Assembly (NCBI GenBank): GCA_944321505.1
Contig: CALULN010000007.1
Span: 1 to 48,837, forward strand
DNA: 48,837 nt
Reading direction: 5' to 3'
Source: Candidatus Methanomethylophilaceae archaeon
GTDB lineage: Archaea; Thermoplasmatota; Thermoplasmata; Methanomassiliicoccales; Methanomethylophilaceae
In this document: in pieces, positions 1 to 48,837 of the stretch
Layout of the letters: the number at the start of each line of letters is the position of its first letter
Position numbering within the stretch: position 1 is the first letter of the stretch
Position numbers and translations under genes: made by a program
The notes under the pieces: generated by a model
The model's database searches: none
Seen by the model: only the letters and a program-made list of their open reading frames with translations
Told to the model about the DNA's origin: nothing

Positions 1-1
1 C

Positions 2-178
2 TACCACGGCAACTGCAAGGAGTGTGTAGCAATCCACAGAGCGCACATGGAGCATGTGCCCAACTGCCTGCGTCCGATGATAAACGAGAAGCTGAAGGTG
101 ATGTCCGGACTCACCGAGCACACCCTCGCCAACGAGATAGAGCCTCCGAAGGAGGTCCTGAGGAAGGAGTTCCTTTGA
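2..178 (+). CDS. C-terminal end of an unrecognised protein (5' truncated)
   Basis: An open frame enters from the left edge and stops with TGA at 176-178, giving 58 visible residues. The segment begins YHGNCKECVAIHRAHM and ends EVLRKEFL. It contains a CxxC pair plus a third cysteine, and several histidines, which could form a metal site. Codon use is like the neighbouring genes. I do not recognise the family from this fragment and assign no function. It converges on the pyrophosphatase gene, and a strong GC hairpin lies between the two stops. Confidence 0.6.
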   Translation, partial: YHGNCKECVAIHRAHMEHVPNCLRPMINEKLKVMSGLTEHTLANEIEPPKEVLRKEFL

Positions 179-186
179 GGAACCCT

Positions 187-207
187 CCCGGCCCCGCAGG
201 GGCCGGG
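187..207. terminator. GC-rich hairpin between convergent genes
   Basis: The arms CCCGGCCCC (187-195) and GGGGCCGGG (199-207) are perfectly complementary with a 3-nt loop. The hairpin lies between two converging stop codons (178 and 217). No clear T-tract follows, so it may act as an RNA stabiliser or processing signal rather than a classic archaeal terminator. Confidence 0.5.
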
Positions 208-216
208 GGGACAATC

Positions 217-747
217 TCAGCAGAAATCGTTCTTGTAGTTGTCGATGGCGCCCTTGATTATATCCTGCACCTTGTCGGCTCCGATGATCTCGTCCACCGC
301 GGTGGTCTTGTTCTCCAGGGCCTTGTAGACGGTGAAGAAGTGGGCCATCTCGTCGAAGATGTGCTTCGGCAGCTCGTTGATGTCCCGGTAGCCGTTGTAG
401 GTGGGGTCGTCGAAGGGGATGGCGATGATCTTCTCGTCGTTGGCGCCGTTGTCGATCATCTTGATGGCGCCGATGGGGTAGCACCTGACCAGCGTCATGG
501 GCAGGATGGGCTCTGAGCAGAGCACCAGGGCGTCCAGGGGATCGCCGTCGTCGGCGTAGGTCCTGGGGATGAACCCGTAGTTGGCAGGGTAGTGGGTGCT
601 GGTGTAGAGGATCCTGTCCAGCTTCAGCAGCCCGGTCTCCTTGTCCAGCTCGTACTTGTTCTTGCTTCCCTTGGATATCTCCACCACCACCATGAAGTCG
701 GAGGGGGAGATCCTCTTGGGGCTCATGTCGTGCCATATGTTGCTCAT
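217..747 (-). CDS. ppa: Inorganic pyrophosphatase, soluble family I
   Basis: Hydrolyses cytoplasmic pyrophosphate to phosphate, pulling biosynthetic reactions forward. The 176-residue length fits the hexameric class A enzymes. The hallmark region reads YGFIPRTYADDGDPLDALVL (about residues 57-76), which carries the DxDPxD aspartates that bind the catalytic Mg2+ ions. An upstream substrate-binding stretch (KNKYELDKETG) and the later DDPTYNGYRDI segment also fit. The ATG start is preceded by a GAGGAT-like ribosome binding site. The gene is monocistronic. Confidence 0.95.
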   Translation of the reverse strand: MSNIWHDMSPKRISPSDFMVVVEISKGSKNKYELDKETGLLKLDRILYTSTHYPANYGFIPRTYADDGDPLDALVLCSEPILPMTLVRCYPIGAIKMIDNGANDEKIIAIPFDDPTYNGYRDINELPKHIFDEMAHFFTVYKALENKTTAVDEIIGADKVQDIIKGAIDNYKNDFC

Positions 748-825
748 CGGCTATCCTCGGCCACGGCTTCGGCTTCATCATAGATAAACATCGCGGAACC
801 CGGAAGTCGGTGCATTCGGGCTTCA

Positions 826-873
826 TACTTTTTCTGCTAGTAGAAAAAGTAGTAAATAGTAGAAAAAAGTAGA
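826..873. promoter_or_regulatory. Palindromic operator cluster upstream of AlbA_2 gene 1
   Basis: TACTTTTTCT (826-835) and AGAAAAAGTA (842-851) form a perfect 10-bp inverted repeat with a 6-nt spacer. TAGTAGAAAAA-type units are repeated in direct orientation at 839-853 and 857-872. The segment AATAGTAGAAAAAAGTAGA (855-873) recurs perfectly inverted just after the gene at 2178-2196. Its position 20-65 bp before the start suggests an autoregulatory binding site. Confidence 0.6.
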
Positions 874-892
874 TAATTCTGGATTGCAGACA

Positions 893-2164
893 ATGCTTGA
901 GGACGAGACCACCGAATTCAAAGCCGAATACTCCGACAGTATAGTAAGATCTGCCGTCGCATTCCTGAACACAAGAGGCGGCGTGATATACGTGGGTATC
1001 GCCGACGACGGGACGGTGTGCGGCGTCGACGACCCGGACGGCCTCACTCGGAAAATCGTCCAGGAGCTCACCGACAATATTCGTCCGGACGTCATGCGCT
1101 TCATGCGGGCCGGCCCTGAAGAGATCGATGGGAAGGCGGTCGTGAAGATTGTAATCATGGAGGGCACGGAGAAGCCCTTCTATCTCAGGAAACTGGGGAT
1201 CTGTTCCAAAGGCGTCTATGTGCGCAGAGGTCCTGCCTCGGTGCAGATTTCCGATTCCGCGTTGATGAAGATGATAAGGGACGAGGCTCCTCTCAGGTAC
1301 GAGTCCGCCGCTTCCATTTATCAGGATTTGACCTTCAATCAGACAGCATCTGTGTTCGAAGAGTATAACGTAGCATTCGGAGAACCTCAGAAGAAGACGC
1401 TGGGGTTCTTCACAGATTCGGGCGAATACACCAACCTGGCATTCGTGCTGTCCGATCAGAACGATCAGGGTACCAAAATGGCTGCGTATGACAGCAGATT
1501 CAAAGAAGAGATAGTTCTCAAAGATGAAACATATGGTTCGGTATTGAAACAACTGAATGACATTCTGAACTACGTTCGTTCTCTGAACCGCATAACCACC
1601 AAAATCACAGGGCTTGCCCATGAGGACACAAGAATGTACCCGGAGATGGCTGTCAGGGAAGCCGTAGTGAATGCGCTGGTGCATCGTGATTACAGCATCG
1701 ACGGACCCATACTGGTATCTTTCATTGGTAGGAATCTGACAGTCACGTCTTTGGGAGGTCTGCCACTGCGTATCGGGATGGACGATCTTCTGATGGGCAT
1801 ATCCTCTCCGAGGAATCCGAAGCTCGCCGGTGTGTTCCAACGTCTCGGATTTATTGAGGCACATGGCACAGGGATTCCCAGGATAATGACCTGTTACAAG
1901 GATCAGATATTTCAGCCGCGCATCGATTGCACTGATAATACATTCCGCATCACATTGCCTCCCTCGGATTTCAGAACGAGCAATCCTGCTGTGAGAGAAG
2001 TGATGGCATACCTTGCAAGAAACGGACCATCGGCTCGTGATGAGATTGAGAACGGCATCGGTGCATCTAGGAGTAAAACCACCAATGTTCTGAATCTCCT
2101 GATCTCCAGCGGGATAGTCGAGACTGTCGGAGAAGGCAGGAGCACGAAATACCGGCTGGTGTGA
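893..2164 (+). CDS. AlbA_2 (Schlafen-type) DNA-binding / ATPase-domain regulator 1
   Basis: A 423-residue protein of the COG2865 type. The N-terminal ~115 residues match the AlbA_2/Schlafen domain (TEFKAEYSDSIVRSAVAFLN then GGVIYVGIADDG). The middle contains a GHKL-like ATP-binding region (REAVVNALVHRDYS, then GTGIPRIM). The last ~60 residues form a winged helix (ASRSKTTNVLNLLISSG). Such proteins are usually annotated as regulators or as RecG-like ATPases, and their biochemistry is poorly defined. ATG at 893 was chosen over an in-frame TTG at 884. The gene is flanked on both sides by the same 19-bp inverted sequence and sits in a less GC-rich patch, which is compatible with acquisition as a cassette. 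Confidence 0.8.
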   Translation: MLEDETTEFKAEYSDSIVRSAVAFLNTRGGVIYVGIADDGTVCGVDDPDGLTRKIVQELTDNIRPDVMRFMRAGPEEIDGKAVVKIVIMEGTEKPFYLRKLGICSKGVYVRRGPASVQISDSALMKMIRDEAPLRYESAASIYQDLTFNQTASVFEEYNVAFGEPQKKTLGFFTDSGEYTNLAFVLSDQNDQGTKMAAYDSRFKEEIVLKDETYGSVLKQLNDILNYVRSLNRITTKITGLAHEDTRMYPEMAVREAVVNALVHRDYSIDGPILVSFIGRNLTVTSLGGLPLRIGMDDLLMGISSPRNPKLAGVFQRLGFIEAHGTGIPRIMTCYKDQIFQPRIDCTDNTFRITLPPSDFRTSNPAVREVMAYLARNGPSARDEIENGIGASRSKTTNVLNLLISSGIVETVGEGRSTKYRLV

Positions 2165-2177
2165 GTGCTTCATCATT

Positions 2178-2196
2178 TCTACTTTTTTCTACTATT
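2178..2196. repeat. Downstream inverted copy of the 19-bp AlbA_2 flanking repeat
   Basis: TCTACTTTTTTCTACTATT is the exact reverse complement of 855-873. It lies 14 bp after the stop codon, so the two copies bracket the coding region in inverted orientation. It could be a second operator, a terminator-associated element, or the remains of terminal repeats. Confidence 0.7.
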
Positions 2197-2246
2197 ACAT
2201 ACTTTGTGAGGGGGTATTCTTTTCGTTGATGTACTGGCACATCAGA

Positions 2247-2315
2247 ATTGAGGTTTTCAACAAACTGTTATTGAGGATTTTGACTGATTTTCATTGAGGT
2301 TTTCGACACACATCA
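2247..2315. repeat. Three 23-bp direct tandem repeats
   Basis: Units start at 2247, 2270 and 2293, exactly 23 bp apart. Each begins with ATTGAGG, then T/A, TTT, C/T, A/G, AC. The first ~15 bp are conserved and the rest varies. A weak fourth copy (GTTGATGT) precedes them near 2225. The array sits between AlbA_2 gene 1 and the flavoprotein, so it could be an array of binding sites for a regulator. Confidence 0.75.
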
Positions 2316-2389
2316 TATGTACACGACACCTCGACTTCGGCAACGGTGACGCCGTATCGGTTAAGTACTACGACATCGACAAACCGGTC

Positions 2390-2929
2390 ATGCCGAAGAA
2401 CGTCGTGATAATCTCATCGTCCCTGAGGAAGGGAGGGAACTCCGAAACCCTTGCCGAGAGCTTCGCCAGAGGCGCAGCCGAAGCGGGCAACAGCGTCGAG
2501 ACCGTCAGCCTCCGCGGGAAGGACATAGCCTTCTGCCGCGGATGCCTCGTCTGCCAGGACACCCGCGAGTGCGTCATCAAGGACGACACCGTCGGGATCG
2601 CCCGGAAGGTCCATGATGCCGACGTCGTGGTTCTGGCTACGCCTGTGTACTACTTCTGCATGTCAGGTCAGCTGAAGACCGTCCTGGACCGCTGCAACCC
2701 GCTGTACGATTCCGACTACAGGTTCAGGGACGTCTACGTGCTCATGACCGCTGCCGAGGACGGGCCCGGGACATTCGACGGAACCCTGAAGGGCATCGAG
2801 GGGTGGATCGAGTGCTTCCCCGAGTCCAGGCTCGCCGGAGTAGTCTCCGCCGGAGGGGTTTGGGCGGTCGGAGACATCGAGGGGAGCAAAGCTCTCGACG
2901 AAGCCTATCGGATGGGTTTGAAGGTCTGA
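2390..2929 (+). CDS. Iron-sulfur flavoprotein (NADPH-dependent FMN reductase fold)
   Basis: A 179-residue flavodoxin-fold protein. The FMN phosphate loop is SSSLRKGGNSE (residues 9-19). Cysteines at 49, 52, 55 and 61 give CX2CX2CX5C, the compact 4Fe-4S motif of methanogen iron-sulfur flavoproteins. PVYYFCMSGQLKTVLDR is the second flavin-binding segment. The family passes electrons between ferredoxin and acceptors such as O2 or H2O2; the substrate here is unknown. ATG at 2390 was chosen because the FMN-binding strand begins there. The open frame extends further upstream, but that region holds the tandem repeats. Confidence 0.8.
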   Translation: MPKNVVIISSSLRKGGNSETLAESFARGAAEAGNSVETVSLRGKDIAFCRGCLVCQDTRECVIKDDTVGIARKVHDADVVVLATPVYYFCMSGQLKTVLDRCNPLYDSDYRFRDVYVLMTAAEDGPGTFDGTLKGIEGWIECFPESRLAGVVSAGGVWAVGDIEGSKALDEAYRMGLKV

Positions 2930-3303
2930 TTGGGTGGCGGTTGCCCGCCCCCGGTTTATTTCTTCGATAGCGATTGGAGGTGAATTTCATTTTCGCTCTT
3001 TCATCTCTTTATATCATGATTAATGTCGCCATATGTCATAATCAATATCTCGATTAATATCAGATGACTTAATTAATTGTACAAATGATGATATTTTAAC
3101 ATAGCTTAAAACCAATTCCAGTGAGAACAATTTCAAAATTTTGTCATTTTCACAAAAAAAATTGTGGATTTGAGGAAATTTGGTTGATGAGAATCAAAAT
3201 CGCTGGTAATTTGATATTGATTTGTGATATTAATTTATATCAAAATCAATATCATATATGTATCATGATGATGTCATGATATATGCGTGTGGCAGGGTGT
3301 GAC
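2930..3303. promoter_or_regulatory. AT-rich, palindrome-dense spacer before AlbA_2 gene 2
   Basis: No gene is supported here. The composition drops sharply to AT-rich. Inverted repeats include GATATTGATTTGTGATAT (3213-3230) against ATATCAAAATCAATATC (3237-3253) with one extra base, TATCATGA (3261-3268) against TCATGATA (3274-3281), and CAAAATTTTG. TATCATGATTAATG and GATTAATATCAG near 3013-3061 resemble these arms. The layout suggests several operator sites for the downstream DNA-binding protein. Confidence 0.6.
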
Positions 3304-4722
3304 ATGAATTTCGAGTCCATGAGGGAGGACGAGCGCTTCGAAGCCAAACGTTGTGCTGAGAGGTTGCCAGAGGAGTTTTGGCCTACATATTCATCTTTTG
3401 CCAACACATTTGGTGGGACTATAGTTTTGGGCCTCGAGGAGCGTAGCGACAAGAAAGGGTTTACAGTCGCAGGGGTGAAGAATCCTGAGGCGATTTTGAG
3501 GGAGCTATGGAATCAGGTAAACAACCCGCAGAAGGTAAGTGTTAACCTACTGTCGGAAGGTGATGTTAAGATAGTTGACCGTGACGGTAAGAGGGTAATT
3601 GTGGTTACGGTTCCCAGGGCGGAGCGCAGGAAGCGTCCTGTGTACATCAGGGGCTCTGTCAATAATGGCACATACAGGAGAAATGGAGAAGGTGATTATC
3701 ACTGTCGGATGTCTGAAATCGCGGAGATGATGCGCGATTCAGTGGATGATCCGGTGGATTCCTTGCTTTGTACAAGGGTGCTGATAAGGGATTTAGACAC
3801 AGAAACTTTGAAATCGTATAGGGCAGCCATGTCATCCAGGCTTCCTGACCACCCGTGGGTAAAAGAGTCTGATGACGAGTTCCTAAGACTCATAGGTGCG
3901 GCTGCCGTGGATGAATCGGGCATTCTTAGGCCCACAATTGCTGGTGTTCTGATGTTCGGCAGGGACTACTCCATAGAGCGTGAGTTGCCGAAGTATATGC
4001 TGGACTATCTGGAGTATAGTGAATCCGGATCCGATTGGTTAGATCGTATAACGACGGATTCAGGCGATTGGTCCGGGAATTTGTTTCAGTTCTACATGCG
4101 TGTTGCCAATAGGTTGAGTTTGAGCTCCAAACGGCCTTTCAAACTCGAACGGATGGTGCGCAAGGAGGATTCGGACCTGCTTAATGTATACAGGGAGGCA
4201 TTGCTGAACTCACTTATCCATGCGGACTATAATGGCAGTGGGGGGATACGGATAGAGTTGAGTCCTGGATTGCTGGTTGTCAGGAATCCAGGGACCTTCC
4301 GTATACCGTTGAAACTGGCCCAATCTGGTGGCCATTCTGATCCTAGGAACCCAAATATCATGAAGATGTTCATGCTGGTCGGATTTTCGGAACGCGCCGG
4401 CAGCGGATTGCATCGTATGAATGTATTATGTAAAGCCATGGGGATGGCCCAGCCGTCTATAGTCGAGGGTATGGAGCCTCCGACTGTAACCGTCACCATC
4501 AATTTCAAAAACAAATCTGAGATGCTGTTCGATGGAGGCGATATCACGTCAAGGATTCTTGAATGCATGAGGCGTGACGAAGCCATGAGTATCGTAGCAA
4601 TCGCCGAAGCCGTTGGTTCATCAACCAGTTCGGTTTCCCGCAAAATCCGGATGCTGAAGGATGAGGGCAAAGTGGTTCGTGAAGGGTCCAGAGCCGGTGG
4701 TAGATGGAAGGTACTTGACTAA
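3304..4722 (+). CDS. AlbA_2 (Schlafen-type) DNA-binding / ATPase-domain regulator 2
   Basis: A 472-residue paralogue of the gene at 893, with the same architecture and distant sequence. The AlbA_2 domain (residues ~8-125) includes FEAKRCAERLPEEFWPTYSS and FGGTIVLGLEER. The ATP-binding region holds REALLNSLIHADY and the G-rich FSERAGSGLHRM. A C-terminal winged helix reads SIVAIAEAVGSSTSSVSRKI. ATG at 3304 is preceded by AGGGTGTGAC, which resembles the GGAGGTGATC anti-SD partner; an in-frame ATG lies 21 bp upstream. It is likely to bind the palindromes just upstream, although that is inference. Lower GC than the neighbours suggests recent acquisition. Confidence 0.8.
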   Translation: MNFESMREDERFEAKRCAERLPEEFWPTYSSFANTFGGTIVLGLEERSDKKGFTVAGVKNPEAILRELWNQVNNPQKVSVNLLSEGDVKIVDRDGKRVIVVTVPRAERRKRPVYIRGSVNNGTYRRNGEGDYHCRMSEIAEMMRDSVDDPVDSLLCTRVLIRDLDTETLKSYRAAMSSRLPDHPWVKESDDEFLRLIGAAAVDESGILRPTIAGVLMFGRDYSIERELPKYMLDYLEYSESGSDWLDRITTDSGDWSGNLFQFYMRVANRLSLSSKRPFKLERMVRKEDSDLLNVYREALLNSLIHADYNGSGGIRIELSPGLLVVRNPGTFRIPLKLAQSGGHSDPRNPNIMKMFMLVGFSERAGSGLHRMNVLCKAMGMAQPSIVEGMEPPTVTVTINFKNKSEMLFDGGDITSRILECMRRDEAMSIVAIAEAVGSSTSSVSRKIRMLKDEGKVVREGSRAGGRWKVLD

Positions 4723-4836
4723 TTTGGCAAACTGTCGTAGGCTTGTGGAAACCATATGGTGGGGCGTTACTGCGACACTTTTACAAGTGGAATTCATACC
4801 TATTGTTAATCGAACAGCGAGGAGGCTGTTTACATA

Positions 4837-4877
4837 GTCCGATGTCGGACATGATGTGCAACAGCCCGACATTATGT
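4837..4877. promoter_or_regulatory. Operator-like repeats upstream of the amino acid importer
   Basis: GTCCGA-TG-TCGGAC (4837-4850) is a perfect palindrome. TCGGACATGATGT (4845-4857) and CCCGACATTATGT (4865-4877) are near-identical direct repeats 20 bp apart, two helical turns. A TATA-like CTACTAAATAG follows near 4890 and the start codon is at 4943. The position upstream of the TATA box would suit an activator or a repressor of the importer operon. Confidence 0.5.
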
Positions 4878-4942
4878 CTGATGCCTACTAAATAGTGTTA
4901 ATCCGTACCTGACGAAAATCTGAGCACGTGGTGGCTGACATC

Positions 4943-6460
4943 ATGGAACGTAAGCAGTGGATTACGGTGGGAGTCGTTATCGCCATGGTCTGCGTCGCTG
5001 CAGGGGCTATCATCCTGAGCAGCAACAATGACGACAACACCCTCATCGTCGAGACAAGTCCCGATTTCGCCCCATTCGACTACATGTTGAGCGGCGAATA
5101 CGTCGGGATCGATATGGACATAGTCCGCGCAATCGCGAACGATATGGGCGTGAATGTTGAGTTCCGTACGAACAATTTCGACTCCATCCTTCTATCCGTG
5201 CCTCAAGGCAAAGCCGATGTGGGCGCTTCCGGATTCACGTATTCCGAGGAGAGAGCGCAGTCCGTGCTGTTCTCCGATACCTATGCGCAGGTCAAGCAGG
5301 TCATCGTCACTCACAAGGACAACCACATCGATTCGATGGAGGAGCTCAAGGGAAAGATACTGGTCGTCCAGAACGCGACAACCGGTCACGATTACGCTAA
5401 CGAGCTGTTCAAGAAGGGCGGTGCCGCAGATGTCAGGGTCCTTACCAACTACTCGCAGGTGGTCCAGGACGTCCTTCAGAAGGGGACCTATGAGGTAGTG
5501 GATAGCCTGGTGGCCCAGTCCCAGGTCATGGCGAATTCCGATCTGGAGATCTGCGACGTTCTGGATGCCGAGATAGAGAACTACGGCTTCATCTTCGCCA
5601 AGAACAACACGGAGCTATGCGAGAAGTTCAACCAGTCTCTGGAGAACATCAGGGAGAGCGGCGAGTATCAGAAGATATTCGACTACTATGCCGCGCACAA
5701 CTACTCTACCGACACTCCTTCATACTACAATCAGGACGCCACTGCCGACGAGGATGTGGACCACACAGGGTTCTGGGGCGACCTGTATGACACTTTCTAC
5801 AACAACTTCATCAAGAACGACCGCTACCAATACATCTTCGAGGGTCTGAAGAACACCATCATCATCGCCATCCTGGCTCTGGTCATCGGTCTCGGACTGG
5901 GGGCGCTGGTCGCTATGGTGAGGAGCACCCACGATATCACCGGCAGATTCAGGATAGCCAACGGCGTGTGCAAGGCGTACACAACGGTCATCCGCGGAAC
6001 CCCCGTGATGCTGCAGCTGCTGATCATCTACTATGTGATCTTCGCAACATCCCATCTCAATTCGGTGCTGATCGCATCCGTGGCGTTCGGTATCAACTCG
6101 GGAGCGTACGTCGCCGAGGTCGTGCGCTCTGGCATAAATGCGGTTCCGAAGGGACAGATGGAGGCCTGCCGCAGCCTGGGTATGTCCAGCAGGATGGCTA
6201 TGATAACCGTCATCCTTCCGCAGGCCATCAGGAACATACTGCCTGCATTGGGCAATGAGAGCATATCCCTGCTGAAAGAGACCTCCATCGCGGGATACAT
6301 AGGAATCATGGATCTGACCAAAGGCGTCGATATCATCAGAGGGCAGACCTATGACGCTCTGCCGCCTCTGCTTGTGGCAGGCGCAATATACCTGGCGATC
6401 GTCATGGTGCTGGCGTATCTGTTCTCCAGACTTGAGAGGAGGTTGAACGATGCCTATTGA
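4943..6460 (+). CDS. Polar amino acid ABC importer, fused binding protein and permease
   Basis: A 505-residue fusion. Residues 8-27 form a hydrophobic anchor. Residues ~35-265 are a GlnH/HisJ-type binding domain ([35 protein letters not shown]-like segment). From ~295 onward there is a HisM/GlnP permease with the EAA loop ([20 protein letters not shown], coupling to the ATPase). Fused binding-protein/permease chains are known in Gram-positives and some archaea; they anchor two or more binding domains per transporter. The stop overlaps the ATPase start by 11 bp. ATG at 4943 was used; a GTG 15 bp upstream is also in frame. The substrate cannot be set from sequence. Confidence 0.88.
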
Positions 6461-7193
6461 AGGAAAGGTACTGTTGAGGGTCCGCGGTCTGAAGAAGACC
6501 TTCGGGGACCATGAGGTCCTGAAGGGTATAGACCTGGACGTGCACAGCGGAGAGGTCATCTCGGTCATCGGACCGTCTGGATGCGGAAAATCGACGTTCC
6601 TGAGGTCGCTGAACCTCCTGGAGAAGCCCACCGAAGGCTCTGTGGTGTTCGAGGGCATCGAGATAACATCCCCCGATACGGACATCGACCTTCTGCGCAG
6701 GAAGATCGGCATGGTGTTCCAGAGCTTCAACCTCTTCCCGCACAAGACGGTGAGGGAGAACATCATGCTGGCGCCGGTGACGCTGAAGGTGATGACCGAG
6801 GAGGAGGCCGCCGCCAAGGCGGACGAGCTTCTGGGGAGGATCGGGTTGCTGTCCAAGGCGGACGAGTACCCCTCCAGACTCTCCGGAGGGCAGCAGCAGC
6901 GCGTGGCCATCGTCAGGGCGCTGGCGATGAACCCGGACGTGATGCTCTTTGACGAGCCCACATCCGCTCTGGATCCGGAGATGGTGGGCGAGGTCTTGAG
7001 CCTCATCAAGACCCTGGCGGAGTCCGGGATGACCATGATCGTGGTCACCCATGAAATGGGATTCGCCAGGGAGGTCTCGGACCGGGTGCTGTTCATCAAC
7101 GACGGCATCATCGCGGAGCAGAACGTCCCGGAGGAGCTCTTCGGCAACCCGCAGAACGAGCGCCTCAGGGACTTCCTGTCCAAGGTCCTCTGA
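6450..7193 (+). CDS. Polar amino acid ABC importer, ATP-binding subunit (GlnQ/HisP type)
   Basis: A 247-residue ATPase powering the preceding fused transporter. Walker A is GPSGCGKST (~residues 37-45), the signature is [15 protein letters not shown], Walker B is [14 protein letters not shown], and the switch histidine lies in VVTHEMGFA. The close match to the GlnQ/HisP consensus ([12 protein letters not shown]-loop) supports polar amino acid specificity for the system. Translation is coupled by an 11-bp overlap. The gene converges on the frameshifted binding-protein gene. Confidence 0.93.
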
Positions 7194-7212
7194 AACCCGA
7201 AGGGTGGAGCGG

Positions 7213-8423
7213 TCAGGCCGGGACCAGGGAGTACACCCCTCCGGCTCTGACCGTCTTCACCTGATGCAGCAGCGGCAGGTCTGCGCCGTTCTTCGAGCAC
7301 AGGCTGTCGAAGTATGAGCACATCTTCCCGAAGACGCCGTCTCCAGCATCTCCGTAGAAAGCGCCGAACACTTCGGCTATCTTTTCTTGCACCTGTTCAT
7401 GGGTCAGCGTCCCGTACTGCAGGTGCAGGAGGTAGTAGGGGGCCGCCAGCACGCAGTCGTAGTTGGTGTGGCAGCTTACGATGGGCACACCAACGTAGAC
7501 AGGCACATAGTCGCAGGGTCGCCGTTGTTGTTGATCCTGTGCAGTTCCTTCAGTATGGTCTGCGATTCCGTTGTCCAAAGCTTGTCAACCGACGAGGGGT
7601 CGAGGATGATGCGGTCGGCGGATCTAATGAGCCTCACAGCATCCTCGGTGTCGAGGGTCACCTTGTCCGCTGTAGGATGGCCTGTGTAGGCGTCGATCCC
7701 TCCTGTCAGCGAAAGCGGGAGATAGACGGGGAAGGTGGTGTTCAGTCCGTTGGATCCCCTGTAGGTGGTACCCGCTGCGTATGTGATGCCTGGGTCCGTT
7801 CCCGTCAGGGAGGAGATGTCCTTCAGGATAGCGTCCACGGCCGCGAGGTGGGCGGTCGCTCTGTCTTCCATCTTCAGCATCCTTCCGTACATGCTGATGC
7901 AGTCCCGGTACCACTGGGCGGCATGCCCGTCCTTGCAGAAAACCGAATGGCTCTGCGACGGCACGACCATCACCGTGACGCTTCTGGCCAGAAGCTCCGC
8001 CAGGCCGGTGTACTGGTCGTAGATGCTCTTCCCCATCAGCACCAGGCTCGGGTGCAGGGCGGCAATGGATTCCACTGTCTCCGCGGAAAGCGTGCGGTTG
8101 GGGTGTGTGCGCACTCCGGATAAATCGTAGACGTAGGAGAACGCCCTCCCGCCGAAGGATTCGGAGTCGTTCTCATCCGTCTCCACCACCTTGCTCTGAA
8201 GGCCGAACACAGAAAGGAACCTAAGCGGTCCGCTGGTGTCCACGGTGACTATCCCGTTGTCGAGGCTTTCGGGTATCTTCACAGGCCTGCCCGCTCTGTC
8301 GATGACGCAGTCCGATCCGTAATCCGCATCGCCGTCGGGATGCCCGAAGAGGACGTAGTATCCGCATCCCGAAAGCAGCAGCACGGCGACGAAAAGAGCC
8401 GAGAAGAACGTTCTGCTCTCCAT
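7213..8423 (-). pseudogene. Second nickel-locus substrate-binding protein, frameshifted near 7512-7520
   Basis: The N-terminal ~300 residues (anchor at 1-25, then DRAGRPVKIPESLDNGIVTV) are in one frame and the last ~95 (VPVYVGVPIV to SLVPA) in another. Alignment to the intact paralogue at 10458 shows that the break falls between INNNGDP and CDYVPVY. One missing base in GACCCTGCG on the minus strand explains it. Restored length is about 403 residues against 420 in the paralogue. It could be a true pseudogene, a sequencing error or programmed frameshifting. It has its own NikR-type operator overlapping the TATA box, and the TATA spacing predicts a leaderless start at 8423. The family binds siderophores, cobalamin or Ni complexes; nickel is suggested by context. 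Confidence 0.85.
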
Positions 8424-8432
8424 GTTGGAAGC

Positions 8433-8462
8433 AGTGTTACTGATTGTATAAAAAGTAATACG
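8433..8462 (-). promoter_or_regulatory. NikR-type operator, binding-protein gene at 8423
   Basis: GTGTTAC (8434-8440), 14 bp, then GTAATAC (8455-8461). The spacer contains a TATA-like TATAAAAA read on the opposite strand as TTTTTATA, about 26 bp from the start codon. Binding would occlude the promoter. It matches the GTGTTAC-N13/14-GTAACAC type reported for Geobacter NikR. Confidence 0.75.
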
Positions 8463-8523
8463 CAAACTCTCCGATTGGGTGTCAGACGGTCACCGTTTCG
8501 GAGAGCCAGCGTCACACTGTGTA

Positions 8524-9363
8524 TCACAACGTCTCGTGCTCGTGCAGCAGATGGTCGTGCACGTCGTGGGGGTGGTGGTGCGGCGGGTCGTGCATGTACT
8601 TGGACGAATGCCTGGGGACGATGAAGGGCACCCCGCGGTGCTCGATCACATCAACCTGTATGCCGTACACATCCTCGATGAGGTCCCCGGTGATGACATC
8701 CACGTCTCCGTAGGCGGCCACATGCCCGTCCTTCAGGAAGAGGAACATGTCGGAGTAGTGTATCGCCAGGTTGATGTCGTGCATGGTCATGACGGTGGTC
8801 ATCCCCCTGGAGCGGACGATGTTCTCCACCATGTGCATCGTCGTGTGCTGATTGGAGATGTCCAGGTTGTTGGTGGGCTCGTCCAGGATCAGCACCTTCG
8901 GCTCCTGCACAAGGGCCCTGGCTATCTGCACCTTCTGGTACTCCCCGCCGCTTATCTCGTTGAGGTAGCGGAGAGACAGCCCGCTCATGCCCAAAGCATC
9001 TATGACCTCCGCGGTCTTCGCTATGTCCTGCTTCCCGGCGCTTATCTCGATGTACGGCCTCCTGCCTATGAGCACCGAGTCGAACACCGTCATGCGGGAC
9101 ATCGGCACCGATTGGGGAACGAATCCTATGTTCTTGGCCAGCTCCCTGCCTCCAAGGGAGAACACGTCGCTACCGTCCACGAACACCTTCCCGGACTGGG
9201 GGCGGTGGATGTTGCAGATACATTTCAGCATGGTGGTCTTGCCGGTTCCGTTGGGTCCCAGTATGGACACGATGTGCCCCTCCTCCGCCTCGAAGGAGAT
9301 GCCGTCGAGGATCTTCGCGTCCCCGTAGGAGAACTCAAGGCCGTCAACTTTCAGCATGCTCAT
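8524..9363 (-). CDS. FecE/BtuD-type ABC ATPase with His-rich C-terminal tail (probable nickel import)
   Basis: A 279-residue ATPase. Walker A is GPNGTGKTT, the signature is EISGGEYQKVQIARAL, Walker B is KVLILDEPTNNLDI, and the switch histidine lies in MTMHDINLAIHY. The last ~23 residues hold nine histidines with several aspartates (HHHPHDVHDH), a typical Ni/Co/Zn-binding tail that the second ABC ATPase in this window (24610) lacks. ATG at 9363 overlaps the permease stop as ATGA. Its place downstream of a NikR-type operator and next to the F430 operon makes nickel the likely cargo; family membership alone would also allow cobalamin or siderophore. Confidence 0.9.
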   Translation of the reverse strand: MSMLKVDGLEFSYGDAKILDGISFEAEEGHIVSILGPNGTGKTTMLKCICNIHRPQSGKVFVDGSDVFSLGGRELAKNIGFVPQSVPMSRMTVFDSVLIGRRPYIEISAGKQDIAKTAEVIDALGMSGLSLRYLNEISGGEYQKVQIARALVQEPKVLILDEPTNNLDISNQHTTMHMVENIVRSRGMTTVMTMHDINLAIHYSDMFLFLKDGHVAAYGDVDVITGDLIEDVYGIQVDVIEHRGVPFIVPRHSSKYMHDPPHHHPHDVHDHLLHEHETL

Positions 9364-10454
9364 ACCGTGGACCTCCTGCGGTATCCTCTGATGAGGATGT
9401 AGATGAACACAGGGCCGCCTATGAAGGACGTGATGATCCCCACGGGCACGGACATGCCGAAGGCGTAGCTGCCGACGATGTTGGACAGCAGCAGCACCAG
9501 GGCGCCCACGAGCATGGATCCCGTGAGGAGATAGCGGAAGTCGTCCCCTATCAGCCTCTTGACTATGTGCGGTGCGATCAATCCGATGAATCCGATTATG
9601 CCCATGAAGGACACCACTATTGCGGTGATCACCGCGGAGAACACCAGTCCGAGGACCCTGGTGGACTTTATGTCCACGCCCAGTCCCCTGGCCACGTCCT
9701 CGCCGGCCTCCATGGAGTTGTAGTCCCATCTCTTGTAGTAGAAGTACACGCAGACCAGGGCTAGGGCGGCCAATATGATGTACAGGTTGCTCCAGGACGC
9801 CTTGTCAAGAGCGCCGAACTGCCAGAACACGATGGCGGGGAGCGACGTGTCGTCGGCTATGTACTGGAGGAACGACAGCCCTGCGGCGAAGATGGCGTTG
9901 ATGGCCATCCCCGCAAGCACCATGGTCTCCGGGGTGCAGGCGGTGACCTTCACCAGCAGGAGGATGATGCCAGTGGCGATCATGGCGAAGATGAACGCCA
10001 CCGCCGTCACCAGGGCGGGGTTGTCCACCGAGAGGTTCAGGGTGGTGGTCCCGGATATGAGCCCCCCTCCCAGGAACATTATGGCCACGGCCGCTCCGAA
10101 GGCGGATGCGTTGGATATCCCCAGGGTGTATGGGGATGCCAGGGGGTTCCTGAGAATCCCCTGCATGACCGCCCCCGCTATCCCGAGTCCCGCGCCCGCG
10201 AGCAGCGCGGCGACGATGTTCTTCAGCCTCAGGTCCCAGACGACGGTGCTCTCCCAGGAGCTGTCGGGCCTGAAGATGTAGTGTATGATGTCTCCTAAGG
10301 AGAGATCGGTGGCTCCGAGGCGGATGGTGACCAGGCTCAGCGCCACAAGGATCACCGCCAGGCCCACCAGGAACAGGTTCTTCCTGCGGCTGAATCTTAT
10401 GTAGCCTTCCGCGGTCTCCTCGGAATGATCCGGTATGTCCACGGGTCCGTGCAT
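9360..10454 (-). CDS. FecCD/BtuC-type permease (probable nickel import)
   Basis: A 364-residue polytopic membrane protein of the FecCD family. RNPLASPYTLGISNASAFGA is the conserved GxxxxPLAxPYxLGISxGA block, and the C-terminal region FMGIIGFIGLIAPHIVKRLI contains the ATPase-coupling G-x-x-P-H segment. About ten membrane segments are evident, with a short cytoplasmic N-terminus. It starts 3 bp after the binding-protein stop and its own stop overlaps the ATPase start, so all three are translationally linked. It is the only permease of this locus and would serve both binding proteins as a homodimer. Confidence 0.92.
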   Translation of the reverse strand: MHGPVDIPDHSEETAEGYIRFSRRKNLFLVGLAVILVALSLVTIRLGATDLSLGDIIHYIFRPDSSWESTVVWDLRLKNIVAALLAGAGLGIAGAVMQGILRNPLASPYTLGISNASAFGAAVAIMFLGGGLISGTTTLNLSVDNPALVTAVAFIFAMIATGIILLLVKVTACTPETMVLAGMAINAIFAAGLSFLQYIADDTSLPAIVFWQFGALDKASWSNLYIILAALALVCVYFYYKRWDYNSMEAGEDVARGLGVDIKSTRVLGLVFSAVITAIVVSFMGIIGFIGLIAPHIVKRLIGDDFRYLLTGSMLVGALVLLLSNIVGSYAFGMSVPVGIITSFIGGPVFIYILIRGYRRRSTV

Positions 10455-10457
10455 CCC

Positions 10458-11720
10458 TCAGGCCTCCTCTGCGGGGACGAGTGTGTACGTCCCGTTGATG
10501 TACTCAACCTTCAGCTCGGACAGCAGCGGCATGTCGCATCCGTACATGGAGCATTTCTCCTTGAAGAAATCGCACATCCTCTCGAACACATGAGTGCCGG
10601 CGTCACGGTAGAACGTCTGGAATGTTTGTTGTATTCTCTCATTCAGCTCGTCTATGGTGAGGGTTCCGTATTGCAGGTACACCATGTAGTATGCGCAGGC
10701 GACCACGCAGTCGTAGTTCATGTTGTCCCAGACTATGGGTATCCCGGCGTAGATCGGCACATCGTTGTCCGGGGCTGAATCGTTGTTGAGCCTGTACAGC
10801 TCCTCGAGTATCAGCTGTGAGTTGTTCTCCGTCAGCTTGTCCGCAGACGACGGGTCCACCACTATCCTGTCAGCGCTGAGAATGCAGTTGACGGCCTCCT
10901 CCACCGTCAGATCGATCTTGTTGGCGGTGCTTCCGCCGATGTATGCGTTGCTGCCGTTGGTCAGGTTCAGGGGCAGGTATGTAGGGAACGTGGTGTTCAG
11001 CTGGTTGGAGCCGCTGAAGGTGACCCCTGCCACGTACGTTATGCCGGAATCGCCGGTGCACAGGCTCCTTATGTCTCTGAATAGTCCCTCGAGTTTCTCC
11101 AGGTGTTCGGAGGCGGTGTACTCCATGTCGAGGACCTTGCCGAACATGGTTATGCAGTCCCTGTACCACTGGGCGACCTTCAGATCGTCAGTGAAGAACT
11201 CGGAGGTGCTCTGCGCATGGACCACAACCACCGGAACGGATCTGTTCAGGTACTCGGCCAGGTCCCGGTATCCGTCGTAGACGGATTTCTGTATCAGCAC
11301 CAGCGATGGGTGCTTGGATGCTATGGATTCAACGGTGTTGGAGGAGAGCACATTGTCCTCATGTGTGGCGACATTGGAGAAATCGTAGGCGTAGGAGTAT
11401 CCCCTGCCGTTCTTCGGGTCGGTGGCGTCGCCCTCGTCCACCTCGATGACTTTGTATTGGAGGCCGAATATGGAGAGGAACCTCAGAGGGCCGATGCTCC
11501 CCACGGTCACGATGCCTCCGTCTAAGTTCTCGGGGATCTCCACTTGCCTCCCAGCGGCGTCTATGACGTATTCGCCGCTACCGCCGTCCCCACCGGAGCC
11601 TCCTCCGCCTCCGGAACCGCTTCCGCCTTGGGACGATCCGTCGAACAGGGCGAACCATCCTCCCACCGACAGCAGAAGCACCGCGATGGCGACGGCTCCG
11701 AAGAACGTCTTCTCCTTCAT
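10458..11720 (-). CDS. Substrate-binding protein of the NikR-linked ABC importer (intact copy)
   Basis: 420 residues: membrane anchor (~6-27), a Gly/Ser-rich tether (~29-49), then a FecB/TroA-like binding fold beginning YVIDAAGRQVEIPENLDGGI. It is the first gene of its operon and a paralogue of the frameshifted copy at 7213. There is no lipobox cysteine, so it is probably held by the N-terminal helix on the outer membrane face. A TATA-like TTTATATCC near 11744 predicts a leaderless transcript starting at the ATG. The NikR-type operator at 11755-11784 lies just upstream. Confidence 0.88.
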   Translation of the reverse strand: MKEKTFFGAVAIAVLLLSVGGWFALFDGSSQGGSGSGGGGGSGGDGGSGEYVIDAAGRQVEIPENLDGGIVTVGSIGPLRFLSIFGLQYKVIEVDEGDATDPKNGRGYSYAYDFSNVATHEDNVLSSNTVESIASKHPSLVLIQKSVYDGYRDLAEYLNRSVPVVVVHAQSTSEFFTDDLKVAQWYRDCITMFGKVLDMEYTASEHLEKLEGLFRDIRSLCTGDSGITYVAGVTFSGSNQLNTTFPTYLPLNLTNGSNAYIGGSTANKIDLTVEEAVNCILSADRIVVDPSSADKLTENNSQLILEELYRLNNDSAPDNDVPIYAGIPIVWDNMNYDCVVACAYYMVYLQYGTLTIDELNERIQQTFQTFYRDAGTHVFERMCDFFKEKCSMYGCDMPLLSELKVEYINGTYTLVPAEEA

Positions 11721-11754
11721 CGGGCAGGTGATACGGATGTGGATATAAAATCAT

Positions 11755-11784
11755 GGTGTTACGAAAATAAACATCAGTAATACC
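11755..11784. promoter_or_regulatory. NikR-type operator between importer operon and FmdE gene
   Basis: GGTGTTAC (11755-11762), 14 bp, GTAATACC (11777-11784). This is the best match in the window, with 7 of 8 positions symmetric. It lies 35 bp upstream of the binding-protein start and 79 bp upstream of the divergent FmdE gene, so it could control both. Confidence 0.82.
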
Positions 11785-11862
11785 AAATAACAACAAAACT
11801 AAAAAGCTTCATAACGGCTACTCCCGCACATAATCGTGCCGGAATGCGCGGGAAGGGAGAAG

Positions 11863-12390
11863 ATGGACGAAGGTCTTTGGAAGGACTGCGGAGCGTTCCA
11901 CGGGCACACCTGCCCTGGTCTGGCCACCGGCTACAGGATGACGGAGATAGCGATGGATTTCCTCGGGATACCCCTGGAGAAGGCGAAGGATGAGGAGCTC
12001 GTCTGCATAGCCGAGAACGAGGCCTGCGGCGTGGACGCCGTCCAGGTGCTCCTGTCATGCACCCCCGGCAAGGGCAACATGATATTCAGGAGGAAGGGGA
12101 AGATGGCATTCACCTTCTTCGACCGCCGCACCGGGAAAGGGGTCCGCGTGGTGGCCAAGCCCATCCCCAGGGACGGGGACAGGCAGGAGCTGATGCAGAG
12201 GATCCTCAACGGCCCCTGGGATCAGTTCTTCGAGATCAAGACCCCCAGGGAAGGCATCCCCGAGAAGGCCAGGCACTTCGACACCATCGTCTGCGACGAG
12301 TGCGGCGAAGGATGCAGGGAGGACAAGATCCGCCTCTCCCAGAGGAGGAGGCTGTGCCCCGACTGCTTCGACCCCTACGACCGCGGATGA
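11863..12390 (+). CDS. FmdE-family protein with C-terminal zinc ribbon
   Basis: 175 residues. The N-terminal FmdE domain carries the diagnostic FHGHTCPGLATGYRM (about residues 10-24) and NEACGVDAVQ. The C-terminus has a CDEC...C...CPDC zinc ribbon. FmdE proteins were named for co-purification with, or linkage to, molybdenum formylmethanofuran dehydrogenase, but the family is widespread and largely uncharacterised. Here no formylmethanofuran genes are near. The gene is divergent from the probable nickel importer across a NikR-type site and its stop abuts that of cfbB. A metal-handling role is an inference from context. ATG at 11863 was chosen because GGGAGAAG precedes it. Confidence 0.85.
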   Translation: MDEGLWKDCGAFHGHTCPGLATGYRMTEIAMDFLGIPLEKAKDEELVCIAENEACGVDAVQVLLSCTPGKGNMIFRRKGKMAFTFFDRRTGKGVRVVAKPIPRDGDRQELMQRILNGPWDQFFEIKTPREGIPEKARHFDTIVCDECGEGCREDKIRLSQRRRLCPDCFDPYDRG

Positions 12391-13722
12391 TCAGTCGGCG
12401 CTCTCGATCACACCGGAGAGCCAGTCATCAGTGGACATGGCGTGCTGGTGCATGTAGGTGCCGAGGGAGCGGCCCATGACCAGGCCGTCCATCCCGTCCT
12501 TTATCCCGGTGCCGCGGATCATTTTGAAACCAAATCCGCAGCCTGCTGAAGGCACGGTCTCCGAGTAGTGGAACTCGTGGCCCCTCAGCCTCTTGTGACC
12601 GAACAGCGGGTTCTCTGGTGTGGTGTCGGCGATGACGTAAGAGGGCCCGTGCCTCCCGGCCATGCGGACCTCCGCATCGAATATGCCCGACATAGGGTGC
12701 CTGGCACCGTCGGACGTCTCAAGGGAGCCGCACATGGTCAGCAGGCCTCCGCATTCCCCCAGTATGGCCTTCCCGTCGTCCGAGGCTGTCTTGAGTCCTT
12801 CCAGGAACGCCCTGTTCTCGGAGATCTCGGAGGCGAACAGCTCCGGGTACCCTCCGCCCAGGTAGTAGAAGTCCGCATCCGGGAGATCGTCCCCTGCAAC
12901 AGGGCTGAAGTAGGTCACATCCATCCCCGCGGCCTCCATGCACTCCAGGTTCTCCCTGTAGTAGAAGCAGTATGCATCGTCCATCGGCACGGCGGCCTTC
13001 AGGCCGCAGCGGTGCTCCGCATAGGGGTCGGCGCATTCCTCCATCCAGTCTGCCTCGCCGCAGATGTCCGCGAGGCGGTCGGTGTCGATGCCCTCGGCGA
13101 GGCTCTCCAGGTGGGAGATCTCCTCTTTCCCCTCGGTGCTGATGGTCTTGAGACCCAGATGCCTCTGCCCGATGACGGCGTCGCCGGATCTCCTTACGAT
13201 GCCGACGATCTCCACGTCGGTGTATCTGTCTATGGCCTCCCTGAGCTTCCTCTCGTGCTGGGCTCCGGAGACGTTGTTCAGTATGACCCCGCGGATGTCC
13301 ACTCCGGGGTCGAACGACTTGAATCCGTTGATGACTGCGGCTGCGCTGCGGGTGAGGGATCTGGCGTTAACAACAAGTACCACAGGGAGACCCAGTATCT
13401 TCGCCATCTCGGCGGTGGAGCACTCCTCCGTGGTTCCGGAGAGCCCTTCGTAGAGCCCTCTGACGCCTTCCACGATGCACATGTCCGCGCCTCTGCAGGC
13501 GTGGGCGGCGACGCTCCTGACGGTGTCTCTGTCCATGAGGAAGGTGTCCAGGTTCCTTGACTGCCTCCCCGTGGCGGCGGTGTGGTACATGGGGTCGATG
13601 AAGTCCGGCCCCACCTTGAACGCCTGGACCCTGGTCCGGCGGGAGAGGGATGACAGCAGCCCGGTAACCACGGACGTCTTGCCGACGCCGCTGCCGGTGC
13701 CCGCTATCACCACTCCCCTCAT
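12391..13722 (-). CDS. cfbB: Ni-sirohydrochlorin a,c-diamide synthase
   Basis: ATP-dependent, glutamine-using amidation of the a and c acetates of Ni-sirohydrochlorin, step two of F430 synthesis. 443 residues like CobB/CbiA. The N-terminal P-loop domain has GTGSGVGKTS (residues 8-17) and the C-terminal class I glutamine amidotransferase has the nucleophile in GECGGL and the HEFHYSE segment. It could be cobyrinic acid diamide synthase by family alone, but the operon with cfbC, A, E and D fixes it as CfbB. Its ATG overlaps the cfbD stop as ATGA. It is the last gene of the operon. Confidence 0.93.
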   Translation of the reverse strand: MRGVVIAGTGSGVGKTSVVTGLLSSLSRRTRVQAFKVGPDFIDPMYHTAATGRQSRNLDTFLMDRDTVRSVAAHACRGADMCIVEGVRGLYEGLSGTTEECSTAEMAKILGLPVVLVVNARSLTRSAAAVINGFKSFDPGVDIRGVILNNVSGAQHERKLREAIDRYTDVEIVGIVRRSGDAVIGQRHLGLKTISTEGKEEISHLESLAEGIDTDRLADICGEADWMEECADPYAEHRCGLKAAVPMDDAYCFYYRENLECMEAAGMDVTYFSPVAGDDLPDADFYYLGGGYPELFASEISENRAFLEGLKTASDDGKAILGECGGLLTMCGSLETSDGARHPMSGIFDAEVRMAGRHGPSYVIADTTPENPLFGHKRLRGHEFHYSETVPSAGCGFGFKMIRGTGIKDGMDGLVMGRSLGTYMHQHAMSTDDWLSGVIESAD

Positions 13723-14798
13723 TCGAACTCCTCCAGCACCTCTCTGAGGGTGTTGCCCGTCTCGAGAGGTATGATGGACCTGGCGCCCATGACCATGGAG
13801 TGGGACGAGATCTCCCCCACGGCCAGGCCACAGCCCATGCTGAGGTAGTTCGCAAGCTGCCTGGGCTGGTCGGTGATGAGCACATCGTCCGGTGAATAGC
13901 CCGGATATGCGTGCGGTATGCCCGCAAGAATAAGCAGGTCGGGGCCGAAGGCGTCGATCTCCTTCCTCACATCCTCGCCGATGACGGCGTACTCGTCGAG
14001 GCCTCCGACGATCCTGTCGGGATAGGCGTCCTTCTCCTTCAGCTCCGAGAGGATGTCGTCTGCATACCTCCTGATCCTCGGGAGCCCCTTGTCGGGGTCC
14101 AGGTTGCCTACGGTGAACAGCTCCCCTCCCAGCGCCTTCTGCGCTTCGTTCAGTGCGAGGAACATGTCGGCGAAGCGGTACGCCAGCTCCTTCTTGGCGA
14201 TCATGGCGAATGCGACCTTCTTGCCGTCCTTCAGGGCCTTGGCGATCGTCCTCGCGACCTTCAGCTTGGTGGGTCCGCGGACCGGGGACAGATACTCTCT
14301 CCCGGCCATCCCCACCTTCTTCTCCATGTCGGTGGCGGCGCGCATGAGCATGGACTGGCGGTCCGCCTCGTCCTTGGGGATTATCCCCGCGGCGCATCCC
14401 GACTCTATGGCCTTCACGGCGCCGGAGGTGTTGTCCCCCATGCATCCGTGGCAGTCGACGGTGAAGGTCTTGGCCTTCACTCCTGAGCGGCGGACGGCGG
14501 CCTCCATATCCTCGCCGATGATCATGCTGGCGCATGTGCCCACGACGGCGATGGTCTTAGGGGAGAAGCGCTCGTCAGCGGTGCGGATGGCGTCGATGAG
14601 CTTCTCGGCGCCTCCGAATATGAGGTCGTCGTCCCTCATTCCGCTGGTGATTACCCTGACCCCGGCTTCCTCCAGCATCCTGGATGCCATGAAGCTGCAG
14701 CCTGCGGGCCCGTGGACGAGCACAACGTCAATGTCCATGTCCCTCAGGGTGTACAGGGCGGCGACGATGGGGTTGGGGCGGGGATGTATGACCTTCAT
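13719..14798 (-). CDS. cfbD: Ni-sirohydrochlorin a,c-diamide reductive cyclase, catalytic subunit
   Basis: The NifD-like partner of CfbC. It performs the six-electron reduction and ring closure of Ni-sirohydrochlorin a,c-diamide to seco-F430. 359 residues, short as in other CfbD proteins. Cys34 in GPAGCSFMASR and Cys89 in VVGTCASMIIGED match the cluster-binding cysteine positions of the nitrogenase fold; further cysteines lie at DCHGCMGDN. It overlaps cfbE upstream and cfbB downstream by ATGA junctions, indicating coupled translation. Confidence 0.94.
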   Translation of the reverse strand: MKVIHPRPNPIVAALYTLRDMDIDVVLVHGPAGCSFMASRMLEEAGVRVITSGMRDDDLIFGGAEKLIDAIRTADERFSPKTIAVVGTCASMIIGEDMEAAVRRSGVKAKTFTVDCHGCMGDNTSGAVKAIESGCAAGIIPKDEADRQSMLMRAATDMEKKVGMAGREYLSPVRGPTKLKVARTIAKALKDGKKVAFAMIAKKELAYRFADMFLALNEAQKALGGELFTVGNLDPDKGLPRIRRYADDILSELKEKDAYPDRIVGGLDEYAVIGEDVRKEIDAFGPDLLILAGIPHAYPGYSPDDVLITDQPRQLANYLSMGCGLAVGEISSHSMVMGARSIIPLETGNTLREVLEEFE

Positions 14799-16009
14799 TG
14801 GAAGCCTTCCTTGACGAAGCGGATGACGGTCTTCGCATCCTCCGGGACATCGGGTTCGGACCCCATGCTGTCGGTGAACGCGTACCTGACGCCGTGGGAC
14901 TCCAGCACTCTGCGTATCTCCGCGGAGTCCATCTTGTCGCACACCTTCTTGCTGACCGGGTCCACTATGGCGAATGCGCCGTCCAGTGCTCCCAGGTCCT
15001 CGAGGCACGAGAGGGTGCGGCCGATGGAGATGTGGGAGATCCCCGGGTTGCGCTCGGTGACCTTCCATATGCCATTCTCGATGCGGATCTCCCCTCTTCC
15101 GGGGACTCCTCCGAAGGTCCGGAGGCCTTCGGCGACGACGGACGCGGGGATCCCCATCTCCAGGCAGATGCGGCAGGCGGTCTGCATGGCGGGGATGTAC
15201 TGCAGCGACATGTACCCGCCTCCGAGGTCCGTGCGGATCTCCTCGCCGCCGTAGTCCAACGCTATGCCCACGGGCTCCCCGATCCTCGGGGAGCCGGTCA
15301 GGAGGATGGTGTCCCCGCAGAGCGTCAGGGGCTTCCCGTATCTGCTCCAGATGCCCTCCTCGGATGCGGGCACGATGTTCACGCCGTCGTTCAGGATCTC
15401 CGCCTTGGCGTCGGATGCCCTGCGGGTGTTCCTGGCGATGCCGTAGTCCTCTGCGAGGTTGGTGATGGCGGAGATGTCTGCCTTGCCGCTTCCGCCGAGG
15501 GAGACCTCGCACACGATTACGTCGTAACCATCGGAAGGAAGTTTGAGGATGGAGGTGGGGGCTATGCTCATCTTCTTCTCGATCAGATGCTTCCCGCCGG
15601 AATACGGCCCGGTGCCCCTGGATGTGTGCAGGTACACCTTCTTCCCGGAGGCGTCGAGGATGTGGGCGAGGACGTAGCAGGTGCTGGTCTTGCCTTTGAC
15701 TCCCGTCACCTCGATGCGGTATATGCCTTTGTCAACGAACATGTTGACGGCACCGCTGAAGGTGATCCTCGAGGAAAATGTGCACCCCTTCAGGAACACG
15801 TCGGGGCAGTGGGCAGGCGACACCAGGAGGTCGAAACCCTCCGGAGGCACCTCTCCGAGCACCCTTGCGCCGGAAGCCGTCAGGGAATCCCTCTGCTCCT
15901 GCGTGGAGATGCCGTACACGTCCACGCAGGTGACGTCGTCCCCCTCTCCGAGGAAGCGGCCGGCGAGGATGTCCCCGCCGTGGGTGAGATCGAGGATGAG
16001 CACCCTCAT
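14795..16009 (-). CDS. cfbE: Coenzyme F430 synthetase (MurF-like)
   Basis: ATP-dependent closure of the last carbocyclic ring, converting seco-F430 to F430. 404 residues with Mur-ligase features: the P-loop GVKGKTST near residue 103, a central domain, and a C-terminal domain with a substrate loop (ISHISIGRT, FAIVDPVSKKVC). ATG at 16009 lies 3 bp after the cfbA stop, and the stop overlaps the cfbD start. In isolation it would be called a Mur-ligase-like protein; the operon identifies it. Confidence 0.93.
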   Translation of the reverse strand: MRVLILDLTHGGDILAGRFLGEGDDVTCVDVYGISTQEQRDSLTASGARVLGEVPPEGFDLLVSPAHCPDVFLKGCTFSSRITFSGAVNMFVDKGIYRIEVTGVKGKTSTCYVLAHILDASGKKVYLHTSRGTGPYSGGKHLIEKKMSIAPTSILKLPSDGYDVIVCEVSLGGSGKADISAITNLAEDYGIARNTRRASDAKAEILNDGVNIVPASEEGIWSRYGKPLTLCGDTILLTGSPRIGEPVGIALDYGGEEIRTDLGGGYMSLQYIPAMQTACRICLEMGIPASVVAEGLRTFGGVPGRGEIRIENGIWKVTERNPGISHISIGRTLSCLEDLGALDGAFAIVDPVSKKVCDKMDSAEIRRVLESHGVRYAFTDSMGSEPDVPEDAKTVIRFVKEGFQ

Positions 16010-16011
16010 CT

Positions 16012-16794
16012 TCACGCCTCGATTGCTTTCCTGATCTTGGCGGCCAGGACGTTGGTCAGCCTGGGGTCGGTCCCGATGGGGGTGAGGTAGTGCATCCTCA
16101 CCTTGCGCCCGTCCTGCTCGAACTCGCCGGTGCCGAAGTCGGGCACGTGGAGCTTGGCGGGCAGGTCGTTCTTCAGGTGGTCTCCGGCGGAGATGAACAG
16201 GGGCAGCGCCACGATCTCCTCGGCGCCGTCGGCGATCATCCTGTCGAGCACCTCCTCGATGGTGGGGGTGTTCAGCTCGTTGAAGGCCGCGTAGGCCTTG
16301 ATGCCCATCTCGTTCAGGCGCTGGGCGTTGGTCTCGATGACCTCCTTGTTGAAGGGCAGCCTGGACCCGTGGCCGATGACGATGGCAGCGGACTTCATGC
16401 CCTTGGTGACGGCCATCCTGTACTTGTCCGCCAGGATCTCGGTGAGCATGGGGTCCTTCCCGAAGGGCTCGTCGAAGAACACCTCCATGTCCTTCCCGTA
16501 CCTGGTGGAGGTCCCGGACTTCACGTTCTCGGGGAGCCCCAGCTTGGGGGGTATGTCCCTGGTCATGTGGAGGCCGGATGCGATGAAGAAGGGGACGGCG
16601 ATGACCCTGTCGATGCCGTCGTCGGCCATCTGCTTCATCGAGTCCTCGATGTAGGGCCTGCACATCTCGTTGAATCCGATGTACACGTTCTCGAACCCCA
16701 TGTTCCTCAGGCGCTCCGCCTGCTCGCCGATGATCTTCTTGTTGTACTCGTAGCTGGACCCGTGGCCCAGGATGAGGATTCCTGTCTTGCTCAT
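16012..16794 (-). CDS. cfbA: Sirohydrochlorin nickelochelatase, tandem two-domain form
   Basis: Inserts Ni2+ into sirohydrochlorin, the first F430 step. Family members of the CbiXS/CfbA type are usually ~120-145-residue homodimers. This one is 260 residues and has two clear copies: GHGSSYEYNKKIIGEQAERL with FFIASGLHMTRDIPPKL, and GHGSRLPFNKEVIETNAQRL with LFISAGDHLKNDLPAKL. The metal-chelating histidine pair is kept in both halves (H11/H76 and H142/H206). The chain therefore resembles a covalently linked dimer. The gene follows cfbC by 36 bp, the largest gap in the operon, with no operator seen. Confidence 0.92.
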   Translation of the reverse strand: MSKTGILILGHGSSYEYNKKIIGEQAERLRNMGFENVYIGFNEMCRPYIEDSMKQMADDGIDRVIAVPFFIASGLHMTRDIPPKLGLPENVKSGTSTRYGKDMEVFFDEPFGKDPMLTEILADKYRMAVTKGMKSAAIVIGHGSRLPFNKEVIETNAQRLNEMGIKAYAAFNELNTPTIEEVLDRMIADGAEEIVALPLFISAGDHLKNDLPAKLHVPDFGTGEFEQDGRKVRMHYLTPIGTDPRLTNVLAAKIRKAIEA

Positions 16795-16830
16795 TGTATC
16801 CCTCTTGAAGAATCCGTTTGTGTTGGAGTT

Positions 16831-17607
16831 TCACTGTCCCCGCATCCCGCCCGAGCGGTCCTCGGAGCGTTCCAGGAGCTTCTTCGCCAGTTCGCGGTAC
16901 GATTCCGCCTGGGCGGAATCCGGCTCCCCGCCGATGACGGTGGTGAGCTTCGCCTCGCAGCGCTGGACCGAAGGGTCCCTGGCGATGCGGTGCACCACTT
17001 CGGTGCCGATCTCCCCGCATGCCCTATCCACCAGCGCGTCCTCGTCCGCCACGTTCCTGGAGTTCTGGATGACCCCGCCGAGCCTGGCGTAGCCGTCCCC
17101 GGAGAAGTTGGAGACGGCCTCGGCGATGTTGCTGGCCGCATAGAGGGCCATCATCTCGCCGGAGGTGACGATGAACACGTCGTTGGCATAGCCGTTGCGG
17201 ATCGGCATGGCGAATCCCCCGCAGACCACGTCCCCCAGGACGTCGTAGATGATGACGTCCGGGCGGTAGCGGTCCACCGCTCCCAGCCTCTCGAGGGTCT
17301 CGAAGGCCGCGATGATCCCCCTGCCCGCGCACCCCGTTCCGGGTCTGGGCCCTCCGCACTCGACGCAGAGGCATCCGCCAGCTCCTTCGACGACAACGTC
17401 GTCGAGGTCGACGGACCCCCTGTCCCTCAGGGTCTCCAGAACGGTCGGGCAGCTCCTGCCTCCGAGAAGCAGGCGGGTGGAGTCGGACTTGGGGTCGCAG
17501 CCGATCTGCATGACCTTAAGCCCCATCTCCGTCATCGCCGCGGTGATGTTGGCGGAAGTGGTGGATTTTCCGATGCCACCCTTCCCGTAGACGGCTATTC
17601 TTCTCAC
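16831..17607 (-). CDS. cfbC: Ni-sirohydrochlorin a,c-diamide reductive cyclase, Fe-protein subunit
   Basis: A NifH-like ATP-dependent electron donor to CfbD. 258 residues. The P-loop is GKGGIGKST (8-16), the switch region is GCDPKSDST, and the bridging 4Fe-4S cluster ligands are Cys93 in GCAGRGI and Cys129 in GDVVCGGF. The start is GTG at 17607, about 25 bp downstream of a TATA-like element embedded in a NikR-type operator, so the transcript is probably leaderless. It is the first gene of cfbC-A-E-D-B. Confidence 0.95.
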
Positions 17608-17628
17608 GGAAGCGGGATGCGGCTGACG

Positions 17629-17658
17629 GATATTAACTATTTCCTTTTCAGTAACACC
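17629..17658 (-). promoter_or_regulatory. NikR-type operator of the cfbCAEDB operon
   Basis: On the minus strand it reads GGTGTTAC, 14 bp, TTAATATC (17658 to 17629). One half is perfect; the other matches 6 of 8 and doubles as the likely TATA element. Occupancy would block transcription of the F430 genes. Confidence 0.65.
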
Positions 17659-17689
17659 GTGTGCTACGGAAACGGGAAAACGTATGGCC

Positions 17690-18130
17690 TCAGTCCCTGA
17701 GGCCGATGTGGTGCATGATGCCGGTGCCGGGGGCGGCCATGGTGAGCTTGCCCCTCTTCACGCCCTTGATGGCCATCATGTCAGTGACCAGGTCCTTGAG
17801 GTCCTTCAGGCGGCCGTTGGAGACGATGATGTCCATGCGGTTCCTGTCGTCGAGGTAGATCCTGCTGGTGGTCAGCACAGTGTCCTTCCTGAAGGTGAGG
17901 ACGCCCTCGATCTTCTCCAGGATGTCCTTCGCATCGATGTCGAAGACGAACACCAGGACTCCCGTCATCACCATGTCCTCGTTCTTCCATTGGTTCTCGG
18001 CCAGGGAGTCGCGGACCAGGTCACGGAGGGCCTCGGAACGGCTCACGTAGCCCTTCTCCGAAATCGTCTTGTCGAACTGCTTGAGGAGTTCGGGTTCGAG
18101 TGAGACTCCGATGCGGGCGACGGTATCCAT
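17690..18130 (-). CDS. nikR: NikR-family regulator lacking canonical nickel ligands
   Basis: 146 residues: ribbon-helix-helix ([20 protein letters not shown], then [16 protein letters not shown]) followed by an ACT-like domain. Residues 58-106 align with E. coli NikR from memory without gaps over 49 positions, ending in the shared KGVKRGKL-like segment. The four high-affinity nickel ligands are replaced: H76 by Thr79, H87 by Arg90, H89 by Tyr92, C95 by Arg98. A C-terminal extension after residue 131 ends with MHH. The gene precedes the cfb operon and is itself preceded by one or two degenerate operators. It should be the factor reading the GTGTTAC sites, but how it senses metal is open. Confidence 0.85.
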
Positions 18131-18160
18131 GTTGTTACGGATTCACCGGTGTGTATTTCA
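18131..18160. promoter_or_regulatory. Degenerate NikR-type site at the nikR start
   Basis: GTTGTTAC, 14 bp, GTATTTCA: 7 of 8 and 5 of 8 matches to the half-site GGTRTTAC. It abuts the ATG at 18130. It suggests weak autoregulation. Confidence 0.4.
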
Positions 18161-18162
18161 TT

Positions 18163-18192
18163 CTTGCTACGGATGACTGAAAAAATACTACG
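18163..18192. promoter_or_regulatory. Second, weaker NikR-type site upstream of nikR
   Basis: CTTGCTAC, 14 bp, ATACTACG: 5 of 8 in each half, with spacing identical to the other sites and placed 32 bp from its neighbour. It overlaps a TATA-like GTATTTTTT on the minus strand. Only the spacing makes it credible. Confidence 0.25.
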
Positions 18193-18228
18193 CATTGCAT
18201 ACTGCCCGCAAACGGGATAAGCTCTCAG

Positions 18229-18813
18229 ATGCTCACAGAGGCCATGGACCCACAGGTTCCGCTGCGGATATTGAGGGATGGAGGCACCGTCGTCGACGGT
18301 TCTGAGGAGCACATGGCCATATGCGACCTCTCGGAGCGCGCCATAAGGATCACGTCGGAACTGAACACCGGCTACAAACCCCTGGAGGAGCGCCGGAGGC
18401 TGTTCTTCGAGCTCATCGGCAAGGAGGATGACGGGACCTTCCGCATCTTCCCTCCTTTCACCACGGACTGCGGCATGAACATCACCGTCGGGAGGAACGT
18501 CTTCATCAACTCCGGATGCAGGTTCCAGGACCAGGGCGGCATCGCCATCGGCAACGACGTCCTGATTGGTCACAACGTCATCATCGCCACCCTGAACCAC
18601 GACATGGCGGTTTCCAGGAGGGGCGACCTCATCGGCGCTCCCGTCACCATCGGCGACAGCGCATGGATCGGATCCGGATCCATAATCCTCCCGGGGGTCA
18701 CCGTGGGGAGGGGCGCCGTCGTCGGCGCCGGCTCCGTGGTGACGAAGGATGTCCCCGAGAGGGCGGTGGTGGTGGGCGTCCCTGCGAAGCAGGTCCGCAC
18801 CGTCGATGAATGA
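18229..18813 (+). CDS. Left-handed beta-helix O-acetyltransferase (LacA/NodL type)
   Basis: A 194-residue CoA-dependent sugar O-acetyltransferase-like protein. An N-terminal helical cap (YKPLEERRRLFFELIGK) is followed by hexapeptide repeats (ITVGRNVFINSG, IAIGNDVLIGHNVIIATLNHD, VTIGDSAWIGSGSIILPGVTVGR). The catalytic histidine is in TLNHDM. The acceptor is unknown. It is divergent from nikR across a 98-bp spacer and its stop directly abuts the stop of the convergent flavoprotein gene. Confidence 0.88.
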   Translation: MLTEAMDPQVPLRILRDGGTVVDGSEEHMAICDLSERAIRITSELNTGYKPLEERRRLFFELIGKEDDGTFRIFPPFTTDCGMNITVGRNVFINSGCRFQDQGGIAIGNDVLIGHNVIIATLNHDMAVSRRGDLIGAPVTIGDSAWIGSGSIILPGVTVGRGAVVGAGSVVTKDVPERAVVVGVPAKQVRTVDE

Positions 18814-19437
18814 TCAGCGGATGTAGTTCGTCATCACCTTCTGGGGGAGGGCCAGAGGCGGGATCCCCGCCTTCTTCCCGGCGTCGATGCACTTCATGAG
18901 CCAGGCCATGTTGCAACCGAGGGTGTACATGGTCTGCATCCCTTCAAGGTCCTGCTTCGCCTCCTCGGGGGTGTTGCCGTGGATCTGGTTCCAGTAGTTG
19001 GAGGATACGATGGGCATCCCGCAGATGGTGAAGTACTTGTTCAGCTGGTCGAAGGCCGCGGATGCACCGCCGCGCCTGCAGGAGACCACGGCTGCGCCGG
19101 GCTTCCCGCACATCCTCTTCCCCATGCCGGAGTAGAACAGCCTGTCCATGAACGCGGTGACCTGGCCGCTGGCACTGGCATAGTACACCGGGGATCCGAC
19201 GACCAAGGCGTCGAACTCGTCGGCTCTGTCCCTCAGGGCGTTGACGTCGTCGTCGATTACGCATCTGCCGGTCTTGTAGCATGACTTGCAGGCCCTGCAG
19301 CCCTCGATGGGCTTCCTGCCGATGTGGAAGATCTCCGCCTCCACGTCGTTGTCCCTGAGTCCGCGGGCAACCTCTTCCAGTGCGGTGTAGGTGCAGCCAT
19401 TCGCATTGGGGCTCCCGTTGATGAGCAATGCCTTCAT
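18814..19437 (-). CDS. Iron-sulfur flavoprotein family NAD(P)H:FMN reductase
   Basis: 207 residues. The flavodoxin-like FMN loop is NGSPNANGCTYTAL. Cysteines at 47, 50, 53 and 59 give CX2CX2CX5C, as in methanogen Isf. VVGSPVYYASASGQVTAFMDR is the flavin-contact segment. It may relay ferredoxin electrons to an oxidant or a small-molecule acceptor. It starts 23 bp after the MFS transporter stop and is probably co-transcribed with it. Confidence 0.82.
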   Translation of the reverse strand: MKALLINGSPNANGCTYTALEEVARGLRDNDVEAEIFHIGRKPIEGCRACKSCYKTGRCVIDDDVNALRDRADEFDALVVGSPVYYASASGQVTAFMDRLFYSGMGKRMCGKPGAAVVSCRRGGASAAFDQLNKYFTICGMPIVSSNYWNQIHGNTPEEAKQDLEGMQTMYTLGCNMAWLMKCIDAGKKAGIPPLALPQKVMTNYIR

Positions 19438-19460
19438 GGGTGCCCGGAGAGCGGACGGCC

Positions 19461-20654
19461 TTAGAAGCTTTGCGACTCGTTCCTCCAGCCGTGCCTCAGG
19501 CCGTGGACGCCCATGTAGATGAAGAAGCTCACCACGGCGATGCCGGCGCAGATGACGTACATCCGGCTGAACCCGCAGGAGGCGATTAGTATGCCCAGCA
19601 CAGAGGGTCCCAGGCCGCTGCCCAGGTCGGTGAAGGCGGCGAATGTGGAGGTGGTGACGCCGTAGCGGTGGGCGGGGCTCTTGGACACCACGATGGCCTG
19701 ACATATGGAGTAGACGATGGACATGCCGTATCCCATGAGGAATCCCGCCACGTACAGCATCAGGGCGTCGCTGACGCCGGAGAAGATCAGCATGCCGATG
19801 ACGAACACCACGTAAGCGGGGACCATGATGATGTTGGGTCCTCTGGCGTCGTATATCTTCCCGGTGGTGAGCCTGGAGATGACGGTTCCCGCGGACACCG
19901 CCAGGTAGAAGTACATGGCCGCTTCGACCAGGTCGATGGTCTCGGCGTAGGTGGAGATGTAGGACAGGACGCCGCTGTAGGCGAAGTAGAACACCATGGA
20001 GGTGACTGCGAGAGGGACGGCGGACATCTGCACAAGGTTCCTCAGGGAGAAGCTGTGGGCCTCGCCGATCTGAGTGGCGTCCAGGGTCTCCTCGGGGACC
20101 TTCAGCATGAGGGACAGCAGCAGAGCCAGGGAGTACATGACCAGTCCGACGGAGAACACCATGTCGTAGTTCCCGTCCCTGCCGAAGGCCATGCCCAGGA
20201 AGGGCCCGATGGCGGTGGCGATGGTGACGCTCAGGTAGAAGTATCCGAGTCCCTCGCCCCTCCTCTCGGCCGGCAGGATCTTCGCTATGATGTCCCCTGT
20301 GCAGGAGCTGGACAGCCCGTAGCACAGGCCGTGGAGCATGCGGATGACGTACAGCATCATCAGCGAGCTGACGAAGAAGTAGGTGCAGGACATGGCGAGG
20401 GCGGCGGCGAGGGCGATGATCAGCATCCTCTTCCTGCCGACCAGCTCGATGTACTTGCCCAGGAAGATCCTCGAGAGCAGGCCGCCGATGACGTACAGCC
20501 CCGCGGCGAGTCCCGCTTCCGCCTCCGTCGCTCCGAAGGTGACGGAGGCGAAGCCCACCATGTTGATGAGCAGGGTGAAATAGTTCAGCGAGCAGCATAG
20601 CGAGATGGACGCATCAAGCATGAAATCCTTGGTGAACAGCCTCGCTTTCTGCAT
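19461..20654 (-). CDS. Major facilitator superfamily transporter
   Basis: 397 residues with about 12 membrane segments. The loop 2-3 motif reads GKYIELVGRKRMLI, matching the MFS A motif G-x-x-x-D/E-R-x-G-R-K. There is a pseudo-repeat in the second half (GKIYDARGPNIIM). The cargo is not evident; drug or metabolite export is common for this subfamily. It is co-oriented with the downstream flavoprotein. GATTTGT (20699-20705) and ACAAATC (20725-20731), 19 bp apart, lie upstream and may be an operator. Confidence 0.88.
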   Translation of the reverse strand: MQKARLFTKDFMLDASISLCCSLNYFTLLINMVGFASVTFGATEAEAGLAAGLYVIGGLLSRIFLGKYIELVGRKRMLIIALAAALAMSCTYFFVSSLMMLYVIRMLHGLCYGLSSSCTGDIIAKILPAERRGEGLGYFYLSVTIATAIGPFLGMAFGRDGNYDMVFSVGLVMYSLALLLSLMLKVPEETLDATQIGEAHSFSLRNLVQMSAVPLAVTSMVFYFAYSGVLSYISTYAETIDLVEAAMYFYLAVSAGTVISRLTTGKIYDARGPNIIMVPAYVVFVIGMLIFSGVSDALMLYVAGFLMGYGMSIVYSICQAIVVSKSPAHRYGVTTSTFAAFTDLGSGLGPSVLGILIASCGFSRMYVICAGIAVVSFFIYMGVHGLRHGWRNESQSF

Positions 20655-20698
20655 GCCGAACGCTTACGATGGACTCGGATAAATACCCATATGTATCC

Positions 20699-20731
20699 GA
20701 TTTGTCACGTATTATCACGATTGTACAAATC
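20699..20731. promoter_or_regulatory. Inverted repeat upstream of the MFS gene
   Basis: GATTTGT and ACAAATC are perfect 7-bp arms separated by 19 bp, 45 bp before the MFS start codon. A TATA-like GTATTTATCC (minus strand, ~20690) lies between. It is a candidate repressor site. Confidence 0.35.
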
Positions 20732-20775
20732 AACGTCGTTTAAATTTGATGAGAGCGCAGGTTCCGGGAGAAACA

Positions 20776-20789
20776 GGGCCTGAAGGCCC
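20776..20789 (-). terminator. Hairpin after the DUF4139-like gene
   Basis: GGGCCT-GA-AGGCCC is a compact perfect hairpin 3 bp beyond the stop at 20793. On the transcribed strand it is followed by TGTTTCTCCC, so it may be a weak terminator. Confidence 0.4.
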
Positions 20790-20792
20790 CGG

Positions 20793-21782
20793 TCATATCC
20801 CGCGGTTCTGCTTGACGGCGTAGGAGAAGACGATCTCCTTCTCCCCTTCTCCGGGGACTGTGACCTCCCAGGAGACGACCCCTTCCGGCCCGGCGGAGCC
20901 TCCGCCGTAATCGGCATCGATGATGTTGAACCCGGGGCCGGAGACCGGGACCGATTCCTGCACTGCGAGGTCCTTCGCCTCCTTATGGCGGTTGGAGATG
21001 CGCACCCTCACGGTGTAGCGGTCGGCCGCACCCTGGGGCTCGACGCTCTCTTTCCTGGTCACGCCAATCAGCGCGTCTTGTGATACGGTGATGCGGACGA
21101 ATCCGTCTCCTTCCGCGGTCGGTGCCGCGGAGGCGGTCCCGTCTGCCAGCAAGGAGACGACCCTGCCGCGGACCGGCATCATCCCGCTCGGCACGTCTAC
21201 CGCCAGCACTCCGGTCCTCAGATGTGCGGGGAAGCACATCAGCCTTGGAGCATCCGGCAGCGGGGCATCCCCGTTCAGAGGTATCCTCGCGACGGACCTG
21301 GACGGCACGCGGGAGCCTGTGCGGCACTCCAGGGCGGTCTCCCCTTCGGAGGGGGATACGTCCGCGTTCATGGCACGGGCGAACATCGCGGGCCTCTCGG
21401 TTCCCAGCACCGGAGCGGGACGGCTCCCCAGAGAGCGGGCGACGAGGACCGGGGAATCCCAATCCCACAGCGTGGAGTTAGTCACCGAAGCGCACATGCG
21501 CATGGTGTTCCCCTTCTCGTCGTACTCGTACACCGGCGTCCAGCCGGAGGAGCGGAACACCGCGTCCACCTCCGCGGGGGATGATCCGGAGCTGTGGAAT
21601 CCCAGTTCCCTGTTGTCAGCATCCATGCCGAGCGTCCAGGGCGTCTCCGTGCCCGAGACGGTCACCCTGATGCAGTCGGGGTCTGCGTCCTCCGTCACCC
21701 TGAGGCTTCTGCCGGAGACGCGGAGCCTGACGTCCGCTCCCGAGAAGTACACACGGACCGAAGAAGGGGATGTATCTGCCAT
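20793..21782 (-). CDS. Beta-rich protein with DUF4139-like C-terminus
   Basis: 329 residues with no signal peptide or membrane helix. The last ~90 residues (RYTVRVRISNRHKEAKDLAV, later WEVTVPGEGEKEIVFSYAVK) look like the C-terminal beta-sandwich of DUF4139/MuiA-type proteins. The N-terminal part is polar and beta-predicted, and I do not recognise it. A TATA box TTTATAAT about 25 bp before the ATG predicts a leaderless monocistronic transcript. The function is unknown; MuiA-like proteins are linked only loosely to the envelope in bacteria. Confidence 0.65.
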   Translation of the reverse strand: MADTSPSSVRVYFSGADVRLRVSGRSLRVTEDADPDCIRVTVSGTETPWTLGMDADNRELGFHSSGSSPAEVDAVFRSSGWTPVYEYDEKGNTMRMCASVTNSTLWDWDSPVLVARSLGSRPAPVLGTERPAMFARAMNADVSPSEGETALECRTGSRVPSRSVARIPLNGDAPLPDAPRLMCFPAHLRTGVLAVDVPSGMMPVRGRVVSLLADGTASAAPTAEGDGFVRITVSQDALIGVTRKESVEPQGAADRYTVRVRISNRHKEAKDLAVQESVPVSGPGFNIIDADYGGGSAGPEGVVSWEVTVPGEGEKEIVFSYAVKQNRGI

Positions 21783-21816
21783 GGCGCACCCATGACTTCC
21801 CGATTATAAAGAGGGC

Positions 21817-21830
21817 GGCCCCGAGGGGCC
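21817..21830 (-). terminator. Hairpin with T-rich tail after the small winged-helix gene
   Basis: GGCCCC-GA-GGGGCC is a perfect hairpin 9 bp after the stop at 21839. It is followed on the transcribed strand by GCCCTCTTTATAATC, whose T-run also serves as the TATA box of the next gene. Confidence 0.6.
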
Positions 21831-21838
21831 TGAGTGTT

Positions 21839-22018
21839 TCACTGGGCGGGCTCCCACTTGCACCTGACGGGGGAGACGATGGCGCCCTCGGCCTTGAGCT
21901 CCTTGAACGCCTTGTCGATCTCCTTCCTGTCGATGCCGGTGGCCTTCTCCACCTCGCCGGCGCTCATGGGCTTGCCGGCCTCCTTCATTGCCTTGATGAC
22001 ATCATCCTTGACGGACAT
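21839..22018 (-). CDS. Small winged-helix protein (59 aa)
   Basis: MSVKDDVIKAMKEAGKPMSA starts a single compact winged helix; the recognition helix is GIDRKEIDKAFKELKAEG. It ends with the wing IVSPVRCKWEPAQ. ATG at 22018 is chosen because AGGTGATAGG, a strong ribosome binding site, precedes it. Proteins of this size and type are common in archaea and may be DNA-binding or structural. It lies 42 bp after the glutamate-synthase-like gene and may be co-transcribed. Confidence 0.75.
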   Translation of the reverse strand: MSVKDDVIKAMKEAGKPMSAGEVEKATGIDRKEIDKAFKELKAEGAIVSPVRCKWEPAQ

Positions 22019-22060
22019 CCTATCACCTGTCGAAGCATCATGGAGGTTGTATTTCAACAG

Positions 22061-23488
22061 TCACGCGTGACGCACATTAGCGTACTCCGCGATGTCGCGG
22101 TCGATGGTGACTATGTCGTCCATGGACAGGTCGTGGATGCTCCCGTGGCCGGTGATGCGTGCGAAGGTCCTGAGCTCCGCCGCCAGGGCATCGAAGTAGT
22201 TGCGGACCCTCTCCGCTCCGATCTCCGGGTCCAGGCGCGCGGTGAGCTCCGGGTCGTGGGTGGCTATGCCCATGGGGCACCTCCCGGATCCGCATATCCT
22301 GTACCTCTGGCATCCGAGGGCCATCAGCGGTGCTGACGCCAGTGCGACGGCGTCCGCGCCCATCGCGAGGGCTTTCGCCACATCCCCTCCGGTCCTCAGA
22401 CCGCCGGTTATAACGAGATCCTGGTCCATGCCGTGGGCGTCCATGTAGCGCCTCGCCCTGGCGAGGGCGTACACCGTCGGGACGGAGCTGTTGTCGCGGA
22501 GGAATCCCGGGGACGAACCTGTCGCCCCTCCCCTGCCGTCGATGGTGATAAAGTCGCATCCCGTCTTCGAGATGAACTCCAGGTCCCCTTCGATGTCCCC
22601 CGCGGCGATCTTGATGCCGATGGGCTTCCCTCCGGTGCGCTCCCTGAGCTGATTGACGAGTTTCCTCATATCCTCGGGTGAGCCGATGTCCTTGAACCTG
22701 GAGGGGCTGAGGATGTCCTGTCCCACCGGGCGCTGCCTCACCGCGGATATCACCTCGGTGACCTTGTTCCCCGGCAGGTGCCCGCCCATCCCCGGCTTGG
22801 TCCCCTGTCCGATCTTGATCTCCACCGCATCGCACCCCTCGAAGGTGGCGGTGGTGCAGCTGTACCTGTTGGGGACGTACTCGAAGATGTACCTGTGGGA
22901 CAGCCTCATCTCGTCCGGGAGGGCGCCGCCCTCTCCGCTGCACATCGCCGTCCCGGCTCTTGCGGAACCCATGGCGAGGGCCTTCTTCGCCTCGTAGGAT
23001 AGTGCGCCGAAGCTCATGTGGGAGACGAATGCGGGCATGCCGATGACCATGGGCTTCTCCGCCTTCTTCCCGATGACCGTTTCCAAGGAGACTTCGGCAT
23101 CATCGTCCAGGGGGAACCTGGACAGCTGGGCGCCCAGGATCAGTATCCTCTCGAATCCCACGTTCGGAGCCTGGGTGTCCATGGCCGCGGACGAGCTCCT
23201 GCCGGTGACGGCCATGCTGTGTATCTCGTCCATGGCCCCTCCGTCGGTCTGCACCAGCATCGGGTCGTAGGACAGGTCGATCGCTTCATCCGACTCGGCG
23301 GAAGGCTCGGTCGGTTCCTCTGTCTCCGTCACTTTCACCGCCGGGGCCTCTTCCCCTACCCTGACGAAGGCTGATTTCGGAGAGCGGCACAAAGGGCATC
23401 TCCAGTCGCCGGGGAGCTCGGAGAACGGGACGCCCTCCCTCTCCTCGTCGTAGAGCTCGCCGCATATGGAGCATCTGTAAACGGCCAT
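22061..23488 (-). CDS. Rubredoxin-fused glutamate synthase FMN/Fe-S domain protein
   Basis: 475 residues. An N-terminal rubredoxin (CSICGELYD to CPLC, ~residues 6-36) and an acidic linker are followed by the glutamate-synthase central/FMN barrel domain (FGALSYEAKKALAMGSARAG, KPGMGGHLPG, GRGGATGSSPG). The 3Fe-4S cysteine set is CQRYRICGSGRCPMGIAT. It lacks the glutaminase domain, as in archaeal split glutamate synthases, so it may be GltB-like using ammonia or a partner. It could also be another FMN oxidoreductase fed by rubredoxin. ATG at 23488 starts the rubredoxin. Confidence 0.85.
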   Translation of the reverse strand: MAVYRCSICGELYDEEREGVPFSELPGDWRCPLCRSPKSAFVRVGEEAPAVKVTETEEPTEPSAESDEAIDLSYDPMLVQTDGGAMDEIHSMAVTGRSSSAAMDTQAPNVGFERILILGAQLSRFPLDDDAEVSLETVIGKKAEKPMVIGMPAFVSHMSFGALSYEAKKALAMGSARAGTAMCSGEGGALPDEMRLSHRYIFEYVPNRYSCTTATFEGCDAVEIKIGQGTKPGMGGHLPGNKVTEVISAVRQRPVGQDILSPSRFKDIGSPEDMRKLVNQLRERTGGKPIGIKIAAGDIEGDLEFISKTGCDFITIDGRGGATGSSPGFLRDNSSVPTVYALARARRYMDAHGMDQDLVITGGLRTGGDVAKALAMGADAVALASAPLMALGCQRYRICGSGRCPMGIATHDPELTARLDPEIGAERVRNYFDALAAELRTFARITGHGSIHDLSMDDIVTIDRDIAEYANVRHA

Positions 23489-23520
23489 GCAACCGTGACG
23501 GTCTGCACGTAGAAAAACTG

Positions 23521-23730
23521 TCACTCCTCGTCAGGCACGAACTCCAGTATGTCGCCGGGTTGGCAGCCCAGGGCGATGCAGATGCCGTTGAGGGTGGAGA
23601 ACCGGATGGCGGAAATCTTGCCGGTCTTTATGTTCGAGAGGTTCACGTTGGAGATGCCCACCAGCTCCGCCAGCTGGTTCAGGGTCATCTTCCTGTCCGC
23701 CATCACGCGGTCGAGCCTCAGGACGATCAT
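23521..23730 (-). CDS. Small XRE-family transcriptional regulator
   Basis: 69 residues forming one Cro/CI-type helix-turn-helix: MTLNQLAELVGISNVNLSNI plus LNGICIALGCQPGDILEF. This small subgroup (YozG-like) habitually sits next to DUF2975 membrane proteins, as here with a 4-bp gap. It probably binds the 24-bp palindrome at 24431-24454 at the head of its operon. Confidence 0.88.
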   Translation of the reverse strand: MIVLRLDRVMADRKMTLNQLAELVGISNVNLSNIKTGKISAIRFSTLNGICIALGCQPGDILEFVPDEE

Positions 23731-23734
23731 GGTA

Positions 23735-24241
23735 TCACAGCGTCTCGTCGGATTCCTTCTGGAGCTGGGCTCCGTAGTCGAATATCAGCGCGACGCAGTA
23801 TGCCATGACGGCGATGATCACCATCATCAGGATGCGCCCCACGTCAAGGTGGTAGTCGATGGAGGTTAGCGAGGACGCCACGGCCTTGGCGATGGGCATG
23901 GCGATGGCCATGAACATCACCACATGCCCCATCAGCATGATCCTGTCGGAGTTCCTGCCGACGAAGGGCGTGTGGGATTCGGATATCTCCCTGAACACGG
24001 CAGCCGCCGTGCCCATGAGCACGGCCATCAGAGCCATGTCGGCCGCGCCGAAATAGGCGGCCACGGTGGTCTCCGTGGTCCCTCCGGCGTATTCGCGGAT
24101 GTCATCGAAGAGGGAGAGGCCCGGCATCGAACCCATGATTACGCATGTAGCGGCGAGCGCCGCGAGCACCACGGCGATAACGATGCACAGCAGGTAGAGC
24201 AGCCTGCTGATCCTCCGGATCCTCTCCATCCTGTCAGTCAT
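23735..24241 (-). CDS. DUF2975 membrane protein
   Basis: 168 residues with four predicted membrane segments: ~residues 12-35, ~54-75, ~98-118 and ~132-155. The sequence pattern and the XRE partner immediately downstream fit the DUF2975 family, whose function is unknown. The XRE/DUF2975 pair may form a membrane-sensor and regulator unit. The start codon is preceded by GATGAGGAT. Confidence 0.78.
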   Translation of the reverse strand: MTDRMERIRRISRLLYLLCIVIAVVLAALAATCVIMGSMPGLSLFDDIREYAGGTTETTVAAYFGAADMALMAVLMGTAAAVFREISESHTPFVGRNSDRIMLMGHVVMFMAIAMPIAKAVASSLTSIDYHLDVGRILMMVIIAVMAYCVALIFDYGAQLQKESDETL

Positions 24242-24250
24242 ATCCTCATC

Positions 24251-24385
24251 TCATGCGGGGCGCCCCTGGGCCTCCACCGAGGGGTACAGTCTGCTGAGGA
24301 GGATCAGGCAGTCGAGTTTCCTCTTCACGTACTCGTCCTGCGTGCTGTCCTCCGTCTTTTCGGGCTTATCGATGACCTCTGTCAT
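24251..24385 (-). CDS. 44-residue protein, first gene of the DUF2975/XRE operon
   Basis: The frame begins MTEVIDKPEKTEDSTQDEYV and ends SRLYPSVEAQGRPA, with an amphipathic middle (KRKLDCLILLSRLY). GAGGTGA lies 5 bp before the ATG, a strong ribosome binding site, and the stop is 9 bp before the DUF2975 start. I do not recognise it. The good ribosome binding site and operon position argue that it is real. Confidence 0.65.
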   Translation of the reverse strand: MTEVIDKPEKTEDSTQDEYVKRKLDCLILLSRLYPSVEAQGRPA

Positions 24386-24430
24386 TCCATTCACCTCTGA
24401 ATGACGGATTGGCTGATGTTTATTTAACGA

Positions 24431-24454
24431 TTATCATTAAATCATTAATGATAA
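24431..24454. promoter_or_regulatory. Perfect 24-bp palindrome at the DUF2975/XRE operon promoter
   Basis: TTATCATTAA and TTAATGATAA flank ATCA. It is next to a TATA-like TTTATTTAA and lies 46 bp upstream of the small first gene. It is most likely the operator of the XRE protein. It also resembles a Fur-type AT-rich box, but no Fur gene is in the window. Confidence 0.6.
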
Positions 24455-24609
24455 ACATGAATCAGAACGGCTCTATCCAGCATTGCACCGGCCGAGCGGG
24501 CATCCGTCCAAAATCAGCTGCCAGTGCGACAATCTCGATGAGCGTAGGGTCAGACGGGCGATACGGTGCCGTGAAGACACCTGCATCACCCGTCCGTCCG
24601 TTACCGGTC
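24455..24609. other. Gene-free spacer between two minus-strand operons
   Basis: I see no supported gene, RNA or terminator here. The segment separates the end of the nitrogenase-like operon from the DUF2975 promoter. Open frames overlap it only as shadows. Confidence 0.5.
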
Positions 24610-25446
24610 TCAGGATACGGCTGCCCCGACTCCGGCGGGTACGGCTGTCTTGCCTGCCCCCGGCGCTCCTTCGTCGATGGGTATCGCATCCTTCAGGATC
24701 ACATGCGGTCTGCCGTCATCGTCGATAACCTTGGCTTTCACCCCGTACACGACGGACAGGTTCTCCTCCGTTATCACCTCCGCAGGGGTTCCCACGTCGA
24801 ATATCCTCCCTTCGTGCATCAGGATGATCTGGTCTGCGAACTTCGCGGTGATGCTGATGTCGTGGCTGATCATTATCGTTAGTATACCCTTCTTGATGGT
24901 CAGATCCTTCAGCATCCTCGTCACATCCAGCTGGTGCCTTATGTCCAGATTGGAGGTGGGCTCGTCCAGGAGCAGTATCTTCGATTCCTGCACCAGGCCT
25001 CTCGCCAGCATGACCTTCTGGTGCTGTCCTGCCGACAGCTCGCTGAACGGCCGCATGGCCAGATGCGATATGCCCAGCATCTTCAGGGTGTCGTACGCGA
25101 TCTCAAGGTCCCTGTCCAGGCTCCCCCATTTGGAATGGGGGTGCCTGCCCATCAGAACGGTGTCCACCACCGTCAGCGGGAAGGAATCGTTCGCCGAGTA
25201 GGGGACATAGCCCACCTCCTTGGCCATCTGCTTCACCGTGTAATCCCTGACGTCCTTGCCGTCGATCAGCACGGATCCGCCGGTAGGCTCCAGGATCTTG
25301 TTTATGCAGTGTATCAGCGTGGATTTCCCGACTCCGTTCGGTCCGAGGATCGATACGAAGCGGGGTCCGTCCAGATCCAGCGTGACATCCTTCAGCACGG
25401 GTACGCTGGAGTACCCGAAATCCAGTCCGTTTATGTTCAGATGCAT
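24610..25446 (-). CDS. FecE/BtuD-type ABC ATPase of the nitrogenase-like locus
   Basis: 278 residues. Walker A is GPNGVGKST, the signature is ELSAGQHQKVMLARGL (LSAGQ variant), Walker B is ILLLDEPTSNLDI, and the switch His lies in ISHDISITAKF. It has no His-rich tail, unlike the ATPase at 8524. It begins 10 bp after the NifK-like stop, so it is transcribed with the enzyme while its permeases are on the divergent side. It should pair with the FecCD permeases at 30470 and 31561. Confidence 0.9.
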   Translation of the reverse strand: MHLNINGLDFGYSSVPVLKDVTLDLDGPRFVSILGPNGVGKSTLIHCINKILEPTGGSVLIDGKDVRDYTVKQMAKEVGYVPYSANDSFPLTVVDTVLMGRHPHSKWGSLDRDLEIAYDTLKMLGISHLAMRPFSELSAGQHQKVMLARGLVQESKILLLDEPTSNLDIRHQLDVTRMLKDLTIKKGILTIMISHDISITAKFADQIILMHEGRIFDVGTPAEVITEENLSVVYGVKAKVIDDDGRPHVILKDAIPIDEGAPGAGKTAVPAGVGAAVS

Positions 25447-25456
25447 CGAAACACCT

Positions 25457-26704
25457 TCAGAATCTGTTCACCACCCTTTCCAGGATGTACAACGCTCCTG
25501 CCGCACCGAAAACCGGCTGAGGCAGGAACTCCACATTCATCATCGACGGGAACCGCAGGTCCACGCCCCTGAGGCAGTGTCCGGAGCGCTGATGGATGTC
25601 GGCTGTGTTCCCGTCCGTGCACAGAATCTCCACATAGTCCGGGATGTCCGCGCCGAGGACGTCGGTCATCCCGTGCTCTGCCAGGAAGGAGGACATGTCG
25701 TCCTCCGACCATCTGTGCGATATCCCGTTGTAGCAGATCGACCTCGGGACCATCTGCAGGTTGTCGTACAGGAACCTCGTCAGAGGGTATGCGATGGAGG
25801 GTTCGGCATCGATGGCGAAGCCGAACGTGTCAGTGTCGAATCTGGCCGCCATCATCCTCCTGTATGCGCGCTTCTTGACGGAGTCCACATACGCCAATGC
25901 GGCCGAGGGGTCCTTCCCGGTGATCTCGGACACTTTTCTTATCCAGTCTTCGGTGGCCTGGAACCCCACTGGGGAGCAGTCCGGCTCTATCGTCTTGACG
26001 CCGTGTCTGTCGCGGTAGTATCCCGCGAGGTATTGGGAGTACTCTGGGCAGACGGTGACCGTGAACTCCGCAGAAACGGATCCGCGAAGCTCTGCGGCCG
26101 TGCACCCAGCTCCCACGTTGCAGACGACCCTGAGCCCCATAAGACCCAGTATCCTGGAGAACTCCTCGTTCACCGACTCCCAGTCCTTCTGCAGCAGATG
26201 GTTCCCTAGGAGGGCGACGGTATCCGGGACCTTGGGTACCGGCTCCGGGTCCATCTTCTCCAGGACCCTCCTCAGCGTCAGGTCGATCCCGACGTTGATG
26301 GGTCTGGAGCTGAGGTCGGCGTCGAGGACGATGGCCTTGTCCGACAGGCCCGCCTCGTCGATCCCCTTCTGACAGTCGTCGCCGATGAGCGATGCTCCGG
26401 GGGAGCAGACGACGGCAACGAACCCGGGATCTCTCTCGCGGATGTATCCGAGGGCGTCCCTGACCCTGTCGTAGGAGCCGTAGATGTAGTCGCAGGGCTC
26501 CAGGTCCGTGCACGGTATCCTGGAACCGCCCCTGTAGTACGGGGTGGCCAGCGTGACCGTCCTGTCCCTGCGGGGGTAGACCTTCATGGTCAGGGCCCCC
26601 AGGTTCTTCCTGCAGCCGTCGGGGCCGTGCATCAGGACCGTGGAGTCTGCTATGCCCTCTATCGCCATGGTGACGCCGAAGAAACCGTCCGGCTTGACTA
26701 TCAT
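25457..26704 (-). CDS. NifK-like subunit of an uncharacterised nitrogenase-like enzyme
   Basis: 415 residues of the nitrogenase component 1 fold. Cys31 in MHGPDGCRKNLG and Cys100 in VVCSPGASLIGDDC match the second and third P-cluster cysteines of NifK. The first is absent: the short N-terminus MIVKPDGFFG has no cysteine. Extra cysteines lie at 65, 71 and 111. The ATG overlaps the TGA of the NifHD fusion, so synthesis is coupled. It is distinct from CfbD, which works as a single type of subunit. The presence of separate D- and K-like chains is more like nitrogenase, DPOR, COR or methylthio-alkane reductase. The substrate is unknown. Confidence 0.85.
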   Translation of the reverse strand: MIVKPDGFFGVTMAIEGIADSTVLMHGPDGCRKNLGALTMKVYPRRDRTVTLATPYYRGGSRIPCTDLEPCDYIYGSYDRVRDALGYIRERDPGFVAVVCSPGASLIGDDCQKGIDEAGLSDKAIVLDADLSSRPINVGIDLTLRRVLEKMDPEPVPKVPDTVALLGNHLLQKDWESVNEEFSRILGLMGLRVVCNVGAGCTAAELRGSVSAEFTVTVCPEYSQYLAGYYRDRHGVKTIEPDCSPVGFQATEDWIRKVSEITGKDPSAALAYVDSVKKRAYRRMMAARFDTDTFGFAIDAEPSIAYPLTRFLYDNLQMVPRSICYNGISHRWSEDDMSSFLAEHGMTDVLGADIPDYVEILCTDGNTADIHQRSGHCLRGVDLRFPSMMNVEFLPQPVFGAAGALYILERVVNRF

Positions 26705-28944
26705 GGAGTCACCCCCTTGCCCACCATCGGGCGTGCGCCGGCCCCCATCCCCATGCCGCGCATGCCTTTGGTCGCTTCGGACGGCATGCCGCGGGGGACG
26801 GCTGCTTCCGCTCCTCTCCATTTCCTCCATCCGGCCTCTTTCGAGCCCACCATCAGGTTATGCAGGTAGTCCAGGTACTCGATGGCCGCATAGTGGGTGA
26901 AGCACTGGTACGACCGGCTGAATTCCTTCATCTGCTGTCCATGCCAACCGATGATGGCTCCTCCTATGACCACGTCCGGGTCGTCCGCCTCCACCGCCAT
27001 CCGAATCTTCATGGGGTTGCCGGATACGATCGTCTCCACGCGGTCCGAGAACCTGCTCTCCCTCGGCCGCTGGCCCCCTGCCCCCATCCTCATCTCGAGG
27101 ATGAACAGGTGACGCACCTCCGCGCCGGCGTCCAGCAGCGTCTCAATCATCCAGTCGTCGTCAGAGAAGATGCCGGCGATTATGTCCACCACCTTCCCTT
27201 CGAAGAACGGCCTCTGTTTCTCGATGGCAGCGCGGTAGTCGCGTTCGGCCTTCGCCATGACAGTCTTGGCGGCCTCCTCTATGCCATATTCTTTCCCGAC
27301 TGCCTCCACCCATCTCAGCGTCTGAGAGTATCCCTTGGGGAGCGGGAGGCCGAACACGGACATGCCTTTGGCCTCCATGGCCTCGGCCATGTCCTGTATG
27401 GTCTCGACATCGAACACCTTGACGTTCAATCTGTTCCTCTTGCAGTCTACCGCTTCCTCCAGCGAGATGTCGTCGAAGATCTTGTGCACCTTGGCGAAGC
27501 CGAGATCGTTGAGCAGCCTGACGGTCCATTCCCCGTTCCTGCCGGATCCGTAGAGGATGAAGTTGTCGTCGATGAGATTGGCCTCCATCCTGTCAGGCTC
27601 CTGTGTTTCGTCTATCAGCCCGATGATCTCCCTCATGGCCATCATGCGTCCGTCCTCGGATCCGCCTGTCAGGTTCCCGTCGGCCTTCACAAGCATGATG
27701 TTGAGTCCGGGGAACTCCTTCTCCATCCTCTCCTTGATGAGGTCCAGGTTGTCACCGATCATCCCCGGGACGCAGGTGGTGACGACCATCACCGTCCTCT
27801 TCCCCTTCTCCGCCTCGGCCCTGATCATCATCTCGAGGTCCCTATGCCCTCCGAAGATCGACGAATCGTTGGTCATCCTGGTGGAGAGGATGTTGTTCCT
27901 CAGTTTCGGCACCGAATCAGGATTGGTGCCCATCTCGGTCAGGAAATGGACATCCTGCGTGTGCGACATGACGTATCCGCAGCTTGCGGGTCCGTGGATG
28001 ATGATCGGGAGGTCGTTGACCCTCCCGGCGGCGAAGACCGCTCCGCGGCTGGCGCATGAGCCTTTGTTGGTGCGCCTGGCGTCACACCGGCAGGCCTCTC
28101 GCTTGAAGTTCCCCAGGATAGCGATCTCCTTCCCCGCGGCGAAATCGTTCAGCTGGTCGTCGCTGAGAGGGTGGGGGTCGAACAGCTCCCTTCTACCTTC
28201 TGCGACGGCTATGACATCTTCCGCAAGACCTGCATAGATGGATGCGGGGACCGAATCCGGGAACGCCTCTGAAACGGTCATGCCCAGCTTCTCAGCCTCC
28301 GCATACTCCTTCGAGCGGGGGACGTCGACGACGACCGGCAGCCCGACAGCGGATGCGAACCTCCGGACCGTCTCCTCCTCCCCGTCAACGTTCCTCCTGT
28401 TGAGGATCAATCCGGCCACACGGGGTCTGGCACTGCCGAAGTTGAGCAGTCCGCGCAGTATGTTGTTGGCGGCATAGATGGCCATGAACTCGCCGGAGGT
28501 GACTATGTACACGGCATCTGCGTACTCGTTCCTCATGGGCACAGCGAACCCTCCGCAGACCACGTCGCCGAGGACGTCGTAGACGGTGACGTCCCTCTCT
28601 ATGCTATCGACGCCCATCTTGGAGAGGACGTCGAATGTGGTCAGTATGCCTCTTCCCGCGCATCCGATCCCGGGTTCGGGTCCGCCGGCTTCGATGCACA
28701 TAACTCCGCCGGAACCGGTCAACATGATGTCGGACAGCTTCCTCTCGGAGGGAACGGTGTCGCGAACGTAATCCAGTACCGTGTTCTGCGTTCTGGCTCC
28801 TATCAGGTATTTGGTCGAGTCGTGCTTGGGATCGCATCCGACTTGCATCACCCTCTTACCCGCTTTCCCCAGCGAGTACGAGAGGTTCGAAGATGTAGTC
28901 GACTTGCCGATTCCGCCCTTTCCGTAAACCGCTATCTGCAACAT
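26701..28944 (-). CDS. Single-chain NifH-NifD-like fusion of a nitrogenase-like enzyme
   Basis: 747 residues in one continuous frame. Residues 1-~265 are a complete Fe protein: P-loop GKGGIGKST (8-16), GCDPKHDST (36-44), cluster ligands Cys95 (GCAGRGI) and Cys130 (GDVVCGGF). After a short linker, ~275-700 is NifD-like, with Cys297 (GSCASRG), Cys322 (GPASCGY) and Cys391 (TTCVPGMIGD) at the three P-cluster positions; Cys285/287 precede them. Residues 700-747 are a Gly/Met/Lys-rich tail. ATG at 28944 starts the P-loop strand; an in-frame upstream start lacks homology. TATA spacing predicts a nearly leaderless mRNA. ATP-driven low-potential reduction is expected; the substrate is unknown. N2 fixation is unlikely because nifE, N and B are not nearby. 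Confidence 0.88.
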   Translation of the reverse strand: MLQIAVYGKGGIGKSTTSSNLSYSLGKAGKRVMQVGCDPKHDSTKYLIGARTQNTVLDYVRDTVPSERKLSDIMLTGSGGVMCIEAGGPEPGIGCAGRGILTTFDVLSKMGVDSIERDVTVYDVLGDVVCGGFAVPMRNEYADAVYIVTSGEFMAIYAANNILRGLLNFGSARPRVAGLILNRRNVDGEEETVRRFASAVGLPVVVDVPRSKEYAEAEKLGMTVSEAFPDSVPASIYAGLAEDVIAVAEGRRELFDPHPLSDDQLNDFAAGKEIAILGNFKREACRCDARRTNKGSCASRGAVFAAGRVNDLPIIIHGPASCGYVMSHTQDVHFLTEMGTNPDSVPKLRNNILSTRMTNDSSIFGGHRDLEMMIRAEAEKGKRTVMVVTTCVPGMIGDNLDLIKERMEKEFPGLNIMLVKADGNLTGGSEDGRMMAMREIIGLIDETQEPDRMEANLIDDNFILYGSGRNGEWTVRLLNDLGFAKVHKIFDDISLEEAVDCKRNRLNVKVFDVETIQDMAEAMEAKGMSVFGLPLPKGYSQTLRWVEAVGKEYGIEEAAKTVMAKAERDYRAAIEKQRPFFEGKVVDIIAGIFSDDDWMIETLLDAGAEVRHLFILEMRMGAGGQRPRESRFSDRVETIVSGNPMKIRMAVEADDPDVVIGGAIIGWHGQQMKEFSRSYQCFTHYAAIEYLDYLHNLMVGSKEAGWRKWRGAEAAVPRGMPSEATKGMRGMGMGAGARPMVGKGVTP

Positions 28945-28979
28945 GAGATGGGGTTTCAGATTATTCCGATTATTTATTT

Positions 28980-29012
28980 TTGGTGTTCCTAAAACATTTT
29001 TAGGAAAGCCAA
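28980..29012. promoter_or_regulatory. Long palindrome in the divergent promoter of the nitrogenase-like/importer locus
   Basis: The left arm TTGGTGTTCCTAAAA and right arm TTTTAGGAAAGCCAA pair at 13 of 15 positions around a 3-nt centre. TATA-like elements flank it on both sides: AAAAATAAATAAT on the minus strand near 28972 and AAATTAATAAA on the plus strand near 29018. One bound protein could thus control both operons. The CCTAAAA/TTTTAGG core recalls archaeal DtxR-type metal operators; no regulator gene is adjacent. Confidence 0.7.
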
Positions 29013-29055
29013 AATTAATAAACGGCATGCAGCCTATAGGTGCCTGGGACAACCT

Positions 29056-30420
29056 ATGACAAACAAATTGTTAGCTGGAATAGTTGCAGTAGTTGTCATC
29101 GTCGCAGCCGTCGCTGCGGCGATAGTCGTCCTCTCCGACAAGGGGAATCCTGCCACAGGACAGGAGTACAGCGACCTGCAGCTGATAATCTACGGAAATG
29201 CGAACAATGATTTCACCATCGACGATTCGGATCTCGCTATAGTCAATTCTATAATTAACGGGGAGATCGCCGACGGTCTCAAGACGTACCCCTTCGCCGA
29301 TGTCAACTGCGACGGCACAGTGGATTCGTCTGATGTCACTCTCCTTCAGAGCATCATCAAACGCGAAACATGCACCATAAACGTAGCATGCATCGATTCC
29401 ACCGGAAAGAACGTGGCCGTCCCGGTTCAGTACCCCGTAAGCAACATCGCCCTCTACGGGTTGAACATCATCAATTCCGCTCTGTCCGCCAATGTCGGTA
29501 CCCATGTGGTGGCTTATGCCAGCCCATCCGGGACCTATGCGAATGCACATTCAAGCATGCAGGGTCAGAACTTCTTCAGCAACGGGGCCTTCGATTGGCA
29601 GACGTTCATGAACGTGGATACGCAGACGCCCATCGGTGCGCTCTTCTGCGACTACAGCTACGTCTCGAGCTTCATGGACGGCGAGATCTTCGACACCCTC
29701 AGGGATGCGGAGATCCCCGTTGTCATCTATTCTCCGTCGAGTCCGGATGAGCAGACCTCGGCCACCGCCACCATCGGGTTCCTCTGCGGACAGGAGACAG
29801 AAGAGGTCGGCTACAAGTACGCCAAACTGTGCCTCGATGTCATGGAGGAGATCGGCGCAAAGACCGCCGGCATCGCCGATGCGGACAGGGCCTCGTTCAT
29901 CGGAGCCACTATGTACATCGTTCTCCTGAACAACAGCAACGCCTCCCAGGAGATCGGCAGGCTCGCCGGAGGGGTCCCCTACTACGAGGTCAATGAGGAG
30001 TACAGGAGCCTCTACGACGCTCCGTCGGTAAACCCCATGAACATCAACAGGGAGTCTCTGGCCAACTTCCAGGACGCAGATGTGTACATGAGCGTCCGCA
30101 CGTCGGACTTCGGGGGAGATCCCAACCAGACCGTCATAGCGAATTTCGAGTACGTCTATTACAACATCTGCAATTCGCTCGAGTTCTACGACGGTGTCCT
30201 GGACAGGATGTGCTTCATCAACAACCTTCTGCCCGGTGTGATAAAGGCGGCCTATCTTGCCGAGATGATGTACCCGGACCTCTTCAATGGATACGGAGAC
30301 AAGGTGGCCCAGCAGTTCATCGACGCCGGATTCGCTCCATTCGAGGGTCAGACCGTCCAGTCGCTGATGGGCTGCCTGACCTACCAGGATTACCTGGATG
30401 CCAAAGCCGCCTCGTCCTGA
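29056..30420 (+). CDS. Substrate-binding protein with N-terminal dockerin-like repeats
   Basis: 454 residues. Membrane anchor at ~5-27. Two EF-hand-like dockerin repeats follow: GNANNDFTIDDSDLAIVNSI (~46-65) and DVNCDGTVDSSDVTLLQSII (~82-101), with Ca2+-ligand D/N spacing. From ~108 to the end is a FecB/BtuF-type binding fold. Dockerins normally plug into cohesins to build surface complexes; here the module may tether the binding protein to a partner or act only as a Ca2+-stabilised spacer. No cohesin is seen in the window. It is divergent from the nitrogenase-like operon. Confidence 0.85.
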   Translation: MTNKLLAGIVAVVVIVAAVAAAIVVLSDKGNPATGQEYSDLQLIIYGNANNDFTIDDSDLAIVNSIINGEIADGLKTYPFADVNCDGTVDSSDVTLLQSIIKRETCTINVACIDSTGKNVAVPVQYPVSNIALYGLNIINSALSANVGTHVVAYASPSGTYANAHSSMQGQNFFSNGAFDWQTFMNVDTQTPIGALFCDYSYVSSFMDGEIFDTLRDAEIPVVIYSPSSPDEQTSATATIGFLCGQETEEVGYKYAKLCLDVMEEIGAKTAGIADADRASFIGATMYIVLLNNSNASQEIGRLAGGVPYYEVNEEYRSLYDAPSVNPMNINRESLANFQDADVYMSVRTSDFGGDPNQTVIANFEYVYYNICNSLEFYDGVLDRMCFINNLLPGVIKAAYLAEMMYPDLFNGYGDKVAQQFIDAGFAPFEGQTVQSLMGCLTYQDYLDAKAASS

Positions 30421-30469
30421 GCGAATCGCCAAACCTCTTACACAAACCTCTTCTCGGTTCGGGATTGAA

Positions 30470-31564
30470 ATGGAGACCATAAATGAAGTGAACGACAGGG
30501 AGGAGATGGTCCGGCAGTACCATCGCGGGATCCTCCGCAAGCTGGTCATCCTCGCGGTCTTGGTCGCAGGGATCGTGCTCATGGTCGGCGCGATGGCGCT
30601 GACCGTCTACGATGGGCTGACCCTCAGCGAGGCATACGGCGTGATTTGGGCCCACATAACCGGGCAGGAGTTCCCCCTCCGCTCCGAGTACTGGTGGGCC
30701 GATCGGTACATCTGGAACATCGCCATGCTCCATGCTGTGGCCGCCATCGTCTGCGGTGCCGGGCTGGCATGCTGCGGGTCCCTGATGCAGTCGCTGATGT
30801 CCAATCCGCTGGCTGATCCTTACAGCACGGGGATATCCTCCGGCGCATGCCTCGGCGCCATGGCGGCGATAATCATGGGGGTCTCCATGGCATCGTTATC
30901 CGGCAGCGCCGGGACCGCAGTGAACGCCTTCGTCGGCGCCATGGTGCCTGCGGCGCTGATAGTGGTGATATCCGAGCGCATCCGTATGACGCCGGCGACG
31001 CTGATCCTCATAGGCACCGCCCTGTCCATGTTCTTCGGGGCGCTGATGTCGTTCATGATGGTCTCCACCGACTCGGACACCCTTCAGGAGGCTTACCTCT
31101 GGCAGGTAGGCAACTTCGGGAACCTTACCTGGAGCGCCATCCCCATCATGGTGTCCGTGACCGCAGTCGGCAGCGCATTGGTCATGATGCTCACATCGAA
31201 GCTGAACGTGATGTCGTTGGGCGACACAAGCGCACAGTCCCTCGGGATCGACGTACGCAGGTTCAGGACCCTCGCCATCACCCTTATGGCCGTCATGACG
31301 GCGGCGCTGGTCGCATTCGTCGGGGTCATCGGCTTCGTGGGGCTGGTATGTCCGCACATCGTCAGGCTGCTGACCGGTTCGGACAACAAGTATGTCATAC
31401 CCCTATCGATGGCGCTTGCCGTCCTGCTCATGCTGGTGGCGTGCTATCTCTCCCTCTCGTTCTCCAGCCTTCCGGTGGGTGTGGTCATCAGCGCCCTCGG
31501 CGCTCCGATATTCTTCCTGATGATCGTTATGTCCAAGAACAGCGGAAAGGGGGCGATCTACTGA
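30470..31564 (+). CDS. FecCD-type permease 1 of the nitrogenase-like locus
   Basis: 364 residues, about ten membrane segments. SNPLADPYSTGISSGACLGA is the family hallmark and FVGVIGFVGLVCPHIVRLLT the coupling region. ATG at 30470 follows the binding-protein stop by 49 bp; an in-frame start further upstream lacks hydrophobic or conserved sequence. The stop overlaps the presumed CTG start of permease 2. Two permease genes suggest a heterodimeric channel, unlike the single permease of the nickel locus. Confidence 0.9.
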   Translation: METINEVNDREEMVRQYHRGILRKLVILAVLVAGIVLMVGAMALTVYDGLTLSEAYGVIWAHITGQEFPLRSEYWWADRYIWNIAMLHAVAAIVCGAGLACCGSLMQSLMSNPLADPYSTGISSGACLGAMAAIIMGVSMASLSGSAGTAVNAFVGAMVPAALIVVISERIRMTPATLILIGTALSMFFGALMSFMMVSTDSDTLQEAYLWQVGNFGNLTWSAIPIMVSVTAVGSALVMMLTSKLNVMSLGDTSAQSLGIDVRRFRTLAITLMAVMTAALVAFVGVIGFVGLVCPHIVRLLTGSDNKYVIPLSMALAVLLMLVACYLSLSFSSLPVGVVISALGAPIFFLMIVMSKNSGKGAIY

Positions 31565-32658
31565 CCTTCAGCTTCCAGTTCAGACGCTTCGAGGGTCTCG
31601 TTGAGGACGGGGACATACGCTCGGCCTACAACAGGGAGCGCAACCGCAAGATCACCTTCATCCTGATCATGGCGGTAATCGCCGCTGCGGCGTTTCTCTT
31701 GACCCTCGGTGTAGGAACGTACCGCATAGGGGAGTGGGATGCCATCGTCGTGTTCTTCCAGCACATCACCGGCAACGTGACCGACGTCCGTGCCGATCAT
31801 TACATCTGGGACATAAGGGCCCCCAGAGCAGCGGCCGCCATACTGGTGGGTGCAGGTCTGGCTGTCGGCGGGGTCGTGATGCAGAACCTCCTCCGGAACC
31901 CGCTGGCCGAGCCGTACACCATGGGCGTATCCTCGGGGGCCATGTTCGGGGTCACGCTGAGCATAGGGCTGGGGATCTCGGTGTTCCCCTTCCTGGGGCA
32001 GAACGTCGCCACTATGGCCAACGCGTTCCTGTTCTCGCTCATACCAGTCGCCATAATCGTCGCGATCTCGGCATTCAAGAAGGTCACGTCGGCGATGATG
32101 ATCCTGACGGGAATCGCGGTGATGTACCTTTTCTCATCGGTCAACCAGATCGTCCTGACCACGTCGTCCTCGGAGACGATGACTGAGATCTACTCCTGGA
32201 CGATAGGGACCCTGGCCCGTGCCGACTGGGAGAACATCCCGATAATCGCCGCGGTGTCGGTGGTGCTCAGCCTTGTGATTTACGCTATGTCGCGGAGGCT
32301 GGATCTGATGTATTCCGGTGACAGAAGCGCCCAGTCCCTCGGTCTCAGGGCCGGGGCCTTCAGGATCCTCATGCTGGCGCTGGTCTCGTTCCTCACAGCC
32401 ACCCTGGTCTGCTGCACGGGCACCATAGGCTTCGTCGGCCTGGTGGCCCCGCATGTCGCCAGGATATTCGTGGGTTCGGGCAACAGGTACCTTCTACCGG
32501 CTTCGGTGGCATTCGGTGTCGCATTCCTGCTGGTGGCGGACACCATCGCGAAGATGGTCGGCACCGGCGGACTCCCCGTCGGCGTCATCAGCTCCCTGGT
32601 GGGAGGGCCGCTGTTCCTGTACATCCTGATAAGGCAGCGGAGGCGCGCCTGGATGTGA
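31561..32658 (+). CDS. FecCD-type permease 2 of the nitrogenase-like locus, probable CTG start
   Basis: 365 residues from CTG at 31561. RNPLAEPYTMGVSSGAMFGV and GTIGFVGLVAPHVARIFV are the family motifs. No ATG, GTG or TTG is available before the first membrane segment: the first ATG (in LIMAVIAA) lies inside it. GGGGGCGATC, 8 of 10 matches to GGAGGTGATC, sits 2 bp before CTG, and the CTG overlaps the preceding TGA as CTGA. A CTG start is therefore the simplest reading. It would pair with permease 1 and the ATPase at 24610. Confidence 0.85.
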   Translation: MTFSFQFRRFEGLVEDGDIRSAYNRERNRKITFILIMAVIAAAAFLLTLGVGTYRIGEWDAIVVFFQHITGNVTDVRADHYIWDIRAPRAAAAILVGAGLAVGGVVMQNLLRNPLAEPYTMGVSSGAMFGVTLSIGLGISVFPFLGQNVATMANAFLFSLIPVAIIVAISAFKKVTSAMMILTGIAVMYLFSSVNQIVLTTSSSETMTEIYSWTIGTLARADWENIPIIAAVSVVLSLVIYAMSRRLDLMYSGDRSAQSLGLRAGAFRILMLALVSFLTATLVCCTGTIGFVGLVAPHVARIFVGSGNRYLLPASVAFGVAFLLVADTIAKMVGTGGLPVGVISSLVGGPLFLYILIRQRRRAWM

Positions 32659-32825
32659 GCCCCGCATGACTTCCAGGGCGCGGGCGTATGGCCGGTCATT
32701 CGAATCCTCCGCCGTCGGCGTTCCACCAGCGGTGTAGGGGGGTTCTGGAGTCCGGTCCGCCCCTTGATTTCTTTATTAATAGTTTTTCAAGCAACCATTA
32801 AATATCGCAGGGGACTGGAAGAGCC

Positions 32826-34604
32826 ATGGCTGACGGCATGACCAGGATGGACAAGCTGCGCCTCTTCATGAGGTACACCGAGAGGAAGGACTACCTCATG
32901 CTGATGGCGGCTTTCCTGTTCGTCGTCGTCCAGGTGTACATGGACATCACCATCCCCGGCTACATGTCGGAGATCGTGGAGCTCCTGTACACTCCCGGGA
33001 CCGTCCCGTCAGACATCCTCGGCACCGGCGGATGGATGCTCCTCTGCGCCCTGGTCAGCCTGTCGGCGGCCCTCGTCACCGGGTTCATCGCCGCCAGAGT
33101 GGCGGCCACCGTCGCCATGAGGCTCAGGGAGGCCATCTTCCGCAAGACCCTGTCATTCTCCATGGAGGAGATCGGCAGGTTCTCCACCGCAAGCCTGATC
33201 ACCAGGTCAACCAACGACATCACCCAGGTGCAGCTTTTCATCGCCGTGGGGATGCAGGTGATCATCAAGGCGCCCATAATGGCCGTCTGGGGTGTTTCAA
33301 TGATCCTGGGCAAGAACTTCGAGTGGACCCTCGTCACCGCCGGGGCGGTGGTCATACTCGTTCTGATAATGTCGGTCATCGTCTTCGTGGCGATTCCGAA
33401 ATCCAGGCTCATCCAGTCTCTGACGGACGACGTCAACCGCGTCACCAGGGAGAACCTCACCGGCATAAGGGTGGTCAGGGCGTACAACGCCGAGGGCTAC
33501 CAGGAGGAGAAGTTCGAGGACGCCAACAGGCGCCTGACGGACACCAACCTGTTCGTAAGCAAGGTGATGTCGCTGGTGTCCCCCAGCATGAGCTTCCTCA
33601 TGTCCGGGCTCACGGCTGCGATATACATCGTGGGGGCGACCCTCATCGACAGCGCGCTGCCCTTGGAGCGTACCGCCCTCTTCGCGGACATGGTGGTGTT
33701 CTCCAACTACGCCATGCTGATCATCATGGCGTTCATGTCATTGTCCATGATCACCATCATCGCCCCCAGGTCGCTGGTCGCCGCGGGCCGTATCGTGGAG
33801 GTGATCGCCACCGACGCAACCATCGCCGACGGTACCGAGACCGAAGGTGTCCCGGGGAAGGAGGGGACGGTGGAGTTCAGGGACGTCTCCTTCAGCTACC
33901 CGGGTGCGCAGGAGGCGGTGGTCTCCGGCATCACGTTCACAGCATCCAAGGGCGATACCGTGGCCATCATCGGCGCCACCGGATGCGGGAAATCGACGAT
34001 TGTCAACCTCATCCCCAGATTCTACGACGTCACATCCGGTTCGGTCATGGTCGACGGCAGGGACGTCCGCGAGTACACGCAGCGCTCCCTCAGGGACAGG
34101 ATCGGCTACGTCCCCCAGAAGGCTGTGCTGTTCTCCGGGACCGTCAGATCCAACGTGTCCTACGGGTCCGAGGACGCTACCGACGAGGAGGTCCGCAAGG
34201 CTGTCGCCGTTGCGCAGGGCAGGGACTTCGTGGAGTCCATGGAGGGCGGATATGACGCACCAATCGCCCAAGGAGGCTCCAACGTATCCGGGGGGCAGAA
34301 GCAGAGGCTCTCCATAGCCAGGGCCGTATGCTCCAAACCGGAGATCTACATCTTTGATGATTCCTTCTCGGCATTGGATTACAAGACCGACCTCAATCTC
34401 CGCCGCGCGCTGAAGGACGAGGTGGGGGATGCGACCGTCATAATGGTCGCCCAGAGGATAGGCACCATAAGGGATGCGGACACGATCCTGGTGGTGGACG
34501 ACGGGCGCATCGTCGGGAGCGGGAGGCACGACGATCTCCTCCGCGACTGCCCCGTATACAGGGAGATAGCGCTGTCCCAGCTGTCCGAGGAGGAGCTGTC
34601 ATGA
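32826..34604 (+). CDS. Heterodimeric ABC exporter, subunit with degenerate ATPase site
   Basis: 592 residues: six-helix exporter membrane domain (~20-320) and an ATPase domain. Walker A is GATGCGKST, the signature VSGGQKQRLSIARA is intact, but Walker B is IYIFDDSFSALD, with Asp in place of the catalytic Glu. That substitution marks the degenerate site of heterodimeric exporters such as TM287/288. ATG at 32826 lies ~22 bp after a TATA-like ATTAAATATC. It overlaps the next gene by 4 bp. Drugs or lipids are typical cargo; the actual cargo is unknown. Confidence 0.9.
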   Translation: MADGMTRMDKLRLFMRYTERKDYLMLMAAFLFVVVQVYMDITIPGYMSEIVELLYTPGTVPSDILGTGGWMLLCALVSLSAALVTGFIAARVAATVAMRLREAIFRKTLSFSMEEIGRFSTASLITRSTNDITQVQLFIAVGMQVIIKAPIMAVWGVSMILGKNFEWTLVTAGAVVILVLIMSVIVFVAIPKSRLIQSLTDDVNRVTRENLTGIRVVRAYNAEGYQEEKFEDANRRLTDTNLFVSKVMSLVSPSMSFLMSGLTAAIYIVGATLIDSALPLERTALFADMVVFSNYAMLIIMAFMSLSMITIIAPRSLVAAGRIVEVIATDATIADGTETEGVPGKEGTVEFRDVSFSYPGAQEAVVSGITFTASKGDTVAIIGATGCGKSTIVNLIPRFYDVTSGSVMVDGRDVREYTQRSLRDRIGYVPQKAVLFSGTVRSNVSYGSEDATDEEVRKAVAVAQGRDFVESMEGGYDAPIAQGGSNVSGGQKQRLSIARAVCSKPEIYIFDDSFSALDYKTDLNLRRALKDEVGDATVIMVAQRIGTIRDADTILVVDDGRIVGSGRHDDLLRDCPVYREIALSQLSEEELS

Positions 34605-36421
34605 GCCCGCCTCCCGGACCTATGAGGGGCAGGCGCCACGGGCCCTCCATGCCCACCGAGAAGGCGGCCGACTTCAGGGGGACCATCGTGAAGCTCGTCC
34701 GCTACTGCCGCCCGTACCTCCCTGCGATACTGATCGCAGTGGTGTTCGCCGCTCTCGGCGCCGTCATGAGCGTCATCGGGCCCAACTTCGTCGGCGACCT
34801 GTCGGATCTCATCTCCGAAGGCATCCCGGTCGCGGGGCATTCGGGCGTCATAGACATGGATGCGGTTATGCGGATCTCCGTCATCCTGCTGTCCATATAC
34901 GCCGCATCCTGGGTGTTCAACTTCCTCCAGGGCTACATCATGGCCACCACGTCCCAGCGCATAGCCAGGACCATGCGCTCGGAGATATCGGCCAAGATAA
35001 ACCGCATGCCTCTGAGGTACTTCGACCGCCATCAGTTCGGCGATACGCTGAGCCGCGTCACAAACGACGTGGACTCCGTGGGCGTGGCCCTCAACAGCAG
35101 CATAGGGTCCCTTGTGAACGCCCTGGCCATGCTCCTGGGCTGCCTGGTGATGATGCTGTGGACCAACTGGATAATGGCAGGGGTAGCCATCATCGCCACG
35201 GTCTTCGGATTCGTGCTGATGTTCACCATCATGCGCAGGAGCCAGAAGTACTTCGTCGGCCAGCAGAGGGTGCTCGGCGAGGTCAACGGGCAGATCGAGG
35301 AGGTCTACTCGGGCCACACCGTGGTCAAGGCCTTCAACGGAGAGTACGGCGCCATAGGCCAGTTCGTCGACGCCAACGGCAGGCTCTACAGCAACGCATG
35401 GAAGAGCCAGTTCCTCTCCGGTATGATGATGCCCCTGATGGGATTCGTGGGCAACCTCGGATATGTCGCCGTCTGCATAACCGGGTCCGTGCTGATGGTC
35501 CAGGGCCATGCGGACATCGGTACCATCGTGTCGTTCATGATATACGTGAGGCTGTTCACGTCACCGCTGAACCTGATAGCCCAGGCCAACACCAGCATCC
35601 AGTCCGCAGCGGCCGCGGGCGAGAGGGTGTTCGAGTTCCTGGGCGAGGAGGAGATGGAGGACGAGTCCTCCAAGACCGCTGCCATCGACGAGGTCAGGGG
35701 GAAGGTGGAGTTCGACCATGTGAGGTTCGGTTACCTCCCCGACAAGACCATCATCCACGACCTCAGCTTCACCGCCGAGCCCGGCAGCAAGGTGGCCGTC
35801 GTCGGCCCCACCGGCGCAGGGAAGACCACTCTGGTGAACCTGCTCATGAGGTTCTACGACCCGGATTCCGGGGAGATCCGCATCGACGGCATCCCCACCT
35901 CCGACATGCCCAGGGAGAAGGTCAGGGACCTGTTCTGCATGATCCTCCAGGACACCTGGATATTCGAGGGCACCATCCGCGAGAACATAGTGTACTCGGA
36001 GGAGGGCGTCACCGACGAGGATGTGATGAGGGCCTGCGACGCCGTCGGCCTGATCCACTTCGTCAACACCCTGCCCGAGGGCCTGGACACCGTCCTGGAC
36101 GACAGAGCCAGCATCTCCGCCGGACAGAGGCAGCAGATCACCATAGCGAGGGCGATCATCGAGAACGCCCCGCTCCTGATACTCGATGAGGCCACATCAT
36201 CCGTCGACACCCGCACCGAGAGGGTGATCCAGAGGGCCATGGACGACCTCACCGTGGGCAGGACGTCCTTCGTCATCGCCCACCGCCTGTCCACCATCCG
36301 CAACGCGGACGTCATCCTGGTGATGAGGGACGGGGACATCAAGGAGATAGGCAATCACGACGAGCTCATGGCCCGCAACGGGTACTACGCCGAGCTCTAC
36401 AACAGCCAGTTCGAGGAGTGA
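34601..36421 (+). CDS. Heterodimeric ABC exporter, subunit with catalytic Walker B
   Basis: 606 residues with a Pro/Arg-rich cytoplasmic N-terminus (~1-25), a six-helix membrane domain and an ATPase domain. Walker A is GPTGAGKTT, Walker B is LLILDEATSSVDT with the catalytic Glu, and the signature is SISAGQRQQITIARA, a weakened LSGGQ. In the heterodimer its Walker B pairs with the intact signature of the partner, giving one good and one weak site. It starts within the partner's stop (ATGA). The thioesterase gene follows 3 bp later. Confidence 0.92.
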   Translation: MSPPPGPMRGRRHGPSMPTEKAADFRGTIVKLVRYCRPYLPAILIAVVFAALGAVMSVIGPNFVGDLSDLISEGIPVAGHSGVIDMDAVMRISVILLSIYAASWVFNFLQGYIMATTSQRIARTMRSEISAKINRMPLRYFDRHQFGDTLSRVTNDVDSVGVALNSSIGSLVNALAMLLGCLVMMLWTNWIMAGVAIIATVFGFVLMFTIMRRSQKYFVGQQRVLGEVNGQIEEVYSGHTVVKAFNGEYGAIGQFVDANGRLYSNAWKSQFLSGMMMPLMGFVGNLGYVAVCITGSVLMVQGHADIGTIVSFMIYVRLFTSPLNLIAQANTSIQSAAAAGERVFEFLGEEEMEDESSKTAAIDEVRGKVEFDHVRFGYLPDKTIIHDLSFTAEPGSKVAVVGPTGAGKTTLVNLLMRFYDPDSGEIRIDGIPTSDMPREKVRDLFCMILQDTWIFEGTIRENIVYSEEGVTDEDVMRACDAVGLIHFVNTLPEGLDTVLDDRASISAGQRQQITIARAIIENAPLLILDEATSSVDTRTERVIQRAMDDLTVGRTSFVIAHRLSTIRNADVILVMRDGDIKEIGNHDELMARNGYYAELYNSQFEE

Positions 36422-36424
36422 ACA

Positions 36425-36844
36425 ATGAACGATTGCGAGATAGACCCCTCCCTCGAGGGGGTGGAGGAGAGGCTGGAGGAGCTGTACTCGGCTCCCTTCG
36501 CCAGGCACATGGGCATCGAGCCCGTGTACATATCCGCAGATGAGGTGCGCATGCGCATGGACCTCAGGCCGGAGCATAGGAACAGCCTGGGCGTCTGCCA
36601 CGGCTCCGTCATCTACGCATTGGCGGACCACACCCTGGCCTTCGCCAGCAACATCTTCCGCGACGCCATAGGCCAGAGCGCCAACATCATCTACCACCGC
36701 CCGGCGGTGGGGGACTCGCTGGAGTCCGTGTCCAGGAAGATCAACGAGTCCAGATCCTTCGGGGTGTACGACATCAGGGTGTACTCCCAGGGGAAGCTGG
36801 CCGCTTCGGGGACATTCACCGCGTACGCCATCAACAGGAGCTGA
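36425..36844 (+). CDS. Hotdog-fold thioesterase (PaaI type)
   Basis: 139 residues. The core motif NSLGVCHGSVIYALADHTLAFASN matches the PaaI/4HBT-II active region, in which the helix-borne Asp (LADHT) acts in catalysis. The acyl-CoA or acyl-thioester substrate is unknown. It lies 3 bp after the ABC exporter and 1 bp before the zinc-ribbon gene, so the four genes probably form one transcript. Confidence 0.85.
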   Translation: MNDCEIDPSLEGVEERLEELYSAPFARHMGIEPVYISADEVRMRMDLRPEHRNSLGVCHGSVIYALADHTLAFASNIFRDAIGQSANIIYHRPAVGDSLESVSRKINESRSFGVYDIRVYSQGKLAASGTFTAYAINRS

Positions 36845-36845
36845 C

Positions 36846-37277
36846 ATGGCGGACAGGAGGTGCCCCAACTGCGGCGAGCTGGTGCCGGCCTTCAGCCTCA
36901 CCTGCCCCAAATGCTACCGTTCCATCCCGAGGGAGGAGCCCGAGGGCAGGTACCGCATAATCGACGACGACCGTGCGCCCTCTCCCCGCATGACCAACCA
37001 CAGGCTGGTGTTCATCCTGAGCATCATACCCGCAGTGTTCGGATTGTTCGGACTGGGGCAGCTCTACCAGAGGGACTGGGCGAAGGGGCTCACGTTCCTG
37101 GCGGCCGGCGTGCTGCTGATGACCGTCATGGTCCTCATGTTCGGCGCCGGGGGCGCCATGGGCATAGTCCTGGGCATAGGGACGCTGATCCTCTTCATCG
37201 GGGTCTTCCTGCTCCAGGCCTTCGATTCCATCGTGCGGTCGCTTTTCACCTTCCAGCCCGCATCTCCAAGAGGATGA
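36846..37277 (+). CDS. Zinc-ribbon membrane protein
   Basis: 143 residues. An N-terminal zinc ribbon CPNCGELVPAFSLTCPKC (residues 6-23) is followed by a charged linker and two to three membrane helices (~56-75, ~85-105, ~108-130). The GLGQLYQRDWAKGLTFLAAG region resembles TM2-type membrane domains. The function is unknown. Its 3' end overlaps the convergent DnaQ-like gene by 32 bp. Confidence 0.75.
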   Translation: MADRRCPNCGELVPAFSLTCPKCYRSIPREEPEGRYRIIDDDRAPSPRMTNHRLVFILSIIPAVFGLFGLGQLYQRDWAKGLTFLAAGVLLMTVMVLMFGAGGAMGIVLGIGTLILFIGVFLLQAFDSIVRSLFTFQPASPRG

Positions 37278-37791
37278 ACGACGTCATAAGCGCCAGATCG
37301 AGAGCGGACCTGCCGTCCCCGATGCCCTTCTCATCGTCGGGGAAGAGTGTGCCGTAGGCCCTGCGGATCATCTCCGGCTGCGACAGGGTGCCTTCCCTGA
37401 GAGAAGGGGGCAGGCCGACGGATGCGGAGGACATGACGGACATCTCCCGGGTTATGTCCCAGGGGTCGTAGACCAGGAACTTCTTGAAAGTGTACCCGAT
37501 GTCGAAGGAGGTAACCGTCTTCCCGGCGAGGATCCTCTTCACCTGCCTCGCCGCCTCCGCCTCGGGCATGCCTCCGGCAAGGTCCTCGGGGGTGAGGCCC
37601 GATGTCGCGGAAAGGTACTGCCTCTGGCGCTTCATGAACGAACCCGGCTCCAGCAGCACACGCGTCGAGAAAGCGCTCTCCACGTCCCCGGTGCAGGTGT
37701 CCACGCGGCAGATGCCTATCTCGGCGATTCTGTCCCTGGGGAATCCGTACTCGCCGTCGGTGTGCACCTCAACCACGTAGACCGTGTCCAT
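37246..37791 (-). CDS. DnaQ/RNase T-fold protein with degenerate exonuclease motifs
   Basis: 181 residues. The layout follows DEDDh exonucleases: VYVVEVHTDG...RIAEIGICRVD, then TSFDIGYTFKKFL and GRSALDLALMTSFIL. The first motif, normally DxExT, reads EVHT, with both carboxylates altered or lost, and the Exo III histidine is missing; the Exo II Asp and the final Asp remain. It is therefore probably weakly active or a binding module. It is divergent from the AddB-like gene (54-bp spacer with TATA-like elements), hinting at a role with that pair. Family assignment is by pattern only. Confidence 0.6.
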   Translation of the reverse strand: MDTVYVVEVHTDGEYGFPRDRIAEIGICRVDTCTGDVESAFSTRVLLEPGSFMKRQRQYLSATSGLTPEDLAGGMPEAEAARQVKRILAGKTVTSFDIGYTFKKFLVYDPWDITREMSVMSSASVGLPPSLREGTLSQPEMIRRAYGTLFPDDEKGIGDGRSALDLALMTSFILLEMRAGR

Positions 37792-37845
37792 GACAGTCCT
37801 CAGCGCCGTGACGGTTATATAGTTTATAGGAGGGAATCAAAGCTG

Positions 37846-40470
37846 ATGCGTGCGGCGAAATCCATCGACGAGCTCTACGAAGAGGTGAAGGGATACGACA
37901 TCGTCCTCTGCAACGATGCGCCACTGGCCCTGGCGCTGAACAACAGGGTGGACGAGCCGCGGCTGGGGCCGCTGGCCGTCACTCCGAGGCAGTATGCCGC
38001 GTCGAATGCCGTGGAGATCACCGGGAAGCCGATAGTCGGCGACATCGCCATGGTCAAGGACGTGGCCGACGACACCGGGTACGGCCTCAGATACGTGCAT
38101 GGGGAGATAGGCAACATACAGAACATGATGCGCTTCGTCTCCGAGCCGGAGCGCCATCTCTCCAGGCGTCCGAGGGAGGTCTGCCGCGCATACAGGGAGC
38201 AGAACACCGTGGACAGGGTGCTGACCCTCTGCGATGCCGAGCAGGGCGGCTACTTCGACTCCATGAAGGTGGCCGCCATAGGCACGGAGCTGTTCGACCA
38301 GCTGGACAAGCACATCCTGCCCAACCTGTCGAAGATGACAGAGGTGGACGTCTTCCGCAGAGGGGAGCACACAATCCCGGAGGTCAGGCTGCTGGGCAAC
38401 GACAGGGAGATCGCCGAATGCGCCGCGGACATCGTCCAGCGCAGCAGCGCGTACGATGTGGCGATAGTCCTCGATACGGAGGGTCCAATCGCCGACACCG
38501 TCAGGTCGGTACTCTATCGCTGCCACATCCCGTTCAAGAACTCCCTGGACGTCAGGGACCTGACCAGCATCAGGGATTTCCTGGAGTTCGCCATCCTCTC
38601 TCTCAGGTTCCAAACCCTCAAAGTGATGGATGTCCGTCAATTGATCTCGTCCTACGGGGGATGGATCCCCGCCAGGTTCGACGGGTACTTCCTGCAGCCC
38701 CTCATGGACTCCGGCGCCCTGAGGAACGGAAGGGCGATGGAGCTGCTGGAGCTGATGAGGGATTCGCAGTCATGCACATTCTCCCAGCTCGCCAAAGGGT
38801 GCATACGCGATTCCGGGGACATGGGCAACGTCACCCTGCTGCTCAACGAGATGGACTGCGTTGACACATTGGTCAACGGCGCCGTCCTGGACGACCTCTA
38901 CTATGCGGTCAACAGCATCGGCGGCCTGAACCACAACGAGCAGCTGTCCGACGATGAGAAGGACGGCGTCCTGCTGGTGGACTGCCGGCGCTCGGTCTAC
39001 GTGGACCGCCCGATAGTGATATACGCCGGCCTGGGCAGCGACTGGGACCGCACCACCGGCGATCTGGATTTCCTGACGTCAGGGCAGCGTCTTGACGAGG
39101 ACGAACGCAACCGCGACAGGTTCGAGATCCTCATGCAGCAGGGGTCCGTCAGATACTATCTGGCCAGTTCCGTGAAGGGAGGCAAGGCGGTCCAGCCCTG
39201 CACACATTTCACGGCCGTCGACGGCAGCACCAAGGTGACGTCCTTCGACCAGATAGCATCGGCTGTTATCGAGGGGCCCTGGAGGACCGACCTCCCGGAC
39301 CGCACCGTCAGATTCGCCTCGGAGGCCTACGCCATGGAGGCGCCGCCGGAGCAGATCTTTTCCAGGTCCGGATTCAACAACTTCTTCTCGTGCCCCCGCA
39401 AGTACATGTACTCCAGGCTCTCCGAGATGGTGGACAAGGACACAACCTTCGTCGGGACGCTGGTGCACGACTACGTGGAGTTCAGGCTGTCCCATCCCTC
39501 CGTAGCCAAGGAGATGGGGGCGGAGCGCTGCGGAGAGCTAATAGCCGAGCGCTGCCAGTGCCTTCATTCGCCCCATCTCAAGGATGTAAAGCGCACCGAG
39601 ATCATGCGCACGGTCCGCAACGTCGATGAGCTCGCCGACAGATTGGCCATAGACCCCGGGATGCAGGTCGCCCGCGCCTCGGAGAAGGAGCCCAATCCCT
39701 TCCTGGAGATGAACGGTCTGGATACAACATCTGAGCATACAGAGTCAAGGCATCAGTCCTCTGCCATCCATCTCTACGGCATCATGGATCTGGTGGACGG
39801 CACGAGGATCTACGACTTCAAGACGGGGAAAGCCAAGACGGCAAAGGATATCGCGTCGTCGTTCAGCTTCGACAAACCTGCCGACTATCCGGATTTCCAG
39901 GCGCTAGCATATCTGGGGATCCTGGAGAACGAGGGGATGGAGGACTGCTCCATCACCTTCGAGTACATTGAGAACAAAGGCGAGGAAATCATGCTGGGCA
40001 GCGGAGCCGGAGCATCGTCGGTTAAAGTGGTCATCGGGGGAACCAAGGCGGAATGCGTTCTGGAGCCGGATAACAACCCGTTGGGTGCTGATAGCTACAA
40101 GAAAATCGATCTCTCGGACATGTTGGACATCTGCTCCGGGTACGGGGACCCATCCGGCTGGCAGACCGACGGCGAACTCATCGGGGAGGTCGTCGGCAGA
40201 TTCGGGGTGACGAAGAGGGTTGCAGAGAACGCCATCAAGCAGGTGGCCAAAGCCATGATGAAGGAATCCTTCCCCTCCGACGGGATGCTCTGCGTCCCCA
40301 AGGAGACCATGGAGCGGTTCCTTCACCTGGTGGCGGATGCCGCGGAGGAGAACGTCCGCTATTATTCAGGAGTCTACCCCCCGAAACCGAGGAAGGGGTG
40401 TGACAAATGCGACTACCGGGACATGTGCACAATAGAGCCCATATCCGGGGGTGAAGAGGATGTCGCTTGA
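37846..40470 (+). CDS. AddB-like nuclease with Fe-S staple and PD-(D/E)XK domain
   Basis: 874 residues. The C-terminal nuclease has IMDLVDGTRIYDFKTGK (Asp then DxK). An early cysteine in FSCPRKYMYSRL and a final CDKCDYRDMC give the 1+3 cysteine set of the AddB/Cas4 iron-sulfur nuclease. The N-terminal ~500 residues resemble an inactivated UvrD-type core; I see no Walker A. ATG at 37846 follows GGAGGGAAT. The stop overlaps the helicase gene by 11 bp. Together they should process double-strand DNA ends for recombination. Confidence 0.82.
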   Translation: MRAAKSIDELYEEVKGYDIVLCNDAPLALALNNRVDEPRLGPLAVTPRQYAASNAVEITGKPIVGDIAMVKDVADDTGYGLRYVHGEIGNIQNMMRFVSEPERHLSRRPREVCRAYREQNTVDRVLTLCDAEQGGYFDSMKVAAIGTELFDQLDKHILPNLSKMTEVDVFRRGEHTIPEVRLLGNDREIAECAADIVQRSSAYDVAIVLDTEGPIADTVRSVLYRCHIPFKNSLDVRDLTSIRDFLEFAILSLRFQTLKVMDVRQLISSYGGWIPARFDGYFLQPLMDSGALRNGRAMELLELMRDSQSCTFSQLAKGCIRDSGDMGNVTLLLNEMDCVDTLVNGAVLDDLYYAVNSIGGLNHNEQLSDDEKDGVLLVDCRRSVYVDRPIVIYAGLGSDWDRTTGDLDFLTSGQRLDEDERNRDRFEILMQQGSVRYYLASSVKGGKAVQPCTHFTAVDGSTKVTSFDQIASAVIEGPWRTDLPDRTVRFASEAYAMEAPPEQIFSRSGFNNFFSCPRKYMYSRLSEMVDKDTTFVGTLVHDYVEFRLSHPSVAKEMGAERCGELIAERCQCLHSPHLKDVKRTEIMRTVRNVDELADRLAIDPGMQVARASEKEPNPFLEMNGLDTTSEHTESRHQSSAIHLYGIMDLVDGTRIYDFKTGKAKTAKDIASSFSFDKPADYPDFQALAYLGILENEGMEDCSITFEYIENKGEEIMLGSGAGASSVKVVIGGTKAECVLEPDNNPLGADSYKKIDLSDMLDICSGYGDPSGWQTDGELIGEVVGRFGVTKRVAENAIKQVAKAMMKESFPSDGMLCVPKETMERFLHLVADAAEENVRYYSGVYPPKPRKGCDKCDYRDMCTIEPISGGEEDVA

Positions 40471-43384
40471 ATCCCTGAACGCCGAGCAGTGCCGCATAGC
40501 CGAGACCGTCGACGGCCTGGTGAGGGTGGATGCCGGCCCCGGCACCGGCAAGACCCACACCTTGGTGGAGAGGTACATGCGCATCGTCGGCGGAGGTGTG
40601 CCTCCGGCAGACGTGCTGATGGTCACCTTCACCAACAATGCCGCTCAGGAGATGGGCGACCGTCTCCGTAACCGCATAAAGGAGGAGGCCGACTCGCTCC
40701 GCGACTGCGATCCCGACCGCTCCGAGGAGCTGATGCGGATGATCCCGGAGGTCAGGACGTCCACCTTCGACTCCTACTGCTCCCGCATCGTACGCAGCAA
40801 CTCGGATGCGGTGAGCGACTTCTTCGGGTTGGAGCACCGTCTGTCCCGGAGCGCTGTGCTGGAGTCCAACGAAACCTTGAACAAGGAGCATTTCGCAGCG
40901 TTCTACACCTCCTTCATGGCAGAGCATGCCTCCTGGTACCCAGATCTGTCCGCTCTCGCAGCCGGGCACGAGAGGGAGCTATACAATCTCATCGAACTCC
41001 TCATGTCCAGGGGGATCATACCGCTGAAGGACTACGACTGGTTCCTGGACGGGATGGACAGGCTGAAGGGCGACCCTGAGAAGGTCGCCCGCCGCATAAG
41101 CGAAGCCTTCGGTCGCGATTTGTTGAAAAATCTCGTTGAAAAAGAGCGTGGGAAATACTATCCTCCCGATGAAGATGCGGATTTTGATGATCAGGCCAAG
41201 GAAGCCGCATACGAGAACCGCAGGGATCTGATCAACTTCATCCACGACGTATACTACGGCTACATCGCCCGCTCGGTGCGGGACAACCGCCTCACGTTCG
41301 ACCTCACCGCCCTGTTCGCCTTCGTGTCGCTGTACGGCAGCGCCGAGTGCAGGGCATCATCATCCGTGCGGTACCTGATGGTGGACGAGTTCCAGGACAC
41401 CAACGAGATGCAGATGATGATCTGCCTGATGCTGCTGAAGGATCCCAACCTCTGCGCCGTAGGCGATTGGAAGCAGGGGATCTACGGATTCCGCAACGCA
41501 ACTGTGGATAACATCATCCGCTTCGGTGAGAAGGTCCGCTCCCTCGCCAGGCTGCTGAACGCCGACGGCGAGGAGAGAGTGGTGCCGGCCTTCCGCTCCA
41601 TGCAGGAGGAATCCATCTCGATGCGCGTCAACTACCGCAGCTCGTCACTCGTTCTGGAGAAGGCGTTCGCCGCTCTGGAGGCAAAGGGAGCAGATACAGA
41701 TCCGCATGAGAGCTACGGTAACGACGTCACCTTCCTCGAAGCGGATAACGGCGATTTCGACGGACACACCCGCTTCGAGGCCTACACATGGGGTGACAGG
41801 GAGCTCGAGGCCATAATCGACCAGATCACCATGTACGTGGGGAGCGGGGAATACCGCATCCGCGACGGCGAAGGCTACCGTGCCCCTAGATTCGGCGACA
41901 TCGCCGTGCTGTTCAAGACCACAAAAATGTGCAACAAGATGTACAATCTGATGCAGAAGGCGGGGATCCCGGTGTTCCTTCAGGGGGATCTCGACATCAT
42001 GTCCTCTGTCCCCGGCAAGCTGGCACTCGCCTGGCTCAGGTATGTGAACGACGAATCCGACCGCAGGGGGCTCAACACCATCCTCACCCACCTGGGATTC
42101 TCCATGGCGCAGATCGACCATATGCGCAGGGAGGCCAGGGAGAACGCCGAAACCGGTGGCAAGCGTTCGGACGCGTATCCGGCTTTCATAACCGATCAGC
42201 GCAAGTATCTCCTGCGCAGGAAGAAGCGCCCCAACGACCTGCTGACGTCCATCTTCGCATTCCACGGCATCGGCCAGGATGACCCTGTCGAAGCGGACAT
42301 CGCGCAGGCCATCATCAGGGTCGTTTCGTCATCCTTCTCCGGTTCGCTGGTCACAATACCGGACATTATCCGCATGATGGAGCAGGACATCGCCGGCGGC
42401 ACGACGTACAATGTGGACGCATTGCCGGACAGGGATGCTGTGGTGGTCCAGACCATGCACAAGTCCAAGGGATTGGAGTACCCGATAGTCATCGTCGGAG
42501 GACTGAACCAGAGAGTCATGCCGTCTGTCCCCAAACCCGACGGCATCTTCTCCTTCCACGAGGACGAAGGGGTGCGCATCTGCAATGTCCTGGTCAGGTC
42601 GGGGGAGGATGTCGCCATCTGTCCCTCTTGGAATTCGGTGCTGATCAGGAAGACCCGGGTCGGCGGCTACGACGAGGAGCGGAGGGTGCTGTTCGTCGCG
42701 CTATCGAGGGCGAAGCAGTACATCACCATAACATCCAGCAAAAGCCAGTCGAGATTCTTCAGCCATTTCAAAGCGGTCGAAAAAGGTCAGGTCGACGACT
42801 TCCCGATGCCCTGCCCTCTGCCGAGGCATTCGGGAGACGCCGGAATGTCCCGGCCGCCGGAGATCCCCGAGTACCGCCGCCGCAGGGTAACACTGGCGGT
42901 GCATGACCTGATGACCTATGTTCCGGCTCACGACCTGGTGGGGGACGACTCCCCCCGCGGGAAGGAGTACGGGACCATGGTCCACTCCGCCGCCGAGGTC
43001 ATGGCCATGGGAGGGGAGGCCCCGGACATCCCCGAGGCACCGCGCATCAGGGAGGTCCTCTCCTCCCTGGACGGAGCGGACCTGATCGTCGAGAGGGAGT
43101 GCGCTCTGCCGCTGGGCAGGGTGACCGTCAGGGGCATCATCGATCTGCTCGCAATATGGCCCGACAGGGCGGAGGTTCACGATTGGAAGACCGACTTCGA
43201 CGACCGCAACCGGGACTCCTACCGCATCCAGCTGAGCGTGTACGCCAGGGTCGTCGAGAGCGTGCTGAAGCGTCCGGTGAGGTGCTTCGTGCAGTACGTC
43301 TCCAGAGGCGTCACGGAGGAGGTGGGCCCCATGTCCGCGGATGAGCTCCGCCGCCTGGCCGAGGAGCATCTGGATGAACGGTGA
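40460..43384 (+). CDS. AddA-like UvrD-family helicase-nuclease
   Basis: 974 residues. Superfamily 1A motifs: Walker A DAGPGTGKTHTLVERYM (~18-34), motif II LMVDEFQDTNEMQM, motif III VGDWKQGIYGFRNA, motif V MHKSKGLEYPIVIVGGLN, motif VI RRVLFVALSRAK. A C-terminal PD-(D/E)XK nuclease reads GIIDLLAIWPDRAEVHDWKT, then QLSVYARVV. This is the AddA layout. ATG at 40460 is preceded by GGGGTGAAGAGG. Archaea more often use HerA-NurA for end resection, so an AddAB-like pair is notable and may be of bacterial origin. Confidence 0.88.
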   Translation: MSLESLNAEQCRIAETVDGLVRVDAGPGTGKTHTLVERYMRIVGGGVPPADVLMVTFTNNAAQEMGDRLRNRIKEEADSLRDCDPDRSEELMRMIPEVRTSTFDSYCSRIVRSNSDAVSDFFGLEHRLSRSAVLESNETLNKEHFAAFYTSFMAEHASWYPDLSALAAGHERELYNLIELLMSRGIIPLKDYDWFLDGMDRLKGDPEKVARRISEAFGRDLLKNLVEKERGKYYPPDEDADFDDQAKEAAYENRRDLINFIHDVYYGYIARSVRDNRLTFDLTALFAFVSLYGSAECRASSSVRYLMVDEFQDTNEMQMMICLMLLKDPNLCAVGDWKQGIYGFRNATVDNIIRFGEKVRSLARLLNADGEERVVPAFRSMQEESISMRVNYRSSSLVLEKAFAALEAKGADTDPHESYGNDVTFLEADNGDFDGHTRFEAYTWGDRELEAIIDQITMYVGSGEYRIRDGEGYRAPRFGDIAVLFKTTKMCNKMYNLMQKAGIPVFLQGDLDIMSSVPGKLALAWLRYVNDESDRRGLNTILTHLGFSMAQIDHMRREARENAETGGKRSDAYPAFITDQRKYLLRRKKRPNDLLTSIFAFHGIGQDDPVEADIAQAIIRVVSSSFSGSLVTIPDIIRMMEQDIAGGTTYNVDALPDRDAVVVQTMHKSKGLEYPIVIVGGLNQRVMPSVPKPDGIFSFHEDEGVRICNVLVRSGEDVAICPSWNSVLIRKTRVGGYDEERRVLFVALSRAKQYITITSSKSQSRFFSHFKAVEKGQVDDFPMPCPLPRHSGDAGMSRPPEIPEYRRRRVTLAVHDLMTYVPAHDLVGDDSPRGKEYGTMVHSAAEVMAMGGEAPDIPEAPRIREVLSSLDGADLIVERECALPLGRVTVRGIIDLLAIWPDRAEVHDWKTDFDDRNRDSYRIQLSVYARVVESVLKRPVRCFVQYVSRGVTEEVGPMSADELRRLAEEHLDER

Positions 43385-43426
43385 GCCCGACCCCACCAAT
43401 TATATAACCAAGGCAGATACACGGCC

Positions 43427-45973
43427 ATGGGATTCACCGAAGGCCTGACCTCCGCCGAGGTCCGCGAGAGGATCGCGGCGGGACAGGTCAACTCCTCCAA
43501 GCAGCGGACCAGCAGGTCCTACGGAGAGATCGTAGTCAAGAACGTCTGCACGGGCTTCAACCTGCTCCTGTTTATCCTGGGCGCCGCCTTCATCGTGCTG
43601 GGCATCCTCCAGAACGACAAGGGGCAGTTCCTCAACGCCCTGGCCACCGTGGGGATCATCGTCATGAACATCCTCATCGCCACCGCTCAGGAGATCAAGG
43701 CCAAGCGCAGGCTGGACAGGATCGCCCTGCTGCTGAGGCCCAAGGTCACGGTGGTCCGCGACGGCATCGAGGTCGTCATCGACCAGGCGGAGGTGGTCAA
43801 GGACGATGTGGTGGTCCTGAGGTCCGGCGACCAGGCCCTCGTGGACGGCGACCTCACCTTCGACGACTACCTGGAGATGGACGAATCCCTCCTGACCGGG
43901 GAGTCCCGCACCGTGAGGAAGAGGGCCGGCGAGAGGATCTACTCCGGTTCCTTCTGCGTCGCCGGCGAGGGGACCTACAGGGTCGACGCCTTCGGACAGG
44001 ACTCCTTTGCCTCGCAGATGCTGGCCAGCGCCCGCAGGCACGTGGACAAGAAGACGCCCCTGCAGATGGAGACCAACACCATCACGGTCATGCTCATGGT
44101 CCTGGCCGCGGTGTACATCGTATTCAACATCGTCTACACCCTGCTGTTCGGCAGGGGTGCCGACGACTGGGTGGGAAAGCTCCTGGAGGATTCCGCCGTC
44201 ATCCTGGACATCGTGCCCATCGCATTGTTCCTGCTCATCGTCATCACCTACATGATCGCGGCCATCAGGATGGCCGACACCGGAGTGCTCCTGCAGAACT
44301 CCAGCTCGGTGGAGTCCATCAGCCATGTGGACACCATCTGCATGGACAAGACCGGCACCATAACCACCAACCGCCTGAGGTTCAGGGAGGAGGTCCCTCT
44401 GGGGGATGACGATGTCAGGGACACCGTCGCCAAGTACCTGGGTTCCAGCGGCAGCGTCAACCGCACGTACGAGGCCCTCAGGGATCAATACGGCGCTGTG
44501 CCCTGCGAGACCCTCCAGGAGATAAGGTTCACATCGGATAGGAAGTTCTCCGCCGCCAAGTTCGTCGATTCCGGAGAGGTCCGCACCGTCTTCATGGGAG
44601 CCGCCAATGTGCTCGGACCGCGTTTCGAGGGCTGCCCCCAGCTGGAGGCGCTGGTCAGCGACCGCTCCTCCAAGGGCTACAGGACATTGGTCATGGGGGA
44701 GCATGACGGTGACATCGACATCGAGGCTGACGGATTCGCCATCCCGTCCCTCAGGCCGATAGCGCTGTTCGTGATCGAGGACGACGTCCGTCCCGACTGC
44801 CGCCGCATAATAGACGAGTTCATGGAGCACGGAACGGAGCTGAAGGTCATCTCCGGCGACGACCCCGTTACCGTGGACGCCCTGTTCAGGGCAGCAGGCA
44901 TCCCGGGGGAGAGAGTCATCGTCTCCGGCGACGAGCTGTCCTCACTCCAGGGAGAGGAGAAGTCCGAGCGCATACTGGAGGCCAACATATTCGGCAGGAT
45001 GAGGCCGGAGCAGAAGGAGGAGGTCATCGACACCCTCAAGGCCAACGGCCGCTACGTCGCCATGGTGGGCGACGGGGTGAACGACGTCAAATCCCTGAAG
45101 AGGGCCAACGTGGGCATCGCCCTTGAGAGCGGCAGCGGAGCCGCCAGGAGCGTCGCCGACATGGTCCTGGTGAAGGACGACTTCTCCACCCTGCCGAAGG
45201 CGGTCATCGAGGGGAAGAGGACCGTCTCCGGGATGCGCGACATCCTCAAAATCTACATCTCACGCAACATCACCATGGCCATCCTCATCGCCATGACGCT
45301 CATCGTCCTCGGTTCGACGCCCTTCAACCCCATACAGAACGTCTACTACGCCCTGCTGTCCGTTTCGGGGTCCGCGTTCTTCATGGCCATATGGGCCCGT
45401 CCCTCGGACAACTCAGACCTCATACTCCCGGCGGTTCTCAGGTACGTCCTGCCCACGGCGGTCTCGATCGCCGTCATGGGATTGGCGGTGTTCGCCGCCG
45501 CAGGCATCCTGCTGGACAACGGCATCATAAGCATCGCGGCGGACGGTAGCATGTGGAACGACCCGACCCGCCACATCGACGAGGCCTACGCAAGCGGGCT
45601 CAGCGTGCTGTTCCTGACCCTGTGCGGGATACTGCAGCTGCTGGTCGTGGTGCCGTACTTCCGCTTATTCAGCGCCGACGGCTCACGCAGCGACGACTTC
45701 AAGCCCATGGTCCTGATGGTCCTGCTGCTGGTCCTTGCCTTCGCCTGCTACAACGTCGACGTCGTGGTCAACCTGATGTCCATACCGAGGATCCCCGTTG
45801 AGCAGCAGCTGCTGATGCTGGCCCTGGCTGTCGTCTGGCTCGGAGTCCAGCGCGCCCTGCTCAAATGGAAGGCGTTGGACCGCATCGATGTGATCGTTCA
45901 GAAGGTCTACCGCCATGCCCTCGAGCGCAACCGCAGGAAGGAGGCGGAGGCCGAGCGCGCAGCCTCACAGTGA
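43427..45973 (+). CDS. P-type cation ATPase, CtpE-like
   Basis: 848 residues. An N-terminal GLTSAEVRERIAAGQVN-type actuator lead, TGES loop in LLTGESRTV, phosphorylation motif CMDKTGTITTN, hinge GDGVNDVKSLKRANVGIAL, and about ten membrane helices. There is no heavy-metal-binding domain and no CPC motif. The M4 segment reads DIVPIALFLLIVITYMI, lacking the PEGL of classic Ca2+ pumps. The overall pattern is closest to mycobacterial CtpE (Ca2+ uptake), so divalent or alkali cations are plausible. TATA-like AATTATATAACC ~24 bp before the ATG predicts a leaderless mRNA. Overlaps the convergent surface-protein gene by 9 bp. Confidence 0.88.
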   Translation: MGFTEGLTSAEVRERIAAGQVNSSKQRTSRSYGEIVVKNVCTGFNLLLFILGAAFIVLGILQNDKGQFLNALATVGIIVMNILIATAQEIKAKRRLDRIALLLRPKVTVVRDGIEVVIDQAEVVKDDVVVLRSGDQALVDGDLTFDDYLEMDESLLTGESRTVRKRAGERIYSGSFCVAGEGTYRVDAFGQDSFASQMLASARRHVDKKTPLQMETNTITVMLMVLAAVYIVFNIVYTLLFGRGADDWVGKLLEDSAVILDIVPIALFLLIVITYMIAAIRMADTGVLLQNSSSVESISHVDTICMDKTGTITTNRLRFREEVPLGDDDVRDTVAKYLGSSGSVNRTYEALRDQYGAVPCETLQEIRFTSDRKFSAAKFVDSGEVRTVFMGAANVLGPRFEGCPQLEALVSDRSSKGYRTLVMGEHDGDIDIEADGFAIPSLRPIALFVIEDDVRPDCRRIIDEFMEHGTELKVISGDDPVTVDALFRAAGIPGERVIVSGDELSSLQGEEKSERILEANIFGRMRPEQKEEVIDTLKANGRYVAMVGDGVNDVKSLKRANVGIALESGSGAARSVADMVLVKDDFSTLPKAVIEGKRTVSGMRDILKIYISRNITMAILIAMTLIVLGSTPFNPIQNVYYALLSVSGSAFFMAIWARPSDNSDLILPAVLRYVLPTAVSIAVMGLAVFAAAGILLDNGIISIAADGSMWNDPTRHIDEAYASGLSVLFLTLCGILQLLVVVPYFRLFSADGSRSDDFKPMVLMVLLLVLAFACYNVDVVVNLMSIPRIPVEQQLLMLALAVVWLGVQRALLKWKALDRIDVIVQKVYRHALERNRRKEAEAERAASQ

Positions 45974-47602
45974 CCTCATGTTGAAGATGAGCAGCGCCCC
46001 CGCGGCGATGGCCGTGACGGCCATGGTGGCTGCGGCGATGACGGCCGAGCCGTCGGGAGCCGACGCGTCGTAGAGGCGGACGGTGCATCCGGAGAAAGCC
46101 ATCAGGCTCCAGTCGAACTCCGGGATGACGGTGAGCACCTGTCCGTCAAGAGTCGCCGTGCACCCTGTGCATTCCAATCCTATGGGTGTGTCCCCGGCAT
46201 CGATGACGATGCCGTATGCCGTGCCTCCGGGCAGGACGGGGGAATCCGAGCCGATGACTGCGAACCTGCCTTCGAAGGCGCTGTCGGACGTCACCGCCAG
46301 TGCCGCCGCAGCCACAGGCTCCGGCAATACTCCGTCGGTCCAGTATCCGCTGGACGTCACCTGCGAATAGGATTCCGCTGCCGCATCACGGTCCACCGTC
46401 TCGAATCCCACGCCATCGAGCGGGGACAGGGCTATGCATCCTTCCGCCGCGCAGCCGCCTCCATCCGGGAGGAGGGTTGTCCTGTCCGGATCGGAACCGA
46501 CGATGGACAGGTGGACGGAGCAGGAAGAGGCCGTTCCGAAGGTGGCCGTTCCCGACCCTTCACCGAAAGATGTGTATACGGTGCATCCCGCGACCGCCGT
46601 CCCTTCAGACGTGCCCGCTATGCCGCCGCATAGGGCAGTGCCTTCCGCAGCCGCCTCGGCGGAAAGGGAGCCGTATACGGAGCATCCTGCGGCCCTGGAG
46701 TACTCAGCCTCTCCTGCGACGCATCCTGCGGTCGCCGACATCCCGGAGGCAAGGACGGACACATCGGTTCTGCAATAGGCGAAGGAGTCCCCGGCTGACC
46801 TTGCGCTGAGGCCTCCGGCGAATGTCTCCCCGTCGGATGCTGCAGAGTGCACCATGCCGGATGATTCGCAGAGCAGCATCCTGCACTGCTGCGATACGCA
46901 GACCATCCCTCCTGATTCCGAATCCGTGCCGCCGGTCGAAGCGGTCAGCGCGTCCGTCCGGACATCGGTGAAGAGGGTGGAGGATGCGAACGAGGCCAGC
47001 GGCGCGCTGCGCGCCTGTCCTCCGTCGGATGCCATGGAGGAGAACGTCCCCTCGACAGTCAGATCGGTCACCGACGCTGATTCAAGGGATGAGAACAGCG
47101 AAGCGGTGCCGTACGCGTTTATGACGACCCCGGCGATGCTGTGGCCGTCGCCGTCGAGGCTTCCGGAGAAGGACGTCCCCATCGGCTTGATGTTGGAGCC
47201 CAGGGGCACTGTCAGAGTGCAATCGCATGTGACCGCGAAGGTCCCGAAGATCCCGCCGTCGATCAACGACATCACCGTGCATCCGCCTGTCCTGTCCACG
47301 GTGGCGGTCCCGTCGACCAGTCCGTGAACCTTCCCGCCGGAAACGATCGAATCTCCCCTGTCCGAAGAGACCAGGATGGAATCGCCGTCATGCTTCACGG
47401 TCACCGTGGCGGTCTCCGCAGGAGTCGGGAGGACGATGTCTGCGGTGAGGACGTACCTGCCGTCCGGATCGGGGTCCTGCCATACCGCGAGAAGCGTCTC
47501 GGCGTCCCCGATGGGTGCCGGTGCGTCCGTCGCGCAGGCCCCGGCCGCCAGCAATGGCAGGACGAGGAGTATCGGGATCGCGACGGCGAGGCGGAGGTCC
47601 AT
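45965..47602 (-). CDS. Secreted, membrane-anchored surface protein with beta-solenoid-like repeats
   Basis: 545 residues: signal peptide (~1-24, ending near AAGACATDA), a Ser/Thr/Gly/Cys-rich body with short degenerate repeats of GGxxG and AGCxVYGS/T type (e.g. AAGCSVYGSLSAEA, VAGCTVYTSFGEGS), and a C-terminal helix (VIAAATMAVTAIAAGALLIF) followed by NMRSL as anchor. The GLUG-like or right-handed helix repeats suggest an adhesin-like extracellular protein. Cysteines are frequent, suggesting disulfides. No catalytic motif is seen. Confidence 0.75.
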   Translation of the reverse strand: MDLRLAVAIPILLVLPLLAAGACATDAPAPIGDAETLLAVWQDPDPDGRYVLTADIVLPTPAETATVTVKHDGDSILVSSDRGDSIVSGGKVHGLVDGTATVDRTGGCTVMSLIDGGIFGTFAVTCDCTLTVPLGSNIKPMGTSFSGSLDGDGHSIAGVVINAYGTASLFSSLESASVTDLTVEGTFSSMASDGGQARSAPLASFASSTLFTDVRTDALTASTGGTDSESGGMVCVSQQCRMLLCESSGMVHSAASDGETFAGGLSARSAGDSFAYCRTDVSVLASGMSATAGCVAGEAEYSRAAGCSVYGSLSAEAAAEGTALCGGIAGTSEGTAVAGCTVYTSFGEGSGTATFGTASSCSVHLSIVGSDPDRTTLLPDGGGCAAEGCIALSPLDGVGFETVDRDAAAESYSQVTSSGYWTDGVLPEPVAAAALAVTSDSAFEGRFAVIGSDSPVLPGGTAYGIVIDAGDTPIGLECTGCTATLDGQVLTVIPEFDWSLMAFSGCTVRLYDASAPDGSAVIAAATMAVTAIAAGALLIFNMRSL

Positions 47603-47667
47603 GCACTGATCAGGTGTTCCGCGGATTTAATGGGCAGGCTTATGCTCTCACCGCGCATTCACCGTTC

Positions 47668-47853
47668 ATGGCTCGCATAACGGCAGGCGGGAGCGTCATC
47701 GAGGGCGAGGGCAGGATATGCGACATCATGGCCTCCGCGGGCCTGCATGTGGATGCATACCTCTACATCATGGAGGGCGTTCCGGTGCCGTCCGACACCG
47801 TCGTATCCGGGGATGAGACCGTGGACGCCATCCGCGTCGCCTCAGGGGGATGA
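47668..47853 (+). CDS. Ubiquitin-like (ThiS/MoaD/SAMP) small protein ending in Gly-Gly
   Basis: 61 residues. Beta-grasp pattern: MARITAGGSVIEGEGRICD, then DAYLYIMEGVPVPSDTVV, and the C-terminus AIRVASGG, ending in the diagnostic di-glycine needed for E1-like adenylation. Such proteins carry sulfur to tRNA, thiamine or molybdopterin, or serve as protein modifiers (SAMPs). No E1 partner is in the window. The coding end lies inside a 31-bp sequence that is repeated 63 bp downstream. Confidence 0.82.
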   Translation: MARITAGGSVIEGEGRICDIMASAGLHVDAYLYIMEGVPVPSDTVVSGDETVDAIRVASGG

Positions 47854-47918
47854 CTAGATGGGAAAGAGCAAGAAGAGCAAAGCAGACACGCCATCCGCGT
47901 CGCCTCAGGGGGATGACT
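47825..47918. repeat. 31-bp direct repeat pair around the ubiquitin-like gene end
   Basis: The 31-bp sequence at 47825-47855, beginning ACGCCATCCGCGTCGCCTCA, recurs exactly at 47888-47918, with 32 bp between. Copy 1 encodes the di-glycine end and stop of the ubiquitin-like gene. Copy 2 contains the end and stop of the convergent cysteine-rich gene. A 63-bp insertion/duplication that pulled apart two formerly overlapping gene ends would explain it. Confidence 0.85.
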
Positions 47919-47929
47919 CTCTCTCGTAG
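47858..47929 (+). CDS. Possible 23-residue ORF created by the duplication
   Basis: The frame begins MGKSKKSKADTPSASPQGDD and ends in TAG. It begins 4 bp after the ubiquitin-like gene stop and partly translates repeat copy 2 in another frame. It is lysine-rich then acidic. There is no clear ribosome binding site of its own except GGGGGATGA in repeat copy 1. It is probably incidental. Confidence 0.2.
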   Translation: MGKSKKSKADTPSASPQGDDSLS

Positions 47930-48255
47930 ATCTCCGCCGCCTCATCGAACAGGCCGCCTATCCTGGGGTCGGTGCATTGGGTGATCCCCATCTCGCGCAT
48001 CCTGGCGATGACATGCTTGCATACGGCCGTATGGTGGATCATCAGGCAGTCCGAGCAGTCCCATACGGGGCCGAGCTTGGGGTTCTCCACGTATCTGCCG
48101 TATCTCGGGTCCTTGCATGGGAAGAAGGGGCAGTAGCAGAACGTGCAGTCCATCCCGTCATAATGGCAGGGGTAGTACTCGCAGCTCCTGTCGGGGCCGA
48201 TCCACCCCTTCTCGATCTCCCTGTTCACGCGGCTCTTGATGATGTCCAGGCCCAT
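47905..48255 (-). CDS. Cysteine-rich small metal-binding domain protein
   Basis: 116 residues. The core is SCEYYPCHYDGMDCTFCYCPFFPCKD and later VWDCSDCLMIHHTAVCKHV, with more than ten cysteines. This matches the archaeal 'cysteine-rich small domain' family (COG2158), probably binding Fe-S or zinc; in some methanogens such domains lie near cobalamin genes. ATG at 48255 was chosen; a TTG 21 bp upstream is also in frame. The last codons fall in repeat copy 2. Confidence 0.75.
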   Translation of the reverse strand: MGLDIIKSRVNREIEKGWIGPDRSCEYYPCHYDGMDCTFCYCPFFPCKDPRYGRYVENPKLGPVWDCSDCLMIHHTAVCKHVIARMREMGITQCTDPRIGGLFDEAAEIYERESSP

Positions 48256-48364
48256 GAGGCCATCATCACGTTGCAAGGCTAAATCACCCTCGCAGCGCTC
48301 TTCAGAAGGGTCCCCGGAAGCGGTATCAGCGGGTTATATCAACGTAGATTATGATACGGGGACC

Positions 48365-48837
48365 ATGGATACCACCGATGTTCAGCTGCCGCCGATAAAT
48401 CAGGACTGGCTTAAGCGGGCGAAGCGCCGCTACAACGCCACGTTCCTGGGGGGCGAGTTCGACAGGATACCGGTGGACCCGATGATGCTGGCCCATTCCA
48501 CCGTCGCCTGCGGATACACCATCCGCGACTTCTACGAGAAGCCGATCATGGCGGTGAAGTGCCTGGCCTACGCCCAGGAGGTGTACGACCTCCTGCCCGT
48601 CACCAAGTACTACTTCGCGCATCCGTGGCTGCCGGAGATGGGGATCAACCTGAGGGTGATGGACCTGACCGCTCCGGTGCCCACTAACACAATCGTGTCC
48701 GGGCCGGAGGACGTGGACCTCATCGAGATTCCCGACAAGAAGGAGGTCATGGGGGGCTACTCCTATGAGAGGCTCACAGGCGCTATGGATTACGTGAAGG
48801 CCAACATGCCCGACATGTTCGTCCCCCTCGCCTACTG
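48365..48837 (+). CDS. Uroporphyrinogen decarboxylase / MtaA-family protein (3' truncated)
   Basis: 157 residues are visible before the window ends. The fragment starts MDTTDVQLPPINQDWLKRAK and has FDRIPVDPMM, MAVKCLAYAQEVYDLL and VSGPEDVDLIEIPDK, the usual N-terminal pattern of UroD-fold methylcobamide:CoM methyltransferases. The zinc-binding residues would lie beyond the edge. In methylotrophic methanogens such proteins move methyl groups from corrinoid proteins to coenzyme M. TATA-like GGTTATATC lies ~27 bp before the ATG. Confidence 0.75.
   Translation, partial: MDTTDVQLPPINQDWLKRAKRRYNATFLGGEFDRIPVDPMMLAHSTVACGYTIRDFYEKPIMAVKCLAYAQEVYDLLPVTKYYFAHPWLPEMGINLRVMDLTAPVPTNTIVSGPEDVDLIEIPDKKEVMGGYSYERLTGAMDYVKANMPDMFVPLAY

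Follow-up and report, generated by a model that had tools for sequence, protein, structure and literature searches.

What does a nitrogenase-like enzyme do when its genes lie back to back with those of an ABC importer? This question is raised by a locus between positions 24610 and 32658 of the window, a stretch of 48,837 nt that forms one contig of a Methanomassiliicoccales genome of 1.39 Mb. The first-pass annotation of this DNA had proposed that the enzyme reduces, or makes, the ligand of the importer, for which it listed metal chelates, corrinoids, other tetrapyrroles and sulfur or nitrogen compounds.

Two divergent gene runs and the palindrome between them

The locus consists of a leftward run encoding the enzyme and an ATPase, and of a rightward run encoding a binding protein and two permeases. 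On the minus strand, a NifH-NifD fusion of 747 aa (26701..28944; PF00142, E 2e-87; PF00148, E 3e-43) is followed by a NifK-like subunit (25457..26704; PF00148, E 5e-43), the ATG of which overlaps the stop codon of the fusion (ATGA), and by the importer ATPase, an ABC transporter ATPase of the FecE/BtuD/HmuV type (24610..25446; PF00005, E 7e-31). On the plus strand, a secreted or anchored substrate-binding protein (29056..30420; type I dockerin PF00404, E 2e-6) precedes the FecCD-family permeases A (30398..31564; PF01032, E 4e-71) and B (31565..32658; PF01032, E 3e-79). The divergent operons of the first-pass annotation are confirmed by domain matches, and its gene calls are kept with two corrections. 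The start of the fusion is placed at the ATG at 28944 instead of the TTG at 29052, and, for permease B, no ATG, GTG or TTG start is found upstream of 31669 in the stretch checked, its frame being open from before 31483. Scans of the window with Rfam and for tRNAs returned no match.

With its FecCD permeases, matching ATPase and class III binding protein, the importer belongs to the FecBCD/BtuFCD class. The binding protein combines an N-terminal membrane segment, the dockerin (about residues 44-104) and a class III periplasmic-binding domain; its AlphaFold model (pLDDT 85.6) is matched by Foldseek to FepB, YiuA, CeuE, HmuT and BtuF, the first three being the nearest and BtuF only one among many matches. 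This fold was dropped as evidence on the ligand, siderophore, heme and B12 binders not being told apart by it. No ligand-specific NCBIfam model exceeds its cut-off for the window importer; for the ATPase, the models that come nearest, none of which reaches its cut-off, describe importers of heme, corrinoids and Fe-dicitrate, the heme importer coming first.

The main rival to a corrinoid as ligand is an iron chelate or heme. The locus would then be an iron-acquisition module, in which a siderophore or a heme-type iron tetrapyrrole is imported and subsequently reduced by the enzyme, releasing iron. The nearest ATPase model and the listing of HmuT among the fold matches are compatible with such a module, and the paired permeases, together with a best fold match of the FepB/YiuA type, are equally typical of siderophore importers.

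The DNA between the divergent start codons bears on the same point. It contains an operator-like palindrome (28974..29018), an inverted repeat whose arms (28974-28994 and 28998-29018) are 86% complementary, with the core TTCCTAAAACATTTTTAGGAA at 28986-29006 and TATA-like AT-rich stretches on both sides. The first-pass annotation had assigned this palindrome to both promoters; its location between the two start codons stands and would suit such a dual role. A related palindrome, of the form TTWGGTTATYCTAA...TTAGRATAACCWAA, is present in the DNA upstream of NifHD in all five close orthologues read (L055-L059). This window-clade operator resembles the consensus of the DtxR/IdeR iron box, and the resemblance suggests iron control of the window copy. 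Against iron acquisition, the core of the window palindrome has no second copy in its own genome at up to 3 mismatches, and the consensus half-site of the window clade has a single other perfect site there, adjoining DUF3793/DUF2099 genes. The genes adjoining this site, and those near other sites of the window-clade consensus operator (LRR, Sel1 and TatD genes), were judged uninformative. A second class of palindrome, TTGGATnnnnATCCAA, is found upstream of several paralogues; a regulon for it was dropped after a genome scan that gave few exact sites, with neighbouring genes of no evident pattern.

Family placement and predicted metal cluster

A FastTree phylogeny of 112 D chains and 23 references gathers all HD-fusion D chains, archaeal and bacterial, into one clade (support 1.0), separate from the Nif, Vnf, Mar, Bch and Cfb chains, and the same clade is recovered by IQ-TREE with a mixture model (69 rows; SH-aLRT 99). 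Judged from these trees, the HD fusions form a distinct family of archaea and anaerobic bacteria, and the D chain of the window falls outside the Mar, Nif, Bch and Cfb clades; the placement inside a characterised clade that the first-pass annotation had named as a refutation did not appear. The sister group is Nif/Mar in FastTree versus BchN/BchY in IQ-TREE, and a constrained clade uniting the HD fusions with the Mar/Nfl D chains is 0.38 log-likelihood units worse (p-AU 0.5). Neither sister group is claimed, as the models disagree and the topology test does not discriminate.

Profile models lead to the same separation. The NCBIfam nifD model gives the fusion 60 bits for a cut-off of 654, and the DPOR and COR equivalog models remain far below cut-off for the window enzyme; no chlorophyll genes are found among the annotated neighbours. 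With the Cfb models (NF033200/TIGR03282), the fusion reaches 311 of the 402 bits required for CfbC, which is the nearest model of its NifH domain, and 24 of 268 for CfbD; the true CfbC of the window is itself below the CfbC cut-off, at 336 bits. This CfbC (16831-17607) and a CfbD (near 13719-14800) lie in a cfbB-D-E-A-C run, and the earlier statement that F430 is served by separate genes in the window holds. For the D domain, the best PDB sequence match is MarD (E 4.5e-12), and the closest fold to its structure model (pLDDT 79) is that of NifE, followed by MarD and NifD.

The H domain carries a P-loop and the two [4Fe-4S] cysteines (GCAGRGI, VVCGGFA), and the D domain of the window has three cluster cysteines and an Asp at the cofactor-Cys position; in the NifK-like chain, Cys31 (HGPDGC) is present and the first MarK-type P-cluster cysteine is missing. 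In the Mar enzyme, Cys270 and His429 of MarD ligate the [Fe8S9C] cofactor, and cysteines 32, 56 and 121 of MarK are those of the P-cluster (PMC12552129). Throughout the family, the three P-cluster-type cysteines are kept in 103, 110 and 112 of the 112 D chains, the equivalent of Cys270 (FeMoco Cys275) is absent from all 112, and the column of His429 holds mostly Tyr, Ser or Val, His not being among its common residues. As to the 102 K chains, the equivalent of Cys56 is present in every one, the Cys at position 32 is lost in all except two, mostly for Gly or Ser, and position 121 is a Pro in 98, the window K chain having a Cys two residues away. Three cysteines from D plus one from K lead to the prediction of one [4Fe-4S] cluster bridging the two chains, as in DPOR.

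This cysteine pattern disfavours an enzyme akin to methylthio-alkane reductase, or one reducing sulfonates, in which a NifB-made [Fe8S9C] cofactor would act on an imported sulfur compound. The match of the D domain to MarD and the unrejected clade with the Mar/Nfl chains are in keeping with such an enzyme, as is a NifB above cut-off in the genome. Methanogen NifB is however accounted for by the activation of MCR (PMC12176620), and its presence was accordingly not counted towards a complex cofactor. With the Cys270 equivalent gone, the His429 column changed and two of the three K P-cluster cysteines lost, and small thioethers being ill-suited to FecCD importers and corrinoid genes, a sulfur substrate appears very improbable.

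Gene company of the relatives

The linkage between enzyme and importer is not a peculiarity of the window. NifHD protein matches, counted at a loose E-value that also admits NifH-only matches, occur in 130 of the 147 genomes of the order, often as several paralogues per genome. FecCD genes are present in 21 of 33 archaeal family loci (each of at least 15 kb, and including several paralogues from single genomes); the 33 come from one of two retrievals that have some contigs in common. Since the whole 1.39-Mb genome of the window contains only 4 FecCD loci, this linkage exceeds chance. The absence of the importer from all relatives, named in the first-pass annotation as a refutation, did not appear in this survey, and the core of that annotation, a nitrogenase-like enzyme of its own clade tied to a metal/corrinoid-type importer, is upheld. 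Its emphasis on an importer split over two divergent transcripts applies to the window and to one close orthologue (L057) and is not general: the four others (L055, L056, L058, L059) are arranged HD-K-FecCD-FecCD-binding protein-ATPase, all in one direction, and a more distant locus (L064) reads HD-K-binding protein-FecCD-FecCD-ATPase.

Because cobalamin riboswitches are common in the genomes of the family's bacterial members (1 to 15 each), their proximity to the family loci was tested statistically. They lie near 9 of 28 bacterial loci versus 1.25 expected (P about 1.3e-6), a figure in which the genome-wide density is assumed for seven of the eight loci added later; the 20 loci with measured density give, on their own, 4 versus 0.74 expected (P 0.005). 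In a Syntrophobacteraceae genome (L137), a single run combines a cobalamin riboswitch, a TonB receptor, NifHD, NifK, Peripla_BP_2, FecCD and the ATPase. At L188, one riboswitch directly precedes NifHD, NifK, an ATP:corrinoid adenosyltransferase, a TonB receptor and TonB, and a second one precedes the CbiM/CbiQ cobalt-transport genes. Tandem riboswitches stand ahead of a TonB receptor and NifH at L189, and at L201 one lies upstream of NifHD in the same orientation. Riboswitches also head the runs of L122, from the cultured Urinicoccus massiliensis, and of L192 (a weak one in the latter, 34.6 bits), where an ABC ATPase, SLH and DUF4430 proteins surround NifHD-K, or follow NifK and precede DUF4430 genes (L136, L147, L190). 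DUF4430 proteins, encoded beside NifHD at these five loci and at L142, have the domain type found at the C-terminus of transcobalamin (PMC4350170).

The adenosyltransferase (PF02572) recurs in bacterial and archaeal loci: at L188 (E 1e-64), at L202 (E 3e-63), where it is divergent from H-D-K and convergent genes encode methylmalonyl-CoA mutase and MeaB, and at the archaeal L041 (E 5e-59), about 8 bp upstream of NifHD. Contiguous archaeal runs of the type BtuF-FecCD-FecE-CbiZ-ChlI-ChlD-NifHD-NifK are found at L051, L069 and L093, and shorter FecCD-FecE-CbiZ-NifHD-NifK runs at L119, L134 and L114 (the last with a NifD piece). CbiZ (PF01955) is an archaeal corrinoid-salvage amidohydrolase. The riboswitch-, CbiZ- and adenosyltransferase-bearing operons of these relatives favour the corrinoid among the ligands first listed and disfavour the sulfur, nitrogen and free-metal options.

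The ChlI/ChlD-type chelatase subunits within three of these operons, and near NifHD at five other loci (L040, L049, L070, L073, L118), call for another explanation to be weighed, namely a role of the enzyme in making or completing a reduced cofactor of the metal-tetrapyrrole type, as for DPOR, COR and CfbCD, with the transporter bringing the precursor or the metal. A CbiA/CfbB-type amidase adjoining NifK at the archaeal L053 and the DPOR-like cysteine pattern, of a [4Fe-4S]-only type, point in this direction. A biosynthetic role is nevertheless improbable, as the window has a separate and complete-looking Cfb set, no chelatase gene is seen near its NifHD copy, and CbiZ and the adenosyltransferase are genes of salvage and activation.

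Iron uptake finds a parallel outside the family, on the Sporomusa plasmid pSPTER, where unfused NifH-D-K genes come after FecBCDE-type genes, accompanied by an esterase-like gene and a siderophore receptor of the TonB type. The Sporomusa chains lie outside the HD-fusion clade, and this operon was rejected as a close relative, whereas the HD-fusion family at large is tied to corrinoid genes.

Proposed function and comparison with known systems

The explanation favoured here, with a probability of about one in two, is an import-and-reduce module performing the ATP-driven reduction of an imported metal-tetrapyrrole, most likely a corrinoid. The genes and their arrangement, the conserved operator, the membership of the family, the cysteine pattern and the corrinoid genes around the relatives are observed; the cluster type, the substrate and the reaction are all predicted. 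Uptake of the corrinoid or related molecule would fall to the binding protein with its dockerin, the two permeases and the ATPase. The NifH domain would accept low-potential electrons and, at the expense of ATP, deliver them singly to the imported molecule in a cavity between NifD and NifK, by way of the single bridging cluster with its three cysteine ligands from NifD and one from NifK. The most likely reaction would take the cobalt from Co(III) or Co(II) to Co(I), whether or not the upper ligand is lost in the process, yielding a corrinoid ready for adenosylation or remodelling; stripping of the upper ligand or a change of the ring are alternatives to Co(I) formation. Production of Co(I) for adenosylation would fit both a single-electron chemistry of very low potential and the adenosyltransferase neighbours.

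Several observations temper the extension of this corrinoid scheme to the window itself. No corrinoid genes were found adjoining the window copy or its closest orthologues, the ligand of which could differ from that of the relatives. CbiC, a gene of corrin synthesis, is present in the genome, which may make corrins itself, and an argument based on the absence of de novo synthesis failed on this account. Moreover, paralogues may differ in substrate, since a window-type orthologue (L057) coexists with the adenosyltransferase-linked paralogue (L041) in one genome (G044). Together with the DtxR-like operator and a binding-protein fold that does not discriminate, these points hold the corrinoid at even odds and leave iron acquisition as an unlikely but serious contender. 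More tentatively, the whole HD-fusion family may be a new class of ATP-driven corrinoid reductases that make Co(I) for adenosylation in the salvage pathways of anaerobes by electron gating of the nitrogenase type, with archaeal paralogues diversified to handle several different metal-tetrapyrroles, each enzyme having its own importer.

To our knowledge, it is largely unsettled which enzyme of strict anaerobes brings Co(II) corrinoids to the Co(I) state, a gap that a nitrogenase-like ATP-driven enzyme, controlled by cobalamin riboswitches and encoded beside adenosyltransferases, would fill if the corrinoid scheme is true. Nitrogenase-like chemistry would thereby extend to imported cofactors, and the frequent presence of several such sets in gut and rumen Methanomassiliicoccales, whose methane formation depends on corrinoid methyltransferases, would be partly explained. 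Should the window clade handle iron or heme instead, it would represent a new anaerobic route to iron.

Corrinoid salvage by BtuCDF, CbiZ and CobO relies on the same class of importer, and relatives of the window enzyme sit in such operons; we know of no nitrogenase-like enzyme in the known salvage pathways. The cobalamin reductases encountered in the literature searched are CobR (PMC4083273) and PduS (PMC2982820). In this literature, which covers few subscription papers, no publication was found that connects corrinoid salvage genes with an enzyme of the nitrogenase type. The description of the system as undescribed is retained for its function, within the literature searched; a nifH/nifE fusion had already been pointed out in 2014 as a landmark of this order (PMC4153887), and 'group VI' NifH homologues, compared here by their published description only, have been labelled as putative tetrapyrrole biosynthesis proteins (PMC9391474), the presence of an active-site cluster in them being debated (PMC12176620).

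MarHDK shares with the HD family its nitrogenase-like H, D and K components, MarD being the best PDB sequence match, but MarDK possesses six P-cluster cysteines in addition to Cys270 and His429, and four of these eight residues are missing from the HD family. CfbCD is an archaeal nitrogenase-like tetrapyrrole reductase, as the window enzyme is proposed to be, with CfbC as nearest, below-cut-off model of the NifH domain; CfbD is however homomeric and separately encoded in the window, whereas the HD system associates a D/K pair with an importer. DPOR (BchLNB) and COR (BchXYZ) likewise couple an ATP-driven NifH-type reductase to a D-K type partner, with a bridging [4Fe-4S] as only cluster (predicted in the HD family) and a tetrapyrrole as substrate (likely in the HD family), and BchN/BchY are grouped with the HD family by IQ-TREE but not by FastTree. 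The HD family differs from them in the fusion of H with D, in a K cysteine kept where BchB has none, and in its substrate, probably an imported corrinoid.

Reading frames of the second permease and of NifHD relatives

The second FecCD-family permease of the window (31565-32658, plus strand) lies in a frame that is open from before 31483. Between 31483 and 31669, the first ATG, GTG or TTG codon is encountered only at 31669, within the first membrane segment of the protein; the gene may use a rare start codon or contain a frameshift. The NifHD frames of some relatives are interrupted by TAG (or TGA) codons, namely in the more distant archaeal locus L064 (9301-11436) and several further matches in the order Methanomassiliicoccales, in members of which TAG is the pyrrolysine codon.

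Neighboring gene sets and paralogous loci

The window also carries a complete-looking F430 run, cfbB-cfbD-cfbE-cfbA-cfbC (12391-17607, minus strand), and another FecCD permease/ATPase importer (8524-10454), which has one permease only and no link to a nitrogenase-like gene. A second palindrome, about TTGGATnnnnATCCAA and unlike the one between the divergent start codons of the window, recurs 5' of NifHD in the paralogues L038, L042, L063, L066, L068 and L074. Many paralogous loci (L035, L066, L073, L083, L088, L100, L106 and others) possess near NifHD-K an ABC-2 type exporter, composed of an ATPase and a permease and often positioned between NifHD-K and the FecCD importer. In the bacterial loci L122, L190 and L192, DUF4430 proteins are adjoined by SLH and alpha/alpha-toroid (Prenyltrans-type) proteins, and together these look like bacterial two-part transcobalamins.

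Nitrogenase-like sets on bacterial plasmids

Treponema saccharophilum plasmid pTS2 (L205) encodes two Mar-like D-K pairs, an ABC transporter and NifX-type proteins. An unfused set of separate NifH, NifD and NifK is found on Sporomusa termitida plasmid pSPTER (L206, 4949-13080), immediately preceded by a binding protein, two permeases and an ATPase, and accompanied by a TonB siderophore receptor, an AraC regulator and an esterase-like gene. Since its D and K chains are placed outside the HD-fusion family, this locus suggests a second nitrogenase-like system, linked to siderophores.
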